NCBI GenBank assembly: GCA_018815245.1
Contig: JAHIXK010000011.1
Location: 434,001 to 498,000 of the forward strand
Origin: Gammaproteobacteria bacterium
GTDB taxonomy: Bacteria; Pseudomonadota; Gammaproteobacteria; Burkholderiales; Burkholderiaceae_B
Length of the DNA: 64,000 bases
Direction of reading: 5' to 3'
Under the pieces are notes generated by a model, which was given only the letters and a program-made list of their open reading frames with translations, was not told where the DNA came from and made no database searches. Of this stretch, positions 1 through 64,000 are shown piece after piece. The stretch's first letter is position 1; each line of letters starts with the position of its first letter. Position numbers and translations under genes: made by a program.

Positions 1-501
1 CATGGTGTGGTGCCTGACCCCGCCGGTGTGGCTGATCCTGTCAAGCGTCAAGGCTACGAACGCGCGCTGCAGTACATGGGGTTGAAGCCCTTGCAGAAAA
101 TTGAGGACATCACGATTGACACGGTGTTCATCGGTTCTTGCACCAATTCACGCATTGAAGACCTGCGGGATGCCGCGGCTGTGGTGAAGGGCAAGAAAAA
201 GTCCAATTCTGTGAAACTGGCCATGGTGGTTCCTGGTTCTGGCTTGGTAAAAGCCCAGGCCGAGCAGGAAGGTTTGGACAAAATATTTCTGGAAGCTGGC
301 TTTGAATGGCGCGAGCCAGGCTGCTCCATGTGCTTGGCAATGAACGCCGACCGTTTGGGCAGTGGCGAACGGTGTGCATCCACCAGCAACCGGAATTTCG
401 AAGGACGCCAGGGTGCTGGAGGCCGTACACACCTTGTCAGCCCAGCCATGGCGGCTGCGGCAGCAATTGCAGGCCATTTCACTGATTCCAGAAATTTCTA
501 A
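1..501 (+). CDS. leuC: 3-isopropylmalate dehydratase large subunit, C-terminal part
   Basis: This is the last 166 codons of LeuC; the start lies before the window and the frame is open to base 1. LeuC and LeuD together isomerise 2-isopropylmalate to 3-isopropylmalate in leucine synthesis, using a 4Fe-4S cluster. The cluster-ligand regions are visible: one cysteine in [11 protein letters not shown] and two in GCSMCLAMN. The conserved family end ([17 protein letters not shown], then [10 protein letters not shown]) is intact. It is followed by an entericidin gene and leuD, the usual Burkholderiales order. The family assignment is certain; the real gene is about three times longer. Confidence 0.97.
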
Positions 502-519
502 AACAAAGGAGTGTTTGAC

Positions 520-657
520 ATGAAGATCGTTTCCATATTTTTGCTGGCTTTGTCTGCCCTGTCCCTGTCGGCTTGTAACACGATTGAAGGCATGGGCAAA
601 GACATCAAAGCGGGTGGCCAAGCCATTGAGCGCTCTGCTGACGAAAACAAGAAGTAA
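520..657 (+). CDS. Small entericidin A/B-family lipoprotein
   Basis: A 45-residue protein too short for most gene finders. It starts with a basic residue and a hydrophobic stretch, then a lipobox (LSAC, lipidated Cys19), so it should be a lipoprotein. The mature part ([18 protein letters not shown]) is the typical amphipathic entericidin sequence. A good ribosome site (AAAGGAG) lies just before the ATG. It sits between leuC and leuD in the same direction, an arrangement I recognise from other Burkholderiales. In enteric bacteria entericidins form an antidote/toxin lipoprotein pair; only one gene is present here, so a toxin role is not implied. Confidence 0.85.
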
Positions 658-674
658 TCATTGACGGATCAATT

Positions 675-1316
675 ATGGACAAATTTTTAACCCACACCGG
701 CATTGCTGTTGCGTTGAATCGCGCCAATGTGGACACCGACGCGATCATCCCGAAACAGTTCTTGAAAAGCATCAAGCGCACTGGTTTTGGCGAACATCTG
801 TTTGATGGATGGCGTTATCTGGATGAAGGTGAGCCGGGTGTGGATTGCACCAAGCGTCCGTTGAATCCTGATTTCGAGTTGAACCGGACCGAGTTTCAGG
901 GTGGCACCGTGCTGGTGGCTGGCCCTAACTTCGGTTGTGGTTCCTCGCGCGAGCACGCACCCTGGGCCCTTCAGCAGTACGGTTTCAAGGCCGTAATTTC
1001 CAGCAGTTTTGCTGATATTTTCTTTAACAACTGCTTTAAAAACGGATTCTTACCCATTGTTTTAAAAGAAGATGAAGTTAAGGAAATTTTTGCGGTAATT
1101 GATGCCAAGCCTGGTGTTGAAATTACAGTAAGCCTTGAAAACCAGACCGTGGGTATCGCCGGGAAAACTTACAGTTTCAATGTGGACGCATTTCGCAAGC
1201 ACTGCTTGATGAATGGTTTCGATGACATTGGTTTGACCCTACAGCACCGCGATGAAATTATCGCTTTTGAGAAGAATCGTTTGGCCCAACAGCCTTGGCT
1301 GGCCAACACCATCTAA
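675..1316 (+). CDS. leuD: 3-isopropylmalate dehydratase small subunit
   Basis: A 213-residue LeuD, the normal length for the family. It is the small (swivel) subunit that completes the LeuCD active site. The sequence has the conserved [14 protein letters not shown] opening and the [12 protein letters not shown] segment that binds substrate, followed by [13 protein letters not shown]. The ATG follows the entericidin gene by 17 bases and belongs to the leu operon with leuB downstream. Confidence 0.97.
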
Positions 1317-1338
1317 CAGCGACAATCAGAGAAAGAGA

Positions 1339-2433
1339 ATGACTTTAAAAATTGCCGTGATGCCCGGTGACGGCATTGGCCCCGAAATTACAGCGCAAGC
1401 CGTGAAGGTGCTTGAAGCCCTTCAAACCGATGGTCTGAATATCGAGTTCGAGCATGCGCTGATTGGCGGTGTGGCGTACCGTGAAAAAGGTGTGCCACTG
1501 CCCGATGAAACCGTGGCGTTGGCCAAGGCCTCTGATGCAGTGTTGTTTGGCGCTGTGGGCGATTTTTCTCTGGACACGCTGCCGCGCCACCTGCGCCCCG
1601 AACAAGCCATTCTTGGCATTCGCAAGGCCTTGAACCTGTTTGCCAATTTCCGCCCCGCCATGGTGTACGAAGAGTTGGCCGATGCGTCTACTTTGCGCCC
1701 GGAAGTTGTGGCGGGCCTGGACATTCTGATTGTTCGTGAACTGACCGGCGATATTTACTTCGGCACCCCACGCGGTAACCGGATTGCTGAAGATGGCCCT
1801 TTCAAGGGCGAACGCGAAGCCTTTGATACCATGCGCTACGCCGAAACCGAGATTCGCCGCATTGCGCATGTGGCCTTTCAGGCCGCGCAAAAACGCGGTG
1901 GAAAACTGTGTTCTGTGGACAAAGCCAACGTGCTGGAAACCACCCAGTTTTGGCGCGATATCGTGACTGAAGTTGGCAAGGAATACGCTGGTGTGGAACT
2001 GAGTCACATGTACGTGGACAACTGCGCCATGCAGTTGCTTAAAAACCCCAAGCAGTTTGATGTCATCGTGACTGGAAACTTGTTCGGTGATATTTTGTCA
2101 GACGAAGCGTCCATGTTGACGGGCTCCATCGGCATGTTGCCATCTGCTTCGCTGAATGAATCAAATTTCGGCCTGTACGAGCCCATCCACGGTTCTGCGC
2201 CCGACATCGCCGGAAAAGACCTGGCCAATCCCATGGCCACTGTGCTGTCTGCAGCCATGATGTTGCGCTACACCTTTGGCCTTGAGGAATATGCTACGCG
2301 CATTGAAAATGCGGTGAAAGCCGTGTTGGCCACAGGGCCACGCACTGGCGACATTTGGCGTGATGGCAAGGTGCGCACTGGCACCACTGGCATGGGCGAT
2401 GCCATTGTTGCTGCATTGGCCAAGCAATTGTAA
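1339..2433 (+). CDS. leuB: 3-isopropylmalate dehydrogenase
   Basis: A 364-residue NAD-dependent decarboxylating dehydrogenase that turns 3-isopropylmalate into 2-oxoisocaproate, the last step specific to leucine. Seen: the [10 protein letters not shown] opening, the [10 protein letters not shown] active-site segment, the DKANVLE region with the catalytic lysine, and [13 protein letters not shown] near the NAD site. The frame stays open upstream into leuD, but the start at 1339 is chosen because GAAAGAG precedes it and the family sequence begins there. Third gene of the leu operon. Confidence 0.97.
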
Positions 2434-2477
2434 CAAGCAGTCGTAATTCAAGAATTTAAAAGTACTGGAGTTTTTTT

Positions 2478-3602
2478 ATGTTGAAAGTTGGTTTGGTTGG
2501 ATGGCGTGGCATGGTGGGTTCCGTGCTCATGCAACGCATGCAGGAAGAGAATGATTTCGCGCATTTCGAGCCGATTTTCTTCTCCACTTCCAATGCCGGT
2601 GGCAAGGCTCCAGCCTTCGCCGGCAATGCCGGCCCCTTGCAAGATGCAAACAACATTGATGCCCTAAAGCAAATGGACGTGGTGTTGACTTGCCAGGGTG
2701 GCGATTACACCAATGAGGTGTTCCCCAAACTGCGCGAAGCTGGATGGAACGGCTACTGGATTGACGCGGCTTCAAGCCTGCGCATGAAAGACGACGCCAT
2801 CATCATTCTAGATCCCGTGAACATGAACGTCATCAAGGATGGCTTGACCAAAGGCATCAAAAACTACGTGGGTGGCAATTGCACCGTGTCGCTGATGCTA
2901 ATGGCCTTGGGTGGTTTGTTCCAGAATGACAAAATCGACTGGATCACTTCCATGACCTATCAGGCTGCTTCGGGAGCAGGCGCGCAGAACATGCGCGAAT
3001 TGATTTCCCAGATGGGCAGCATTCATGGTGCGGTGAAAGACCTTTTGGCCGACCCTGCGTCTGCCATTCTGGACATTGACCGCAAGGTTGCCCAACACAT
3101 CAATTCCGATGCCTACCCCACTGACAACTTCGGCGTTCCACTGGGCGGCAGCCTGATTCCCTGGATCGACAAAGATCTGGGCAATGGCCAGTCCAAAGAA
3201 GAATGGAAGGGCGGTGCAGAAACCAATAAAATTCTGGGCAAGCCTTCGATGGGCACACCGGGCTGCGTGCCCGTGGACGGACTGTGCGTGCGAGTGGGTG
3301 CAATGCGTTGTCATTCACAGGCCTTGACCATCAAGCTGAAGCAAGACATTCCATTGACTGAGATCAATGACATGCTTGCCACAGCCAATGATTGGGTTAA
3401 AGTGGTGCCCAACGAGCGCGATGCGTCAATGCGTGATTTAACCCCTGCGGCGGTAACTGGCCGCATGCACGTACCAGTGGGTCGTCTGCGTAAAATGGCG
3501 ATGGGTGGTCAATACCTGAGCGCGTTCACCGTAGGTGATCAACTGCTGTGGGGTGCAGCAGAGCCATTGCGTCGCATGCTGCGTATTTTGATCGAACGCT
3601 AA
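2478..3602 (+). CDS. asd: Aspartate-semialdehyde dehydrogenase
   Basis: A 374-residue enzyme that reduces aspartyl phosphate to aspartate semialdehyde with NADPH, leading to lysine/diaminopimelate, threonine and methionine. The N-terminal nucleotide site reads [12 protein letters not shown], and the catalytic cysteine is in GGNCTVSLM. The acyl-binding [13 protein letters not shown] segment is also present. It follows leuB by 44 bases with a ribosome site (CTGGAG). The length matches the proteobacterial type (about 370). Confidence 0.97.
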
Positions 3603-3663
3603 TCAGCGTCGATATTGACCAAACAGCTGCCAAGCGTGGCTTGAACATTCATGGAGTAAGCGG

Positions 3664-5865
3664 GTGAGGCATACCAAAAGAAAGATTCTGCCCTTTGTTT
3701 TTGCATCAGGATTGTTGGCAAGCTCCCTCGCGCAGGCTGCGCAGCTCGGCAAGCTGGAAGTGCTTTCTGGCGCTGGCGAGCCTTTTCTGGCTCAAATCCA
3801 GGTTGATCTGGTGTTGCCGGAAGAGCGTGCATCGCTGCAGGCCAAACTGGCGTCTGCAGAAGCGTTCAAGGCTGCCCGCCTGACGATGGACCCCAATCTG
3901 AAGAATCTTCAATTCGCGGTTCAGAACGGCAGCCAGCCGGGTACGGCGCTGGTCAAAATTACTTCTGCGCAGCCATTGCCAGCCGGTTTTATCGACACGC
4001 TTGTTGAATTGACCTGGGCGGGTGGCCGCGTTGCCCGCGAATACACCTTGAGCATTCCGGTTGGGCAGGCTCAAGCTGAACAGCCGGTGACCCGTTTGCC
4101 AGAAATTCGCCCACCCATGGCTCCGCCAACTGAAGCCAAACCCGTTGCGCCGGCCACTCCGCCGCCTCCCCCGGTGGCACAGCAGACCCCCAAACCCGCA
4201 GCCACGCTGGCACCTGAAGGCACAAGGCAAGTTGCACGTGGTGATACCTTGTCGGAATTGGCGCTGGAGCTTGTGGGCGATGGTGTCACGCTGAATCAGG
4301 CCATGGCCGCGCTTTACGAAGCCAACAAGGATTCTTTCATCAATGGCAGTGTGCACCTGATCCGCGAAGGGGCTCAAATTCAGGTGCCCAACCGGGCGGC
4401 TTTGCGCGCGCGGTCGGCCAATGAGGCCTTGCTGATTCTTGCCCAAAACGACGATCGAAACGTGTATTCCGCCTATGCACGTCAGATTGGCCTGTTGACT
4501 GTCGAGAATCAAAGTACTGCCGCTGCTGCCACCAGTTCACAGGGCAGCATTGCGCCGCAGGAAAAGCCGACTGAGGGCAATGCTGCGCAGGCTGACCGAC
4601 TGCAGATTGCGCCCGGTGCAGCACAAGGTAGCGGCAGTGCCGATGCCAGTGCAGAAGAACTGCTGGCCAAAAGCAAGGCACTTTCAGAAGCCAATGAACG
4701 CATTGCCTTGTTGGAAAAGAATGTCAGCGATTTGCAGCGTTTGCTTGACATGCAAAATGACGTGGGTGCTGATGAGCCCAAGGCGCCAGGTAATGCCGCA
4801 GAAGGTACTTCAGATGGTGTTGCCCCGGAAGACAGTGCTGCCCCGGTGGATGCACCCTCGGAACCCCTGTCCGAAGACTCTGCGCAAACCCCGGCCCCCG
4901 ATGGTGAAGCAGTTGAAGGCGTAGAGTCCCCAACTGTTGAAACCCCGGCACCGGAAGATGCGCCTTTTGACTGGATGCCTTGGCTGCTGGCCGGCGCTGG
5001 GGGTTTGGCGGTGTTGCTGGTGTTGCTGCTGATTGCGCGTGCGCGCCGCAACCAAAAGCAGGGTGGCGATGACACAGAATCGGATGATGAGCTGGATTTC
5101 AGCGAGGTAAAAGAGTTTGACGAAGCCGTTGCTGCAGCTAGCGCTGGTGCTTCGGAAGAAAAAGCAATTGGTTTGAACAAGTCTGAAAGTTCGGACTTTG
5201 ATCTGGATGAGGTGCTCAATGAGCGTTTGAAGCCAGTAGAGCCCAAGGACGAGGAGGTCACGCGAATTGTTGAACCGATTGTTCCCGCAGATCCCGAGCC
5301 AATCGATGGTATTCCTGAGCTGAAAGAGGAATCTGAAGAAGCCATGCAACAAACTGACTCGCTGAACAGCGATGTCAAGCTTGATTTTCCAGAAGATGAA
5401 ACAGTGGTTGAGAAGGAAAATCCGATTTTCGACGATCTGGATATGCTGGAGAAGGGCGCTTTGTCCGCACAGGAAGAGCTGGATCAAATTCGCAAGCAGC
5501 CTTTGTCTGGGCATGATGCTGATGACAAAGAAGTTTCGGATGCTTTCGATGATTTGGTTGATGCGGATCTACCCGAAACGGTACCCACTGAGGCGCAAGT
5601 AAATTCTAAGGCTGGGGTGGCTGCAGACAATGCAGTTCCCGAGTCAGATTTTGATCAGGCCATGGTTGAGCTGGACGTGGATGTACCCAACCCCAAGGTG
5701 GACGATGCGACCTGGCAGGAAGTGGCAACCAAGCTGGATTTGGCAGGTGCCTATGTTGAAATTGGCGATGCCGATGGCGCCAAGGAATTGTTGAACGAAA
5801 TTGTGAGCAAGGGCGATGTGGACCAGGTTCGCAAAGCCAAGGCGCTTTTGGCCAGCTTGAATTAA
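3664..5865 (+). CDS. fimV: FimV-family polar hub / peptidoglycan-binding protein
   Basis: A 733-residue FimV/HubP protein. Such proteins sit in the inner membrane at the cell pole and organise type IV pili or other polar machinery. Seen in order: a signal peptide; the FimV N-terminal domain (GKLEVLSGAGEPFLAQI); a proline-rich linker; a LysM-like domain near residues 190-245 (VARGDTLSELALELVG); a short coiled coil near 340-365; a Pro/Glu/Ala-rich stretch; one membrane helix (MPWLLAGAGGLAVLLVLLL); a long acidic cytoplasmic region; and the conserved C-terminal TPR-like block (DLAGAYVEIGDADGAKELLNEI). The GTG start follows a GGAG ribosome site. truA starts at the base after its stop. Confidence 0.9.
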   Translation: MRHTKRKILPFVFASGLLASSLAQAAQLGKLEVLSGAGEPFLAQIQVDLVLPEERASLQAKLASAEAFKAARLTMDPNLKNLQFAVQNGSQPGTALVKITSAQPLPAGFIDTLVELTWAGGRVAREYTLSIPVGQAQAEQPVTRLPEIRPPMAPPTEAKPVAPATPPPPPVAQQTPKPAATLAPEGTRQVARGDTLSELALELVGDGVTLNQAMAALYEANKDSFINGSVHLIREGAQIQVPNRAALRARSANEALLILAQNDDRNVYSAYARQIGLLTVENQSTAAAATSSQGSIAPQEKPTEGNAAQADRLQIAPGAAQGSGSADASAEELLAKSKALSEANERIALLEKNVSDLQRLLDMQNDVGADEPKAPGNAAEGTSDGVAPEDSAAPVDAPSEPLSEDSAQTPAPDGEAVEGVESPTVETPAPEDAPFDWMPWLLAGAGGLAVLLVLLLIARARRNQKQGGDDTESDDELDFSEVKEFDEAVAAASAGASEEKAIGLNKSESSDFDLDEVLNERLKPVEPKDEEVTRIVEPIVPADPEPIDGIPELKEESEEAMQQTDSLNSDVKLDFPEDETVVEKENPIFDDLDMLEKGALSAQEELDQIRKQPLSGHDADDKEVSDAFDDLVDADLPETVPTEAQVNSKAGVAADNAVPESDFDQAMVELDVDVPNPKVDDATWQEVATKLDLAGAYVEIGDADGAKELLNEIVSKGDVDQVRKAKALLASLN

Positions 5866-6630
5866 ATGAACCGGGTGGCCTTGGGCCTTTGTTATGACGG
5901 CCATGACTTTGAAGGTTGGCAAACACAACCCCATGGCCGCACCGTACAAGACCACCTGACCAAATCCATTGAGGCAATTGCCCACGAACCGCTTGTGTTG
6001 GTGTGCGCAGGCAGAACCGACACTGGCGTGCACGCCCGCCAGCAGGTGGTGCATTTCGACACCTCGGCAAACCGACCTGTGTCGGCCTGGGTCAAGGGGG
6101 TGAACAACACCTTGCCCGCCAGCGTGTCGGTGTTGGGTGCCAAAGTGCTTGATGACGAATTTCATGCGCGTTTCAGCGCCATTTCAAGAACGTATCGCTA
6201 CTATTTTTACAGTGCGTCCGTGCGTGATCCATTCAAGCGTTTCATGACCTGGGTGCATTACCCGCTCGACCTTGACGCCATGCGCCGCGCAAGCGCTTGC
6301 CTGATTGGCACCCACGATTTCAGCGCATTTCGTGCCTCGCAGTGCCAGGCCGCAAGCCCTGTTCGAACCTTGCACGCCATGAATCTGCTTGAGCAAGACG
6401 ACCATGCCTTCTTTGAAATCCACGGCAACGCCTTTTTGCACCACATGGTCAGAAACCTGATGGGCAGTTTGATGGAAGTTGGCTTGCACCGGCAGCCCGA
6501 GGATTGGTTGCGTGAAGTGCTTGAATCGAAAAATAGAAGCCTGGCTGCAAAAACTTATCCGGCACAGGGTTTAAGCTTGTGGAATATTGAATATCCACCG
6601 CAGTACGGCATACAGGAATTGTTTGCATGA
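5866..6630 (+). CDS. truA: tRNA pseudouridine(38-40) synthase
   Basis: A 254-residue TruA, which makes pseudouridine at positions 38-40 of the anticodon arm. The catalytic aspartate is in CAGRTDTGVHARQQVVHF. The usual YDGHDFEGWQ opening and the FLHHMVRNLMGSL block near the end are present. Its ATG directly abuts the fimV stop, so translation is probably coupled, and trpF overlaps its stop by 4 bases (ATGA). Confidence 0.96.
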   Translation: MNRVALGLCYDGHDFEGWQTQPHGRTVQDHLTKSIEAIAHEPLVLVCAGRTDTGVHARQQVVHFDTSANRPVSAWVKGVNNTLPASVSVLGAKVLDDEFHARFSAISRTYRYYFYSASVRDPFKRFMTWVHYPLDLDAMRRASACLIGTHDFSAFRASQCQAASPVRTLHAMNLLEQDDHAFFEIHGNAFLHHMVRNLMGSLMEVGLHRQPEDWLREVLESKNRSLAAKTYPAQGLSLWNIEYPPQYGIQELFA

Positions 6631-7262
6631 GAACCCGAATCAAATTGTGCGGATTTCAGACCGAGGACACCGTTCGTGCTGCGGCACAGGCTGGTGCCGA
6701 TGCTGTGGGTTTTGTGTTTTATCCACCTTCCCCTCGAAATATTGCACCTGCTGAGGCAGGAAGGCTGGCCCGGTGCCTGGGTGCCTGGCAAACTCCGGTG
6801 GCCCTGTTTGTGAACCCGCAGCCTGAATTGGTTCAAAGCGTGATTGCTGAAATACCCCATGTGCTGTTGCAGTTTCACGGCGACGAAAGCGCTGAATTCT
6901 GTGAAAGTTTTGGCAGGCCGTTTATTAAAGCCATACGCATGAAAGCCGGCGTGGACTTGCTGGCGGAAAGCGCACGGTTCCATGCTGCCCAGGCCTTGCT
7001 TGTGGATTCATGGAGCGAAGCGTATGGTGGAACAGGGCATACTTTTGACTGGTCTTTGCTGCCCAAACCGGGTGAACTGAAGCAGGCTTTGGTATTATCC
7101 GGAGGGTTGGACGAAAGCAATGTAGCGCAGGCTGTTTTGGGCCTGAAACCCTATGGCGTTGACGTGTCCAGTGGCATTGAGTCCGCACGTGGTATTAAAA
7201 GTATCGAAAAAATTGAAAAGTTCTGCACGGCGGTTCAGAAAGCCGATGCAGGGCTGTTGTAA
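6627..7262 (+). CDS. trpF: Phosphoribosylanthranilate isomerase
   Basis: A 211-residue TIM-barrel enzyme that converts phosphoribosylanthranilate to CdRP in tryptophan synthesis. Seen: the RIKLCGFQTEDTVRAA opening with the catalytic cysteine, GFVFYPPSPRNI, and the phosphate-binding GLKPYGVDVSSGIES end. It overlaps truA by 4 bases and precedes trpB by 23 bases. Confidence 0.96.
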   Translation: MRTRIKLCGFQTEDTVRAAAQAGADAVGFVFYPPSPRNIAPAEAGRLARCLGAWQTPVALFVNPQPELVQSVIAEIPHVLLQFHGDESAEFCESFGRPFIKAIRMKAGVDLLAESARFHAAQALLVDSWSEAYGGTGHTFDWSLLPKPGELKQALVLSGGLDESNVAQAVLGLKPYGVDVSSGIESARGIKSIEKIEKFCTAVQKADAGLL

Positions 7263-7285
7263 GTGAACCCAGTTAGAGCAGCATC

Positions 7286-8539
7286 ATGAACAAACCCTAT
7301 GAATTTCCAGATGCCACCGGCCACTTTGGCCCCTATGGTGGCACTTTTGTGTCTGAAACCCTGGTTCACGCCCTGGAAGAACTGAAAAGCGTTTATGCCC
7401 ACTACCAGAATGATCCCGAGTTTCTGGCCGAATTTGAGAATGAGTTGAAATATTTTGTGGGCCGTCCCAGTCCGATTTACCATGCAAAACGGTGGTCTGA
7501 CATGGTGGGCGGTGCGCAAATCTACTTCAAGCGCGAAGACCTGAACCACACGGGTGCACACAAGGTGAACAACTGCATTGGGCAGGCAATGCTTGCCAAG
7601 CGGATGGGCAAACCCCGTGTGATCGCCGAAACAGGTGCAGGCCAGCATGGTGTGGCCACAGCCACGGTGGCGGCACGCTATGGCATGAAGTGTGTGGTTT
7701 ACATGGGTCAGGAAGACGTGGCGCGCCAGGCGCAAAACGTGTTTCGCATGAAGTTGCTGGGTGCAGAGGTGATACCTGTCACTTCCGGTTCCCGCACCTT
7801 GAAAGATGCGCTGAATGAAGCCATGCGAGACTGGGTTACCAACGTGGAAGACACTTTCTACATCATTGGCACAGTGGCTGGCCCACACCCGTACCCGATG
7901 CTGGTTCGCGACTTTCAAAGCATTATTGGCCGCGAGAGCATTGAACAAATGCCCCTGATGGCTGGCAAGCAACCCGACTATGTGTTGGCATGCGTGGGTG
8001 GCGGGTCCAACGCCATGGGCATTTTTCATCCATACCTGAGCGTTGACGGTGTGCAGTTGGTTGGCATTGAAGCGGCAGGCGAGGGCATTGAAACCGGCAA
8101 GCATGCGGCTTCCCTAAGTGCAGGCACGCCCGGTGTGTTGCACGGCAACCGCACCTACCTGCTGCAAAGCGACGATGGGCAAATTATTGAAACCCATTCA
8201 GTGTCTGCTGGGCTGGACTACCCCGGTGTGGGCCCTGAGCATGCTTGGCTGAAAGATTCAGGCCGTGCTCAATATGTGGGTATTACCGATGCAGAAGCGC
8301 TGGAAGCCTTTCACCAGTGCTGCCGGATTGAAGGTATCATTCCCGCGCTGGAAAGCAGCCATGCGCTTGCGCACGCTGCAAAGCTGGCCAAGACCCTGTC
8401 GAAAGACAAAGTGATTTTGGTGAATTTGTCTGGTCGTGGCGACAAAGACATGCACACCGTGGCACGGCTAAGCGGCGCAGAGTTTTATTGCCACCCCGAT
8501 TGCAAAACAGGCGCAGAAATGGCCTGCAATAAAAAGTAA
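7286..8539 (+). CDS. trpB: Tryptophan synthase beta chain
   Basis: A 417-residue PLP enzyme that condenses indole with serine. The PLP lysine is in HTGAHKVNN and the phosphate-binding loop is GGGSNAMG. The beta-chain signature [10 protein letters not shown] lies upstream of it. Length and sequence are those of a normal TrpB1-type subunit working with TrpA. It is followed 12 bases later by trpA. Confidence 0.98.
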
Positions 8540-8551
8540 ATTTCAAGAACC

Positions 8552-9364
8552 ATGTCAAGAATAAAAGCAGTATTCAAGAAGCTGAAAGAAGAGGGCCGCA
8601 AAGGCCTGATTCCGTTCGTAACCGGTGGTGATCCGGAACCGGGCCAAACCGTGGCAATGATGCATGCATTGGCCAGGGCAGGTTCGGATGTGATCGAACT
8701 GGGTGTGCCGTTTTCTGACCCCATGGCCGATGGCCCTGTGATTCAACGCTCAAGCGAGCGCGCCCTTGCCAAAGGTGTTACATCCAGAAAAATTCTGGAC
8801 TACGTGGCCGAGTTTCGTCAAACCAATCAGCACACGCCTGTTGTATTGATGGGCTATGCCAATCCCATTGAACGCATGGGTGTTGAAAAGTTTGTCAGCG
8901 AGGCGAAGAAGGCCGGGGTGGATGGTGTTCTGGTGGTGGACTATCCACCCGAGGAATCCATCGAGTTTGCCCAGTACTTGCGGGCCGCTGAACTGGATCC
9001 CATCTTCTTGCTGGCACCTACTTCGTCGGATGAGCGCATTGAAAAAGTGGCCAAGGCCGCCAGTGGTTATGTGTATTACGTGTCGCTGAAAGGTGTAACC
9101 GGCGCGCAAAACCTGAATGCTGCAGAGGTTGGCTCCAAGTTGCCTACAATTCGGAAGTACACCGATGTGCCCGTGGGTGTTGGCTTTGGTATTCGCGATG
9201 CGGAATCAGCCTGCCGTGTGGCACAGTCTGCTGATGCCGTGGTGATTGGTTCAGCCCTGATTCAAACCCTGGAAGCAGGCAGCCCACAAGAGGCAGCCGC
9301 TTTGGCGGGCAAGTTCATTGCCCCGATTCGCGCTGCGCTTGATGCGCAATACGGCGCAAAATAA
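8552..9364 (+). CDS. trpA: Tryptophan synthase alpha chain
   Basis: A 270-residue TIM-barrel subunit that splits indole-3-glycerol phosphate into indole and glyceraldehyde-3-phosphate and passes indole to TrpB. The catalytic glutamate and aspartate are in [16 protein letters not shown] and [12 protein letters not shown], with the phosphate-binding VGFGIRDAE near the end. It completes the truA-trpFBA-accD-folC run. Confidence 0.97.
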
Positions 9365-9388
9365 AAAACCTCAGCAAGGGAAACGTGT

Positions 9389-10267
9389 ATGAGTTGGTTA
9401 GACAAAATAATTCCACCCCGCATTTCATCCAAAATACCGGGCGATGCAGCGAAAAAAAGCGTGCCGGAAGGTATTTGGGCCAAGTGCAAAAGTTGCGATG
9501 CCGTGCTGTATCAAAACGATCTGGTCAGCAACGCCATGGTGTGCCCCTCGTGCACTTATCACATGCGAATCGGTTCGCGTGAGCGCTTGAACCTGTTGTT
9601 CGACAACGACGAGCGTGTGGAAATCGGGCAAGAAGTTACTCCCATGGACACCCTGAAATTTAAAGACAGCAAAAGCTACACAGCGCGCTTGAACGAAGCC
9701 AAGGAATCCACTGGCGAGACTGACGCATTGGTGGTTCAAAAAGGCTTGATGAATGGCGTGGAAGTGGTGATTGCCTGTTTTGAATTCGATTTCATGGGCG
9801 GTTCCATGGGTTCCGTGGTTGGCGAGCGTTTTTGCCGGGGTGTGCAAGCTGCTCTGGATGCCAAGGTGCCGTTCATCAGCATTGCCGCATCGGGTGGTGC
9901 GCGCATGCAGGAAGGTTTGGGTTCGCTGATGCAAATGGCGAAAACCTCTGCCATGTTGGCCAAGTTGAGCCAAGCCAAATTGCCTTACATTTCTGTGTTG
10001 ACCGACCCGACCATGGGCGGTGTGTCTGCCAGTTTTGCCTTTTTGGGCGATGTGGTGGTCGCTGAACCCAAAGCACTGATCGGTTTTGCGGGGCCCCGCG
10101 TGATTGAGCAAACCGTGCGTCAAACTTTGCCCGAGGGTTTTCAGCGTGCCGAGTTCTTGATGGAAAAAGGTGCGGTCGATTGTATCGTGGACCGTCGGGA
10201 AATGAAGAAAACCCTGGCAAGCCTGTTGGCTTTGCTGATGAAAAAGCAGCTTGATCAGGCTGCCTGA
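9389..10267 (+). CDS. accD: Acetyl-CoA carboxylase carboxyltransferase subunit beta
   Basis: A 292-residue subunit of acetyl-CoA carboxylase, which makes malonyl-CoA for fatty-acid synthesis together with AccA, AccB and AccC. An N-terminal four-cysteine zinc finger is visible (CKSCD then CPSCTYHM). It is followed by the crotonase-like carboxyltransferase core ([21 protein letters not shown], and [17 protein letters not shown]). The trpA-accD-folC linkage is common in proteobacteria. Confidence 0.97.
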
Positions 10268-10287
10268 AAAATAACCTTGAGGTTGGT

Positions 10288-11685
10288 TTGAACCCAGCAG
10301 TGCCCAAACAAATGCCGATGAAACCCCTGGCCGATGCCACGCTGAGTGAGTGGCTGGCTTACCTTGAGTTGATTCACAGCAAACCCATCGACATGGGGTT
10401 GGATCGCGTGAAGGTGGTTCAACAACACATGAATTTCTCGCTGAATGGCGTGGTGTTCACCGTGGCTGGCACCAATGGAAAGGGTTCAACCTGCGCCATG
10501 CTGGAAAGCATTTTGGTTCAGGCGGGCTACAAGGTTGGCATGTACACCTCGCCACACCTGATCCGCTTCACTGAGCGTGCCCGGATCAATGGCGAAGAGG
10601 TGACGGAACATGATTTGATTGCCGCCTTTGAGCAAGTGGAAAATGCCCGCACGGCCACTTCGACATCCCTTACCTATTTTGAATTCACCACACTGGCCGT
10701 TGCATGGATTTTTGCCCAGCTTGATCTGGATGCGGTTGTGCTTGAGGTGGGCCTGGGTGGGCGACTGGATGCCGTGAACGTTTTCGACACAGACTGCGCA
10801 ATTTGCACCAGTGTTGACATAGATCACCAAGCCTTTTTGGGGCCAGACCGGGAAAGCATAGGCCGTGAAAAAGCAGGCATTTTCCGTGCAGGAAAACCGG
10901 CAATTGTGGGCGATCCCAAACCGCCACAAAGCGTGATTGAACATGCCAATTCCATTGGTGCTGATTTGTGGTTGTTTGCACGCGATTTCAACTACAGTGG
11001 CGACAAACAACAGTGGGCCTATGGTGGCCGCAACATGCGTCGCGCTGCGTTGGCTTACCCTGCTTTGCGGGGCACCAACCAGTTGTTGAATGCGTCTGCC
11101 GCACTGGCTGCACTGGAAGCGGTGCGTGACCGTTTGCCAGTACCCGCGCAGTCCATTCGTCAGGGCTTTTTACTGGTTGAATGGCCTGGTCGTTTTCAGG
11201 TGTTGCCGGGTCAGCCAACAGTGGTGCTGGACGTAGGGCACAATCCCCACGCTGCCGCGCATTTGCGCGAAAGCCTCGACAACATGGGTTTTTTCCCCTA
11301 CACCCATTGCATTTTCGGCATGCTGGCCGATAAAGATGCCGTAGAGGTAGTCAAGGCTTTGAAAGACAGGGTGGACCACTGGCACCTGGTACCACTGGAA
11401 GGTGACCGTGGTCGAACAACCGGTCAATTGATGCAGCAGTTGGTTCAGGCGGGGGTCGATTCACCTTCTTTTGATTGGGTTGCCAATTCGCAGGCACTGG
11501 CCAAAGGGGGTATTGCGAAACAAGCGCCTGAAAAAAGTGTGCAGAGTTACGAGAGTGTGAGCCAAGCGTATGCGGTGGTCACTTCTGCAGTGCCGCCCAA
11601 TGATAGAATTCTCGTTTTTGGATCCTTCTTGGTTGTGGCGCAAGCCATGCAAGCCAAAGAAGCGCTTCGAAAACGTCCCGGTTAA
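10288..11685 (+). CDS. folC: Bifunctional folylpolyglutamate / dihydrofolate synthase
   Basis: A 465-residue Mur-ligase-fold enzyme that joins glutamate to dihydropteroate and to folates. The P-loop is VAGTNGKGSTCAML, followed by the family segments MYTSPHLIRFTERARING and EVGLGGRLDAVNV; DVGHNPHAA lies in the C-terminal domain. I use the TTG at 10288 because GAGGT lies 6 bases before it. In-frame ATGs at 10312 and 10321 are possible but have no clear ribosome site. Confidence 0.94.
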   Translation: MNPAVPKQMPMKPLADATLSEWLAYLELIHSKPIDMGLDRVKVVQQHMNFSLNGVVFTVAGTNGKGSTCAMLESILVQAGYKVGMYTSPHLIRFTERARINGEEVTEHDLIAAFEQVENARTATSTSLTYFEFTTLAVAWIFAQLDLDAVVLEVGLGGRLDAVNVFDTDCAICTSVDIDHQAFLGPDRESIGREKAGIFRAGKPAIVGDPKPPQSVIEHANSIGADLWLFARDFNYSGDKQQWAYGGRNMRRAALAYPALRGTNQLLNASAALAALEAVRDRLPVPAQSIRQGFLLVEWPGRFQVLPGQPTVVLDVGHNPHAAAHLRESLDNMGFFPYTHCIFGMLADKDAVEVVKALKDRVDHWHLVPLEGDRGRTTGQLMQQLVQAGVDSPSFDWVANSQALAKGGIAKQAPEKSVQSYESVSQAYAVVTSAVPPNDRILVFGSFLVVAQAMQAKEALRKRPG

Positions 11686-11703
11686 TTTATTTCAGGAGTG
11701 CAG

Positions 11704-12372
11704 GTGAGTTCAAATTCGCGTTCTACTGCCAGGAACAAAGTCAACAACGATCCGGTTGACGAGTTAAAACGCAGATCCAGAAGGCGATTGGTTGGTTCAA
11801 TTGCATTGTTCCTTGCCGCCATCATCATTGTTCCAGCCTTGGTTGAGAATGAACCCTCGCAAACACCAAGCGATGTTGAACTGGTTGTTCCTGAACGGCC
11901 TTCCACAGAAATTCCTGCTGCCGCTGAAAACGAAGCTGCGCAAAAACCTGCACAACCTGTACTTGAGGCACCAAAAGCCGCCCAGGATGCGGCAGTGGCC
12001 ACCGCACCTGTTGCACCAGCTGTGGAGCCTGCGCCACCCGTGGTGACAGAACCCAAGCCCGAACCCAAGCCCGAACCCAAGCCCGAACCTAAGCCCGAAC
12101 CTAAGCCCGCTGCTGAAGATCCAATTGCGGCCTTCGCCAAGACAGAGGTGTTTTGGGTGCAAGTAGCGGCAGTCAGCGACAAATCGCGAGCTGATGCCCT
12201 GAGCAAGGAACTGAGTGGCAAAGGGTTTCCCGCAAAGGTTGAATCCACGAGCACTTCAAGTGGTACGGTTTATCGCGTCCGTGTAGGCCCCATTTCCGGC
12301 CAATCAAAGGCCGATGAAACAAAAGCCAAGTTGTCGGGGGCAGGCTATACCTCCGGGCGGGTGGTGCAGTGA
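11704..12372 (+). CDS. SPOR-domain protein (DedD-like)
   Basis: About 222 residues with one N-terminal membrane helix (LVGSIALFLAAIIIVPALV), a long Pro/Lys/Glu/Ala linker, and a C-terminal SPOR domain (FWVQVAAVSDKSRADALSKEL onward). SPOR domains bind glycan strands lacking stem peptides at the division site, so a role at the septum like DedD is expected. The linker holds five EPKP repeats. AGGAG at 11694-11698 favours the GTG at 11704; a GTG at 11698 is the in-frame alternative. The folC-SPOR-cvpA-purF order is the same as in many gamma- and betaproteobacteria. Confidence 0.9.
   Translation: MSSNSRSTARNKVNNDPVDELKRRSRRRLVGSIALFLAAIIIVPALVENEPSQTPSDVELVVPERPSTEIPAAAENEAAQKPAQPVLEAPKAAQDAAVATAPVAPAVEPAPPVVTEPKPEPKPEPKPEPKPEPKPAAEDPIAAFAKTEVFWVQVAAVSDKSRADALSKELSGKGFPAKVESTSTSSGTVYRVRVGPISGQSKADETKAKLSGAGYTSGRVVQ
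12049..12108 (+). repeat. Five tandem 12-bp units coding for EPKP
   Basis: Five back-to-back copies of GAACCCAAGCCC lie inside the SPOR-protein gene; the last two carry one change (CCT for CCC). They encode (EPKP)5 in the linker. The unit is a multiple of 3, so copy-number changes would alter linker length without breaking the frame. Confidence 0.95.
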
Positions 12373-12860
12373 CCATATTTGACTACATTGTCATCGCCAT
12401 TGTTGTGCTGTCGGTTGTGCTGGGCATGTTCCGTGGCATGGTCAAGGAAGTGCTGTCGCTGGCCAATTGGGTATTGGCTTTCTGGATCGCAAATCGTTAT
12501 GGCGCCGACTTGGCCGTGTACATGGATTGGGCTGAATCGCTTAGCCCGCCCATGAAGGCATTGATTGGTTGTGCCGCTGCATTTTTCGCATCCATGATTG
12601 TGGGTGCCATCCTTATTTCCCTGCTGGGCAAAATTGTTGCTGCAGCAGGTTTGGGTTTTGCTGATCGTGGCTTGGGTGGAACCTTCGGTTTTGCCCGTGG
12701 TTTATTTATTGTGTTGGTGCTGGTCACCGGGGCAGGTTTTACCTCGCTTCCGGAACAGCCATTTTGGCAAAATGCCATGTTGTCACCTTTGGCTGTGGAT
12801 GCGATGCGAGAAATCAAGCCGCATCTACCGGAAAGTGTGGCCAAGTGGGTGCGCTACTAG
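12369..12860 (+). CDS. cvpA: CvpA family membrane protein
   Basis: A 163-residue inner-membrane protein with about four hydrophobic helices (FDYIVIAIVVLSVVLGMFRG first). In E. coli CvpA is needed for colicin V production and envelope homeostasis. The GTG start overlaps the SPOR-gene stop (GTGA), and purF starts 9 bases after its stop, which is the classic cvpA-purF operon. Confidence 0.94.
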   Translation: MTIFDYIVIAIVVLSVVLGMFRGMVKEVLSLANWVLAFWIANRYGADLAVYMDWAESLSPPMKALIGCAAAFFASMIVGAILISLLGKIVAAAGLGFADRGLGGTFGFARGLFIVLVLVTGAGFTSLPEQPFWQNAMLSPLAVDAMREIKPHLPESVAKWVRY

Positions 12861-12869
12861 GAGCTTTCA

Positions 12870-14384
12870 ATGTGCGGGATTGTCGGTATCGCCGGTTTTT
12901 CTCCTGTTAATCAAATTCTTTACGACAGCTTGCTGTTGTTGCAACACCGTGGCCAAGACGCTGCGGGCATTGCCACATCGCACAGCAATTCGTTTTCCAT
13001 GTCCAAGGGCAACGGTCTGGTGCGCGATGTGTTTCGCACCCGCAATATGCGTTCCTTGCCGGGCAATATGGGCATTGGCCATGTGCGTTACCCTACAGCG
13101 GGTTCTGCCGCCAGTTCCGATGAGGCCCAGCCTTTCTATGTGAACGCGCCCTATGGTCTTGTGTTGGCCCACAACGGCAACCTGACCAACAGCGAACGCC
13201 TGAAGGCTGAACTGTTCAAGAACGACCGCCGCCACATCAACACCAACTCTGATTCAGAAGTGTTGCTCAACGTGCTGGCCCATGAATTGCAGTCCAATGC
13301 GTCCGGTTACTCACTCGACCCAGCCACTATTTTCCGCGCAGTTGCTGGTGTTCATGCCCGTGCGCGGGGTGCCTATGCCTGTGTGGCCCAAATTGCCGGT
13401 TATGGTCTGCTGGCTTTTCGCGATCCATTTGGTATTCGCCCTTTGGCATTGGGCAAGGCTGAAACGGAGCAGGGCACGGAATACATGTTCGCATCGGAAT
13501 CTGTGGCTTTGGTGGGCATGGGGTTTGAGTTTGTGCGCGACATTGAGCCAGGTGAGGCTGTGTTCGTTGATTTGGACGGGAAAATGTACGCGCAGCAATG
13601 CGCAGAAAAAACGTCGTTGAATCCATGTATTTTCGAATATGTGTACCTGGCCCGCCCGGATTCCGTGATGGATGGCATCAGCGTATACGAGGCTCGCGTG
13701 AAAATGGGCGAATACCTTGCGGACAATATTCGAAAGAGCATGCCTGCCAGTGAAATTGATGTAGTCATGCCCATTCCCGATTCAAGCCGCCCTGCGGCTT
13801 TGGAATTGGCGAACCAGTTGGGCGTGCCCTACCGTGAAGGCTTTATCAAGAACCGCTACATTGGCCGCACTTTTATCATGCCAGGTCAGGCGGTGCGCAA
13901 GAAAAGCGTGCGCCAGAAGCTCAATGCCATTTCGGTGGAATTCAAGGGCAAAACCGTGTTGTTGGTGGACGATTCAATTGTTCGCGGCACCACAAGCCGT
14001 GAAATTGTACAAATGGCCCGGGAAGCAGGTGCCAAGAAGGTAATTTTCGCATCTGCAGCCCCTCCTGTGCGTTTTCCGAATGTGTACGGCATTGACATGC
14101 CCACGCGGGATGAGCTGATTGCATCGGGCCGCACAGACGATGAAATTTGTGCGGAAATTGGCGCGGACGCCTTGTTTTACCAAGACATTGAGGACATGAA
14201 GCGTGCTGTGCGGGACATGAATCCTGCAATCAAGGCTTTTGATGCAAGCTGTTTCGATGGGCACTACATCACCGGCGATGTTACAACCGAATACCTGGAT
14301 CGTTTGGAATACATGCGCAAGCACCCCGAGGTTTTGGAATCGGCTGGTCTGCAAATGAATCTGGGTTATTCCGCCAATCAATAA
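12870..14384 (+). CDS. purF: Amidophosphoribosyltransferase
   Basis: A 504-residue enzyme for the first committed step of purine synthesis, in which PRPP plus glutamine gives phosphoribosylamine. The nucleophile is Cys2 (MCGIVGIAG), exposed after Met removal. The N-terminal glutaminase domain ([19 protein letters not shown]) is followed by the PRPP-binding transferase domain with [18 protein letters not shown]. There is no extended propeptide, so it is the short proteobacterial type. A strong terminator follows. Confidence 0.98.
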
Positions 14385-14427
14385 GTGCAGCGGAAATTTG
14401 GGGTAAAATGCTCAACTGATTGATAAG

Positions 14428-14455
14428 AAAGCGCGAAATGGTTCGCGCTTTTTAT
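14428..14455 (+). terminator. Rho-independent terminator after purF
   Basis: A perfect 10-bp inverted repeat (AAAGCGCGAA / TTCGCGCTTT) with a 4-base loop is followed by TTATTT. It lies 43 bases after the purF stop and 20 bases before lysC, so it closes the housekeeping operon. Confidence 0.9.
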
Positions 14456-14475
14456 TTGTGCAGGGCGATCTGACT

Positions 14476-15732
14476 ATGTCACTGATAGTACATAAATACG
14501 GTGGCACCTCGATGGGGTCCACAGAACGTATCAAGAATGTAGCCAAGCGTGTCGCCAAATGGCATCGCGCGGGTTTTCAAATGGTGGTGGTACCGTCTGC
14601 CATGTCAGGCGAAACCAATCGCCTGATTGGCCTGGCCAGGGAAATTCAGGCCGAACCGGATCCCCGTGAACTGGACATGCTGTGTTGCACTGGCGAACAG
14701 GCTTCCGTGGCCTTGCTGGCCATGGCTTTGAAGGCTGAAGGGCTGGATGCAATCAGTTTTTCTGGCTGGCAAGTGCCTATTAAAACCGACAGCAGTCATA
14801 CCAAGGCCCGCATTGAGTCGATCGACGACACACGCGTGAAGGCCGAGCTGAACGCTGGCAAAGTGGTGATCATTACCGGTTTTCAGGGCATTGATGAAGC
14901 GGGCAATCAAACAACATTGGGCCGTGGCGGTTCTGATACCTCGGCTGTGGCCATTGCGGCAGCCATGGGAGCTGCTGAATGCCTTATTTACACCGATGTG
15001 GATGGTGTGTACACCACCGACCCCCGTGTGGTGCCCGAAGCGCGCCGCATGCGCGTGGTGTCATTTGAAGAAATGCTGGAAATGGCCTCGCTGGGCTCGA
15101 AGGTGCTGCAAATTCGTTCCGTTGAATTTGCGGGCAAATATCGCGTGCCTACTCGTGTGCTTTCAAGCTTGACCGATCCGATGATGTCGCTGGACGAAGA
15201 GAAAGTGTCTGGTACGTTGATTACTTTTGAGGAAGATGAACATATGGAACAAGCTGTTGTTTCCGGTATCGCTTTCAACCGTGATGAAGCAAAAGTAACC
15301 ATCCGCGGCGTGCCCGACAAACCCGGCGTGGCTTACCAAATCCTGGGGCAGGTTGCAGAAGCAAACATCGATGTGGACATGATTATTCAGAACCAGGGTT
15401 CTGATGGCACCACCGATTTCACCTTCACCGTGCACCGCAATGAATTCAATAAAACCATGGATTTGTTGCAGAACAAGATTCAGGGCAGTGTGGGCGCGCG
15501 TGAAGTGGCAGGCGACACGAATGTGTGCAAAGTGTCGATTGTGGGCATTGGCATGCGTTCGCATGTGGGCGTGGCCAGTTTGATGTTCAAAACCTTGTCA
15601 GAAGAGGGTATTAACATCCAGATGATTTCAACGTCTGAAATCAAGGTTTCTGTGCTGATCGATGACAAGTACATGGAACTGGCTGTACGTGCCTTGCACA
15701 AGGCATTTGATCTGGAAAAAGACGCTGCCTGA
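14476..15732 (+). CDS. lysC: Aspartate kinase
   Basis: A 418-residue enzyme that phosphorylates aspartate, the entry to lysine, threonine and methionine synthesis; the product is used by Asd in this same window. The kinase domain opens with VHKYGGTSMGS and has the LGRGGSDTSAVA substrate loop. The C-terminal third holds two ACT domains (VTIRGVPDKPGVAYQIL and VSIVGIGMRSHVGVASLMF) for feedback control. The ATG at 14476 matches the family start; a TTG 18 bases upstream is in frame but less likely. Confidence 0.96.
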   Translation: MSLIVHKYGGTSMGSTERIKNVAKRVAKWHRAGFQMVVVPSAMSGETNRLIGLAREIQAEPDPRELDMLCCTGEQASVALLAMALKAEGLDAISFSGWQVPIKTDSSHTKARIESIDDTRVKAELNAGKVVIITGFQGIDEAGNQTTLGRGGSDTSAVAIAAAMGAAECLIYTDVDGVYTTDPRVVPEARRMRVVSFEEMLEMASLGSKVLQIRSVEFAGKYRVPTRVLSSLTDPMMSLDEEKVSGTLITFEEDEHMEQAVVSGIAFNRDEAKVTIRGVPDKPGVAYQILGQVAEANIDVDMIIQNQGSDGTTDFTFTVHRNEFNKTMDLLQNKIQGSVGAREVAGDTNVCKVSIVGIGMRSHVGVASLMFKTLSEEGINIQMISTSEIKVSVLIDDKYMELAVRALHKAFDLEKDAA

Positions 15733-15792
15733 ATCGGCAGTATGTACTGCATGGGTGCAGTGCAATTCGCTTGAAAGTGATTTGCGCCTGCA

Positions 15793-15822
15793 TTCAACAT
15801 TTTGGCCGAAACCGTGTATAAT
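15793..15822 (+). promoter_or_regulatory. Probable sigma-70 promoter of the tRNA-Ser gene
   Basis: A consensus -10 (TATAAT, 15817-15822) lies 10 bases before the tRNA. A weak -35 (TTCAAC, 15793-15798) is spaced 18 bases away. The position suits a start of transcription close to the tRNA 5' end. Confidence 0.6.
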
Positions 15823-15832
15823 TCGGCCTTCT

Positions 15833-15923
15833 GGAGACGTGGCCGAGTGGTCGAAGGCACTCCCCTGCTAAGGGAGCATACCCCAAAAGGGTATCGGAGG
15901 TTCAAATCCTCTCGTCTCCGCCA
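15833..15923 (+). tRNA. tRNA-Ser (anticodon GCU), CCA encoded
   Basis: A 91-base class II tRNA. The acceptor arms GGAGACG and CGTCTCC pair, followed by discriminator G and an encoded CCA. The anticodon loop CCTGCTAAG carries GCT, reading AGC/AGU serine codons. The long variable arm (CATACCCC AAAA GGGTATC) is typical of tRNA-Ser, and the T arm GAGGTTCAAATCCTC is complete. The gene stays whole at the left junction of an integrated element. Confidence 0.97.
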
Positions 15924-15924
15924 G
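15905..15924 (+). repeat. attL: 20-bp core inside the tRNA-Ser 3' end
   Basis: The last 19 bases of the tRNA, including CCA, plus one more G are repeated exactly at 27550-27569. The bases on both sides of the two copies differ, so the core is 20 bp. The tRNA remains functional on this side. Confidence 0.95.
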
Positions 15925-15969
15925 TACCCTTAATTGCAATGTGCGTCATAGCATTACAATTAGACACAG

Positions 15970-16012
15970 AACCCGCTACAGGCAACAGTCTTGGCGGGTT
16001 TTTTGTTGCCTG
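15970..16012 (+). terminator. Terminator-like hairpin supplied by the element after the tRNA
   Basis: AACCCGC (15970-15976) pairs with GCGGGTT (15994-16000) and is followed by a T run, a reasonable terminator for the tRNA transcript. A second inverted repeat, CAGGCAACA (15979-15987) with TGTTGCCTG (16004-16012), interlocks with the first. The two stems would form a pseudoknot or compete. Confidence 0.6.
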
Positions 16013-16057
16013 TGTGCGTTACATTACGTTGCAGTTCATTTCAATCAATTGCACACA

Positions 16058-16080
16058 AATAAGGGGTCTAATAAGGGGTC
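16058..16080 (+). repeat. Left pair of AATAAGGGGTC repeats (integrase arm-type site candidate)
   Basis: Two direct copies of AATAAGGGGTC at 16058-16068 and 16070-16080 have a 12-base period. A matching pair with the same period and orientation lies inside the right end (27481-27503). Paired short repeats near both att cores are typical of arm sites for tyrosine integrases; the role here is inferred. Confidence 0.65.
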
Positions 16081-16132
16081 CGGAAATAAGGCGATTACAC
16101 TGCGTTTATGTACCTTATTTGCCCGCAAAATC

Positions 16133-17416
16133 ATGGCCAATTCAAAGCAGGTGCGTGACACCTCACGCAATCGTCTTAAAGACCTTCAGATACGCCGGGC
16201 CAAGCCCGATGATTTCCCATTGATTGATGGTGGTGGCCTTCGCCTGGTGTTGAAGGGTTCGGGGTCAAGGACTTGGGTTTATCGTTACAGGTTCAATGGC
16301 AAGGATAGAGAGGCAGGGCTGGGCGTGTACCCAGTCATTGGGGTGGAGCAGGCTCGCCGCATGCGTGATCGTATGGAAGTGCAGCGGGCAGAAGGATTCG
16401 ACCCGCTTCTAGTTCGGCAACAGGAACGTCAACAACAGGTCGTGGTGCAGCAGTTGGCCAAGGCTGAAGCCGTGAAGCAGGCACTTACCCTGGCGGTGGC
16501 ATGCAAGCAGTACCACGAAACCAAGATAGTGCCCACGGCTAAGAACCGCAAGCATGCCGCCCAGTGGCTTAATACGCTGGAAAACCATGTGTTTCCAACG
16601 TTGGGTACCAAGCCAGTGGCGGACATTACCAAGGGTGAGTTACTTGAGGTGGTACAGGCGGTGGTGAACAACACCCCAGAGACAGGCAGGCGGGTGATTC
16701 AACGCCTGATGGTGGTGTTTGATGAGCTGGTGTTCAAAGAGGTGCTGCCCACCAACCCCGTGGCCGCCGTTCAAAGGCAGGTGAAGGCACCATCAAGGGC
16801 CAAGATAGTGAAGCACTTCAATGCCCTGCCATGGGCACAGGTACGCTCGTTCTATCGTGACCTTGAAGCCAGTGACGCAATAGCCGCCAAATGCATTCAG
16901 TGGGTCATCCTGACCGCTTGCCGAACAGGTGAGGCCTTGTCTGTGGTTCCTGATGAACTGGACCTTCAGCGTGGCTTGTGGGTTGTGCCCGCTGAGAAAA
17001 TGAAAGCCAAGCGCCCCCACACTGTCTACCTGTCCACCCAAGCGATTGAACTGGCCACATGCATGCTGGCACTGGGTACGCCATTTCTGTTCCCCAGCCG
17101 GTCTGGTATGCAGTCTTCCTTGTCCAATGCAGCCATGTTGAAGACACTTGAAAGGCTTGGCTACCGAGACCAAACCACTATTCACGGTTTGCGGTCCACC
17201 TTTTCCACCTGGGCCAATGAGCATAACTTCCGCCCTGATGTGGTGGAAGTAAGCCTTGCCCATCAGGAAGGCGACAGGGTACGCAAGGCATACAACCACG
17301 CTGTGTATGTAGAACAGCGGCTTGCCCTGATGCAGCAGTGGGGCGACTTTGTGACCACTGACAAGGTGGATGGTGAACAGGCTGAGGGCGTGCACAAGCT
17401 GGTCAAGAAAGCTTGA
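16133..17416 (+). CDS. int: P4-type tyrosine site-specific integrase
   Basis: A 427-residue integrase with the N-terminal DUF4102 arm-binding domain (LIDGGGLRLVLKGSGSRTWVYRY) and a C-terminal catalytic domain. The catalytic pattern is visible: R in LTACRTGEALSV, HxxR in HGLRSTFSTWA, and the terminal tyrosine in VRKAYNHAVY. It faces away from the attL core, as usual for tRNA-integrated P4-family elements. The frame is open back to 15941, but the family start and context favour the ATG at 16133. Confidence 0.93.
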   Translation: MANSKQVRDTSRNRLKDLQIRRAKPDDFPLIDGGGLRLVLKGSGSRTWVYRYRFNGKDREAGLGVYPVIGVEQARRMRDRMEVQRAEGFDPLLVRQQERQQQVVVQQLAKAEAVKQALTLAVACKQYHETKIVPTAKNRKHAAQWLNTLENHVFPTLGTKPVADITKGELLEVVQAVVNNTPETGRRVIQRLMVVFDELVFKEVLPTNPVAAVQRQVKAPSRAKIVKHFNALPWAQVRSFYRDLEASDAIAAKCIQWVILTACRTGEALSVVPDELDLQRGLWVVPAEKMKAKRPHTVYLSTQAIELATCMLALGTPFLFPSRSGMQSSLSNAAMLKTLERLGYRDQTTIHGLRSTFSTWANEHNFRPDVVEVSLAHQEGDRVRKAYNHAVYVEQRLALMQQWGDFVTTDKVDGEQAEGVHKLVKKA

Positions 17417-18270
17417 GCGTGCCGCCGTGGGGGGCGGGGCAGAGGCCCCACTTGCGCCCACAAAACCAAGTATTGAAGTGGGGGTATGCCGCCAGTTGCC
17501 CAGTTGGTGTGCTGAGGGCTGATGCACGTGGCCGGGCCAGATAACCAGGGGGCGGGGCAAAAGTTAAGGTGGCCAGCTAGGAGACCGCTGCCCCATGTTT
17601 ATTTTGTGCGTCAGAGTTTTGGAGGGGGGGTATAGAAAATGCCGGAAGACTTAAAAAAACTGGGAACAATGGGAACAACCCAGCAAAACAGACGGAAAGC
17701 CGCATGAATAAACGATCCCAATGTTCCCAATATATATAATTTTCTTGGGAACATTTTTGGGAACATGGGAACAAGTTGGGTACTGACTTCAGGTGTTCAT
17801 TGTTCACCTGGTTCAGGTTAGATCCATTGTTCACGGGTCCTTCCGGGCGGTCTGGCCAGTAAGGGTAATGCGAACCCCATCAAATAGCCGGTCACAAAAT
17901 TGAGAAAAGGGTAGTCACCAGTCGCCCATAATTGGTAGTCAATAGCCTGAATTTATTGGCAGTTGAGCAGGCACTAAGCCCCTTTCATTTCATTACATCG
18001 CCCCGATTGTTGGGGTAAAAAAATCGCAAAAGAATCTTTTTTGCGCACCTTCCCGGCGTGTGGAAATTTTGCAAATTTGATTTTCAAATTGGGTAGTCAT
18101 CCAAGTGACCAAACCCCCGCCAATAGGGTTTCAATCCATTACATTGCATTACATTGTGCGTCACTCGTGATAGCCTTAGTTTCCAGACCTAGCGGGACGC
18201 TGCGAACACCTTTGCCCTTCCAAAGGTTGGTCTGTTTCCGACGATTCGAAGAGGCAAGGATTGGCTTGAA
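17417..18270. other. 850-base gene-free region with several repeat types
   Basis: No convincing gene is seen. It holds the GGGAACA cluster (listed separately). It also has two copies of TGTGCGTCA (17605-17613 and 18155-18163; a third copy is at 15940-15948 beside attL) and three copies of GGTAGTCA (17910-17917, 17934-17941, 18092-18099). CATTACA words occur near 17990 and 18137-18155. This looks like a control region for replication and excision; proteins that bind these words are unknown. Confidence 0.6.
17661..17835. repeat. Left GGGAACA iteron cluster, possible replication origin (ori-like)
   Basis: GGGAACA occurs five times forward (starts 17662, 17671, 17747, 17759, 17767) and GTTCCC once inverted (17723-17728), around an AT-rich run (17730-17745). 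Just beyond are TGTTCACC (17801-17808, the inverse of GGTGAACA) and TTGTTCAC (17827-17834). Phage P4 alpha protein binds short GGTGAACAG-type iterons at ori and crr. The word, the mixed orientation, the AT-rich core and the primase-helicase gene make this a likely origin; function is inferred. Confidence 0.6.
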
Positions 18271-19662
18271 ATGCCGCACTGGGAATGGTTTGGGGAAAAT
18301 CTGAGCGGACTGGCGGGTAGAGGTGCTCTGCTCGATGAAAGTTCTTTCGCGTTCGCGGCGGGCCCAGCGACCACGGCTCAACTTCTAGAGTGGGTAGACA
18401 AACCGGATTATGAGTGCCCTGATTTGGCCCGGTTTGACTACCAACAAGTGAAAACCTTGATTGCTGATTGTTTGGCAAATCGTGAAACGGTTAAGCATTT
18501 GTCCCTGCCACCTGTTTTCTGGCGGCTTCTGGACGAAAACCTAATCAAAGCTGAAAACCTTTGGGGTTTTATACTGGACGGACGCATGGGTTGGACTAGG
18601 GAAGCCCTGGCAGAGAATCCTAATCAACATGCAGGGGTGTTCACCACCGCCACACAGCTTCACATTCTGTTCTCGCGTTGGTATGAAAAGCACGGGGATT
18701 CTTTGAATGGAACTGGTGATGACCTTTGGGGTGAGATCCTCGCGGAATTACGTTTCTCGGAAGAAAAATTCGATCAAATTCGCGTGTCCTTTGAGGGGGC
18801 TGAGCAACCCTTCTTTTTGTGGGAAGTTGATTACACGTTCCCACAGCAAAAGTTCTTGTCCACTATCACCATCCAGTCACCTGATATAGCTTCATGGTTC
18901 GTGCTGTTTTCATTGCACAAAGTATTCAGGTTGTTTTGCCTGTTGGCAGCAGAAGTACTGCGTGGCCCTGTTGAATTTGACGATGCAGAGCTTAGTCATT
19001 GCTTGTTTGAGTGTTGGGCTGATATTCAATCGGCCATGGCTGTTGTTCAGTATTGGGATGATCGCTTCTACTCACTATCAGAGACGCTGGAGCAGTTCAA
19101 TCGGCGTGCACAAATATTGGCAAATCAATTCAATTTGTATGAAGTTAGTGGGGATGTAGAAAAGCCAGAGATTCCTTACCAGGCAATTGGAAGAGTCAAA
19201 TTATTAAATTGGTTTTCAAGATCAAATGACTCGGGAATGGTTGAGCTTGATGTGTGGAGGGCGCATTGGGCTGCAATGAACAACGAGCTACCTCCAAGAG
19301 ATCACGGAGAACTTGAGCGCTATTACACTCAATGGTATGAAGGGGCAAAAAAAAGCGCTGCTGACGATTCAGAACTTCTTGAGATTTTGGAACGAAAGTG
19401 TGAAGAACCCAAGGGTGATTTGCCGGGTATCGCTGTTATGCGTTTGCTCTGTAACCCGAAGGGTGCCAGGCTGAGTGATGAGTCGGCGGGGAAGTTACTC
19501 GGGGCTGCGAAAAAGAGGTATGTTCAATTCGAGGATTCGGTTAAAAACTATCGCAAACACTACAACAGCCTGGCTGAGCGCCAGAGGCGATCAAAAGCCC
19601 TTGAGGCAGCAAAAAACATAGCGATAACCAACCTAAAAAAACCCGTTAGCAAATTACGGTAA
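18271..19662 (+). CDS. Hypothetical protein of the satellite element
   Basis: A 463-residue protein I do not recognise. It is rich in Trp, Glu and Leu and has no signal peptide. A hydrophobic stretch near residues 210-235 (SWFVLFSLHKVFRLFCLLAAEVL) looks more like a buried helix than a membrane anchor. The last 90 residues are strongly basic and helical (KLLGAAKKRYVQFEDSVKNYRKHYNSLAERQRRSKALEAAKN is the character of this part, split here by position 380-445). AAGGA lies upstream of the ATG at a long spacing. It stands alone between the origin-like region and the AlpA gene. Confidence 0.7.
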   Translation: MPHWEWFGENLSGLAGRGALLDESSFAFAAGPATTAQLLEWVDKPDYECPDLARFDYQQVKTLIADCLANRETVKHLSLPPVFWRLLDENLIKAENLWGFILDGRMGWTREALAENPNQHAGVFTTATQLHILFSRWYEKHGDSLNGTGDDLWGEILAELRFSEEKFDQIRVSFEGAEQPFFLWEVDYTFPQQKFLSTITIQSPDIASWFVLFSLHKVFRLFCLLAAEVLRGPVEFDDAELSHCLFECWADIQSAMAVVQYWDDRFYSLSETLEQFNRRAQILANQFNLYEVSGDVEKPEIPYQAIGRVKLLNWFSRSNDSGMVELDVWRAHWAAMNNELPPRDHGELERYYTQWYEGAKKSAADDSELLEILERKCEEPKGDLPGIAVMRLLCNPKGARLSDESAGKLLGAAKKRYVQFEDSVKNYRKHYNSLAERQRRSKALEAAKNIAITNLKKPVSKLR

Positions 19663-19774
19663 AGAAGTCAAGGGAAGCGGGACACGCCCACTTTCCAGTT
19701 ACATCAATGAGCGGATTTCTAATAATTCCATGACGCAACAAGTCGTTGCAGTTCAGGTTATTGGAGGTCCATGA

Positions 19775-20080
19775 ATGTCCGAACAAATTTCCTTATCGCC
19801 CACACTTAAGAGTCAGAATTCATCTGTGGGGTCTTCTACACTCGCAGGAAGGGAGCTGCCAGCCCTTCTGCACACCGCCAATCTGTGTTACCACCTAGGG
19901 GTTAGCACAGTTACCATCTGGCGGTGGGTTCGAGACCCTGCTCAAAACTTTCCCAAGCCAATTAAAGTGGGTGAACGAGTACGCATGTGGCGTACAGCGG
20001 AAATTGAGCATTGGCTTAACACCCGCCCCTCGGCTTCACAACCCACAAAGCTGGTTCAAAAGCGAGTCGGCCATGACTGA
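19775..20080 (+). CDS. alpA: AlpA-family DNA-binding regulator
   Basis: A 101-residue protein with a MerR/excisionase-like helix-turn-helix (TANLCYHLGVSTVTIWRWV, then a wing near FPKPIKVGERVRMWRTAEIEHWL). This is the AlpA pattern. AlpA proteins regulate integrase or excision in P4-like elements and act as excisionases in others. A strong GGAGG ribosome site precedes the ATG. It overlaps the next gene by 8 bases, so both are likely translated together. Confidence 0.9.
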   Translation: MSEQISLSPTLKSQNSSVGSSTLAGRELPALLHTANLCYHLGVSTVTIWRWVRDPAQNFPKPIKVGERVRMWRTAEIEHWLNTRPSASQPTKLVQKRVGHD

Positions 20081-20864
20081 AGGCCCCGCCCATATCTCGG
20101 CTGTGTTGATCCAAGCATTTGGCGAAGTTGCCGGGGCACGTGGCCGATTCCGTGGCATACGGTTGAGTGAATTCATTTACCCTGACTTCCAAACCGCCGA
20201 GACCACACTTTTCGGTTACCGCTTACCGTTCGAAGACTGCGGCACGTTCGCCCTGGGCGATGCGGTTCAGGCCCGGCGTTTCGTGGTGCCTGACATGTTG
20301 TTGGCGATGCCTGATAACCCAGCACGTGAGCAGCTTATCAAGGCTATTGCGGGGCTGTATTGTGCGGCATGGTTGGACTGTGCTTACGCAAGCTTTAACA
20401 GGTGCACTGCTGATCGTTCAGACGCTAGTTTGTGGATGCACATCAACGAGCTGCGGCAACTGCTGACACGCTTTGATGATGCTGTGAATTTGTTGACTTC
20501 CTGCCTTGTAGGCAATGAATCCGTGGCCTGTCATTTGCTTGCTTTAAATCTATTGGCTGCTGCCACCGCCAAGGCAATGCGTGAGGCGTTCAACTCGCTG
20601 ATTGAACCCACGCTTATGTATGGAATTGATGGCCTGCGGGCTAGTTTTATTCAAACCAAGTTCACAGCCCAACAGTGGCAAAACCACCTTCATTTGGCAT
20701 GTTGTGCAGCACTTGGCCAAGCTCCGGAGTTTCCACCCTTGCCAATGCTTGAAGGTGATGAAAACAGCGGCTACATCCTTCGCTTATATGATCTTGATGC
20801 AGCTCAGTTGCATGTGTCTTCTGCACCTCAAAATCAACCAGGTGCATTGCGCCATGCTTGCTAA
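20073..20864 (+). CDS. Hypothetical protein coupled to AlpA
   Basis: A 263-residue protein with no family I can name. It is mostly helical and has a cluster of leucine/alanine-rich helices (residues about 95-190) but no clear membrane anchor. Its ATG lies within the end of alpA, which suggests coupled translation. A frame of similar length is often found next to alpA in betaproteobacterial satellites, so it may be a conserved element gene. Confidence 0.75.
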   Translation: MTEGPAHISAVLIQAFGEVAGARGRFRGIRLSEFIYPDFQTAETTLFGYRLPFEDCGTFALGDAVQARRFVVPDMLLAMPDNPAREQLIKAIAGLYCAAWLDCAYASFNRCTADRSDASLWMHINELRQLLTRFDDAVNLLTSCLVGNESVACHLLALNLLAAATAKAMREAFNSLIEPTLMYGIDGLRASFIQTKFTAQQWQNHLHLACCAALGQAPEFPPLPMLEGDENSGYILRLYDLDAAQLHVSSAPQNQPGALRHAC

Positions 20865-20894
20865 GGGTGAACAGATGAAGTACGCTCAAGGCTC

Positions 20895-20916
20895 TCTCAA
20901 AATACATAGGAAAGGC
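20895..20916 (+). repeat. seqA-like repeat
   Basis: This 22-base unit begins TCTCAAAATA and contains TACATAGG (20903-20910) and ends in GGC. A near copy lies at 21139-21160 with a 2-base insertion and a 2-base deletion. The TACATAGG word is the exact reverse complement of the loop of the structured RNA at 21060-21119. Confidence 0.7.
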
Positions 20917-20980
20917 CGTGCTGCCTTTCCAAGCATTGTCCCCTCGGGTGATGGTGTTCGAAAGTCAGCACGGCTTTTTC
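20909..20980 (+). terminator. Two mutually exclusive hairpins, one a terminator
   Basis: Stem 1 is GGAAAGGC (20909-20916) with GCCTTTCC (20923-20930). Stem 2 is GCCGTGCTG (20915-20923) with CAGCACGGC (20966-20974) followed by TTTTT. The first arms overlap, so only one stem can form. This is the geometry of an attenuator or of an antisense-controlled terminator. Confidence 0.65.
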
Positions 20981-21059
20981 GTTCCCCCGTCTCAAAGGCG
21001 GTGGCGTATTCACTCATTCACCATTTTGGTGACCGAGTGACTGTGCTTCCGTTCGTCAA

Positions 21060-21119
21060 TGGGGGTTCGGGTATCCGTAAGGACCCGGCGGCCACCTATG
21101 TAGCCGTGAGAGACCCCCA
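21060..21119 (+). ncRNA. Candidate CI-like antisense RNA (three-way junction)
   Basis: The closing stem TGGGGGT/ACCCCCA (7 perfect pairs) encloses two hairpins. The first (21068-21087) has a GUAA tetraloop with stems CGGG/CCCG and UCC/GGA. The second (21089-21106) is CGGC/GCCG with a 10-base loop holding CCTATGTA. That loop is the reverse complement of TACATAGG in both flanking repeats, one of them covering the ribosome site of the next gene. P4 CI RNA (69 nt) has a seqB loop complementary to flanking seqA and seqC, so this is a likely analogue. Exact ends are not known. Confidence 0.65.
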
Positions 21120-21138
21120 CCCATTCACTTGGGCTATT

Positions 21139-21160
21139 TCTCAAAATATACATAGGAGGC
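21139..21160 (+). repeat. seqC-like repeat overlapping the ribosome site of the next gene
   Basis: This is the second copy of the 20895-20916 unit, with TACATAGG at 21149-21156. The word runs into AGGAGG (21154-21159), the ribosome site of the gene at 21164. Pairing with the 21060-21119 RNA loop would block translation initiation as well as alter the leader structure. Confidence 0.7.
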
Positions 21161-21163
21161 ACT

Positions 21164-21508
21164 ATGCCTGCATTTAATTCAAACCCCTCTACACCCCAGT
21201 GGTTGCGCCCCGGTACCAAGCCGCTTGCTTATTGCCATGGCTTCATGGCTGGCCTGAATCATACCCTTGATGATGATCTGATTCTGCACGTGCTTGGGCC
21301 CGTGTTCGAAGCCACAAACCCGCCCTGTGCGATTGAAGAGCCCGTGGCCAATGCTTCTGTGTTCATGCGTGGCCTGTATGACGGCGTACGCGAATATCAA
21401 CGCCTGATTGCAGACCCGGTTTTGAATCGAAACTGGGCTGATTTCGTGGCTACCGTCGAAGAACTGGTGATGAACAGCGCCGCCACCGCCATGCGCAAGG
21501 AGTGCTGA
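21164..21508 (+). CDS. Small hypothetical protein, first gene of the satellite replication operon
   Basis: A 114-residue protein without a recognised family. It has an excellent ribosome site (AGGAGG) that is part of the seqC-like repeat. By position it corresponds to the first gene controlled by the immunity region in P4, but sequence similarity to a P4 gene cannot be claimed. The next gene starts 3 bases after its stop. Confidence 0.75.
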   Translation: MPAFNSNPSTPQWLRPGTKPLAYCHGFMAGLNHTLDDDLILHVLGPVFEATNPPCAIEEPVANASVFMRGLYDGVREYQRLIADPVLNRNWADFVATVEELVMNSAATAMRKEC

Positions 21509-21511
21509 TTC

Positions 21512-21835
21512 ATGAGCCAAATCACAACGCTCGATTTCATGCCCGAAGGCTCACCAGTGGTTCAAATCATTCCTACCGCCGAGCCTGAGCAAGTCCTGGC
21601 CGAGGCATGCAAACGGCTGCACATGCTCGCAGATAGCTTGGTGATCATGGGCGAAAACCAAACCCTTTTGAATATCGCCCCTGAGTATTCATCCCTGTTC
21701 ATGTCATGGGCTCAGGTGGCCCATGAAGCTGGTGTGATGGTCATGTTTGTCAAGAATGGCGACTTGCGCAAAATCGCAAACAGTGAGGAAAGAAGCGGGT
21801 TCCAAGGTGCCAAGGAAGGAGAGCAACATGTCTGA
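21512..21835 (+). CDS. Small hypothetical protein
   Basis: A 107-residue, mainly helical protein of unknown function. AAGGAG overlaps the end of the previous gene and provides its ribosome site. It overlaps the next gene by 8 bases. Tight packing shows it belongs to the operon leading to the primase-helicase. Confidence 0.72.
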   Translation: MSQITTLDFMPEGSPVVQIIPTAEPEQVLAEACKRLHMLADSLVIMGENQTLLNIAPEYSSLFMSWAQVAHEAGVMVMFVKNGDLRKIANSEERSGFQGAKEGEQHV

Positions 21836-22181
21836 TTCATTCGTTAAGAAAAATGATGTGAGGTCTGCGGATTTCCCCGGTGATGATGCCAATCTGCCCG
21901 GCTACAACGAAAACCCGACCCCCGGCTTGGTGGTCAACATGGATGCAAACGGCCCCGAGCTGTTAAGCGGTGCAATTCATCGACTTAACAACGCTGCTGA
22001 CTTGATGTGGTTGGTGTTGGACCGGGCCAATGGCACTGGTGATGATCACCTTGAAGGCGGCATTGTAGCCATGGGGCGAATGTGTAACGAGGCCTTGCAA
22101 CTGTGTGAGGTGCTGATGGGTCGATTGGAACCGATTAAAAGACCTGTTCAAACTGGCAAGGCGGGCAAAGTGCCCAGGTAG
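21828..22181 (+). CDS. Small hypothetical protein
   Basis: A 117-residue protein with an acidic, Asn/Pro-rich first 45 residues and a helical second half (HRLNNAADLMWLVLDRAN then EALQLCEVLMGRL). The ATG at 21828 follows AGGAAGGAGA; the frame is open to 21747 but the strong ribosome site decides the start. No family recognised. Confidence 0.72.
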   Translation: MSDSFVKKNDVRSADFPGDDANLPGYNENPTPGLVVNMDANGPELLSGAIHRLNNAADLMWLVLDRANGTGDDHLEGGIVAMGRMCNEALQLCEVLMGRLEPIKRPVQTGKAGKVPR

Positions 22182-22255
22182 CTGACTTAACCACCGCCCA
22201 TGTGCTGTGTAGCCCCGTGGCGGTGGCTGGCAATTAAACCCTGAATGAAAATTTT

Positions 22256-22288
22256 TGGCCGCTTCATGGCCAGGGGCAAGTTTTGCCC
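22256..22288 (+). promoter_or_regulatory. Two back-to-back hairpins before the primase ribosome site
   Basis: TGGCC/GGCCA (22256-22260 with 22268-22272) and GGGCAA/TTGCCC (22274-22279 with 22283-22288) form two adjacent stems. They end one base before AAAGG, the ribosome site of the helicase gene. They could set translation or RNA stability for the large replication protein; there is no T run, so a terminator is unlikely. Confidence 0.5.
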
Positions 22289-22300
22289 AAAGGTTTGAGA

Positions 22301-25300
22301 ATGACAAAGAAAATATTTGTTGAACCCACTGATGCAAGCGTTACCGCTGCACTGCGATACATCGACCCGACAGACCAAGACACTTGGGTGAAGGTCGGCA
22401 TGGGTGTGAAACAGGCGCTTGGTGAGGCTGGCTTTTCCGTATGGGATGAATGGTCACGTGGGGCAGACAATTACGCTGAATCTGCTGCCAAAGCCCGCTG
22501 GAAAAGCTTCAAGGCCACTGGGGCAGGTTTGGGTATCGGTACTGTGTTCGACATGGCCAAGGCCGCTGGCTGGGTGCCCAGTGAAGACATGCAGGCCGCA
22601 CCCATTCCACCTGAAGAACGTGAACGGCGTGACCGTGAGCGTAAGGCACTACAGCAAGCAGCCAATGAAGCCCGTGAAGCAAAGGAACGCCAACAGGCCA
22701 TAGAGGCACAGCGGCGTTTCAATGGTGGCTATGCAGATGGCAAAAGCCCGTACCTGGTGCGCAAGATGATTCAAGCCCACGGTGTACGGTTTGTGGACCC
22801 GGCACCCAAGATTGTTGAGTTAATGGGCGAGGCATACACGCTTGGGGACCAATGCATACTGGTGCCACTTACCGATGTGGAAGGGGTTGTCTGGAGCTTG
22901 CAAACCATTTACCCCTGCAAGTGGAGGCCGGGCGATTCACCCATAGCCACCGATAAAATTGTGTTGAAGGAGTCCAGAAAATCGGGCTCCATGCACTGGC
23001 TGGCCAAGCCTGATGAAACTGCACCTGGTTGGATTCTGATTGGTGAAGGCTACGCCACCGCCGCCACGGTTCACGAGGCAACAGGCTTGCCCACGGTGAT
23101 GTGCGTAGACAGTGGCAACATGGCCAAGGTGGCCAAGGCCATACGGGCCAAGTACCCAAACCACAGGCTTATGTTCTGTGCTGATGATGATCAAGCCACC
23201 TTCAAGAAAACTGGCCGCAATCCGGGCCTGAATGCTGCCCACAGTGCCGCCAATGATGTGGGTGGTTACTGGTGCTCACCCCAAGGGCTGGAAGCCACTG
23301 AGAGCGATTTCAACGATTTGCATGCGCGTGCCGGTTTGTCAGTGGTGAAACAGCAGCTTGAAGCGGCTTTGAATGATCCAAAGAACCCAGAACCACCAAC
23401 ACATGGCCAAGGGGCTCAGGATTCGCCAGTGCAGGGCAGTGCCACTGCTGATTCAGCCACCACAGCCACGAATACGGCCACGGGTGGTAATACTGGCACA
23501 CCTGCCACGGCTTCCCCGACCGCAAAAAAGCCACGCAAGCCCAAAACGTATGGTGGACGCTTCAAGGTAAATGCAGAAGGTGTGTTCTATCACGGGGTGG
23601 ATGAAACCGGCGAACCCAAGCGGCCTATTCGCGTGTGCAGTGAGCTGCATGTGCGTGGCCTTACCCGTGACCAGAATGATTCGAGCTGGGGCTTTCTTCT
23701 GGAATGGCCAGACCCATTGGGCAATATGCACACATGGTCAATGCCCCGCCGCCTGCTGGCCGGTGATGGTGCCGCCTACCGTGAGGCGCTTCTCGACATG
23801 GGCCTATCAATTGCACCAGGTGCAGCCCCAAAGAACCTGCTTCACCAATACATTGCCGAGTCCGGTGGAGAGGTGACATTCCGATGCGTTGAACAGGTGG
23901 GCTGGTACGAAAACCAGTTTGTACTTCCAGACACCACCTATGGCCAAGGTGATGAGCAAGTGATTTACCAGTGCGAGGTGCTACGCAAAAACCTGTTTGA
24001 AACCCGTGGCAGTTTGGAAAGTTGGCGGGACAACGTAAGCCGCCTGAGTGCCGGTAACAGCCGCCTGATGTTTGCAATTAGTTGTGCGTTCGCTGGGCCA
24101 CTGCTTAAGCCCACAGGCGTGGAGTCTGGTGGTTTCCATTTCACTGGCAACAGTTCAAGTGGCAAAAGTACCACAATCAATGTGGCCAGTTCGGTATGGG
24201 GTTCACCTGATTTCAAACGCCAATGGCGGGCAACAGACAATGCTTTGGAGGCGGTGGCCGCTGCCCATTCCGACACCTTGTTGGTTCTCGATGAACTTGG
24301 CCAAGCGGATTCCCGCACAGTGGGTGACACTGCTTATATGTTGGCCAACGGGGCAGGCCGAGAACGCATGTCTTCGAAGGTTGCCCTTCGACCTGCATTG
24401 CGCTGGCGTGTGCTGTTCATAAGTACAGGTGAACAGCCCCTGAAGGACAAAATGGCAGAAGTGGGCAAGAAAGCCCATGCTGGCCAAGAACTGCGGGTGG
24501 CTGATATTCCGTTTGCGGTCGAGGGTGGTTCAGGTGGGTTTGAAAGCATTCAAGGTTATGGCCAAGCTGCTGAGTTTGCCAAAGCGTTAAGCAGTGCCGC
24601 TGCCACTGATTTCGGCCACGCAGGCCGGGCATTTGTGCAGAAGGTGTGTGAAGACCCGGCGACCGCTGCGGCTTTGATTGGTGCACATGCAGACAGGCTG
24701 GTGAGTGAATGGGTACCAGCCAAAGCGGTGGGACAGGTGTTCCGGGTTGCCAAGCGGTTCACGATTGCCGCCGCTGCTGGTGAGTATGCCACCGCCATGG
24801 GGCTGACTGACTGGGAACAGGGTGATGCAGAGTGGGCAGCAAAAATTTGTTTTGAGTCGTGGCTGGATAAGCGGGGCACCATTGAACTGTCTGAACACAG
24901 GGACATGATTGAGGCGGTGCGTGCCTTCTTGTCGGTGCATAATGCCCGCTTTCAGTGGTGGCACAGGGTGAACGACGACCACGCCCCGAATGTGTTGCAC
25001 CGCGCCGGGTTCAAGAAGCGGATTTCAGCCAATGGCAAGGCCATTGAAACCCACCAAGATGAATTCCGAGAGCATGGCGACAAGGTTGGCGCTGAAGACA
25101 ATGAGGCCATTACCTTGGAGTACTACGTGTTGCCTACAGTGTTCCGAGATGAGGTGTGCAAAGGGTTCGACCCACGGGCCGTGGCCGCGCTGCTGTATGA
25201 CAAGGGTTACCTTGAGGCGGGTGAAGCTGCCCCTGGCGGTGGTCGTCCACGGTTGGATAAAAAGGTAAGGCTTCCGGGCTTGAGTTTAACAAGGTGCTAC

Positions 25301-25333
25301 GTAATCAAGCCGGAAGTGTTTGGGCAGGAATGA
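22301..25333 (+). CDS. PriCT/TOPRIM/DUF927 primase-helicase (P4 alpha-like)
   Basis: A 1010-residue replication protein. Seen in order: an N-terminal PriCT-type helical domain (DTWVKVGMGVKQALGEAGF); a charged linker; a TOPRIM domain near residues 235-300 (ILIGEGYATAATVHEATG then MFCADDD); a low-complexity Ala/Thr/Pro linker; and a DUF927 ATPase/helicase domain with Walker A GNSSSGKST and Walker B LLVLDELGQ. P4 alpha combines primase, helicase and origin recognition; this protein is a functional counterpart by architecture. I start it at the ATG preceded by AAAGG; six upstream codons are also open. The final about 150 residues probably bind DNA. Confidence 0.9.
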   Translation: MTKKIFVEPTDASVTAALRYIDPTDQDTWVKVGMGVKQALGEAGFSVWDEWSRGADNYAESAAKARWKSFKATGAGLGIGTVFDMAKAAGWVPSEDMQAAPIPPEERERRDRERKALQQAANEAREAKERQQAIEAQRRFNGGYADGKSPYLVRKMIQAHGVRFVDPAPKIVELMGEAYTLGDQCILVPLTDVEGVVWSLQTIYPCKWRPGDSPIATDKIVLKESRKSGSMHWLAKPDETAPGWILIGEGYATAATVHEATGLPTVMCVDSGNMAKVAKAIRAKYPNHRLMFCADDDQATFKKTGRNPGLNAAHSAANDVGGYWCSPQGLEATESDFNDLHARAGLSVVKQQLEAALNDPKNPEPPTHGQGAQDSPVQGSATADSATTATNTATGGNTGTPATASPTAKKPRKPKTYGGRFKVNAEGVFYHGVDETGEPKRPIRVCSELHVRGLTRDQNDSSWGFLLEWPDPLGNMHTWSMPRRLLAGDGAAYREALLDMGLSIAPGAAPKNLLHQYIAESGGEVTFRCVEQVGWYENQFVLPDTTYGQGDEQVIYQCEVLRKNLFETRGSLESWRDNVSRLSAGNSRLMFAISCAFAGPLLKPTGVESGGFHFTGNSSSGKSTTINVASSVWGSPDFKRQWRATDNALEAVAAAHSDTLLVLDELGQADSRTVGDTAYMLANGAGRERMSSKVALRPALRWRVLFISTGEQPLKDKMAEVGKKAHAGQELRVADIPFAVEGGSGGFESIQGYGQAAEFAKALSSAAATDFGHAGRAFVQKVCEDPATAAALIGAHADRLVSEWVPAKAVGQVFRVAKRFTIAAAAGEYATAMGLTDWEQGDAEWAAKICFESWLDKRGTIELSEHRDMIEAVRAFLSVHNARFQWWHRVNDDHAPNVLHRAGFKKRISANGKAIETHQDEFREHGDKVGAEDNEAITLEYYVLPTVFRDEVCKGFDPRAVAALLYDKGYLEAGEAAPGGGRPRLDKKVRLPGLSLTRCYVIKPEVFGQE

Positions 25334-25374
25334 CCCGTGTTTAGGTTTATGGCCATGAACACGGGCAGGTGAGT

Positions 25375-25584
25375 TTAATGGGCCAAAACTGACAAATCCC
25401 ACCAGCTAAGATCAAAGTCAACATAGGTAACGCCATGTTGTTTTTTCAGGTCTCGCTTGATGATCGACTTAAGGTGCTTCGGACTGCGTGCCCAGGCATG
25501 GCCCTTGGTGGTTCGAGATTTACACAACTCTTTTTTACCGATTTGGTAAAGGTCGATTTCGAAGGGGTAGTAAGTTAGGTGCAT
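25375..25584 (-). CDS. Small hypothetical protein of the cargo operon
   Basis: A 69-residue basic protein with a Trp/Asp-rich end (YVDFDLSWWDL). It has a GGAG ribosome site 8 bases before the ATG. It lies 91 bases downstream of the ART-like gene on the same strand and opposite to the rest of the element. Function unknown; possibly a third component of the cargo system or an unrelated small gene. Confidence 0.55.
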   Translation of the reverse strand: MHLTYYPFEIDLYQIGKKELCKSRTTKGHAWARSPKHLKSIIKRDLKKQHGVTYVDFDLSWWDLSVLAH

Positions 25585-25675
25585 GGTTTGCTCCGGTTGT
25601 TGATAACGTCATCACCATGCCATCCTTGGAACGTGAAGAAGAATCAAAGCGAACCAGTACAGGTGGGTGACTCGC

Positions 25676-26266
25676 TTAAATCGCTATGGGGTTGAAGTAG
25701 CCTTTGATGCAATGGGGATTGCGGATACAAATTTGAATGTGATCTTTAGCCCGAAAACCCGCACCTGGGTACAGTTCTTTCCCTTCAACAAACAGGCCTC
25801 TTATGGAGTCGTATTTGTCCAGCTTGTTATCCTCCCGGAATTGATCCAAGAAACGAAACACAAGATCATCCAATGCACGTTTGCCTTTGTCTGGTCCGCC
25901 TGTGTTGAGTGGCAGTTCTAAACCTGCATTCGTGTATGCCGTTTTTAAGCCATTGTAAGCATCTTTCAGGGTGGAGAGCGCCGCAAAATCGAATAGGTTC
26001 AGACACAAACGCAGGTCAATAATGGCACCCACGATAGCAGCGTCTTCAGCGCCATACCTATCAGTTGCCCAATTCAATGCCCGTTCAGGACTGTTTTCCC
26101 AAAAGTACATGCCGGGGCCAAGCCAGTCATGGCCATTTTTTGATTCTTCAAATTTTGGGGATTTACCGCTGATTAGGTTTTTAGCTACTAATTTTCTGCA
26201 CCCATGGAAGCCAAGTACAAAAGAAGAATGGGCCTCATACAGGGCCCAGTTATTTGCAGGTGTCAT
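25676..26266 (-). CDS. Putative ADP-ribosyltransferase-like protein (cargo; toxin or defence candidate)
   Basis: A 196-residue protein. I see an ordered pattern like that of PARP/diphtheria-toxin-type ADP-ribosyltransferases: His21 in VLGFHGC, Tyr54 in WLGPGMYFWENSPERALNWA, and Glu161 in RGLFVEGKELYPGAGF, followed by DHIQICIRNPHCIKGYF. I recall similar proteins of about 200 residues (HGC, WLGxGxYFWE, VEG, HIQIC) spread among bacteria as uncharacterised genes. The ART fold is my inference, not a demonstrated fact. It starts one base after the stop of a small basic protein on the same strand, the layout of a toxin with its partner. It lies in the cargo region, where P4-like satellites often carry anti-phage systems. 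Confidence 0.65.
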   Translation of the reverse strand: MTPANNWALYEAHSSFVLGFHGCRKLVAKNLISGKSPKFEESKNGHDWLGPGMYFWENSPERALNWATDRYGAEDAAIVGAIIDLRLCLNLFDFAALSTLKDAYNGLKTAYTNAGLELPLNTGGPDKGKRALDDLVFRFLDQFREDNKLDKYDSIRGLFVEGKELYPGAGFRAKDHIQICIRNPHCIKGYFNPIAI

Positions 26267-26267
26267 T

Positions 26268-26441
26268 TTACTTGGCCGAATGCAATCGCTTTATAAAAGC
26301 TTCTGCTTTCTCCTTCGTTGAGAATTGGGCCTTGCCATAAGCACGCATGCTGTCTCGCATTTGCTTCATAGCCATATCTCTCTGTTCGAGCAGGCTACCT
26401 GCTGCAAACTTCACTGTTTTAGGTTTTTGAGTTGATGGCAT
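26268..26441 (-). CDS. Small basic protein, possible partner of the ART-like protein
   Basis: A 57-residue protein whose stop lies one base before the start of the ART-like gene. It is rich in Lys, Arg, Met and Gln and likely helical (LLEQRDMAMKQMRDSMRAYG then STKEKAEAFIKRL). AGAAGG precedes the ATG at 26441; an upstream in-frame ATG at 26465 has no ribosome site. The order (small gene first, then a possible toxin) suggests an antitoxin, but no antitoxin family is recognised. Confidence 0.6.
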   Translation of the reverse strand: MPSTQKPKTVKFAAGSLLEQRDMAMKQMRDSMRAYGKAQFSTKEKAEAFIKRLHSAK

Positions 26442-26668
26442 TGCAGGCCTTCTAACTGGAATCATTCAAGTGTCACTTTATAACAGGTTCTCTGTTTTTT
26501 TGCCACGCATTGCAGTGGTTTGCATCGATGTGCACGTTAATGCAGCCTGTGAATATGGCTGTGGTTGGGTTGTTCATGTGGTTGGTTCCCTCCAATAGGG
26601 CAAGCCCCATTGATTGGTTGGCACTTTGCCCCTGTGGTCTATCAAAAATATGCTTTACTAGACTCTAT

Positions 26669-26681
26669 TGATAGGCTATCA
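26669..26681. promoter_or_regulatory. 13-bp palindrome upstream of the serine recombinase
   Basis: TGATAG-G-CTATCA is a perfect inverted repeat about 35 bases before the recombinase start, in an AT-rich segment. Resolvases bind imperfect palindromes in res sites next to their genes, so this may be a recombinase subsite or an operator. Confidence 0.45.
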
Positions 26682-26715
26682 TTAAAGCCTTGATCCCAGT
26701 GATAAAGGCACCATC

Positions 26716-27285
26716 ATGAAAATTGGTTACGCACGAACAAGTACCTCCGACCAAGTAGCCGGTATTGAAAAACAGGTAAGTGACCTGAACGCCTATGGCT
26801 GTGACCTGGTGATTGCTGAACATGTATCGGCGGTGGCCGGGGAGCGCCCCGAGTTTGACCGTGCCTTGGCCATGCTAAGGGCAGGGGATAGCTTGGTGGT
26901 AACAACCATGAGCCGCCTGTGTCGTGCCACCAAAGACCTTGGCCACATTCAGGAACGCTTAGAGGCGGTTGGTGCTGGGTTGGAAATTCTCGACCTGAAG
27001 CTGGATACAGGCACAGCCATTGGCCGAATGACGTTGACGATCATTGCATCCGTAGCCCAAATGGAACGTGAGCTGATGAAAGAGCGCCAATCCGTTGGGA
27101 TAGCCAAGGCAAAAGAGCAGGGCAAGTACAAGGGCCGTAAGCCCACCGCCCAGGCGAAAGCCGCTGAAGTGCTACGGTTGAAGGCCTCCGGGGCATTGAC
27201 CAATGACGAAATAGCCACGCTGACTGGTATTGGTGTTGCCTCTGTGTATCGAATTTTGAAAGCCGCTGAGCCAGTCAGTGCATGA
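26716..27285 (+). CDS. Serine recombinase (resolvase/invertase family)
   Basis: A 189-residue small serine recombinase. The catalytic serine is in GYARTSTSDQ near residue 10; the active-site arginines are in LSRLCRAT-like and MERELMKERQS segments; a C-terminal helix-turn-helix (TNDEIATLTGIGVASVYRIL) binds DNA. It is the last gene before attR and would be an extra recombination activity besides the tyrosine integrase. It may resolve multimers or invert a segment; no partner site is proven. Confidence 0.92.
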   Translation: MKIGYARTSTSDQVAGIEKQVSDLNAYGCDLVIAEHVSAVAGERPEFDRALAMLRAGDSLVVTTMSRLCRATKDLGHIQERLEAVGAGLEILDLKLDTGTAIGRMTLTIIASVAQMERELMKERQSVGIAKAKEQGKYKGRKPTAQAKAAEVLRLKASGALTNDEIATLTGIGVASVYRILKAAEPVSA

Positions 27286-27287
27286 AT

Positions 27288-27400
27288 TTGTTCCCAGCAT
27301 TTGCTAACGTTGGGAACAATTTCAACCCATCTTGGGAACAGCTAAACGTAAGCCAGTAAACGGTTTCAACGATTTGTTCCCAATGTTCCCGTGTTCCCAA
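27288..27400. repeat. Right GGGAACA iteron cluster (crr-like)
   Basis: The same word as in the left cluster occurs here six times. Forward copies of GGGAACA start at 27312 and 27334; inverted TGTTCCC copies lie near 27289, 27375, 27384 and 27392. The cluster is 9.6 kb from the left one and just inside attR. P4 replication needs ori and a second site, crr, a few kb away with the same iterons, which is the parallel I draw. Confidence 0.6.
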
Positions 27401-27480
27401 GGAAAAAATAGACACGCCGGGTTTTGTTGACTCAGTGAAGGCGGTGAATGACTACTCGGTCCGTCAATCCATTGCGCTGG

Positions 27481-27503
27481 AATAAGGGGTCAGATAAGGG
27501 GTC
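27481..27503 (+). repeat. Right pair of (A/G)ATAAGGGGTC repeats
   Basis: AATAAGGGGTC (27481-27491) and GATAAGGGGTC (27493-27503) have a 12-base period, the same period and orientation as the pair next to attL. The pair ends 46 bases before the attR core. Candidate integrase arm-type sites. A short GGCT-gaa-AGCC hairpin with TTTT (27519-27533) follows and may end the recombinase transcript. Confidence 0.65.
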
Positions 27504-27549
27504 TGAGTAACGGCTAATGGCTGAAAGCCTTTTCTGGCGGTGGTGGCTG

Positions 27550-27569
27550 AATCCTCTCGTCTCCGCCAG
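27550..27569 (+). repeat. attR: 20-bp copy of the tRNA-Ser 3' end
   Basis: This is an exact copy of 15905-15924. Only the tRNA 3' part is present, so there is no second tRNA. It marks the right border of the element; host sequence resumes with the displaced terminator at 27574. Confidence 0.95.
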
Positions 27570-27573
27570 ATGT

Positions 27574-27615
27574 AAAGCCCCCCTATTTGCGGTCACGCAT
27601 TAGGGGGGCTTTTGT
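27574..27615 (+). terminator. Native tRNA-Ser terminator displaced by the element
   Basis: AAAGCCCCCCTA (27574-27585) pairs with TAGGGGGGCTTT (27601-27612), with an inner TGCG/CGCA pairing in the loop and a T run. Four bases after attR, it is the expected original terminator of the tRNA-Ser gene, now about 11.6 kb away from it. Confidence 0.85.
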
Positions 27616-27697
27616 TTGCATTCCTTGAGTTCGCATTCTTTTGCATTCAATATGATGCAAGCTTATTTTTCCTTGCCGCTTCTGAATGTAAATCCCT

Positions 27698-28879
27698 ATG
27701 CATACAACTGAATTGTCCCGGTTTGATGTCGCTGTTATTGGTGGGGGCATTGTGGGTTCCAGTGTGGCCTATCACCTACTGGAAGATAACCCGCAGTTGT
27801 CTGTCGCCGTAATCGAACCCGATCCCAGCTATGAGTTCGCCTCAACCCCCCGCGCTTCAGGCGGTTGTCGGGTGCAATTTACCTGCCCGGAGAACATCGC
27901 CATGTCACTTTACAGCATTGAATTTATTAAGAAATTTGATGCTGTGATGAGCGCCGGGGGTCACGCGGCACAAGCAGGCTGGGTAGAGGGGGGTTACCTG
28001 TTTCTCGTTGCTCCAGAGCACACGGCTGCTTTGGAAAAAAATGCACGCTTTCAGCAAGAACATGGTTGCGTGGTGGAGTTGTTGGAGCCCGCTGAATTGA
28101 AAAGTCGCTTTCCTTCCATGAATGTTTCGGATTTGGGTTTGGGCGCACTGAGTCCGCAAGACGGCTGGTGCGACCCCAATGGTTTGCTGTGGGGGTTTCG
28201 ACGAAAGGCGGTAGAACTGGGTGCGAAATACATTCGGGCGCGTGTGGTGGCGGCAAACCTGGAACGATTCAAGGTGGAATCGATTGTATTGGATGATGGG
28301 CGCGTACTTCGTGCCGATGCTTTTGTGAATGCGGCCGGTGCCTGGGCTGGCGAGGTGGCCAGCTATTTTGGCATGCCGTTGCCCATTAAGCCCTTGCCAC
28401 GTTTGGCGCACTATTTCACGGCCGGTTCCCCGATGGAAAAAATCCCGTATATCAAAGAATTGTCCAGGCTTGCTTTCAGGTCTGAGGGGCAGGGGTTTTC
28501 AGGCGGATTGGTGAATGAGCAGGCATTGCGCGGGTTCAACTTTGAAATCGATCATGGTTATTTTGAGCGTGTGGTCAGACCCGCAGTGGCACATCGTTTT
28601 CCCGTCTTGGAGGCGGCAAGATGCCATGGTAGTTGGTCTGGTTTGTATGAACAAAATGAATTTGATGGTAATCCGGTCATCGGTTCATGGAACGATTCTC
28701 TTCCAAATCTGTACACAGTAGCCGGGTTCTCTGGCCATGGAATGATGCATGCTCCGGCGGCGGGTCGTGCGATGGCAGAGTTGATCCTTCAGGGGGCGTA
28801 TCAAACCATTGATTTGCGCAAGTTCGGGTATCAGCGAATTACTGCGTTGCTACCATATTCAGAATTGGGAATTGTATGA
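27698..28879 (+). CDS. FAD-dependent oxidoreductase (D-amino-acid oxidase / sarcosine oxidase family)
   Basis: A 393-residue DAO-family flavoenzyme. The dinucleotide-binding motif is at the N terminus (DVAVIGGGIVGSSVAYHLLE). The segments ADAFVNAAGAWAGEV and YTVAGFSGHGMMHAPAAGRAMAELI are the usual second FAD contacts. Substrate cannot be told from sequence; amines and amino acids are typical. The ATG at 27698 follows the element junction closely. The next gene overlaps its stop by 4 bases (ATGA), so the two are coupled. Confidence 0.88.
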   Translation: MHTTELSRFDVAVIGGGIVGSSVAYHLLEDNPQLSVAVIEPDPSYEFASTPRASGGCRVQFTCPENIAMSLYSIEFIKKFDAVMSAGGHAAQAGWVEGGYLFLVAPEHTAALEKNARFQQEHGCVVELLEPAELKSRFPSMNVSDLGLGALSPQDGWCDPNGLLWGFRRKAVELGAKYIRARVVAANLERFKVESIVLDDGRVLRADAFVNAAGAWAGEVASYFGMPLPIKPLPRLAHYFTAGSPMEKIPYIKELSRLAFRSEGQGFSGGLVNEQALRGFNFEIDHGYFERVVRPAVAHRFPVLEAARCHGSWSGLYEQNEFDGNPVIGSWNDSLPNLYTVAGFSGHGMMHAPAAGRAMAELILQGAYQTIDLRKFGYQRITALLPYSELGIV

Positions 28880-29340
28880 TCCAGAAAGTTAAAGTTCAAA
28901 ACAGTGAAAATCTTGAGCAGTCAATACCTCTGCTGATAGAAATGCTGGATATTCGCATTGGCTTGGAGACAAGGGCCTTGAAGTTGGCCATCCCGAATAT
29001 GACTGAATCTGATTTTGCGAGGGCCAGAAACATTTTGGCCTTGTGTGGAGCCAACGAGCTACCCCACGGATGGTCTCTCTTGAATTTTCAGTTTCATATG
29101 TGTTTGTATGAATCTTGCGGACGTCCGAAGTTGCTTGAGCTAATTGAGGAAACTGCAACAAGTTTTGGTCATCTTTCCAGGGCACGGGTGTCGTTTGTCA
29201 CTGGGCGTCAAATTCCCCATGCAGAACATGTCGAGATGTTGAGGGCTTGTGAGGCCAGAAACATTGGCTTGGCTGTGTCCCTTCTTGAGCAGCACATTGA
29301 GCACACACAACGTGCGTTGATCGAATTGCACGAACAATAA
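28876..29340 (+). CDS. Stand-alone FCD-domain protein (GntR ligand domain without helix-turn-helix)
   Basis: A 154-residue protein consisting only of the FCD ligand-binding domain of FadR/GntR-type regulators. Seen: the IRIGLETRALKLA helix, FQFHMCLYESCGRPKLLELIE, and late histidines in HAEHVEML and EQHIEHTQRALIEL. The histidines fit the metal site of FCD domains. The usual N-terminal winged helix (about 70 residues) is absent. It starts at an ATGA overlap with the oxidoreductase gene, so this is not a simple recent truncation. It could sense the oxidase substrate or act as an enzyme or partner protein. Confidence 0.8.
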   Translation: MIQKVKVQNSENLEQSIPLLIEMLDIRIGLETRALKLAIPNMTESDFARARNILALCGANELPHGWSLLNFQFHMCLYESCGRPKLLELIEETATSFGHLSRARVSFVTGRQIPHAEHVEMLRACEARNIGLAVSLLEQHIEHTQRALIELHEQ

Positions 29341-29508
29341 TCTTGCTGGCGATCTCTTGTAGGACATCGCTCACATCGCATTCGGCGAATGCCGACCTAC
29401 TTTCCTTTCGCGCAAGCGTACAGTGAAACCGTGATCTTTCACATCCATTTTCGTTAATCTGCGATCGCTAATCGCGCGTCAACCGATTAATCACTTTGGG
29501 AGTTGATT

Positions 29509-29676
29509 ATGTTGCACTACGCCGTTGTATTTTTTGTGATCGCACTCATCGCTGCCTTGTTTGGGTTTGGTGGCATTGCAGCGGGTGCGGTGGAAATTGC
29601 GAAGGTACTGTTTTTCATTTTTATCGTGCTTGCCGCAATTACGTTTGTAGTTAACCTGGTCAGATCCAGACCGTAG
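29509..29676 (+). CDS. DUF1328 small membrane protein (YtjA-like)
   Basis: A 55-residue protein with two hydrophobic helices ([19 protein letters not shown] and [20 protein letters not shown]). This is the DUF1328 pattern, common in proteobacteria and often induced by stress. The ATG is preceded by GGGAG. A strong terminator follows 27 bases after the stop, so it is probably a single-gene transcript. Confidence 0.88.
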
Positions 29677-29691
29677 CGCATCGGTGTTGGG

Positions 29692-31128
29692 TTGAACCGG
29701 CGTGGTGAGGGCTGCCTTCGGGTGGCCCTCACTGCGTTTTTTTGCACACTTGATTTGAAAAATCCAGTCCGTTTATTACAAAAATCCAAACGTGCCGGGC
29801 TCAGGCAAACAAGGCCATACTGGTTGTTGGCTTTCGGGTGCTTGATGGTTGTGGCCTTGCTGGGGATTACCTACACCCATTCACGCATGAATGAGGAGGT
29901 GCTTGCGCTCACGGAAATCAATAAAAAGCGAATTGATCGTCTGGATCAGCTTTGGGTGCTGGTAGTGGATGCAGAGGCCAGTGCGCTGTCGTTTCTGTTG
30001 ATGCGCAATGATTTGTATCTGGAGCCTTATCGAAGCAGTGTGTCAAGGCTGGAGCCCTTGATGGCGGTCATGCATTTTGATATCCCCGCAGGCTCTGAAG
30101 ACCATGAGGATTTATTGATCCTCAAGCGCTTGGTGGATGCGAAGTTACAGCACCTTGGCGAAATGTTGAGCAAGGGACGGGCCCCTGTGATGATTTCGGA
30201 CGAGTACGGCGAAATGGGCAAACAGTTGATGGATGAAATCCGGGTTCGCCTTGCGGTTCTGAAGGCGCGGCGTGAAAAAGCCCACAAGACACTGGAGACC
30301 AGTTTTCTGGACCGCGCCGACAATATTCAGTATGTGGGTTATGCGTTGGGTGTGGCATCGCTGTTGTTGATCATCAGTTTGTTTCTGGTGCAACAGCGCC
30401 AGGTGGCCCTGCGTGCCCGCGTTCACAATTTGCTGAAAACCGAGAATAGTCGCCTGGAGGCGATGGTGTTGAGCCGAACGCGTGAACTGAGCAATTTGGC
30501 CAGTCATTTGACCACTGCGCGTGAAACTGAACGCCAACACATTGCACGCGAATTGCACGATCAAATGGGGTCTTGGTTAACCGCGGCAAAAATGGATGCC
30601 AGTTGGTTGCGACGTTCTTTGGGGGCTCAGGTTGGTGACGACATTCAGGAGCGCATGCTGCGTCTGATTGAAAGCATTGGCAGCACAATTACGCTGACCC
30701 GCCGTTTGGTGGATGATTTGCAGCCCCCTTTGCTGGAAGGTTTGGGGTTGGTGGAGGCGTTGCGTGCATTGTGTGAGCAGTTCCGGATCGACATGCCGGT
30801 CGAAATGAGTTTTAGTGAAAGTCACCTGGACTTGCCACAGGCGCAATCACTTGCCTTGTACCGAATTGCCCAGGAGTCGCTGAACAATGTGCGCAAGTAT
30901 TCAAATGCTTCATTGGTGAAACTGCAGTTGCGTATAGAGGGGGGTGATGTGGTTTTGAGTATTCAGGACAATGGTGTGGGTTTTGATACTGGCAACCGTC
31001 GGGTGCATGGCCACGGCATTGCAGGCATGAAACACCGAACCCAGATGTTCAACGGCAGTTTGGCTTTGCGCTCAGAACCGGGCAAGGGCACCCACATTGA
31101 AGTGCGAATGCCGGTTGGCTTTGCGTGA
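29692..31128 (+). CDS. Sensor histidine kinase (HisKA_3 type) with CHASE3-like sensor
   Basis: Up to 478 residues. Seen: a first membrane helix (PYWLLAFGCLMVVALLGITY), an extracytoplasmic helical domain of CHASE3 character (residues about 70-220), and a second membrane helix (YVGYALGVASLLLIISLFLV). A coiled segment follows, then a HisKA_3 dimerisation domain with the phospho-His in RQHIARELHDQMGSWL. The HATPase domain has SLNNVRKYSNA, DNGVGFD and GHGIAGMKHR. The first possible start (TTG 29692) overlaps the terminator of the previous gene, so the true start may be the TTG at 29755; neither has a good ribosome site. It faces a NarL-type regulator gene, its likely partner. Confidence 0.85.
   Translation: MNRRGEGCLRVALTAFFCTLDLKNPVRLLQKSKRAGLRQTRPYWLLAFGCLMVVALLGITYTHSRMNEEVLALTEINKKRIDRLDQLWVLVVDAEASALSFLLMRNDLYLEPYRSSVSRLEPLMAVMHFDIPAGSEDHEDLLILKRLVDAKLQHLGEMLSKGRAPVMISDEYGEMGKQLMDEIRVRLAVLKARREKAHKTLETSFLDRADNIQYVGYALGVASLLLIISLFLVQQRQVALRARVHNLLKTENSRLEAMVLSRTRELSNLASHLTTARETERQHIARELHDQMGSWLTAAKMDASWLRRSLGAQVGDDIQERMLRLIESIGSTITLTRRLVDDLQPPLLEGLGLVEALRALCEQFRIDMPVEMSFSESHLDLPQAQSLALYRIAQESLNNVRKYSNASLVKLQLRIEGGDVVLSIQDNGVGFDTGNRRVHGHGIAGMKHRTQMFNGSLALRSEPGKGTHIEVRMPVGFA
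29704..29743 (+). terminator. Rho-independent terminator after DUF1328
   Basis: GTGAGGGCTGCC and GGTGGCCCTCAC pair over 12 bases (two G-U pairs) around a stable UUCG tetraloop, followed by a run of seven T. It lies at the 5' end of the histidine kinase frame. Confidence 0.88.
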
Positions 31129-31134
31129 GCAATT

Positions 31135-31770
31135 TCAGCTTTCCAGCAATCCATTTTGGTGTGCATAAGTGGCCAGTTCAGCGTTGCTTGAAACGGCCAG
31201 TTTTTCCAGTAATCGTGATCGGTACGTGCTGACCGTTTTTACGCTTAGGTGAAGTGCTTCTGCAATCACTGAAACGGATTCGCCTTTGGCCAAACGCAGG
31301 AAAACCTGAAGCTCGCGTTCGGACAATAATTCGTGGGCGGGCTTGTCGGTGTTTCCCGCCATTTCATTGGCCAGCAGTTCAGCGGTTTTTTGGGAAACAT
31401 ATCGACGACCTTGCGCAACAGTGTGTATTGCGTTGATCAGGTCGTCGCGGTCACAGTCTTTGCACAAGTAGCCACTGGCGCCATTTCGAATCATGGGCAG
31501 GGCATAGCGCTCCTCGGAAAAGCTGCTGATGATCAGAACCTGTGTGGTGGTGTTGCGCTGCTTGATGGTGCGCAACAAGTCAATTCCACTGAGGTCGGGA
31601 AGGGAGATGTCGAGCATCAAAACGTCACATGGCTGATTGCGCAGCATGGCTTGCGCTTGCGCTGCTGTACCTGCCTCAAACTCGATGTGCAGGCCAAGTT
31701 CTTCAGACAACATTTCCCGAAAACCAGCGCGAACAATGGCATGGTCGTCAATGATTGCCAATCGGATCAT
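31135..31770 (-). CDS. NarL/FixJ-family response regulator
   Basis: A 211-residue regulator. The receiver domain (LAIIDDHAIVRAGF) has the phospho-acceptor Asp in VLMLDISLPDLSG. A LuxR-type helix-turn-helix is at the C terminus (LSERELQVFLRLAKGESVSVIAEALHLSVKTVSTYRSRLLEKL). AAGGA precedes the ATG at 31770; the open frame extends to 31815. It converges with the histidine kinase gene, only 6 bases apart, and is probably its partner. Confidence 0.92.
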   Translation of the reverse strand: MIRLAIIDDHAIVRAGFREMLSEELGLHIEFEAGTAAQAQAMLRNQPCDVLMLDISLPDLSGIDLLRTIKQRNTTTQVLIISSFSEERYALPMIRNGASGYLCKDCDRDDLINAIHTVAQGRRYVSQKTAELLANEMAGNTDKPAHELLSERELQVFLRLAKGESVSVIAEALHLSVKTVSTYRSRLLEKLAVSSNAELATYAHQNGLLES

Positions 31771-31958
31771 AGGTATTTTTCCTTTGTGTGCAATGGGTTT
31801 CACAAAGCCAGACAATTCCTACAGGTGAATCGTCTTTGTCGGACAGATCGTTAAATCACCCCTCCGTAGTATTGAACGTGTGAAGGTTGATCAATACATA
31901 CCTTGATCATGATTTCTTTCAAAGTAGTTCAGTTCACAAACTTTTCAGGAGTTCGACC

Positions 31959-32321
31959 ATGAGTAAATTGATTGCACAAACCTTGATTGCAGCCGGTGTG
32001 GCTTTTTCGGCTTTGGCACCTGCGTATGCGGCAGAGCAACTTGCTCAACAACAGCCAGATCAACAGCCTGGTCAACAACCCAAGTCCTCTGTGGGGCAGT
32101 ATGTTGATGACAGCACTATCACTGCGAAAGTGAAGGCCAAGCATGCGGAAGACAAAGTGGTAAGCGCGTTGCGCGTTAGCGTGGAGACCAAGCAAGGTGT
32201 TGTTGTTCTCTCTGGTGAGGCAAAAACAGATGGTGAAAAGCAGCGTGCTGAAATGCTTGCCATGCAGGTCGAAGGTGTTAAAAGTGTCAGCAACAAGATT
32301 GAAGTGAAGCCAAAGTCTTGA
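31959..32321 (+). CDS. Periplasmic BON-domain protein (OsmY-like)
   Basis: A 120-residue protein with a signal peptide cut near AYA-AEQ, a Gln/Pro-rich linker (QQQPDQQPGQQP) and one BON domain (DDSTITAKVKAKHAEDK to VKSVSNKIEVK). BON proteins bind membranes and protect against osmotic and envelope stress. CAGGAG precedes the ATG at 31959. Upstream, TTGATCA occurs twice (31888-31911 region), a possible operator. Confidence 0.88.
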   Translation: MSKLIAQTLIAAGVAFSALAPAYAAEQLAQQQPDQQPGQQPKSSVGQYVDDSTITAKVKAKHAEDKVVSALRVSVETKQGVVVLSGEAKTDGEKQRAEMLAMQVEGVKSVSNKIEVKPKS

Positions 32322-32388
32322 TGTGCTGATTGTTAACATACCTCCGTTTGGTCGGCAACCGGCGGGGGTTGATTGTCAGGTGAATGTT

Positions 32389-32811
32389 GTGAGCAAAAAA
32401 GCGCCCTTCAATTCCGAGTTGAAAGTTCTTGTGGTGGAAGATTCGGTTGACTTGCAGGTTTTACTGCGAGCCATGCTCAATGAAATTCCCACCGTGAAGG
32501 TTGTGGCCAGCGTAGGTACAGAGGCCGCAGCGGTACAAGCCCTGAAAGCCGATAGCGCTGATTTGGCCATCGTGGATCTTGAGCTGGAATCGGGTTCTGG
32601 ATTGGGGTTTTTGAAATCTCTCTCTGAAAGCCTTGATTTACATGACAAGCTCAAGGTGGTTATTTTTTCAAATTACTCCAATCTGGTTATTCGTCATCGT
32701 TGCTTGAATCTGGGGGCCAAGGCATTTTTTGACAAATCATTTCAAATTGACGAGTTGCTTGAGTATGTTCAGGCAGAGGCCTCGGGCAAAGCCCAAGGCC
32801 TTACACCATGA
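32389..32811 (+). CDS. Stand-alone receiver-domain response regulator
   Basis: About 140 residues containing only a CheY-like receiver domain: VLVVEDSVDLQVLL, the phospho-Asp in LAIVDLELESGSGLGFL, and the conserved Lys in GAKAFFDKSFQ. There is no output domain. I start it at the GTG at 32389, preceded by CAGG; GTGs at 32380 and 32323 are in frame. It follows the BON gene and may signal in the same stress circuit by protein interaction. Confidence 0.82.
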   Translation: MSKKAPFNSELKVLVVEDSVDLQVLLRAMLNEIPTVKVVASVGTEAAAVQALKADSADLAIVDLELESGSGLGFLKSLSESLDLHDKLKVVIFSNYSNLVIRHRCLNLGAKAFFDKSFQIDELLEYVQAEASGKAQGLTP

Positions 32812-33954
32812 TTAAATGGCCTGTGCAGGCCCAAAAAATTCAAAATGTTGCCGTTCTGCGGGTATCCCCATTTTTCCCAGCAGTGTTTTTACGGTACTCA
32901 TGAATGGCACGGGTCCCAGAAAATAAACATGTGCATTGCCCGGCAGGTGTTCAATCAGGGTTTGCTGTTTGAGCAAACCATCCACATTTTCATAAACGTA
33001 GCGCGTGTGAACATTGTGATGTTGTTGGCAGAGTTGATCACTTAGTGCTTTGAATGAATGTTGAGCAATGTTCTTGCAGGCGTGAACAAAATGCACCTCG
33101 CGTTTGCCCGCCGCTGCTTTCAGCATGGCGATTGCCGGTGTCAGGCCCACGCCAGCGGTGATCAAAACCACAGGTTCGGTGCCTTCGTTCAATACAAATT
33201 CGCCGCAGGGTGGGCTAAGTTGAACTGTGTCGCCCACCTGTAAGTGTTTGTGCAGGTGGGTCGAGACCACGCCGCCTTCCTCGCGTTTTACCGAGATGCG
33301 ATAGCGTGTGCCGTTGGGTGAATCGGACAGGGAATAGTTGCGCATCACTTTGGCACCGTTAATGTTCAGGTGCAGCGTGATGTATTGCCCCGGTTTGAAT
33401 GCCATGATCGTTTGGCTGTCCGCGGGTTTCAGGTAAAAAGACGTAACCAGTTCACTTTCTTGCTCTTTGGCGGCAATTGTGAAGGCGCGTTGCCCCTCCC
33501 ACCCTCCGGTGGACATGGCTTGTTTGGCATACAAACTGGCTTCGGCGTTGATCAGAATGTCGGCAAGCTGGCCGTAGGCGGCGGCCCAGGCATCGATTAT
33601 TTCTGTTGTGGCAGCTTCGCCAAGTACCTCTTTCATGGCCTGCAACAGGCATTCGCCCACGATCGGGTAGTGCTCCGCCTTCACGCCCAACGCCACGTGC
33701 TTGTTCACAATCAGCGTGATGGCATTCATCAGTACGGCCGGGTTGTCGATGTGTTTTGCATACGCCAGCACGGCATTGGCAAGCGCGCGTGGTTGTGTGC
33801 CTTTTTGTTGGTGGGCCGGGTTGAAAAAGCTTGCCGTGACCGGGTACTTGCTGAACATCAGTTTGTAGAAATGGGTGGTCAATGCTTCTCCGCCTTGCTC
33901 CAAGGCGGGAATGGTGGCTTTGATCCATTGTTTTTGTTCGGTGCTTACGTGCAT
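32812..33954 (-). CDS. hmp: Flavohaemoprotein, nitric oxide dioxygenase
   Basis: A 380-residue Hmp that oxidises NO to nitrate with O2 and NAD(P)H. The N-terminal globin domain has the proximal haem His region (VNKHVALGVKAEHYPIVGECLL). The FAD domain has MRNYSLSDSPNG, and the NAD domain VVLITAGVGLTPAIAML and FLGPVPFM. AAGGAAG precedes the ATG at 33954; 21 upstream codons are open but not part of the protein. It is transcribed divergently from norR, with a sigma-54 promoter and NorR-type sites between them. Confidence 0.95.
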   Translation of the reverse strand: MHVSTEQKQWIKATIPALEQGGEALTTHFYKLMFSKYPVTASFFNPAHQQKGTQPRALANAVLAYAKHIDNPAVLMNAITLIVNKHVALGVKAEHYPIVGECLLQAMKEVLGEAATTEIIDAWAAAYGQLADILINAEASLYAKQAMSTGGWEGQRAFTIAAKEQESELVTSFYLKPADSQTIMAFKPGQYITLHLNINGAKVMRNYSLSDSPNGTRYRISVKREEGGVVSTHLHKHLQVGDTVQLSPPCGEFVLNEGTEPVVLITAGVGLTPAIAMLKAAAGKREVHFVHACKNIAQHSFKALSDQLCQQHHNVHTRYVYENVDGLLKQQTLIEHLPGNAHVYFLGPVPFMSTVKTLLGKMGIPAERQHFEFFGPAQAI

Positions 33955-34012
33955 GATTGGCTTCCTTTTGTCGGGAAATGTAAAAATAAAATCGCGTTCG
34001 TACTTAATTGTT

Positions 34013-34028
34013 ATCAATATTCATGCCA
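34013..34028 (-). promoter_or_regulatory. Sigma-54 promoter for hmp
   Basis: On the reverse strand TGGCATG-AATA-TTGAT matches the -24/-12 pattern TGGCACG-N4-TTGCW with exact spacing; GG of the -24 box is intact, and the -12 box has GA instead of GC. It lies 58 bases upstream of the hmp start. Confidence 0.7.
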
Positions 34029-34102
34029 TCTTTTTTCGGATTTAAATAATCTTTTAAAAACAATTGTTTGTATTTTTTTTAAATTTTATTTTCAAGAAAA
34101 AA

Positions 34103-34163
34103 ATTGTTATTTATACAATTATCATTTATTGTTATTTGTACAATTAATTGTAAAAATAACAGT
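34103..34163. promoter_or_regulatory. Three NorR-type binding sites (GT-N7-AC)
   Basis: Three ATTGT-N7-ACA(A/G)T elements lie at 34103-34119, 34128-34144 and 34147-34163. NorR is known to bind GT-N7-AC inverted repeats, and three sites are needed at E. coli norV. They stand 75-150 bases upstream of the hmp sigma-54 promoter, the normal enhancer distance. The third ends one base before the norR start codon, so NorR probably limits its own synthesis. Confidence 0.72.
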
Positions 34164-34164
34164 T

Positions 34165-35724
34165 ATGGAATTGTCGAGCTTTCTTCTTGCCGTGATTGAA
34201 GATCTTGGGGCTGATCTTGATCCCCCCACCCGCTACACGCGCTATGTGAACGCGTTGGTTGCCGCATTGCCAGGAAATGCATGTGCTTTGCTGAAAATGG
34301 AAGGCAAGGCCTTGAAGCCACTGGCGGTGCATGGATTAACGCCAGACAGCCTTGGGCGCCGCTTCGAACTCAGCGAGCACCCCCGTTTGAATGCGATCGT
34401 GACATACCGTGGTGTGACGCATTTCCCGAATAAATCAACTTTGCCAGACCCCTACGATGGTTTGCTGGAAGGCGTGCATGCGGGTGATCTGAATGTGCAC
34501 GATTGCATGGGTTGCGCCCTGCACGTGAACGGAAAATTGTGGGGTGCCATCACGCTTGATTCTTTAAGGGCTGGCGTATTCGATGCACGGGTAGAGCGTG
34601 CCATGGCTATGTTTGCCCGTTTGGGCGAGGCGGTGGTGAATGTGGCTGGCTTGTCGGAAAGCGCTGCGGCATGGCGACCGGACACGTTAAACGTGAAAGA
34701 TCTTGGAATGCTGGAGGCAGTGCAGTTGGCTCGCCATGACATGATTGGCGACAGCGATGCCATGCACACGTTGAAGCGGGAAATCCAGACTGTTTCCAGA
34801 AGTCAGCTTGCGGTGCTGGTACACGGTGAAACGGGGGTGGGCAAGGAACTTGTTGCGCAGGCTTTGCATGCAATGTCGGACAGGGCCAATTTGCCTTTGG
34901 TGGTTATTAATTGCGCCGCCTTGCCTGATCAACTTATCGAAAGTGAGTTATTTGGTCATGTGAAAGGCGCATTTTCCGGTGCGGACAACAATCGACAGGG
35001 AAAATTTGAAATGGCCAACGGCGGTACTTTGTTTCTTGACGAGGTGGGCGAGTTAAGTGCATCGGCCCAGGCCAAGTTGTTGCGCGTTTTGCAAAGCGGG
35101 CAGGTACAACGCGTGGGCAGCGACAGGGAACATCAGGTTGATGTGCGAATTGTCGCGGCCAGCAATCGAGATTTGGCTGCTGAAGTTAAAGCGGGGCGGT
35201 TCAGGGCCGATTTGTACCATCGACTTTGTGTGTACCCTTTGCACATTCCACCACTTCGGGAGCGTGGCGACGATGTGGTGCTTTTGGCTGGTTATTTCCT
35301 GGAGCAAAACCGCAGCCGCCTGGGTTTGCGAAATTTGCGTTTGGGCAGGGGGTGTGAGGCAGCTTTGAAGCACTACAGTTGGCCCGGCAATGTGCGTGAG
35401 CTGGAGCATACCCTTGGGCGTGCTGCATTGAAGGCACGCCGGGATGGGTTGGGGGCAATGGTGACAGTTGAGCTGGAGCATCTGGATTTGTTGAGCGAAC
35501 TGCCCACGCAGGCCGGCGCGGTGATCAACTCGGTGAATAACGCCGCGCGAATGTCAATGCCCATGGGCGAGGTGTCGTACCGCGAGGCGATAGATGGATT
35601 TTCAAAAAACCTGATCCAGCGTGTGCTGGTTGAGACACAAGGCAATCGAGCCGCAGCTGCGCGGCAACTGGGGCTCGACTCCGGCAATTTTCACCGCATG
35701 TTGAAGCGGCTTGAATTGTTGTAG
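34165..35724 (+). CDS. norR: Nitric-oxide-responsive sigma-54 activator
   Basis: A 519-residue NorR/FhpR-type activator. The N-terminal GAF domain (GRRFELSEHPRLNAIV, then LPDPYDGLLEG as in NorR) should bind NO at a non-haem iron. The AAA+ domain has Walker A GETGVGKE and Walker B GGTLFLDEVGEL. The Fis-type helix-turn-helix is at the end (NRAAAARQLGLDSGNFHRMLKRL). The sigma-54 contact loop reads GAFSGA rather than GAFTGA. The frame is open far upstream, but similarity to NorR starts at this ATG. There is no clear ribosome site because a NorR site abuts the start. Confidence 0.93.
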   Translation: MELSSFLLAVIEDLGADLDPPTRYTRYVNALVAALPGNACALLKMEGKALKPLAVHGLTPDSLGRRFELSEHPRLNAIVTYRGVTHFPNKSTLPDPYDGLLEGVHAGDLNVHDCMGCALHVNGKLWGAITLDSLRAGVFDARVERAMAMFARLGEAVVNVAGLSESAAAWRPDTLNVKDLGMLEAVQLARHDMIGDSDAMHTLKREIQTVSRSQLAVLVHGETGVGKELVAQALHAMSDRANLPLVVINCAALPDQLIESELFGHVKGAFSGADNNRQGKFEMANGGTLFLDEVGELSASAQAKLLRVLQSGQVQRVGSDREHQVDVRIVAASNRDLAAEVKAGRFRADLYHRLCVYPLHIPPLRERGDDVVLLAGYFLEQNRSRLGLRNLRLGRGCEAALKHYSWPGNVRELEHTLGRAALKARRDGLGAMVTVELEHLDLLSELPTQAGAVINSVNNAARMSMPMGEVSYREAIDGFSKNLIQRVLVETQGNRAAAARQLGLDSGNFHRMLKRLELL

Positions 35725-35731
35725 CCCGAAT

Positions 35732-35751
35732 GTTCAGGCCAGTGCCTGAAC
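35732..35751. terminator. Hairpin between convergent norR and cphA
   Basis: GTTCAGGC-CAGT-GCCTGAAC is a perfect 8-bp stem with a 4-base loop. It starts 8 bases after the norR stop and covers the cphA stop. There is no T run, so it may be a weak two-way terminator or an RNA end stabiliser. Confidence 0.5.
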
Positions 35752-38346
35752 TGCATCGCCTGTGGTGTTGGCTTGAAGGTACTGCAAAGCTTCGTTGACC
35801 TGGTCAATCAATACAAGCACCACATGATCAGGGCCAGTTTGGTCCAGCGCCATTTGCATGGCCTTGAATTCGCCGCGAACCTCTACTACAGCAGGTTTTT
35901 TTCCTGTTTCGGATTGCGCAATGCCCTGTTGCAACAAGGCGATTGTCTCGCCATCGGGGCGGCCACGCTGACAGGCATCCTCATACAAAATGATGTCGTC
36001 GAAAAAACCGCCAACCAAACGGCCTTGTTCAATGATGTCCTGGTCGCGTCTGTCGCCTGCGGCACTGATCACCACCGTGCGTTTGACTGCAGGAATGTTT
36101 TGCAGCGTGTTGATCAAGGTGCTGACGGCATCTGGATTGTGGCCATAGTCCGCGATCACCGAGCCACCTTTGTGCTTGAAAAAGTTGAAGCGACCGGGAA
36201 CCGTATCGGGTGTTGACTGGAAATTGCCAAGTGCAGCGCGGATGGTATTGAACGGTACGTTCAAGCCAAGGGCGGCGGCGACTGCACACATCACGTTTTG
36301 AACCTGGAAAGTAAACAGGCCGTTGTTGGTCAATGGCACGTCCATCAGATCAATGGTTTTTTCGATGTCATCAAAACTGATGTTGATCACACGGCCGTCG
36401 TGAATAATCACGGGGCGCCCTTTGGCTTTGTGGGCCGCCACAATCGGGTTGTCGGGGTTGCTGGTGAAAAACAGCACGCGCCCGGGGGTCAGCTTGGCCA
36501 TGCCTGCAGCGTGTTTGTCGTCTGCATTCAGCACGGCAAGCCCGTTGGGTGCCACATTTTGAATCAGCACGCTTTTTAGAAGCGCAAGGTCTTCTACGCT
36601 GTCAATGAAGTTCAGGCCCAGGTGGTCACCTTCGCCGATATTGGTCACAATGCCTACGTCGCACATGTCAAAGCCCAGGCCTTCACGCAACATGCCGCCA
36701 CGGGCGCATTCCAGAACAGCGGCGTCGGCTTCCGGGTGCACCAGCACCCTGTGGGCACTTTTGGGGCCACTGCAATCGCCTGTGTCGATCAGGTGACCGT
36801 TCACCACCACACCTTCGGTGCCGGTGTAGCCCACACGCAGGTTGTGATAACGCAAAATTTGTTCGATCAGGCGCACTGTGGTGGTTTTGCCGTTGGTGCC
36901 AGTAACAGCCACCACCGGGATGCGCCCGTTTTCGTCTTTCTTGAACATCAAGTCGATCACGGCAGCGCCCACATCGCGGCCCTTGCCAATGGAAGGTTCC
37001 AGGTGCATTCGCAAACCCGGTGCTGCATTCAGTTCAACAATGCCGCCACCTTGTGCTTCAAGTGATTCGTCAACGTGTTCACACACCACGTCTACGCCAC
37101 ACACTTCGATTCCAATTTGTTGTGCAGCCTGAATCACCATTTCCGCAAGGGCAGGGTGAACGTTGTCGGTTACATCGGTTGCGCTGCCGCCTGTGCTCAA
37201 ATTCGCGTTGTTGCGCAGCACCACGCGCACGCCTTGTTCTGGTTTGGAGTCGGCGGTATAGCCTTGCTTTTTGATGCGGGCAACTGCAATTTCGTCTACG
37301 CGCAGCTTGCTCAGTGCGCTGCCGTGCCCCTCGCCACGAAGTGGGTTGCGGTTTTCAATTTCAACCAGCTCGGTGATTGTGTGCACGCCATCGCCCACCA
37401 CAGAGGGTGGTTCGCGGCGTGCTGCAGCAACCAGTTTGTCGCCCACAACCAGAAAACGGTAGTCATGACCAGGAATAAATTCCTCCACAATGGGTACGCC
37501 ACTGCCGTGTTTCTTCGCGGCATCAAAGGCCACCCGAAGGTGTTCTTCGTCCACAATATTGACTGTTACACCTTTGCCCTGATTGCCATCGCTGGGCTTG
37601 ATCACCACGCCTTTGTTGGTGGCCTGGGTCAATTCGCGAAATGCCTGCACCGCTTCCTCAAAGCTTTTAACCAGTTTGCCTTTTGGGGTTGGAATACCTG
37701 CGGCTGACAAGATGGATTTGGTCAGGTCTTTGTCTTGCGCAATTTCTTCCGAGATTGCGCAGGTGGTGTCTGTTTCAGCAGCTTGAATGCGCCGTGCTTT
37801 TGACCCCCAGCCAAGCTGCACCAGGCTGCCTTGGGTAAGGCGGCGAATGGGGATGCCGCGATGCAGTGCCGCATTGACAATTGACCCTGTGCTGGGGCCT
37901 AGTTTGCAGTCTTCAAAAATTTCTTTCAAACGCTCAATGGCTGCATGTGTGTCGAAGTCTTCGCCTGCCAGTGCAGCAAGAATGAGCTTGTGCGCTTCTT
38001 CAAACGCTGCCCGCGCCAGTTCTTCCTCTTCGTATTGCACAACCACGCGGAAATAACCGGTAATGATGTTGTCTGATACATGGGTGAAGGTAACCTGCGA
38101 ACCCGCTTCAACCTGTAGCCGCAGTGCCGCACGGCCCAGAATGTGCGCCAGGGCAATATTGCTTTGCTCGAACCCGGTGGCCCGCAATGACCCGATGCCG
38201 GGCAAGCCGCTGCGAACGCGCATTTCAATGCTTGCAAAGCGATCGTAGATGCGCTCGTTTTCCTCACAAAACACCAACGCTTCCATGCTGGTGTTCTTGC
38301 TCCACAAATTGGGGCCACGCAGGGCGCGAATTCGTTCAATTTTCAT
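35734..38346 (-). CDS. cphA: Cyanophycin synthetase
   Basis: An 870-residue CphA that builds cyanophycin (a poly-Asp backbone with Arg side chains), a nitrogen store. Seen: an N-terminal CphA domain, an ATP-grasp domain (VVIKPSDGNQGKGVTVNI, VVELNAAPGLRMHLEPS), and a C-terminal Mur-ligase-like domain with intact P-loop VTGTNGKTTTVRLIEQ and VIADYGHNPDAV. Length is that of the normal two-site enzyme. It is the second gene of a cphA'-cphA operon, 36 bases after cphA'. Confidence 0.96.
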   Translation of the reverse strand: MKIERIRALRGPNLWSKNTSMEALVFCEENERIYDRFASIEMRVRSGLPGIGSLRATGFEQSNIALAHILGRAALRLQVEAGSQVTFTHVSDNIITGYFRVVVQYEEEELARAAFEEAHKLILAALAGEDFDTHAAIERLKEIFEDCKLGPSTGSIVNAALHRGIPIRRLTQGSLVQLGWGSKARRIQAAETDTTCAISEEIAQDKDLTKSILSAAGIPTPKGKLVKSFEEAVQAFRELTQATNKGVVIKPSDGNQGKGVTVNIVDEEHLRVAFDAAKKHGSGVPIVEEFIPGHDYRFLVVGDKLVAAARREPPSVVGDGVHTITELVEIENRNPLRGEGHGSALSKLRVDEIAVARIKKQGYTADSKPEQGVRVVLRNNANLSTGGSATDVTDNVHPALAEMVIQAAQQIGIEVCGVDVVCEHVDESLEAQGGGIVELNAAPGLRMHLEPSIGKGRDVGAAVIDLMFKKDENGRIPVVAVTGTNGKTTTVRLIEQILRYHNLRVGYTGTEGVVVNGHLIDTGDCSGPKSAHRVLVHPEADAAVLECARGGMLREGLGFDMCDVGIVTNIGEGDHLGLNFIDSVEDLALLKSVLIQNVAPNGLAVLNADDKHAAGMAKLTPGRVLFFTSNPDNPIVAAHKAKGRPVIIHDGRVINISFDDIEKTIDLMDVPLTNNGLFTFQVQNVMCAVAAALGLNVPFNTIRAALGNFQSTPDTVPGRFNFFKHKGGSVIADYGHNPDAVSTLINTLQNIPAVKRTVVISAAGDRRDQDIIEQGRLVGGFFDDIILYEDACQRGRPDGETIALLQQGIAQSETGKKPAVVEVRGEFKAMQMALDQTGPDHVVLVLIDQVNEALQYLQANTTGDAVQALA

Positions 38347-38382
38347 GGTTTTCGTTTACCTTGTTGGTGCGTCTGCGTTGAA

Positions 38383-40575
38383 TCAATAGCGCTGGCGAAT
38401 GTCGGCGCGCAGCAGGTTGTGGGGTACATCCATGGCCCAGCCTGAAGCCGCCAGGGCCAATGTTTTGACCAGGTTTTCTGGTGGTTGTTTCAGCGGAATG
38501 GGTGTGCGTGTTTCCGCTTCTGCTCGATTGCCCAAAAAGTGGATGTTTTCACTGCCGTAAACAACCGCCATGCCGCCGTTTTTTACATGTTCTGCAACCA
38601 CCGGGTTGTTGTTGGTGCTGCTGATCCAGATTGTTTTACCGTCGCACAGTTCCCTTAGGGGAAGAAGGCTGACCTCATCGGCGTTTATTACGGCATGCCC
38701 GCTACCAAGTACCAGATCAATCACCGTGCGCATTACGTTGAAGTGTTGTTCTTTGGTCAGAATATCCCATTCGTCAAGGCCTTCCATCGAGCCCAGGCTG
38801 GTGATCACCGCCACGCTTGAGCGATCAAAAGGCAGGCCTTCTGACAAAATGGTGTTTGCTTTGACCTGCATCACCAAGGTGTCCAGGTTTTTGTTGATCA
38901 AACAATTTCGCCCAGCCTGCCAGTTGGCTGAGCCTGTTTTGCTGATTGTGCGGCCATTCATGAGCAAACCCTGATCGCAGGCCAAACCCACGCGGTGACC
39001 CTGGTCTTCCAGAATTTCGCTTAATTCCGGGCCAAAGCCACTGATTTCCTCGCCGCCGGAATATGAAATGGTTGGAATGCGACCATTGGCTTCGCTGGGG
39101 AACAGCGATTCAATAATTGGTTTGCCCACATTGCGTGGCTGACCTTTGGCAGGTTTGATGTGCATCAACAGGCCCGGGCCTGCGTTTACTTCGACCACAG
39201 CCAGCGATTGGCCTTTTGGGGGCTGGTCAATGTGTTCGCACACCAAATCAACACCAGCCACGTCCAGGCCCACCACACGGGCTGCCATGCAGCACAGGCG
39301 GGCAATTTCTGGGTGAATCAGGTCTGTGACGTCTTCGGATGCATTGCTGTTTCGTTCAATAATGACCTGTATGCCTGCCGGGATGATTGAATCTGCCTTG
39401 TAGCCTTGGCGATGTACTTCGAGCGAGACGACAGGATTGGAGTCAATCCGGATCGTTTTAAGTGGGGTAATTTCGGATTCGCCACGGCGAGGGTCTGTGT
39501 TGATCTGAAGATCGATCAGTGATTGAAGGGTGGATTGTCCGTCACCCTCCACATGCACCAGATCGCCACGAGATACAGCTGCAATCTGGTAATTCACCAC
39601 CAGAACACGGTGCTCAACACCCCGAATGAATTGTTCAACAATGACGCCGCTGTAACTTTCCTCTTGGGCCAAAGCCCAGGCTTTTTGAATATCCTCTTGC
39701 TTGTCCAGTTCAAGTGAAACGCCGCGGCCCTGATTGCCGTCGACTGGTTTTACCACCACGGGAAGGCCGATGTTTTGGGCAATTTCCCATGCCCGGTCTG
39801 CATCTTTTGCAAATTCGCCTTTTGGCACCGGCACCCCACACTGCGCCAGCAGTTCTTTGCACAGGTTTTTGTCCGCTGCTATACCCTCTGCTATGGCAGA
39901 AGTTTTTGAAGTTTCTGCGGTCCAGATGCGTTGTTGTTGATCGCCATGGCCAAGCTGAACCAGGTTGCCATCGTTCAGGCGAATAATCGGAATGCGGCGA
40001 GCATAGGCCGCATCCAGAATGTGCTGGGTGCTGGGGCCCAGGCCGTGCATGTCGCAATGGCGCTTGATGATTTTCAGCTCCGCTTGCAAGTCGTATTCCG
40101 TGCCCTCGATGGCGGCGTGCAGCAGGCGCACCCCGGCTTCAAGGCAGGCCATGCCCACAACCGGGTCGGGTGTGCGAAACACCATTTTGTAAACACCTTC
40201 CTTGCTGGTCATTCGCGCTTTGCCGAAACCAACCTCCAGGCCAGCCTGAGTGTGCAGTTCAATCACGATGTGTTCCAGCATGTGCGCAGCATAGGTACCT
40301 TCGCGTACGCGCAACAGGAAGCCGCCAGGTTCACCAATTCCGCAGCGGTGGTCAACCAAACCGGGTAGTAAAGCCGTTAATCGCTCGTAAAAACCGGGCA
40401 GCAGATTGGACGGAAATTGTTCCAGCTCCTGAATATCCACCAAAGCTTCTATACAACTGCGGTAAGTCCATATGTTTGGGCCATCCAGCCACATGGTTCG
40501 AAGTATTGCAAGGCGTTTTTGCGTCATAAGCTGGGTGTCGGCAGGATTAGTTTCGATGATTGGATTTTCGAACAA
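38383..40575 (-). CDS. cphA': Cyanophycin synthetase-like protein CphA'
   Basis: A 730-residue paralogue of CphA and the first gene of the operon. The N-terminal and ATP-grasp parts are well kept (VVVKPVDGNQGRGVSLEL, VVEVNAGPGLLMHIKPA). At the place of the Mur-ligase P-loop it reads ISYSGGEEISGFG, so the GKT nucleotide motif is lost, and the C-terminal domain is about 130 residues shorter. CphA' proteins accompany CphA in several betaproteobacteria. It can probably do only one of the two ligations, or it acts as a partner of CphA. Confidence 0.92.
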   Translation of the reverse strand: MFENPIIETNPADTQLMTQKRLAILRTMWLDGPNIWTYRSCIEALVDIQELEQFPSNLLPGFYERLTALLPGLVDHRCGIGEPGGFLLRVREGTYAAHMLEHIVIELHTQAGLEVGFGKARMTSKEGVYKMVFRTPDPVVGMACLEAGVRLLHAAIEGTEYDLQAELKIIKRHCDMHGLGPSTQHILDAAYARRIPIIRLNDGNLVQLGHGDQQQRIWTAETSKTSAIAEGIAADKNLCKELLAQCGVPVPKGEFAKDADRAWEIAQNIGLPVVVKPVDGNQGRGVSLELDKQEDIQKAWALAQEESYSGVIVEQFIRGVEHRVLVVNYQIAAVSRGDLVHVEGDGQSTLQSLIDLQINTDPRRGESEITPLKTIRIDSNPVVSLEVHRQGYKADSIIPAGIQVIIERNSNASEDVTDLIHPEIARLCCMAARVVGLDVAGVDLVCEHIDQPPKGQSLAVVEVNAGPGLLMHIKPAKGQPRNVGKPIIESLFPSEANGRIPTISYSGGEEISGFGPELSEILEDQGHRVGLACDQGLLMNGRTISKTGSANWQAGRNCLINKNLDTLVMQVKANTILSEGLPFDRSSVAVITSLGSMEGLDEWDILTKEQHFNVMRTVIDLVLGSGHAVINADEVSLLPLRELCDGKTIWISSTNNNPVVAEHVKNGGMAVVYGSENIHFLGNRAEAETRTPIPLKQPPENLVKTLALAASGWAMDVPHNLLRADIRQRY

Positions 40576-40644
40576 TGTTAACTCCGTGTCGCTGGAAATA
40601 GTGGTGTAACATCAGCGAATTCGCGAACTGAGGGGGTAATCTCA
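40576..40644. promoter_or_regulatory. Divergent promoter region between cphA' and the cyanophycin ABC gene
   Basis: Only 69 bases separate the two divergent starts, so the promoters must overlap. It holds TAACAT (-10-like), an 8-bp palindrome TTCGCGAA (40618-40625 area) and the GAGGGGG ribosome site of the ABC gene. Shared control of both transcripts is likely. Confidence 0.45.
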
Positions 40645-42867
40645 TTGAAAATCGTTGGATTTTCACCGTCTGAAAATGAAGTGCAGCACCTTTCAGAGGT
40701 TTGGGCGGGAGATTCGCCAATTCAGGCTGTGTTTGTGGCCGACATGAATACTCGACGCGAGTTTTCACGAAGCCTTGTAGCCTTTAACGCGCATGAATTA
40801 ATTGTCGTAGACAAAAGCCTGCAGAAGCCTGTTTTCAAAGCCTCTTTTCTCGACATTGAGCAAATCTCCATGTCGGATCATTCCGGTCTTTCTACGGTGT
40901 CGATTCGGGTCGCATCGGGACAGGTGTTCCGGTTTTATGCCAGCTTCAGTTTGCACCGTGCGCTTGAGGAATTTGTGGGCTTGCTTGAGTCTGCTGTTCG
41001 TGATTTTGAGCAGGGTTCTACGCACATTGCCCACATTCAACACCCTGTGCCTCAACTGTTGACCGAAGATGAACTTGAGGACCCGGGTTTTGAAGAACCT
41101 GTTTCCTCGCGTGCTTTGCTGCGTTTGTGGCGTTTTGCCCACCCGTATCGCTGGCGTTTGCTGGCCGGCATGATCCTGACCCTGTTGTCCACAGCCGCTA
41201 CATTGGTTGCACCCTATCTTTCGATGCCATTGATGGATGAGGTTCTGATTCCATTCCAGAATGGTCAGCCCATGAACACGGAACTGGCCACCTTTTATTT
41301 GGGCGGGCTTCTAATTTCCGCTGTGGTAGCGGCTGCTTTGTCGTGGGCGCGCACCTATTTGCTTGCCCTGGTTTCCGAGAGGATTGGCTCAGATCTTCGT
41401 ACCACAACGTTTAACCACTTGATGAGTTTGTCGCTGGATTATTTCAGCGCCAAACGGACTGGCGATTTGATTGCACGGGTTAGCTCTGAAACCGACCGGA
41501 TCAATTTGTTTTTGTCGCTGCACGCACTCGATTTCATCACCGATGTGATCATGGTGGTGATGACCGCTGTCATTTTAATGAACATTGATTTTGAATTGGC
41601 GTTGCTCACCTTGCTTCCTTTGCCCGTCATTGGCTGGATGATCCATATGGTGCGCGAAAGGTTGCGCACGGGTTTCGAGAAAGTGGACAGGGTTTGGGGC
41701 GAAGTCACCAACATTTTGACCGACACCATTCCCGGCATCCGCGTGGTGAAGGCATTTGCCCAAGAGCGCCGGGAGTCAAACCGTTTTCTGAAAGCGAATC
41801 AGCGCAACCTTGAGATCAATGACCGAATCAACAGGACCTGGTCGCTGTTTGCGCCCACGGTTAGTTTTTTGACTGAACTCGGTATTTTGGTGATTTGGGC
41901 CTCAGGGATCTGGATGATCATGAACAATGACATCACAGTGGGTGTGCTCACCGCGTTTCTCGCATACATCGGCCGTTTCTATACCCGTCTCGATTCCATG
42001 AGCCGCATTGTGTCTGTTACTCAAAAAGCGGCCGCGGGTTCCAAACGCATCTTCGACATTCTGGACTACAAGTCTTCAGTGCCCGAGGCCGTGAATCCTG
42101 TAAAAATTGATCACTTGAAGGGCGAGTTGGAGTTGCGCAACGTTTCATTCCGCTACGGCAGCAGGCAAGTGCTGGACGGTGTGAACCTGAAGGTTAAACA
42201 GGGCGAGATGGTTGGTTTGGTGGGTCACAGTGGTTCTGGAAAGTCCACCCTGGTGAATTTGTTGTGCCGTTTTTACGATGTTAGCGATGGTGTCGTGCTG
42301 GCTGACGGCATTGACATTCGTCAAATCGAAATGGCCAGTTACCGCAGAAACATTGGTTTGGTGCTTCAAGAGCCTTATCTGTTTTTTGGCACCATTGCTG
42401 AAAACATTGCTTACGGGCGGCCCGATGCCACCCGGCAGGAAATTATTACTGCAGCGCGCCTGGCGCATGCGCATGAATTTATTTTGCGCTTGCCGCACGG
42501 CTACGATTCATTGGTAGGCGAGCGTGGGCAAAGCTTGTCTGGCGGTGAGCGCCAGCGAATTTCAATTGCACGGGCTTTGCTGATTGATCCAAAAGTCCTG
42601 ATTCTGGACGAGGCCACAAGCTCCGTGGATTCACAAACCGAGAAAGAGATTCAACGGGCCTTGGACAACCTGGTGAAAGGAAGAACCACCATTGCGATTG
42701 CGCATCGACTGTCGACCTTGCGCAAAGCCGATCGCATTGTGGTGATGGATCGTGGCAAGGTGGTGGAAGAGGGGCCGCACGATGAACTGCTGGCTGCGAA
42801 ATCGTACTTCTGGCATTTGCACCAGGCCCAGGAAAAACTGAAGCAGGAGCAGGCCCAATATGAATGA
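40645..42867 (+). CDS. Cyanophycin-associated ABC transporter (fused permease-ATPase)
   Basis: A 740-residue half-transporter. An extra N-terminal domain of about 150 residues (family-specific) precedes six membrane helices (residues about 170-450). The ATPase domain has Walker A GHSGSGKST, the Q-loop VLQEPYLFFGT, signature LSGGERQRISIARALL and Walker B VLILDEATSSVDS. This transporter type is known to sit beside cyanophycin genes together with a DUF1854 protein; what it moves is unknown (export of peptides or amino acids is a guess). The TTG start follows GAGGGGG. Confidence 0.9.
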   Translation: MKIVGFSPSENEVQHLSEVWAGDSPIQAVFVADMNTRREFSRSLVAFNAHELIVVDKSLQKPVFKASFLDIEQISMSDHSGLSTVSIRVASGQVFRFYASFSLHRALEEFVGLLESAVRDFEQGSTHIAHIQHPVPQLLTEDELEDPGFEEPVSSRALLRLWRFAHPYRWRLLAGMILTLLSTAATLVAPYLSMPLMDEVLIPFQNGQPMNTELATFYLGGLLISAVVAAALSWARTYLLALVSERIGSDLRTTTFNHLMSLSLDYFSAKRTGDLIARVSSETDRINLFLSLHALDFITDVIMVVMTAVILMNIDFELALLTLLPLPVIGWMIHMVRERLRTGFEKVDRVWGEVTNILTDTIPGIRVVKAFAQERRESNRFLKANQRNLEINDRINRTWSLFAPTVSFLTELGILVIWASGIWMIMNNDITVGVLTAFLAYIGRFYTRLDSMSRIVSVTQKAAAGSKRIFDILDYKSSVPEAVNPVKIDHLKGELELRNVSFRYGSRQVLDGVNLKVKQGEMVGLVGHSGSGKSTLVNLLCRFYDVSDGVVLADGIDIRQIEMASYRRNIGLVLQEPYLFFGTIAENIAYGRPDATRQEIITAARLAHAHEFILRLPHGYDSLVGERGQSLSGGERQRISIARALLIDPKVLILDEATSSVDSQTEKEIQRALDNLVKGRTTIAIAHRLSTLRKADRIVVMDRGKVVEEGPHDELLAAKSYFWHLHQAQEKLKQEQAQYE

Positions 42868-43327
42868 TTGGCGATTGCGCAAATCAAGCCAGGGCCAACT
42901 CGCCCTGTACAAAGGCGATACCCTGGTGGCAGACCGCGTAATGCCTGTGTTGGCATTTCCGTTTTCTGCGCCTGAAGAAAGCATTTCGATTGTTGATGAG
43001 TACAGCAAAGAAATGGCGTGGCTTGAAAGTTTTGAGGACCTGGATCCTGAATCTCAGGCGCTTGTAAACGAATACCTTGCCGTGCGGGAGTTCAGGCCCA
43101 CCGTGTTGCGCATTACTTCTGTGTCCACGTATTCCACGCCGAGCATCTGGACGCTTGAAACTGACAAGGGACTTTGCAAGTTTGAGCTGCCATCCGATGA
43201 AAGTATTCGCAGGCTGGGGGGGCAGCGCTTGGTATTGACGCACGCCAATGGCATGCAGTTCATTGTTGAAGACCTGTTCGCGCTTGACAAACGAAGCAGG
43301 CAAATTCTTGCCCGCTTCATGGCCTGA
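42860..43327 (+). CDS. DUF1854 protein associated with cyanophycin metabolism
   Basis: A 155-residue DUF1854 protein (VMPVLAFPFSAPEESISIVDE, ITSVSTYSTPSIWTLETDKG, HANGMQFIVEDLFALD). It overlaps the ABC gene by 8 bases, so they are co-translated. Its constant link with cyanophycin genes points to a shared role; the biochemical activity is not known. Confidence 0.88.
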   Translation: MNDWRLRKSSQGQLALYKGDTLVADRVMPVLAFPFSAPEESISIVDEYSKEMAWLESFEDLDPESQALVNEYLAVREFRPTVLRITSVSTYSTPSIWTLETDKGLCKFELPSDESIRRLGGQRLVLTHANGMQFIVEDLFALDKRSRQILARFMA

Positions 43328-43342
43328 ACGGCTGTGGAAAAA

Positions 43343-43909
43343 TCAAGCCGTTTCGAACATGCTTTCTTCATTGAAGAAACGCGTGGCCGCATCTTGTTTG
43401 GTTTTTCCAGCCCTTGATGGCATGTTGCAAAGACCGCATTCATAGTTCTTCACCAGGTCGTAGGCGTGCACTACAAAACTGCCGTGGCAGGTTTTACACG
43501 CAGTGCTGGTCAACATGCCCGCGTCAAAAAATTTCACCAAACGCCATGCGCGGGTCAGCGATAAAACTTCGGGCAAGCCGAGCATGGTGATCTGTTCGCG
43601 GTACAGTTTGTAGGCCTTAACCAGGCATTCTCCGTCGCCCATGTCGGTGTGCTTGATGCAGGCCGAATAAAAATTCATGAACAGTGAGCAGTGAATGCTG
43701 GGCTGCCAGGTCATGAACCAGTCTGTCGAGAAAGGCAACATGCCTTTTGGGGGCGATTTGTGCTTGATTTCCTTGTAAAGGCGAATCAGGCGTTCACGCG
43801 ACAATTGGGTTTCACTTTCCAGCACTTGCAATCGCGCATCAAGTTCAATCAGATCGGAAGCAAGCTTGATCTGTGCGACCTCCGCCGTCAAGGATTTGAT
43901 CTTGGACAT
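43343..43909 (-). CDS. flhC: Flagellar master regulator subunit FlhC
   Basis: A 188-residue FlhC, which with FlhD activates class II flagellar genes. The zinc cysteines are visible (TACKTCHGSFV and YECGLCNMPSRAG). FSTDWFMTWQPSIHCSLFMNFY is the conserved core. GGAG precedes the ATG at 43909; the frame is open 12 codons further. It ends 15 bases from the convergent DUF1854 gene, with a small hairpin (43327-43352) between. Confidence 0.94.
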   Translation of the reverse strand: MSKIKSLTAEVAQIKLASDLIELDARLQVLESETQLSRERLIRLYKEIKHKSPPKGMLPFSTDWFMTWQPSIHCSLFMNFYSACIKHTDMGDGECLVKAYKLYREQITMLGLPEVLSLTRAWRLVKFFDAGMLTSTACKTCHGSFVVHAYDLVKNYECGLCNMPSRAGKTKQDAATRFFNEESMFETA

Positions 43910-43953
43910 GGCATGTTCTCCGTGCACCCGAAGGTGCATCAACAACGTTTAAA

Positions 43954-44271
43954 TCAAGCGGTAACCTGGGTGCAGCGGCCAGCCATTAAAATGGCTGCAT
44001 GCATGCCGGATATAGCGCGTTCTTTTCCGTGATCAGAGAGCAGTTTCCACACCGCCGGGTCTTCAAAGCGCACCTTGCACATGGGCACATTGCTTGAGGC
44101 AATACGCAAAACCTGTGCGGTGGTCAGTTGATTGAGCAGCTCGGTGGTGTTTTCGTCAATGCCAAGGCGAATCATGGCCTCGGCTTTGTCTTCATGGATG
44201 AGTTGTTTGGCCAGAAGCAGGTAAGATAAATTGGCTTCGCGAATTTGTTCCAGTAGTTCATTTGCTTTCAT
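43954..44271 (-). CDS. flhD: Flagellar master regulator subunit FlhD
   Basis: A 105-residue FlhD (MKANELLEQIREANLSYLLLAKQLI, then IRLGIDENTTELLNQLTTAQVLRIA). AGGAGG lies 9 bases before the ATG at 44271; an ATG directly after the AGGAGG is too close to be used. flhD precedes flhC as in enterobacteria. No flagellar structural genes are in this window. Confidence 0.94.
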   Translation of the reverse strand: MKANELLEQIREANLSYLLLAKQLIHEDKAEAMIRLGIDENTTELLNQLTTAQVLRIASSNVPMCKVRFEDPAVWKLLSDHGKERAISGMHAAILMAGRCTQVTA

Positions 44272-44473
44272 TTTGAACATCCTCCTATTCAAATCAAGCA
44301 ATCTTTTTCAGAAGGTTTCGACGCTTCCCACAGACATCGATCCCAGTGAATGTATTGTTGATGAGTCGCGAAAAAAACTAAGCCATCCAATTGCTGTAAA
44401 CAGGATCAGTGAGTAACCTTTGGGTGTGTAAGAAAAAACCAGACAACAACACAATGAGACAGGTGAAAAAACA

Positions 44474-45355
44474 ATGAACAACGTATTCATGAACTGGCTG
44501 TGCCGCAAGTTGATTGACTCCAAGTGCAAACAATTGGGCCTGACAAAGGCCAGTATCGACACGGTCGATGGGCGCACGGTTTACTTCAAGGGCGGGCAGG
44601 GGCCAGATATGGTTCTGGTACACGGCTTCGGTGCGAACAAGGAAAACTGGCTGGCGCTGGCGCCACGTTTAATGCGTCACTACACGGTGTGGATCCCCGA
44701 CCTGATTGGTTTTGGTGAATCAGACCGCCCCAGCAACGCCCGGTTCAATATTGCCGAGCAAGCCGATCGTGTGGTGCGCTGGCTTGATGCTTTGGGCGTC
44801 AAAAACTTCCATGTCATGGGCAATTCAATGGGTGGTTATTTAGCGGGTGCCTTGGCTGCGAACTTTCCTCACCGGATACTTAGTGCCTGTTTGCTCAATC
44901 CTGCCGGTGTAAAGGGTGCGGAACACACTGCCATTGGCCAGGCGTTTGCCGACGAAGGAAAGGTGATGCTGGCACCTTCCAGTTTCAGGGAATATGAGCA
45001 GGTGGTGAGCCTGTGTTTTAGCGGCCAGCCACCGGCCATGCCCGGTTTCATGCGCAAGTATTTTGGTCGCATGTCTTTTCTGAACAAGGCTTTGCTGGAT
45101 CGGGTTTTCATGGAATTTGTGAATCCGGAAACGAATGTCTGTTTGAATGACATGGTGGCAAACACACCTGTGCCACTGATGGTGGTGTGGGGAGATTCGG
45201 ATCAATTGGTACACCCCAGTGGTTTGGCTGTGTTGAAACAGGCCAACCCTGCGATCAAAGACCTGATGCTGGAAAACACCGGGCACTGCCCCATGGTTGA
45301 CCGGGCTTCGCTGGTGTACAAGGAACACCTGAAATTCATGCCCGTGTCTTCTTGA
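44474..45355 (+). CDS. Alpha/beta hydrolase
   Basis: A 293-residue alpha/beta-hydrolase. The oxyanion region is VLVHGFGANKENW, the nucleophile elbow GNSMGG (Ser), the acid Asp in VVWGDSDQLV and the His in NTGHCPMVD. It resembles lipase/esterases acting on monoacyl lipids or short esters; the real substrate cannot be read from the sequence. The 172 bases upstream to flhD hold the divergent promoters but no gene. Confidence 0.88.
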   Translation: MNNVFMNWLCRKLIDSKCKQLGLTKASIDTVDGRTVYFKGGQGPDMVLVHGFGANKENWLALAPRLMRHYTVWIPDLIGFGESDRPSNARFNIAEQADRVVRWLDALGVKNFHVMGNSMGGYLAGALAANFPHRILSACLLNPAGVKGAEHTAIGQAFADEGKVMLAPSSFREYEQVVSLCFSGQPPAMPGFMRKYFGRMSFLNKALLDRVFMEFVNPETNVCLNDMVANTPVPLMVVWGDSDQLVHPSGLAVLKQANPAIKDLMLENTGHCPMVDRASLVYKEHLKFMPVSS

Positions 45356-45369
45356 AGGCAAGCTGCTAG

Positions 45370-45783
45370 ATGGCTCAAACGGACAAATCGATTCAATGCC
45401 CTTGTGGCAAAGGCACTTATCGGGCCTGTTGCAGCACCTTTCATTGTGGCGGGGCAAGTGCACCCACTGCAGAGTTACTGATGCGTTCCCGTTATAGCGC
45501 GTATGCCTTGGGCCTGGGTGACTATTTGATGCAAACCTGGCACGTTTCAACACGCCCTGAAAGCATTGATTTGTCCACTGAAATGCAGAATGGAAAATGG
45601 ATTGGGCTGACCGTGAAAGCCAGCCATGAATTGATCAACACAGCAGGCGACAAAGCTGAAGTAGAGTTTGTCGCCCGCTACAAGCCCCATGCGGGGCCAG
45701 CCAGCCGCCTGCACGAATGCAGCCGCTTTGTGAAGGAAGATGGGCAGTGGTTTTATGTTGATGGGGATTTATACGAAAGCTGA
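45370..45783 (+). CDS. YchJ-family protein (SEC-C motif)
   Basis: A 137-residue YchJ/UPF0225 protein. The N-terminal SEC-C-like zinc motif is CPCGKGTYRACC, followed by the family segment ELLMRSRYSAYALGLGDYLMQTWH and an NTF2-like body. It starts 14 bases after the hydrolase stop and may share its transcript. Its function is not established. Confidence 0.9.
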   Translation: MAQTDKSIQCPCGKGTYRACCSTFHCGGASAPTAELLMRSRYSAYALGLGDYLMQTWHVSTRPESIDLSTEMQNGKWIGLTVKASHELINTAGDKAEVEFVARYKPHAGPASRLHECSRFVKEDGQWFYVDGDLYES

Positions 45784-45801
45784 ATTTTTTGAAGTTCAGG
45801 T

Positions 45802-45829
45802 CTTGAAATGTTGAGAAACAGCTCATAAA
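45802..45829 (+). promoter_or_regulatory. Sigma-32 heat-shock promoter for hsp20
   Basis: CTTGAAA (45802-45808), 14 bases, then TCATAAA (45823-45829) fits the RpoH pattern CTTGAAA-N14-CCCATNT, with a perfect -35 box and spacing. It lies 83 bases before the hsp20 start. Confidence 0.72.
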
Positions 45830-45839
45830 TCAGCAGTAC

Positions 45840-45911
45840 GGGAAATGTCTCTGCGAGAGTTTTCCGAATTGTGTTTACTAACTGATTTTTTGCTTCTCAG
45901 GAGAATGAATC
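45840..45911 (+). promoter_or_regulatory. ROSE-like RNA thermometer in the hsp20 leader
   Basis: A first hairpin (45840-45865; GGAAA/TTTCC with CTCT/AGAG) is followed by a short hairpin at 45890-45903. In the second, TTGCT pairs with the ribosome site AGGAG across a TCTC loop. The UUGCU/AGGA pairing with a G-G mismatch is the hallmark of ROSE thermometers of small heat-shock genes. Melting would expose the ribosome site. Confidence 0.65.
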
Positions 45912-46376
45912 ATGGCAACAATCGACCTTACTCCCCTGTACCGCAGCACCATTGGCTTTGACCGCATGGCCAGCATTCTTGATGCTGCAATGCGTACTGA
46001 CACATCCAACGGTTACCCACCCTATAACATTGAAGCCCTGGAAGAAAACCGTTACCAGATCAGCTTAGCAGTGGCCGGGTTTGACGAGAAAGAGCTTGAC
46101 CTTGAAGTAGAGCGCGGCGTGCTCACCGTTCGCGGCCGAAAAGCCGATGAGGATGGAAAGCAGTACCTGCACAAGGGAATTGCATTTCGTAGTTTCGAGC
46201 GCAAATTCAACCTTGCAGACTACGTGCAGGTGGAGGGCGCGACCTTGAAAAACGGCCTTTTGGTGATTCAGTTGCTGAAGGTAATACCCGAACAAATGAA
46301 AGCCCGCCGCATTCCGATTGGTGAAGCTGATTTGCGAACCATTGAATCGGACGGCAATGGCCAACAAGCCGCCTGA
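45912..46376 (+). CDS. Small heat-shock protein Hsp20 (IbpA-like)
   Basis: A 154-residue alpha-crystallin chaperone that holds unfolding proteins. Residues 1-35 form the N-terminal arm (IDLTPLYRSTIGFDRM), 36-125 the alpha-crystallin domain (YQISLAVAGFDEKELDLEVERGVLTVRG), with a short tail after. It has a heat-shock promoter and a thermometer in its leader. The next gene, pxpB, starts 20 bases before its stop. Confidence 0.93.
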   Translation: MATIDLTPLYRSTIGFDRMASILDAAMRTDTSNGYPPYNIEALEENRYQISLAVAGFDEKELDLEVERGVLTVRGRKADEDGKQYLHKGIAFRSFERKFNLADYVQVEGATLKNGLLVIQLLKVIPEQMKARRIPIGEADLRTIESDGNGQQAA

Positions 46377-47058
46377 GTGGCCCCGGCCCGCGGTCTATTG
46401 TTTGTCGGATCGTGCAATTCAAATTGACTGGTCGCTGACTTCGATTGAAATCGCACGTCTGTCAGCGTTGCTTGCTGACAGTCTGCTGGCCGCGGGCTGG
46501 CCTGTTTTTCGGTGTGTACAGGCCGATGAATCCCTAACCCTTCTGTTTGCGCAAATGTTAAGGCCCCCGCACAGTGTGCAAACCATACTGGCTGAATTGC
46601 CCCCACTGTTGGGCAAACTTTCAAAGCAGATTGGCAAACAAAAGGCGGCATGTCGTCATCATTCAATTGTTGTGAACTATGGCGGCGTGGCTGGCCAGGA
46701 CCTTGACTGGGTGGCAGACCAAACTGGCTTGAACGCCAGTGATGTGATTGAACTTCACAGCAACGCGGTTTACACCGTTCAGTTTATTGGGTTCTTGCCC
46801 GGCTTTGCTTACTTGACTGGCTTGCCGGAAGAACTTCAATTTCCGCGCAGAAATTCCCCCAGGGCACGTGTGCCCGCAGGTACTTTGGCGATAGGCGCGC
46901 ACTACTGTTCTGTTTACCCATGGGAAAGCCCGGGTGGCTGGCATTTGCTGGGGCATGTCGAGAAAGTGATGTTCGACCCGGAGCCGCCAGGTGATGCAGG
47001 CCATTCGCTGCTTCAGGCGGGTGACACGGTTCAATTTGTGCGGGCAGATCATGCTTAA
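46357..47058 (+). CDS. pxpB: 5-oxoprolinase subunit PxpB
   Basis: A 233-residue PxpB (KipI-like). With PxpA and PxpC it cleaves 5-oxoproline to glutamate with ATP. The conserved stretch FIGFLPGFAYLTGLPEEL and PRRNSPRARVPAGTLAIG are clear. It overlaps hsp20 by 20 bases and pxpC by 8 bases, so it may be made partly from the heat-shock transcript. Confidence 0.92.
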   Translation: MANKPPEWPRPAVYCLSDRAIQIDWSLTSIEIARLSALLADSLLAAGWPVFRCVQADESLTLLFAQMLRPPHSVQTILAELPPLLGKLSKQIGKQKAACRHHSIVVNYGGVAGQDLDWVADQTGLNASDVIELHSNAVYTVQFIGFLPGFAYLTGLPEELQFPRRNSPRARVPAGTLAIGAHYCSVYPWESPGGWHLLGHVEKVMFDPEPPGDAGHSLLQAGDTVQFVRADHA

Positions 47059-48028
47059 ACTGGTCAAGGCGCAAGGGCAGGGTATTGTCAGCGACGGGGG
47101 GCGTTGGGGTTATCAACATGAAGGCGTGCCGGTGGGTGGTGTACTCGATGCATTTTCTTACACCGTTGGCAATCGTGCCTTGGGCAACGCGGACAATGCG
47201 GCCTGCCTGGAACTGATGGGGCAGTTTGATTTCGTGTGTGCCAAGCCCTGCACAGTGTTGCTTGCCAATCGCGGTGCCAATGCGCTGCTGAACAACAAAC
47301 CAGTGCTGTGTGGGCAGGTGCTGGTTTTGCAGGTGGGTGATGTATTGCGCACATTGCCGCCCAGCCCAGGATTCTGGAACATGCTTTGCCTCAAGGGTGG
47401 GGTTGATGTGCCCGTGGTAATGGGTTCCAGAAGCACCTGCATTCCTGCCGGTTTTGGCGGGTTTCAAGGCAGGGCTTTGCAGGTGGGCGATGAAGTTCAT
47501 GCGGGCGACCTGCATTCCAGCTGTAGTCTGAATCCAGCGTTGCGCCTTGCCATGCCCAAGGCGGTGCACGATCCATCACAACCCTTGCTGGTGCATTGTT
47601 TGCCCGGGCCTGAGTTTGAATGGCTTGGTGAGGAAAGTCGCGACCTGTTTCAAGCCCAGTTGCATGTGCTTGGCAGCCAAAGCAGCCGAATGGGCTACAG
47701 GCTTGATGGGGCACAGGCGAATTTGGTTTTAAAAGAACGCTTGTCATTGCGATCGCATGCGGTACACCCCGGGATTGTGCAGCTTCCGCCCAGTGGGCAA
47801 CCCTTGGTGTTGTTAAGCGAATCGCAGGTAACTGGCGGTTATCCGCGCATTGCCAGCGTGGTGAGCTGCGACATTTGGAAGTTTGCGCATTTGTGTATTG
47901 GGCAAGGCGTGCAGTGGATGATGGTTGATACAACACAGGCAACGCGGGTACAGTTATTCCATGACAAGGAATTGGAGCGCTATCAATATGCCATCGAATC
48001 CGGTTTTAGCAAAAATCATGGTAATTAA
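47051..48028 (+). CDS. pxpC: 5-oxoprolinase subunit PxpC
   Basis: A 325-residue PxpC (KipA-like, cyclophilin-like fold). Seen: GRWGYQHEGVPVGGVLDAFS, GSRSTCIPAGFGGFQGR, and SRMGYRLDGAQ, all typical. It overlaps pxpB at the start and pxpA at the end. The order pxpB-pxpC-pxpA differs from E. coli only in which gene comes last. Confidence 0.92.
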   Translation: MLKLVKAQGQGIVSDGGRWGYQHEGVPVGGVLDAFSYTVGNRALGNADNAACLELMGQFDFVCAKPCTVLLANRGANALLNNKPVLCGQVLVLQVGDVLRTLPPSPGFWNMLCLKGGVDVPVVMGSRSTCIPAGFGGFQGRALQVGDEVHAGDLHSSCSLNPALRLAMPKAVHDPSQPLLVHCLPGPEFEWLGEESRDLFQAQLHVLGSQSSRMGYRLDGAQANLVLKERLSLRSHAVHPGIVQLPPSGQPLVLLSESQVTGGYPRIASVVSCDIWKFAHLCIGQGVQWMMVDTTQATRVQLFHDKELERYQYAIESGFSKNHGN

Positions 48029-48752
48029 TGCCGACTTGGGGGAAGGCTGTTCACACGACGCAGACCTGTTCAAGTTGGTGGATTGGGCCAATATTGCCTG
48101 CGGTGGCCATGCGGGCGATGAACAAAGTATTCGGCAGGCATGCGCCCTGGCGCTTGAACACAATGTTCAGGTGGGCGCACACCCCAGTTACCCTGACAAG
48201 GCCGGGTTTGGGCGCGCAAAGCCCGAAGGTGAAGCTGGCCAGCTGTTGGATGAGCTGAAGCGGCAAATGGATTTGTTCGAAAACATTGCTGCAAAAATGG
48301 GGTTTAGTACATCGCATTTCAAGCCGCACGGCCAGTTGTACAACGATGCAGCCTTTCAACAAGAAACGGCGGCGCTGTTGATTGAACTGGCAAAAGCCTA
48401 CCCGCATTTAAGGCTTCTTGCCTTGGCTGAAAGCCCACAGGTTGCGTTGACCCGTGCGCAGGGCATCGCAGTGATTGAAGAAGCCTTCCCCGACAGGGCT
48501 TACCAGGCCAATGGTGCTTTGTTGCCCCGAAGCCAGGCAGGGGCTGTTCTTGATGACCCGGAGAGGGTTAAGGCTCAGGCCGCCGCCCTGATGCGGATGG
48601 GGCCAATCGAATGCATTGACGGTTCAAGCTTGGTGGTTCACGCCCAAACATTGTGCGTACACGGCGACACGCCGAAAGCCCTGGCCAATGCTCGGGCTGT
48701 TCGTCTGGCCGTTGAGGAGCACGATCGGGACGCGTTTAGCGGAGCGAATTGA
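47988..48752 (+). CDS. pxpA: 5-oxoprolinase subunit PxpA (LamB/YcsF family)
   Basis: A 254-residue LamB/YcsF protein: INADLGEGCSHDADLF, NIACGGHAGDEQSIRQAC, VQVGAHPSYPDKAGFGR and the late SLVVHAQTLCVHGDTP. GGAG lies before the ATG at 47988, which is inside pxpC; an ATG at 48018 is an alternative closer to the conserved start. Its end overlaps the convergent YkgJ-type gene by 17 bases. Confidence 0.92.
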   Translation: MPSNPVLAKIMVINADLGEGCSHDADLFKLVDWANIACGGHAGDEQSIRQACALALEHNVQVGAHPSYPDKAGFGRAKPEGEAGQLLDELKRQMDLFENIAAKMGFSTSHFKPHGQLYNDAAFQQETAALLIELAKAYPHLRLLALAESPQVALTRAQGIAVIEEAFPDRAYQANGALLPRSQAGAVLDDPERVKAQAAALMRMGPIECIDGSSLVVHAQTLCVHGDTPKALANARAVRLAVEEHDRDAFSGAN

Positions 48753-49146
48753 CAGGCGTAGCGGGTACAAACCTGACATTCAATGGGGCTAAACCATGTT
48801 TTTCCCTGGCTTGGTTGCACCGGGGGTTCAATTCCCCTTGCGCATCAAATACATCGTATTCACGACAAGGGGAAGGGCGGTTTTCATAAATGGTGCAGCT
48901 CACCGATTCACCAATATTGCCGGCCAGAGCAATGCAGCGTGGTTTGCTTTGCGAACTGCCTTTCATGCAGCTGCGGTACAGGTTCATTTGTTCGGTCAGT
49001 TCGACTGGCACAATCCCACCTTCGGCAGCCGTGGTTTCTCCCCAGTAAAAGCTGATCCGGAAAGTTGAGCAGCACACGCCGCAGCTTTGGCACAAGGCTT
49101 CAACGCCGGCGTCATCAACAATGATTGTGGTTGGATTTGACTGCAT
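48736..49146 (-). CDS. YkgJ-family cysteine cluster protein
   Basis: A 136-residue protein with a CxxCGxCC-type N-terminal cluster (LCQSCGVCCSTFRISF) and a later cysteine pair (SCTIYENRPSPCREY), the pattern of the UPF0153/YkgJ family that likely binds zinc or iron-sulphur. It has a predicted start at the ATG 49146. It converges on pxpA and is separated by 180 bases from the next forward gene. Function unknown. Confidence 0.88.
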   Translation of the reverse strand: MQSNPTTIIVDDAGVEALCQSCGVCCSTFRISFYWGETTAAEGGIVPVELTEQMNLYRSCMKGSSQSKPRCIALAGNIGESVSCTIYENRPSPCREYDVFDAQGELNPRCNQAREKHGLAPLNVRFVPATPVNSLR

Positions 49147-49326
49147 TTTTACCTCTGAAAAAACAGCCGCAGGGGGAGTTGCGCGAATATATTCTTAGCG
49201 CAGAGGCAAAGCAAGAAGTATTTTCAAGCCACGTCGCCTCGATCAAACAAGCAAATTGTAAGTTGCAGGGGCTACAATAGGGAAAACCACTATAAAAACC
49301 ATTTACGCCCAGCAAATGGAGAGACT

Positions 49327-51288
49327 GTGAATCGACCGAATGCCGCACCCGTGGCAGATCAGGGGCCCAATCCCACTGAATCTGGCAACCCGAATACCAG
49401 CCCGTCCGGCCAAATACTGGACTACATCAAACAAAGGTTGATTAAACACGCCCCTTTCAGCGAAATTCCCCTGCGGGACTTGGACTGCCTGCTGGAAGGT
49501 TGCGCAGAAACCTACTTTGCACCCAACGAAGTCATTGTTCGCCCTGAAGACGGCCCGCCCCCTTACCTGTATTACGTTGAAAAAGGGTCTGCGGTGGGGC
49601 GCAAAGGTCTGGCTGATTTGTCATCGACCGGTTTTCAGTATGAAGCTGGTGAAATGTTCCCGGTCAACGCCTTTTTGGCCAAGCGCGCAGTAACGGCCAC
49701 TTACAGCGCACGGGAAGATACCTTTTGCCTGATGTTCACCTACGAGGGCGTGCAGGCACTTGCCCGCAAAAGCCCGGTGTTCTCTGATTATTTAACCCGG
49801 CGCACCATGCAGTTTCTGGACTTGTCCAGAAAAGCCATTCAGGTGGCTTATTCTTCACAAACACTGGCCGAGCAAACGCTGGAAAAACCCCTGCGCGATG
49901 TTTGTCGCCATGAGCCATTTTCCTGTTCGCCCAACACCCCTCTAAAACAGGTACTGGAAGTGATGCACGAGCACCGCATCGGCTCCATGATTGTGGTGAA
50001 TGACGCCATGCAAGTGGAGGGAATTCTGACCCGCCAAGACGTTCTTTCACGCGTGGCGATGGCTCAAAAACCATTGAGCACCCTGATTTCGGAAGTGATG
50101 AACGCCCCTGTACACACGCTGGATGAAAGCATGACCGCGCAAGATGCTGCGCTGTTGATGTCGCGCTTTGGCATTCGCCATGTGCCTGTCACCCGGAATG
50201 GCAAATTAAGCGGCATTGTGTCTGAACGCGACATTTTTGCCATGCAGCGCCTATCGCTGAAACAAATTAGTAGCAACATTCGATCGGCCCAGGATGCAGA
50301 CATGTTGCGAGCCTGCGCCAACGACATACGCAGTTTTGCCAAGAACTTGCTGGGTCAGGGCATTGCAGCCAAACAATTGACCGAACTGATCAGCCACCTG
50401 AACGACGTGCTGACCGAGCGAATTCTGGAAGTGGTTGGCAACCGCATGGGTATTGACCCTGCTACCTATTGTTGGCTTAGTTTTGGATCAGAAGGCCGCT
50501 CTGAACAAACCATTGCCACCGATCAGGACAACGGCTTGCTGTTCATCAGCAATCAAGCCGATGTCGATCGCCCCCGTTGGCTGGCTTTTGGCAAGGAAGT
50601 GAATCAAACCCTGGACCAGTGTGGTTACCCGCTGTGCAAAGGCAACATCATGGCCAGCAACCCCGAATGCTGCCTGACAGCAGGCGAATGGCTTAATAAG
50701 TTCGCCCGATGGATCGATGTGGCCACGCCTGAGAACCTGTTGCGCGTCAACATATTCTTCGATCTTCGCCCCCTGGCAGGCAACAAGGAATTGGCCACGC
50801 CACTTCGCGACTACATTGTTACCCGCGCAAAAGAATCCACCATTTTTCTGCGCCTGCTGGCCGAGAACATTATGCGTTTCCGCCCGCCTTTGAACTGGCA
50901 TGGCAGCATTGACACCACTGAAATTGACGGTGTGCGAACGCTTGACCTGAAGAAGCAGGGTACAGCCGTATTTGTTGATGCAGCCCGGTTTTTCTCACTG
51001 GTATTTGGCATTGACGAAGTGAATACACGCCGCCGTTTCGAGGCGGTGGCCAAACGTTTAAGCGTGGAAGAACAGCGCCGCGACGCTTGGGTAAGTGCCT
51101 TTGAGTTTTTACAAATGATGCGCCTGCGAATTCAGCTGGACGAAGGTGTGGCCGTGCCTGATTTGCCCGATCAGCCCAATGTCGTGAACTACGATGTATT
51201 GGACAACATTGACCGCCGCATATTGAAGGAATGTTTCAGGGTAGGGCGCCGTTTGCAACAGCGCATTGAAACGGAGTACATGCGTTGA
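49327..51288 (+). CDS. CNMP-binding, CBS and DUF294 nucleotidyltransferase protein
   Basis: A 653-residue signalling protein. In order: a cyclic-nucleotide-binding-like domain (residues about 40-140), two CBS domains (about 190-305; MHEHRIGSMIVVNDAMQVEGILTRQD part and RFGIRHVPVTRNGKLSGIVSERD part), a DUF294 nucleotidyltransferase domain (FGSEGRSEQTIATDQDNG near 400) and its C-terminal helical domain. This family resembles GlnD-type transferases. The GTG start follows GGAGA. Its partner exonuclease gene overlaps its stop by 4 bases. Confidence 0.9.
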   Translation: MNRPNAAPVADQGPNPTESGNPNTSPSGQILDYIKQRLIKHAPFSEIPLRDLDCLLEGCAETYFAPNEVIVRPEDGPPPYLYYVEKGSAVGRKGLADLSSTGFQYEAGEMFPVNAFLAKRAVTATYSAREDTFCLMFTYEGVQALARKSPVFSDYLTRRTMQFLDLSRKAIQVAYSSQTLAEQTLEKPLRDVCRHEPFSCSPNTPLKQVLEVMHEHRIGSMIVVNDAMQVEGILTRQDVLSRVAMAQKPLSTLISEVMNAPVHTLDESMTAQDAALLMSRFGIRHVPVTRNGKLSGIVSERDIFAMQRLSLKQISSNIRSAQDADMLRACANDIRSFAKNLLGQGIAAKQLTELISHLNDVLTERILEVVGNRMGIDPATYCWLSFGSEGRSEQTIATDQDNGLLFISNQADVDRPRWLAFGKEVNQTLDQCGYPLCKGNIMASNPECCLTAGEWLNKFARWIDVATPENLLRVNIFFDLRPLAGNKELATPLRDYIVTRAKESTIFLRLLAENIMRFRPPLNWHGSIDTTEIDGVRTLDLKKQGTAVFVDAARFFSLVFGIDEVNTRRRFEAVAKRLSVEEQRRDAWVSAFEFLQMMRLRIQLDEGVAVPDLPDQPNVVNYDVLDNIDRRILKECFRVGRRLQQRIETEYMR

Positions 51289-52019
51289 GCACCACCGCAC
51301 CTGGCCAACTGCTGCCAGTACAAGGGTGGGCTGCTTACATCAAGCACCGCTTGTCACACAGCCTCGATTTTTCCAGCCCCAATCCAGATCGCTGGGTGGT
51401 GGTGGACGTGGAGTCATCGGGCTTGAATCCGAAAAAAGACCGCCTCATTTCGATTGCAGCCACGGCCATTGAGTTCGATGCGCAACGCCGCCCGCGAATT
51501 TCGCTGACTGATACTTTTGAGGTGGTGATCAAGCAGCCCCCTGAAATCGTTGACATGATCGAATTCGAGGCCATCGATAAAAGCAATATCCTGATTCATG
51601 GCATCGGCATTGGTGCTCAGCAGTGCGGTGTGAAGGCAGAATTGGCACTTGGTGGGTTTTTGCATTATGTGGGCGACTCGCCCTTGATTGCCTTTCACAG
51701 CTGGTTTGATGAAATACTGATCAACAAAGCCATGCGCAAGGTGCTGGGGCGGTCTACACACAAACACTGGCTTGACCTGGAGCATTTGGCGGCGGTGCTG
51801 CACAAGGAAAACCACCAGCTTCCGCTGGATGTGTGGATGCAGCGTTACGGCATTGAATGTGAACAACGTCACCAGGCCACAGCCGATGTGCTGGCCACGG
51901 CGCAATTGCTCATGAAATTGTGGCCCATGTTGCAAAAACGAAAGGCGATTGACTGGAAGGGTGTGAAAACAATTGCCAATGGGCTGAAAACTTTGCCCGG
52001 CAGGAATATGCCCACTTAG
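51285..52019 (+). CDS. 3'-5' exonuclease (DnaQ/PolC-epsilon-like)
   Basis: A 244-residue DEDD exonuclease. ExoI is VVVDVESSGLNPKKDRLISIAA (Asp, Glu), ExoII FHSWFDEILINKA region with Asp, and ExoIII H/D in CEQRHQATADVLATAQLL. It overlaps the CBS/DUF294 gene, an association seen in many proteobacteria. It may be a free repair or RNA exonuclease rather than a polymerase subunit. Confidence 0.88.
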   Translation: MSTTAPGQLLPVQGWAAYIKHRLSHSLDFSSPNPDRWVVVDVESSGLNPKKDRLISIAATAIEFDAQRRPRISLTDTFEVVIKQPPEIVDMIEFEAIDKSNILIHGIGIGAQQCGVKAELALGGFLHYVGDSPLIAFHSWFDEILINKAMRKVLGRSTHKHWLDLEHLAAVLHKENHQLPLDVWMQRYGIECEQRHQATADVLATAQLLMKLWPMLQKRKAIDWKGVKTIANGLKTLPGRNMPT

Positions 52020-52074
52020 CCTGTTTTTTAGGCTATTCTGCCCGGCTGATTGAATTGTTATAAAGCAGCAAGAC

Positions 52075-53103
52075 ATGCACGATTTTTCCAGCTACGCCCT
52101 GATCATTGATGCCCGTTCACCCCGGGAATATGAGGAAGATCACATACCGGGTGCCGTCAACATGCCCGTGGTGAACAACGACGAATACGCCGAAGTGGGC
52201 ACCATGCACCGCACCGACAAAATGGGTGCTTACAGCATTGGTGTGCGCTATTCACTGGCCAATATTGCGCGCCACCTTAGCGAAGATTTGCCCAAATATC
52301 CCAAAGACGGCAAGGTGCTTGTGTACTGTTTTCGTGGTGGCAAGCGCAGCAAGCTTTGGTTTGATGCGCTTGAAACCATTGGTTACAACGTTGAGAAATT
52401 GCAGGGTGGCTGGAAGGCTTACCGCCGCTGGGTCAACGAGCAACTGGAAACTGTACCTGCCAAATTCCAATACAAGGTGCTAAGCGGCCCGACCGGCTGC
52501 GGCAAAACGCGGTTGCTGTACGCGCTGCGCGACGCGGGTTGTCAGGTTGTTGATCTGGAAGCGATTGCAAGGCACCGTGGATCGATTATTGGTGCAGTGC
52601 CCGGCACGCCCCAGCCCACGCAAAAATATTTTGACACACTGTTGCTGCAAGACCTTGCAAAATGCGACCCGGCACGCCCGGTGTGGGTAGAGGCGGAAAG
52701 CAAGAAAATCGGCAATGTGCAATTGCCTGATTCACTGCAAGACGCCATGCGCAAGGGCGCAACCATTCGCCTGCATGCGGACATGCAACAGCGTGTTTCG
52801 CTTTGGCGAGAAGATTACAAACATTTTGAAGAAGACCCGGAAGGTTTGCTGGAACGCCTTCGCTTTATTCGAAGCCTGGTGGGTGGCAAGGAATACGAAG
52901 AATGGGAAAAACTGGCCGCCGAGCGCCAAATGCCGGAGTTGTTTGAACGCTTGATGCGCAACCATTACGACCCGGCGTATCGCCGTTCAATATTGCGTGA
53001 GTACCCGAATATTGATCAATCTCCGTTGATTGAGTTGAATGATTTGTCGCCAGCCGGTTTGCTTGAAGTGGCGAAGAAAATTCGCGAACAATACGACAAC
53101 TAA
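52075..53103 (+). CDS. mnmH: tRNA 2-selenouridine synthase
   Basis: A 342-residue MnmH (SelU). It replaces sulphur by selenium at U34 of some tRNAs, using selenophosphate. The N-terminal rhodanese domain (LIIDARSPREYEEDHIPGA) has the catalytic Cys in VLVYCFRGGKRS. The C-terminal half has a P-loop (LSGPTGCGKTRLL). The presence of this gene implies selenophosphate synthetase (selD) elsewhere in the genome. Confidence 0.93.
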   Translation: MHDFSSYALIIDARSPREYEEDHIPGAVNMPVVNNDEYAEVGTMHRTDKMGAYSIGVRYSLANIARHLSEDLPKYPKDGKVLVYCFRGGKRSKLWFDALETIGYNVEKLQGGWKAYRRWVNEQLETVPAKFQYKVLSGPTGCGKTRLLYALRDAGCQVVDLEAIARHRGSIIGAVPGTPQPTQKYFDTLLLQDLAKCDPARPVWVEAESKKIGNVQLPDSLQDAMRKGATIRLHADMQQRVSLWREDYKHFEEDPEGLLERLRFIRSLVGGKEYEEWEKLAAERQMPELFERLMRNHYDPAYRRSILREYPNIDQSPLIELNDLSPAGLLEVAKKIREQYDN

Positions 53104-53107
53104 GTTG

Positions 53108-53524
53108 TTACATCACCAGCAAAACCAGCTTGCTGCGCATGCCTGCCGGTATCGGTGTTGGTTTGTTGTCAGCCTTGTTCACAAACACGTGAATGAAATA
53201 GCCTTCTGCGCACAAATCGCCTGCTGCATTGAACAGGCCCAATTCATAGCGCACTGAACTGTTGCCCAGTTTGCCCACGCGCAAACCTGCTGTAACGGGT
53301 TCCGGGTAGGCCAGTGGTTTTAAATACTTGCACTGGCTTTCCACCACAAAGCCCACCACCTTGCTGTTGTGAATGTCCAGCCCGCCTTCTTCAATCAGGT
53401 AGCGGTTCACCACACTGTCAAAATAGCTGTAATACACCACATTGTTCACATGGCCGTAGATGTCGTTGTCGTGCCAACGGGTTTGAACCAGTTGGTGTAT
53501 GGGGTATTGGGCCAGTGTGGTCAT
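53108..53524 (-). CDS. 4HBT-type acyl-CoA thioesterase
   Basis: A 138-residue hotdog-fold thioesterase of the 4-hydroxybenzoyl-CoA type. The catalytic Asp is in TRWHDNDIYGHVNNVVYYSYFD. The gene is the last of a reverse-strand lipid operon after fadH, a DUF4442 protein and an alcohol dehydrogenase. It probably hydrolyses short or medium acyl-CoA. Confidence 0.9.
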   Translation of the reverse strand: MTTLAQYPIHQLVQTRWHDNDIYGHVNNVVYYSYFDSVVNRYLIEEGGLDIHNSKVVGFVVESQCKYLKPLAYPEPVTAGLRVGKLGNSSVRYELGLFNAAGDLCAEGYFIHVFVNKADNKPTPIPAGMRSKLVLLVM

Positions 53525-53543
53525 GATTGTTGTTTAATTTCGT

Positions 53544-54716
53544 TTAGTACGCAGCTTGGTAAATGGCCAAGGCTTCAGCCTCGTTCACATCGCGCGGGTT
53601 GTTACTCAACAGGCGTGTTTGAAGCATGGCGGCGCTGGCCATCACTGGCAAATCTTTCTCGGCAATGCCCACATCGCGCAAGCCAACAGGTAAGCCGGTG
53701 GAAGGCGAAAGTGTGGCCGTGTAGTCAATGAAAGCTTGCGCCAGTTGCGCACGGCTGTCACCTTGATGGCCCAACTTCAGCACCTGTGCCAGTTCAGCAT
53801 ATTGTTGCTCGGCAGCGGGCAAATTAAAGCGCAACACATGCGGCAACACCAGCGAATTGCTCAAGCCGTGCGGCACATGAAAAATGCCGCCAATCGGATA
53901 AGCCAAAGCATGCACTGCACCCACAGGGGCGTTCGCAAACGCTTGCCCGGCCAGGCAGGCGCCCAGCATCATCGCCTGTCGGGCTTCGCGGTTGCCGGGT
54001 TCCTTGCACACGGTGTGCAGGTTGGTAGCCAGCAGGCGCAGCGCTTCACAAGCCAAAAAATCAGCATAGGGGTTTTTCAGGCGTTTGCTGGTGTAGGCCT
54101 CAATTGCATGCACCATGGCATCAATGCCGGTTGCGGCGGTTACATGTTGGGGCAGGCTGAGGGTCCAGTCAGCGTCCAGCACAGCCAGGTCGCCGTACAG
54201 CACCGGCGACACCACGCCCATTTTTGTGTCCACACCGGTGGTTACAATTGAAATGGGGGTTACCTCACTGCCCGTACCTGCGGTGGTGGGTACCAGTACC
54301 AACGGCAGGCGATCGCTGTGCACATTGCCCACGCCGTACATGGTTTTTAGTTCTTGCTTGCCGCGCGCCAAAATTGCAATCAGCTTGGCTACATCAAGCG
54401 TAGAACCGCCACCAATGGCCATCACCACACCTGCTTTGAAATCCATGGCCAGTGCGCCGACCCTGTGTACCAATGCCTCGGGCGGGTCGGGTTCCACGTC
54501 GTTGCAAATGTGCACCGCATGCCCGGCCGATACCAAGTTTTCACAGATGATTTTGAAGGTGGCCGTGCCGGAAATAAACGGGTCCACCAGCATGAAAATT
54601 CGCGCGGTTTTCATGCTGTGCTGGGTCAGCAAAGGCGCGAGCAATTCCGCCATGCGAACGGAGCTTCCCGATTCGCACACAATGCGGTTCACGGTTCGAA
54701 ATTCAAACGGGGCCAT
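53544..54716 (-). CDS. Iron-containing alcohol dehydrogenase
   Basis: A 390-residue group III (Fe) alcohol dehydrogenase. NAD binding is at AIGGGSTLDVAKLIAI; metal-binding histidines are in AVHALAYPIGGIFHVPHGLSNSL. Substrate is not specified by sequence. It lies between two thioesterase genes in the reverse operon. The ATG is at the ORF end; the previous gene ends 43 bases upstream. Confidence 0.9.
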   Translation of the reverse strand: MAPFEFRTVNRIVCESGSSVRMAELLAPLLTQHSMKTARIFMLVDPFISGTATFKIICENLVSAGHAVHICNDVEPDPPEALVHRVGALAMDFKAGVVMAIGGGSTLDVAKLIAILARGKQELKTMYGVGNVHSDRLPLVLVPTTAGTGSEVTPISIVTTGVDTKMGVVSPVLYGDLAVLDADWTLSLPQHVTAATGIDAMVHAIEAYTSKRLKNPYADFLACEALRLLATNLHTVCKEPGNREARQAMMLGACLAGQAFANAPVGAVHALAYPIGGIFHVPHGLSNSLVLPHVLRFNLPAAEQQYAELAQVLKLGHQGDSRAQLAQAFIDYTATLSPSTGLPVGLRDVGIAEKDLPVMASAAMLQTRLLSNNPRDVNEAEALAIYQAAY

Positions 54717-54758
54717 CTGATTGTCTCCTCGATGTGGCGGGGCAGCAGCCTTTTTATT

Positions 54759-55253
54759 TTAGCCCTTGCGCTTGGGTGTCCACGCCCAAATTGCGCGGAC
54801 AAAGATCGGTTCTTTGCTTTCGCCGTCGGTAATGGTGACCGCAACATCCACTTCGCCGCGTTCTTCGGTTTGCATCATGGTGATTTGTTCTTGCGTCAGC
54901 ATGGCTTCGGCACGCATGTCGCCCGTTGCCCGCTTGCGGTAATCCACTTCCATGCGCTTGATCACGGGTATTGCATTGGCGGGCACGTTCAAGCCCACCA
55001 GTGCGCCGGTGGCTGATTCAGCAATCATGATCATGGCCACCGCGTGCACGGTACCAATGTGATTTTGCACGCTGGGGCGGTTTTTAATCACCACAATTGA
55101 ATGGTTCGGTTCAATCCATTCAAACTTCAAGCCAGTGGTTTTAAAGTATTTAACCGCACGGCCAAACAGCAAGGTAAAGGCGCGGGTTTTCAGTGGCGTG
55201 GGCAGTTTGTCAACTTGCGCATACACCTTTTGCAGCATCGATTTTTGTGTCAT
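54759..55253 (-). CDS. DUF4442 hotdog-fold thioesterase-like protein
   Basis: A 164-residue protein with the DUF4442 layout (NHIGTVHAVAMIMIAESATGALVG, then MEVDYRKRATGDMRAEAML). DUF4442 proteins have a hotdog fold and probably act on acyl-CoA. It is the second gene of the operon, 15 bases after fadH. Confidence 0.87.
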   Translation of the reverse strand: MTQKSMLQKVYAQVDKLPTPLKTRAFTLLFGRAVKYFKTTGLKFEWIEPNHSIVVIKNRPSVQNHIGTVHAVAMIMIAESATGALVGLNVPANAIPVIKRMEVDYRKRATGDMRAEAMLTQEQITMMQTEERGEVDVAVTITDGESKEPIFVRAIWAWTPKRKG

Positions 55254-55268
55254 TTTTTGGATCTGCCT

Positions 55269-57523
<2,255 letters not shown>

Positions 57524-60037
57524 ATGCAGTCTTTCCAGTATTGGATTCGACAGTCTCGTCGGTCTTCTTTTCGCATTCTTTTTGTTGCTTTGGTATTGGC
57601 TGTGGCAGCCATATCGTCGGTGGGTGTTTTTTCCGCTCGAATTGAAGCTGCCCTGGTGCGCGATGCCAGCCAAATGCTGGGCGGCGACCTGGTCATAGAA
57701 TCCAAGCGCAACGTTGCAAGTTCAACCTGGTTGCCCATACTGGATAAGCCCGAATACGCAAGTTTGAAGCGGGCCCAAAGCGTGGTGTTCCCAAGCGTGG
57801 TGCCAGCAGACAGTGTTGATCTTCTGGTGTCCCTGAAAGCAGTGAACAACAACTACCCGCTTCGTGGCCAAATGACCGTGCGCGATTCACAGGGCAAAGA
57901 TGAACGCATTGCCAGTGGCCCACCCAAAGGCGAGTTTTGGGTAGACCAGGGTGTGTTGGGTTCGCTGAATGTTGAACTGGGCGACGAAATTCAAGTGGGT
58001 GAGATTACCCGCCCGGTGACCCGCGTTATCTTGGTGGAGCCTGACCGCGGTGGTGGTTTTGTGAACTTTGCCCCCCGCGTGATGATGAACACAGCCGACC
58101 TTGAAGAATCAAAATTGCTGGGCTTGGGGTCCCGCGCCACCTGGCGAATTTATTTCACTGGCGCGCAGCCAGTGATTGACCAGTTGATTGCTGAGCTTGC
58201 CCCTGTGTTGTCACCAGTCGAAGAAATTGAAACGCTGGAAAACGGCCGCCCAGAGGTAAGCAACACGCTGGAACGCGCCAACGACTTCCTGGCCATGGCC
58301 GCGCTGATCGGCACCATGGTGGCCTGTGTGGGCATTGCGCTGGTGGCGCATTTGTTCGCCAAAGAACAGGCTGGCGAACTGGCCGTGCTTAAAAGTTTGG
58401 GCTACACACCAAAGCGCCTTTTGCGCATGTGGGCCGTGGGCATGGGCATGCTGACGCTGGGTGCCGGTGCATTGGGCGTGGCGCTGGGTTGGTTGGCACA
58501 TTGGGGCCTGCTGGCCTTGCTGGCTGAACTGGTGGGGGTTGATTTGCCTTTGGCGGGCTTGCATTACCTGCCCATGGGCATCTTGTTGTCGGCTTTGTTG
58601 TTGTTGGGTTTTGCGGCGGTGCCCACCTGGTATGCATTGCGAGCACCGGCGGTGGCGGTGATTCGCCACCAAACCCTGAAAAGCAGCCGTGGACAACTGG
58701 TGTTGTCAGTGCTGTTTGGCGTGTTCACCGCCATTGGGGTTTGTCTGTTGATTGTGAAAAACGTGGTGCTTGCCATGTTGTTGTTCGCAGGTTTTGTGGG
58801 CACTTCACTTGTGTTTGCCGTGCTGTTCTGGGGCTTGCTAAAAATGCTGGCGTTTGTCGGCAATGGACGGACCAGGGGGTTGGCCAATAAAGGCACCCAC
58901 ATTGCGGTATTCCAAAGCATGTCCAAGCGCGCCAGCACGCTGGTGTTGCAAGGTGTAAGCCTTGCCCTGGGCCTTGCTGCCTTGTTGATGCTTGCCGTGG
59001 TGCAGGGCGACCTCATTGACCGCTGGCAGGAAGCTGTGCCCGATGATGCCCCCAACCGCTTTGTGTTCAACATTCAGCCCGACCAGGTTCAGGGTGTTCA
59101 GGATAAGCTGAACACCGCAAGCCTTAGCCCGGTTCGCCTGTACCCCATGGTTCGGGGTCGCTTAAGTGCCATCAATGGCGAAAACATTACCGCCGGCACC
59201 TTCAGCGACGAGCGCGCACGCAACACCGTTGAGCGTGAACTGAATTTGAGTTTCGCCGACACGCTTCCAACCCACAACACCATTGCAGAAGGCACCTGGT
59301 TTGATTCCACTGCAGCCAAGGCAGAAGTGTCGGTTGAAGACGGCGTGGCCAAGACGCTTGGCATTGCTTTGGGCGACAAACTTACTTTTGATATTGCAGG
59401 CACACCGTTGACCGTGGAAATTACCAGCGTTCGCGAATTACGCTGGGATTCCATGGAAGTGAATTTTTTCATGATTTTCCCCACTGGGGTTTTGGAAAGT
59501 TTTCCCCAAACCTGGATTACCTCGGTCAGTTTGCAAGATGACAAAGCCATTCCCGTGTCGCGTGAACTGGTGCGCGAATACCCCAACCTGACAGTGCTCG
59601 ACACCGAACTGGTGATCACCCAGCTTCGCAAGATTCTGGGGCAAGTGGGTCAGGCTGTTCAATTTGTGTTTCTGTTCACTGTGGTGGCTGGGGGCTTGGT
59701 TGTGGTGGCCTGTGTAATGACAGGCGCACGGGTTCGCACCCGTGAGGCGGCCATTTACCGTGCCATGGGTGCCTCCACTGCACAATTGCAGCGCGCCGCG
59801 TGGCTGGAACTTTCAGTGCTGGGGGCCCTGGCAGGCTTGGTGGCTGCCATGGCGGCACAGGGGCTGGGTTGGGGCGTTGCGCATTTCGTGTTTGAATTTG
59901 AATATTTCCTGTCGCCCCTGCACATAGTGGCGGGTGTGGTAGCCGGTGCTGTGGTGTCGGTGTTGTTCGGGGCTTGGTCGGTGAACAAGGTGTGCCGCGC
60001 ACCGGTAATGCAAACCCTGCGGCAAGCCACGGCCTGA
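57524..60037 (+). CDS. FtsX-type ABC transporter permease (YbbP-like)
   Basis: An 838-residue membrane protein. One N-terminal helix (FRILFVALVLAVAAISSVGVF) is followed by a large periplasmic domain (residues about 45-245). Two FtsX blocks of membrane helices follow, one near 260-440 (ALIGTMVACVGIALVAHLFA) and one near the end (VVVACVMTGARVRTREAAIYRAMGAS). This is the layout of the YbbP/LolCE-like permeases, which usually pair with an ATPase gene; none is beside it here. The ATG at 57524 is used; a GTG at 57497 is in frame and neither has a clear ribosome site. Confidence 0.88.
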   Translation: MQSFQYWIRQSRRSSFRILFVALVLAVAAISSVGVFSARIEAALVRDASQMLGGDLVIESKRNVASSTWLPILDKPEYASLKRAQSVVFPSVVPADSVDLLVSLKAVNNNYPLRGQMTVRDSQGKDERIASGPPKGEFWVDQGVLGSLNVELGDEIQVGEITRPVTRVILVEPDRGGGFVNFAPRVMMNTADLEESKLLGLGSRATWRIYFTGAQPVIDQLIAELAPVLSPVEEIETLENGRPEVSNTLERANDFLAMAALIGTMVACVGIALVAHLFAKEQAGELAVLKSLGYTPKRLLRMWAVGMGMLTLGAGALGVALGWLAHWGLLALLAELVGVDLPLAGLHYLPMGILLSALLLLGFAAVPTWYALRAPAVAVIRHQTLKSSRGQLVLSVLFGVFTAIGVCLLIVKNVVLAMLLFAGFVGTSLVFAVLFWGLLKMLAFVGNGRTRGLANKGTHIAVFQSMSKRASTLVLQGVSLALGLAALLMLAVVQGDLIDRWQEAVPDDAPNRFVFNIQPDQVQGVQDKLNTASLSPVRLYPMVRGRLSAINGENITAGTFSDERARNTVERELNLSFADTLPTHNTIAEGTWFDSTAAKAEVSVEDGVAKTLGIALGDKLTFDIAGTPLTVEITSVRELRWDSMEVNFFMIFPTGVLESFPQTWITSVSLQDDKAIPVSRELVREYPNLTVLDTELVITQLRKILGQVGQAVQFVFLFTVVAGGLVVVACVMTGARVRTREAAIYRAMGASTAQLQRAAWLELSVLGALAGLVAAMAAQGLGWGVAHFVFEFEYFLSPLHIVAGVVAGAVVSVLFGAWSVNKVCRAPVMQTLRQATA

Positions 60038-60112
60038 AAGTTTCCGCGTGGCTTGGCAGGTACAATGCAGGGATTGAGTAAACGAATTTTTTGACCCACA
60101 TTTCAGGCTTGC

Positions 60113-60604
60113 ATGTCCATGAACTTGAACGAAACACCCAGCAATCCAATCGACGCACAGCCCAAGCCGCCCATTGTTTACTTCGGTAACACGCCCGAGG
60201 AACAGCAGGCGGGTGTGCGCAAGCTGGTGGATTTGTTCTATGACGAAATGGATCAAAACCCAAGCTTTGATCGCATTCGCAAACTGCACCCTGTGCACCT
60301 GGACCATTCCCGTGAAAAGTTCTACCTGTTTTTGTCGGGCTGGCTTGGTGGCCCTGATTTGTATTCACCCCAGTTTGGGCACCCGCGCCTGCGCATGCGC
60401 CACATGCCTTTCCACATTTCCAGCGAAGACCGCGACCAGTGGCTTCTGTGCATGGTGAACGCTTTGCGCGCCATGCGATTGCCAGAGAAGGTGATTGAAG
60501 GCTTGATGCTTTCATTCTTTCGCACCGCTGACTGGATGCGCAACAAACCCGATCCCGAGGGCAGTGCTAAGGGCCTGAACACCATTTCAATCAAGGGCGA
60601 ATAA
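60113..60604 (+). CDS. Group II truncated haemoglobin
   Basis: A 163-residue trHbO-type globin. The proximal His is in PRLRMRHMPFHIS, and the distal-pocket Trp/Tyr context FYLFLSGWLGGPDLY is typical of group II. An N-terminal extension of 20 residues is Pro/Asn-rich. Such globins bind O2 or NO; whether this one detoxifies NO together with Hmp is not shown. The rmuC gene starts 3 bases after its stop. Confidence 0.9.
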   Translation: MSMNLNETPSNPIDAQPKPPIVYFGNTPEEQQAGVRKLVDLFYDEMDQNPSFDRIRKLHPVHLDHSREKFYLFLSGWLGGPDLYSPQFGHPRLRMRHMPFHISSEDRDQWLLCMVNALRAMRLPEKVIEGLMLSFFRTADWMRNKPDPEGSAKGLNTISIKGE

Positions 60605-60607
60605 GGC

Positions 60608-62038
60608 ATGGACGCTTCATTGGCGGGTGTAATGGCATGGGCTGTGCTGGCTTTGCTGGTGCTTGTGTTGGCTGGTTTGTGGGTGGTGTACCGCAAAATG
60701 TCAGCCGACAATTCTGCAGAACTGGCACAGTTTCAACAACAAGTACTGGCCAATCTGGATGAAGTGATGGATGCGCAGGTGCAACAGCGTTTTGTGTCTG
60801 AAGAATTGGGCAAACAGCTGCGCCTGGTGAATCAGGACATTGAAGCCCGCCAAGGCAAACAGGCCGAATTGCTTGCGCAAACCTTCGCGCAGGCACGCAC
60901 AGAAAGCCAACAGGCCGCGCATGGCCTGCAGCAGGTGATCGTGCAGCAGTTCACACAGGGCAATCAGTTGCAATCGGAAAAGCTCAACCAGTTTTCTGAA
61001 ACCCTGCACCGAACCAACACCCTGATTCAAGACCAGCTTACGCAAATCCGTTTGTCGGTTGAACAAAAGTTAAAAGACATTCAGGACGACAACGCCAGCA
61101 AGCTGGAATTGATGCGCAAAACAGTGGACGAGAAGCTGCATGCCACGCTGGAAACCCGCCTGGGCGAATCGTTCAAGCAGGTCAGCGAACGGCTTGAGCA
61201 GGTGTACAAAGGCTTGGGTGAAATGCAAACCCTGGCCACCGGTGTTGGCGACTTGAAACGCGTGTTGACCAACGTCAAAACCCGCGGCACTTGGGGTGAA
61301 GTACAGTTGCAGGCACTGCTTGAGCAAATGCTGACCCCCTCGCAATTTGGCCGTAACATCAAGCCCGTGCCGGGCAGCAACAACATTGTTGAATTTGCCG
61401 TGCGCTTACCTGGCAAGGAAGAAGACCAGCCTGTGTGGTTGCCCATCGATTCCAAGTTTCCCAAAGAGCAATACGAACGCTTGCTGGAATGCTTTGACCG
61501 CGCCGATGCCGATGGCGTGGCCACCGCGTCCAAAGCGCTTGATGCGGCAATACGCGCAGAAGCCAAAACCATTGCCGAGAAATACCTGGCCCCACCTTAC
61601 ACTACCGATTTCGGCATTCTGTTTTTGCCCACAGAAGGCTTGTATGCCGAGGTGGTGAAACGCCCCGGTTTGGTGGATGATTTACAGCGTTTGCACCGTG
61701 TTACCGTGGCTGGCCCAATCACTTTGACCACCTTGTTGAATGCATTCCAGCTGGGCTTTAAAACACTTGCACTGGAAAAACGCTCTAGCGAGGTGTGGAC
61801 AGTGCTAAGTGCGGTGAAAACCGAGTTCAGCAAGTTCGGAGACATTCTTGCCAAAACCCGCGACACACTGGAAAAAGCTGCGAAAAATATTGAGGGCGCT
61901 GAAGTGCGTTCACGTGCCATGCAGCGAAAGCTGAAAGGTGTGGATGAATTGCCCGAGAAAGATGCACTGACTGTTCTAGGATTCAACGACACCAAAGTGG
62001 ACCCGCTTGATGATGACGATGCGCCACCCAACACCTGA
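60608..62038 (+). CDS. rmuC: DNA recombination protein RmuC
   Basis: A 476-residue RmuC. One N-terminal membrane helix (AWAVLALLVLVLAGLWVVY), a long coiled coil (residues about 35-210), and a nuclease-like domain with TRGTWGEVQLQALLEQM, VWLPIDSKFPKEQYERLL and LPTEGLYAEV. RmuC limits inversion at short inverted repeats and degrades DNA at forks. It overlaps the asparaginase gene. Confidence 0.93.
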   Translation: MDASLAGVMAWAVLALLVLVLAGLWVVYRKMSADNSAELAQFQQQVLANLDEVMDAQVQQRFVSEELGKQLRLVNQDIEARQGKQAELLAQTFAQARTESQQAAHGLQQVIVQQFTQGNQLQSEKLNQFSETLHRTNTLIQDQLTQIRLSVEQKLKDIQDDNASKLELMRKTVDEKLHATLETRLGESFKQVSERLEQVYKGLGEMQTLATGVGDLKRVLTNVKTRGTWGEVQLQALLEQMLTPSQFGRNIKPVPGSNNIVEFAVRLPGKEEDQPVWLPIDSKFPKEQYERLLECFDRADADGVATASKALDAAIRAEAKTIAEKYLAPPYTTDFGILFLPTEGLYAEVVKRPGLVDDLQRLHRVTVAGPITLTTLLNAFQLGFKTLALEKRSSEVWTVLSAVKTEFSKFGDILAKTRDTLEKAAKNIEGAEVRSRAMQRKLKGVDELPEKDALTVLGFNDTKVDPLDDDDAPPNT

Positions 62039-63095
62039 TACTTTGCCGCGTGTGGCATTTGTAGCCACCGGCGGCACCATTGCCGGCACCTTGACTGACG
62101 GATCGGAAACCTGGGCCTACGCGTCTGCCCAGCGCAGCGGCGAAAGCCTGGTGATGAGCATTCCTGGCATGCTTGCCCGCGCACAATGGCATTTCGAGCA
62201 ACCCTACAGCATTGGCAGCCAGAACCTGGAGCTGGGTCACATGCTTCAACTTCGCGCAGTGCTTCTGCGTTTGCTTGCATCGCCAGAAATTGATGGCATC
62301 ATCGTGACCCACGGCACGGACACCATGGAAGACATGTTGTACTTCCTGTACCTTACGGTGCCTTCAACTGCCTTGATCAAACCAGTGCTGTTCACCGGCT
62401 CCATGTTGCCTTCAGATCACGAACAAGCCGATGGACCGGGCAATATCAGTGGGGCACTTGAATTCCTCACTCGGTGTTTGAGCACAAATGCCGAGGCTTC
62501 AGTGAACACCGCGATGCCATTCGGTTTGTACATGCAAGGCCTGTTCACCCCTGCGCATTGTGTTGAAAAACAAAGCACCGCCGGGCTGGACGCATTCGAT
62601 GGCCCTTATTCTGTTTTGGCCGACGCGCAATGGTTGCCAAGCTTGAATGCGATTGAAAGGCCAGACGATTTTGGTGTACAGGGTCAGTTTGCAAATTTGC
62701 TGGATGCCACAACCACCCGGCATCCGCTGTTTGAAGCCATGGAAGTGCCTGTTGTGTTTTGCACCCCGGGCAATGGGCCGCTGCGTCAGTTGACTGATTT
62801 GCTGAATCGCAAGCCTGCCTCGGTCGTGGTTGCAGCCCCTGGCCATGGAAACATCCCTGATGCGTGTGTGCCCGTGTTGCGCCGCTTGTTGCTTAATGGT
62901 GTCAGTGTGGTGCGGGCCAGCAGGGTAATTGCGGGCGGTGTAGAGCAGGGGGGGGAATTTGATGCGCTGGATGAGTTCAGGCAAGTACCTGTTCAGGGTG
63001 GCAATGCTGTTTTTTCCGAGGCGGGCGGTTTAAGCCTGAGCAAATGCGTACTGTACGAAAGGCTGCGGGTTTTGGCCCACAGCCTTTCAGTTTGA
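62010..63095 (+). CDS. L-asparaginase family protein
   Basis: A 361-residue asparaginase of the bacterial I/II superfamily. The first catalytic Thr is in VAFVATGGTIAGT and the second in IIVTHGTDTMEDMLYFL. FTGSMLPSDHEQADGPGN is the conserved serine/aspartate region. No signal peptide is seen, so it is cytoplasmic. The start overlaps the rmuC end; ATGs at 62010, 62013 and 62019 are all possible. Confidence 0.9.
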   Translation: MMTMRHPTPDTLPRVAFVATGGTIAGTLTDGSETWAYASAQRSGESLVMSIPGMLARAQWHFEQPYSIGSQNLELGHMLQLRAVLLRLLASPEIDGIIVTHGTDTMEDMLYFLYLTVPSTALIKPVLFTGSMLPSDHEQADGPGNISGALEFLTRCLSTNAEASVNTAMPFGLYMQGLFTPAHCVEKQSTAGLDAFDGPYSVLADAQWLPSLNAIERPDDFGVQGQFANLLDATTTRHPLFEAMEVPVVFCTPGNGPLRQLTDLLNRKPASVVVAAPGHGNIPDACVPVLRRLLLNGVSVVRASRVIAGGVEQGGEFDALDEFRQVPVQGGNAVFSEAGGLSLSKCVLYERLRVLAHSLSV

Positions 63096-63099
63096 TGGC

Positions 63100-64000
63100 T
63101 TAGAGCGCGCTAGGTGCTTCCGCCAGGTTCAGGTTTTTCTTGTTCGGTGCATTCACCGTGTTCATGGGTAAATTTTGCTCACGAATAATTTGCCAAACGC
63201 CTTTGTTCTCTCTCCAGGTCAATACCTTTCTTGACCGTTCCTGATAGAACTTTGCCCGGTAGTCTTGAACAAAACTGATTTCATATTCATCGGGTTTGTC
63301 AAAGCTGGGAACTACCTGCATTTCAGAAATTTCAATGTCAATTTGCTGAGCCTTGGAAATTCTTTCACGGCGGTTTGTTTCCCAGGCTTCATAGCTGCCT
63401 TCTTCGGGTTTGAAGTTGGGTGCGTAGAACGCGATGTAACTGTTCACGTCTTTGTTTTCCCAGGCTTTTGCCCAGGATTTTGTTTTGTCGATCAGGCTTT
63501 TCGATACCTCGGCAGGGTCACCAAAGGCAGCTACTTGCTGCCCGACCACACCATTGCCAAGTTGAGCCAGTTCAATCGGCGCAAGGCTGGGAGTTGCGTC
63601 GACAGACTTCAATGCCTCGTCAAAGCCAATGTTGGGCAGCTCAAAATCTTCCAGGTTGATCAGGCTGGCCGGGCAACCTTCGGCTTCTGCGCCTTTCTGG
63701 CTTTGCTCTTTGTAAAGAATAACTTCACGCCTGGTTGGCTCGTCTGCCTTGACCAGTTCATCAACGGAAAACAGTGTAATAAGCTGGCCTGTTGCTGCCA
63801 GCAGCTTTAACTTGGAAATGCTGAGGTCTGCCTCAATGTTGATTAGTGCACGCTGTGCCTGGTAGTACTCGTTTTCTGCACTTAACAAATCGAGCAGGCT
63901 ACGGCGACCCACGGCAAATTGTTGTTCATAGGCGGCACGTGCCTTGGTGATGGCTGCAGCCTGTTCACGGAAGTAGTTCAATTTTTTCTGCGAGCTGACC
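63100..64000 (-). CDS. TolC-family outer-membrane protein with C-terminal NTF2-like domain (partial)
   Basis: This is the last 299 codons of a longer protein; the frame is open to the window edge. Residues visible first are a TolC helix-loop region (EQQFAVGRRSLLDLLSAENEYYQAQRALINIE) ending in the strand/helix AATGQLI. The next part is a linker of about 80 residues. The C-terminal 120 residues look like an NTF2/SnoaL-type domain (KSWAKAWENKDVNSYIAFYAPNF, then YEAWETNRRERISKAQQIDIEI). This tail is not part of normal TolC and resembles domains found in Cds6-type proteins. It is convergent with the asparaginase gene. Confidence 0.82.
   Translation of the reverse strand, partial: VSSQKKLNYFREQAAAITKARAAYEQQFAVGRRSLLDLLSAENEYYQAQRALINIEADLSISKLKLLAATGQLITLFSVDELVKADEPTRREVILYKEQSQKGAEAEGCPASLINLEDFELPNIGFDEALKSVDATPSLAPIELAQLGNGVVGQQVAAFGDPAEVSKSLIDKTKSWAKAWENKDVNSYIAFYAPNFKPEEGSYEAWETNRRERISKAQQIDIEISEMQVVPSFDKPDEYEISFVQDYRAKFYQERSRKVLTWRENKGVWQIIREQNLPMNTVNAPNKKNLNLAEAPSAL

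Follow-up and report, generated by a model that had tools for sequence, protein, structure and literature searches.

A c4-2 antisense RNA locus laid out like the phage P4 immunity region in a probable satellite island of Burkholderiales

We analysed a 64-kb stretch of DNA (hereafter the window) and found a locus that is very probably an antisense immunity or attenuation switch on the plan of phage P4. Its RNA belongs to the c4-2 family and would control the replication operon of a P4-like integrative element. The RNA structure, its two-part complementarity to the flanks, the joint change of RNA and flanks across loci, a terminator-type hairpin and the operon order are all found in the sequence. 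The working of the locus would follow P4 by analogy, a reading strongly supported by the co-change of RNA and tags.

Read along the + strand, positions 20893-21164 hold, in order, TCTCTCA, TACATAGG, a hairpin with TTTTT, about 80 nt, a three-way junction, TTTCTCA, TACATAGG running into AGGAGG, and ATG. The features of the locus are as follows.

20858-20886, + strand: weak promoter candidate TTGCTA-17-TACGCT, scoring 7/12, a score that 21% of its shuffles reach
20893-20899, + strand: b-box of seqA, TCTCTCA, predicted to pair with the junction strand
20903-20910, + strand: a-box of seqA, TACATAGG, predicted partner of the loop
20909-20979, + strand: terminator-type hairpin (by folding) immediately behind seqA, with a T-run at 20975-20979 and corresponding to P4 t1
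21055-21130, + strand: c4-2 antisense RNA with its three-way junction at 21060-21119 (RF02944 at 41.6 bits, fold, covariation)
21095-21102, + strand: loop CCTATGTA, the specificity arm, complement of both a-boxes
21107-21113, + strand: junction strand TGAGAGA, the second pairing arm, exact complement of the first b-box and with one G-U to the second
21137-21159, + strand: seqC, TTTCTCA and TACATAGG into the AGGAGG ribosome site (by sequence and duplex energy)

The preliminary description had proposed two similar repeats around a compact three-way junction with a loop complementary to both, the second repeat overlapping a ribosome site, and this outline was borne out. The repeats lie at 20893-20911 and 21139-21157 and are 84% alike, with a 2-nt insertion preceding the second TACATAGG. 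The loop is exactly complementary to both copies (20903-20910 and 21149-21156), and neither TACATAGG nor its complement CCTATGTA occurs anywhere else in the 64-kb window. The second copy runs into AGGAGG, and the downstream tag thereby overlaps the ribosome site in front of the operon's first gene, TACATAGGAGG being followed by ATG 21164. The junction folds at -29.6 kcal/mol (z -2.75, 0/200 shuffles as stable). Its GUAA tetraloop and 10-base loop are present as described, but the predicted fold adds two pairs inside the larger loop. This fold excess shrinks with added flank (21055-21130, z -2.02, 9/200 shuffles; 21040-21135, z -0.76, 40/200), and the case therefore rests on comparison. In duplex predictions, the antisense segment 21088-21114 paired with the first flank at -31.0 kcal/mol (0/2000 single-base shuffles as low), the seqA pairing of 8 plus 7 pairs lying inside this duplex, and with the second flank at -24.9 kcal/mol (1/2000). 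The fit of the junction strand to the other half of each repeat, the terminator hairpin after the first repeat and the tRNA-Ser island go beyond the preliminary description.

To assign the RNA to a family, we used Rfam models, a covariance search having been suggested as a check. RF02944 (c4-2) matched 21055-21130 on the + strand at 41.6 bits against a cut-off of 41, a marginal score with all 79 model positions covered. C4 (RF01695), the family that P4 CI fits, gave no match to the window RNA at its gathering score or up to E = 1. Both families share one Rfam clan. Judged by sequence and structure, the RNA is a member of c4-2, which had been catalogued before. In the search output c4-2 bears only the type 'Gene; sRNA'; the tags, terminator and operon are additions of the present analysis. 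Among the papers found in our literature search the Rfam 15 paper alone names the family, the original description of c4-2 lying outside that search; c4-2 stands there in a table of improved structures (PMC11701678).

When 18 different c4-2 loci were run against Rfam's own model, 2 of them (the window and L016) passed its cut-off. Searches with RF02944 yielded 4 matching genomes at E 0.001, including the window's own, among 199 relatives (1 above the cut-off), 6 among 399 genomes of the order (1 above the cut-off) and only the own genome among 369 of the class, in overlapping genome sets and under strict filters that lose weak matches. Pattern scans contributed further loci from viral contigs and four genome contigs; two of 12 pattern-scan stretches (L014 and L020) showed no junction on visual inspection and were discarded. 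A nucleotide search with 20600-21520 gave no match in phages and a single 33-bp match, to c4-2, in plasmids, and blastn of the RNA against phages with E up to 10 returned nothing better than E 8.

We aligned 20 loci (alignment A1) and found that 97% of cells are paired, versus 37-47% for slid structures. Two-sided changes that keep the pair occur at 14 of the 20 base pairs, a number reached by 0/500 shuffles in a control that ignores kinship, and whichever of five measures was used, A1 was matched by 0/500 shuffles. The three-way junction is thus conserved by covariation in this alignment. From these loci we built the model R1, which knows the RNA only and nothing of the flanks. R1 matched 7/399 genomes of the order, 8/83 of the family of genome G316 and 3/349 of the phylum, from which 11 further loci were obtained, and it did not match P4. 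The comparison therefore covers 31 loci, 20 in the first set and 11 held out, counted after removal of duplicates (L013 and L017, which carry the RNA of L012; L018, identical to L010; L026, identical to L003; L051, identical to L023; and L040-L045, L047 and L049).

RNA and flanks change together across these loci. In the first set, the longest Watson-Crick word between an RNA and its own seqA averaged 6.85 nt, against 4.61 nt with the flanks of other loci, and for seqC the means were 6.40 and 4.21 nt; 0/50,000 permutations reached the own value in either case. Words of at least 6 nt were present in seqA for 18/20 own pairs versus 78/380 with other loci's flanks, and in seqC for 18/20 versus 35/380. 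The held-out loci behaved likewise, with such words in seqC for 11/11 (0/50,000 permutations) and in seqA for 7/11 (1/50,000). Start codons were set by hand in both counts, and since many loci are related, the counts are not independent events; L053 and L055, L048 and L058, and L021 and L023 share loops. With wide flank windows the signal in the 20 loci was weaker, the own means still beating 20,000/20,000 permutations and the own flank being best or tied in 12 and 9 of 20 loci and strictly best in 2 and 2.

The loop is thus complementary to the upstream and the downstream tag in most loci, whereas the preliminary description had named a loop changing without its flanks as evidence against the scheme. 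In the first set, L016 and L024 miss the 6-nt mark in seqA by exact pairs, a G-U match being visible by eye, and L006 and L011 miss it in seqC. The held-out misses in seqA are L046, L052, L057 and L058. Inspection of L046 and L057 shows the word beyond the automatic window or at its margin, and in L052 seqA is weak and the seqC word is the junction box rather than the loop. In L058 (G896:C52), on a short contig, the seqA word CGTATAG mismatches the RNA loop while seqC fits, as in a mosaic or decayed locus. A search of the host genome for trans targets, in which the spacer was fixed at 4 nt, returned the complement of the RNA gene itself and otherwise 9 and 10 sites, against 11 and 8 for the reversed-pattern control; the tags themselves have spacings of 3 and 5, so that the search covered a part of the conceivable targets.

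The second pairing arm gave a separate comparison. The junction strand after the second hairpin reads TAGGA in 15 of 30 loci and GAGAG in 13, and the segment before the a-box reads TCCTA in 15/15 TAGGA loci and TCTCTC or CTCTCT in 13/13 GAGAG loci, with no swaps. Junction type and upstream box therefore agree in all 28 loci of the two main types, a segment located through a hand-given a-box and types that may partly follow descent. By eye, L011 adds TGAGC with GCTCA and L059 adds GTAGC with GCTAC. Since the junction types match the upstream boxes and are never crossed, the pairing would be two-part and antiparallel. L059 (G1200, of the same phylum but outside the order) is a c4-2-like locus whose downstream gene is weakly Rha/Ant-like.

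Operators commonly take the form of direct repeats around a regulatory region, and the two repeats here could in principle be DNA sites for a protein, with the complementarity of the loop incidental. We consider this highly improbable, because RNA and flanks co-change across loci, the RNA stems covary, a second RNA segment fits the other half of each repeat, and loop and boxes stand in antiparallel register.

Next to the antisense reading, natural changes of the key were evaluated in an island of a genome of the same genus (G002), which has related genes, an integrase 94% identical and a tRNA beside the integrase. Over the leader (20864-21163), window and G002 are identical at 256 positions, mismatched at 42 and gapped at 4; for the flanking genes, over the stretches compared, the figures are 231/73/8 and 287/58/8 (identical/mismatch/gap). 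The loop is CCTATGTA in the window and TCCTTTGAC in G002, and both tags differ together with it. The RNA is nearly unchanged outside the specificity hairpin, and the terminator hairpin differs at few places, the pair U20922-A20967 of the window corresponding to C-G in G002. Many differences are also found in the spacer that separates the terminator from the RNA.

Different keys also occur side by side. Genome G316 carries four c4-2 loci. With loops and tags cut by hand, the words that join a loop to its own tags are 7-14 nt long, and none longer than 5 nt joins it to the tags of another locus. The viral contig IMGVR_UViG_2616644830_000001 (30.8 kb) holds two c4-2 loci (L015 and L019) with different loops, each before a similar 60-aa gene. 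We also scanned with Pfam 20 downstream proteins besides the window's, mostly long ones, from the 31 loci. Antirepressor-type domains were found in 12 of the 20 (KilA-N 5, Bro-N 3, Rha 3, AntA 1); the others comprised one S24-like protein, one HTH_17 protein, one weak Rha match and five without a domain. It is likely that c4-2 serves phages of betaproteobacteria and P4-like islands as a recurring code of immunity. Its two-part keys would be exchangeable and would have to match the tags at terminator and ribosome site; orthogonal keys would coexist in one cell, as with the four of G316, and related islands, such as those of the window and G002, would switch key by altering loop and both tags jointly.

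An intrinsic-type terminator between the upstream tag and the RNA was found in the window by sequence and fold (20910-20985, z -7.18). A hairpin with a T-run follows the a-box in 29/30 loci, L052 being the exception, and the same loose test succeeded at 92/600 control positions. A sigma-70-like promoter of at least 8/12 lies upstream in 27/30 loci, against 13% of shuffles; the window reaches only 7/12, and a stricter scan upstream of its seqA found no promoter. L016 was left out of the promoter, hairpin and junction-type counts (hence 30 of 31 loci) because its a-box was not recognised, and the a-boxes in these counts were chosen by hand, which favours finding other parts nearby. The automatic terminator scripts chose wrong hairpins in several loci; for the word counts in the first 20 loci the terminator position was set by hand in L008, L012, L015 and L021. 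In the hairpin count, the hairpin recorded for L004, L005, L009, L019 and L025 differs from the obvious one.

In this locus the first 60 nt can form an alternative hairpin (20909-20930, -13.2 kcal/mol), which takes up the end of the a-box and some of the first arm of the terminator. Pairing of the RNA with seqA would be expected to disfavour it, making it a possible antiterminator in the folding model. With seqA forced single-stranded, the terminator hairpin still forms, at -39.4 versus -43.4 kcal/mol.

We propose the following course of events, modelled on the anatomy of the locus and on P4. The leader transcript would carry seqA, the terminator, the c4-2 RNA and seqC, followed by the replication operon, and the c4-2 RNA would be cut free of it. 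Its loop and junction strand would then pair with nascent seqA, favouring termination before the operon and limiting the RNA's own supply, and pairing with seqC would cover the ribosome site of gene 21164. A resident element would in this way shut down the primase operon of any incoming element that shares its tags, as well as its own; between elements whose loops differ, heteroimmunity would be expected.

In the fold of the whole leader (20886-21180), loop and junction strand pair with seqC in cis, so a free RNA is not demanded by the sequence. The c4-2 segment might accordingly be a leader switch that is never freed and hides the ribosome site of gene 21164 by pairing with seqC in its own transcript. 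We regard this as unlikely: it leaves unexplained why seqA, which lies ahead of the terminator and roughly 185 nt 5' to the loop, retains the complement in most loci, as well as a compact RNA with two-sided changes. Moreover, P4 CI is reported to be processed from a primary transcript (PMC4825925). A freed antisense RNA thus remains the preferred reading.

The locus lies in an island that is a probable satellite, judging by its gene content. Its features are as follows.

15833-15923: tRNA-Ser, ending in a 20-bp sequence that recurs at 27550
15905-27569, no strand assigned: integrated element between 20-bp direct repeats at 15905-15924 (the tRNA-Ser end) and 27550-27569
15941-17416, + strand: tyrosine integrase, start codon uncertain (Pfam PF13356, PF00589, PF22022)
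19775-20080, + strand: AlpA-like regulator (Pfam PF05930, 2.2e-07)
21164-21508, + strand: first gene of the putatively controlled operon, an ORF of 114 aa with a relative 87% identical in G002
21512-21835 and 21828-22181, + strand: two further small operon genes (ORFs) with relatives in G002, the second cut there by the contig end
22301-25333, + strand: primase/helicase with PriCT-2, Toprim and DUF927 domain matches, counterpart of P4 alpha

The 20-bp end of tRNA-Ser recurs exactly at 27550, so that att-like repeats frame the element, with 11,645 bp from the start of one to the start of the other. The island runs from the integrase through a 463-aa gene, AlpA, another gene, the RNA locus, three small genes and the primase-helicase to an opposite-strand gene and a resolvase, and thus combines a tRNA-site integrase, AlpA and an alpha-like primase. 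Gene 21164 stands where P4 has its first gene behind cI; it gave no Pfam, PHROG or NCBIfam match at E 0.01, and a search in plasmids did not find it. Neither this gene nor the primase had a match when viral contigs were scanned at the protein level. In G002 (L003:459-1040, - strand) the counterparts of genes 21164 and 21512 read as one 194-aa frame. Gene 25676-26266 (- strand), between primase and resolvase, has weak PADLOC PD-T4-9_A matches (4.5e-07) and a match to PHROG 14664, and may be defence cargo. Three more islands with integrase and primase-type genes carry c4-2 (L061, L064 and L065). In the first, from G221, the Rfam int-alpA RNA (RF02996) lies just behind the integrase (L061:5888-5956). 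Another of the five stretches compared, L062, was rejected as a relative island, having no relative of the window's proteins.

It is quite possible, if not what we expect, that the RNA works as described in an integrative element that is no satellite and replicates or spreads another way. Among the ten island proteins scanned, no relative of capsid, terminase, sid, delta, psu or other structural proteins was found, and the P2 major capsid family PF05125, the one family searched, is absent from the host genome. However, the run from immunity RNA through small genes to primase is that of P4, and the run of integrase, orf, AlpA, small genes and primase is that of phiAH14b, which is reported as a probable satellite found packed in phage capsids (PMC4936722). 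We therefore keep to a satellite as the probable identity of the island.

These results propose a testable function for a catalogued RNA family. They also suggest that immunity exerted by RNA without a protein, of which P1 and P4 are the best-known cases, operates in mobile elements of Burkholderiales and Neisseriaceae, c4-2 loci being found in records named as a Burkholderiales MAG, Azonexus, Aquitalea and Eikenella. Naturally differing pairs of RNA and tag would let sequence predict which elements coexist or exclude each other.

The P4 plan put forward in the preliminary description holds part by part (tag, terminator, RNA, second tag, small gene, primase operon), but the RNA profile is c4-2 and not C4. 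In P4 (X51522), the C4 model matches the CI RNA at 74.9 bits, and the segment ahead of CI scores as isrK. In the P4 sequence itself, GTGAGAA and AATTCACAGG are followed by GACGCGCCACGCGTC-TTTTTTT, the CI RNA, GTGAGAA and TTCACAGGAGG, and ATG. Both systems thus have a two-part tag, a hairpin with a T-run, an antisense RNA, a two-part tag over a ribosome site, small genes and alpha or a primase, whereas the window RNA matches c4-2 and P4 CI matches C4. Briani and colleagues (2000) reportedly placed t1 between the promoter and cI, found that it needs CI and seqA, and assigned it to CI autoregulation. CI pairing with seqA and seqC is described as causing termination in the paper cited above (PMC4825925).

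Phages P1 and P7 differ from the window in the RNA family, which is C4 there and c4-2 here. In P1, C4 controls ant, and the antirepressor-type genes behind c4-2 (12 of the 20 scanned) recall this arrangement. The C4 RNA of P1 and P7 is likewise a two-arm antisense RNA (a' and b') that covers a ribosome site, and its processing by RNase P at a GGW motif has been described (PMC5320573).

Related primases occur in the Pseudomonas phage records phiAH14b and vB_Pae_U10. They gave the top two matches of the window primase among phage records, phiAH14b leading with 69% of the query at 34% identity, and both carry an antisense RNA between the integrase and a related primase, as the window does. In both records this RNA is C4, not c4-2. 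In the window's island and the others that carry c4-2, this RNA thus seems to stand in for C4.
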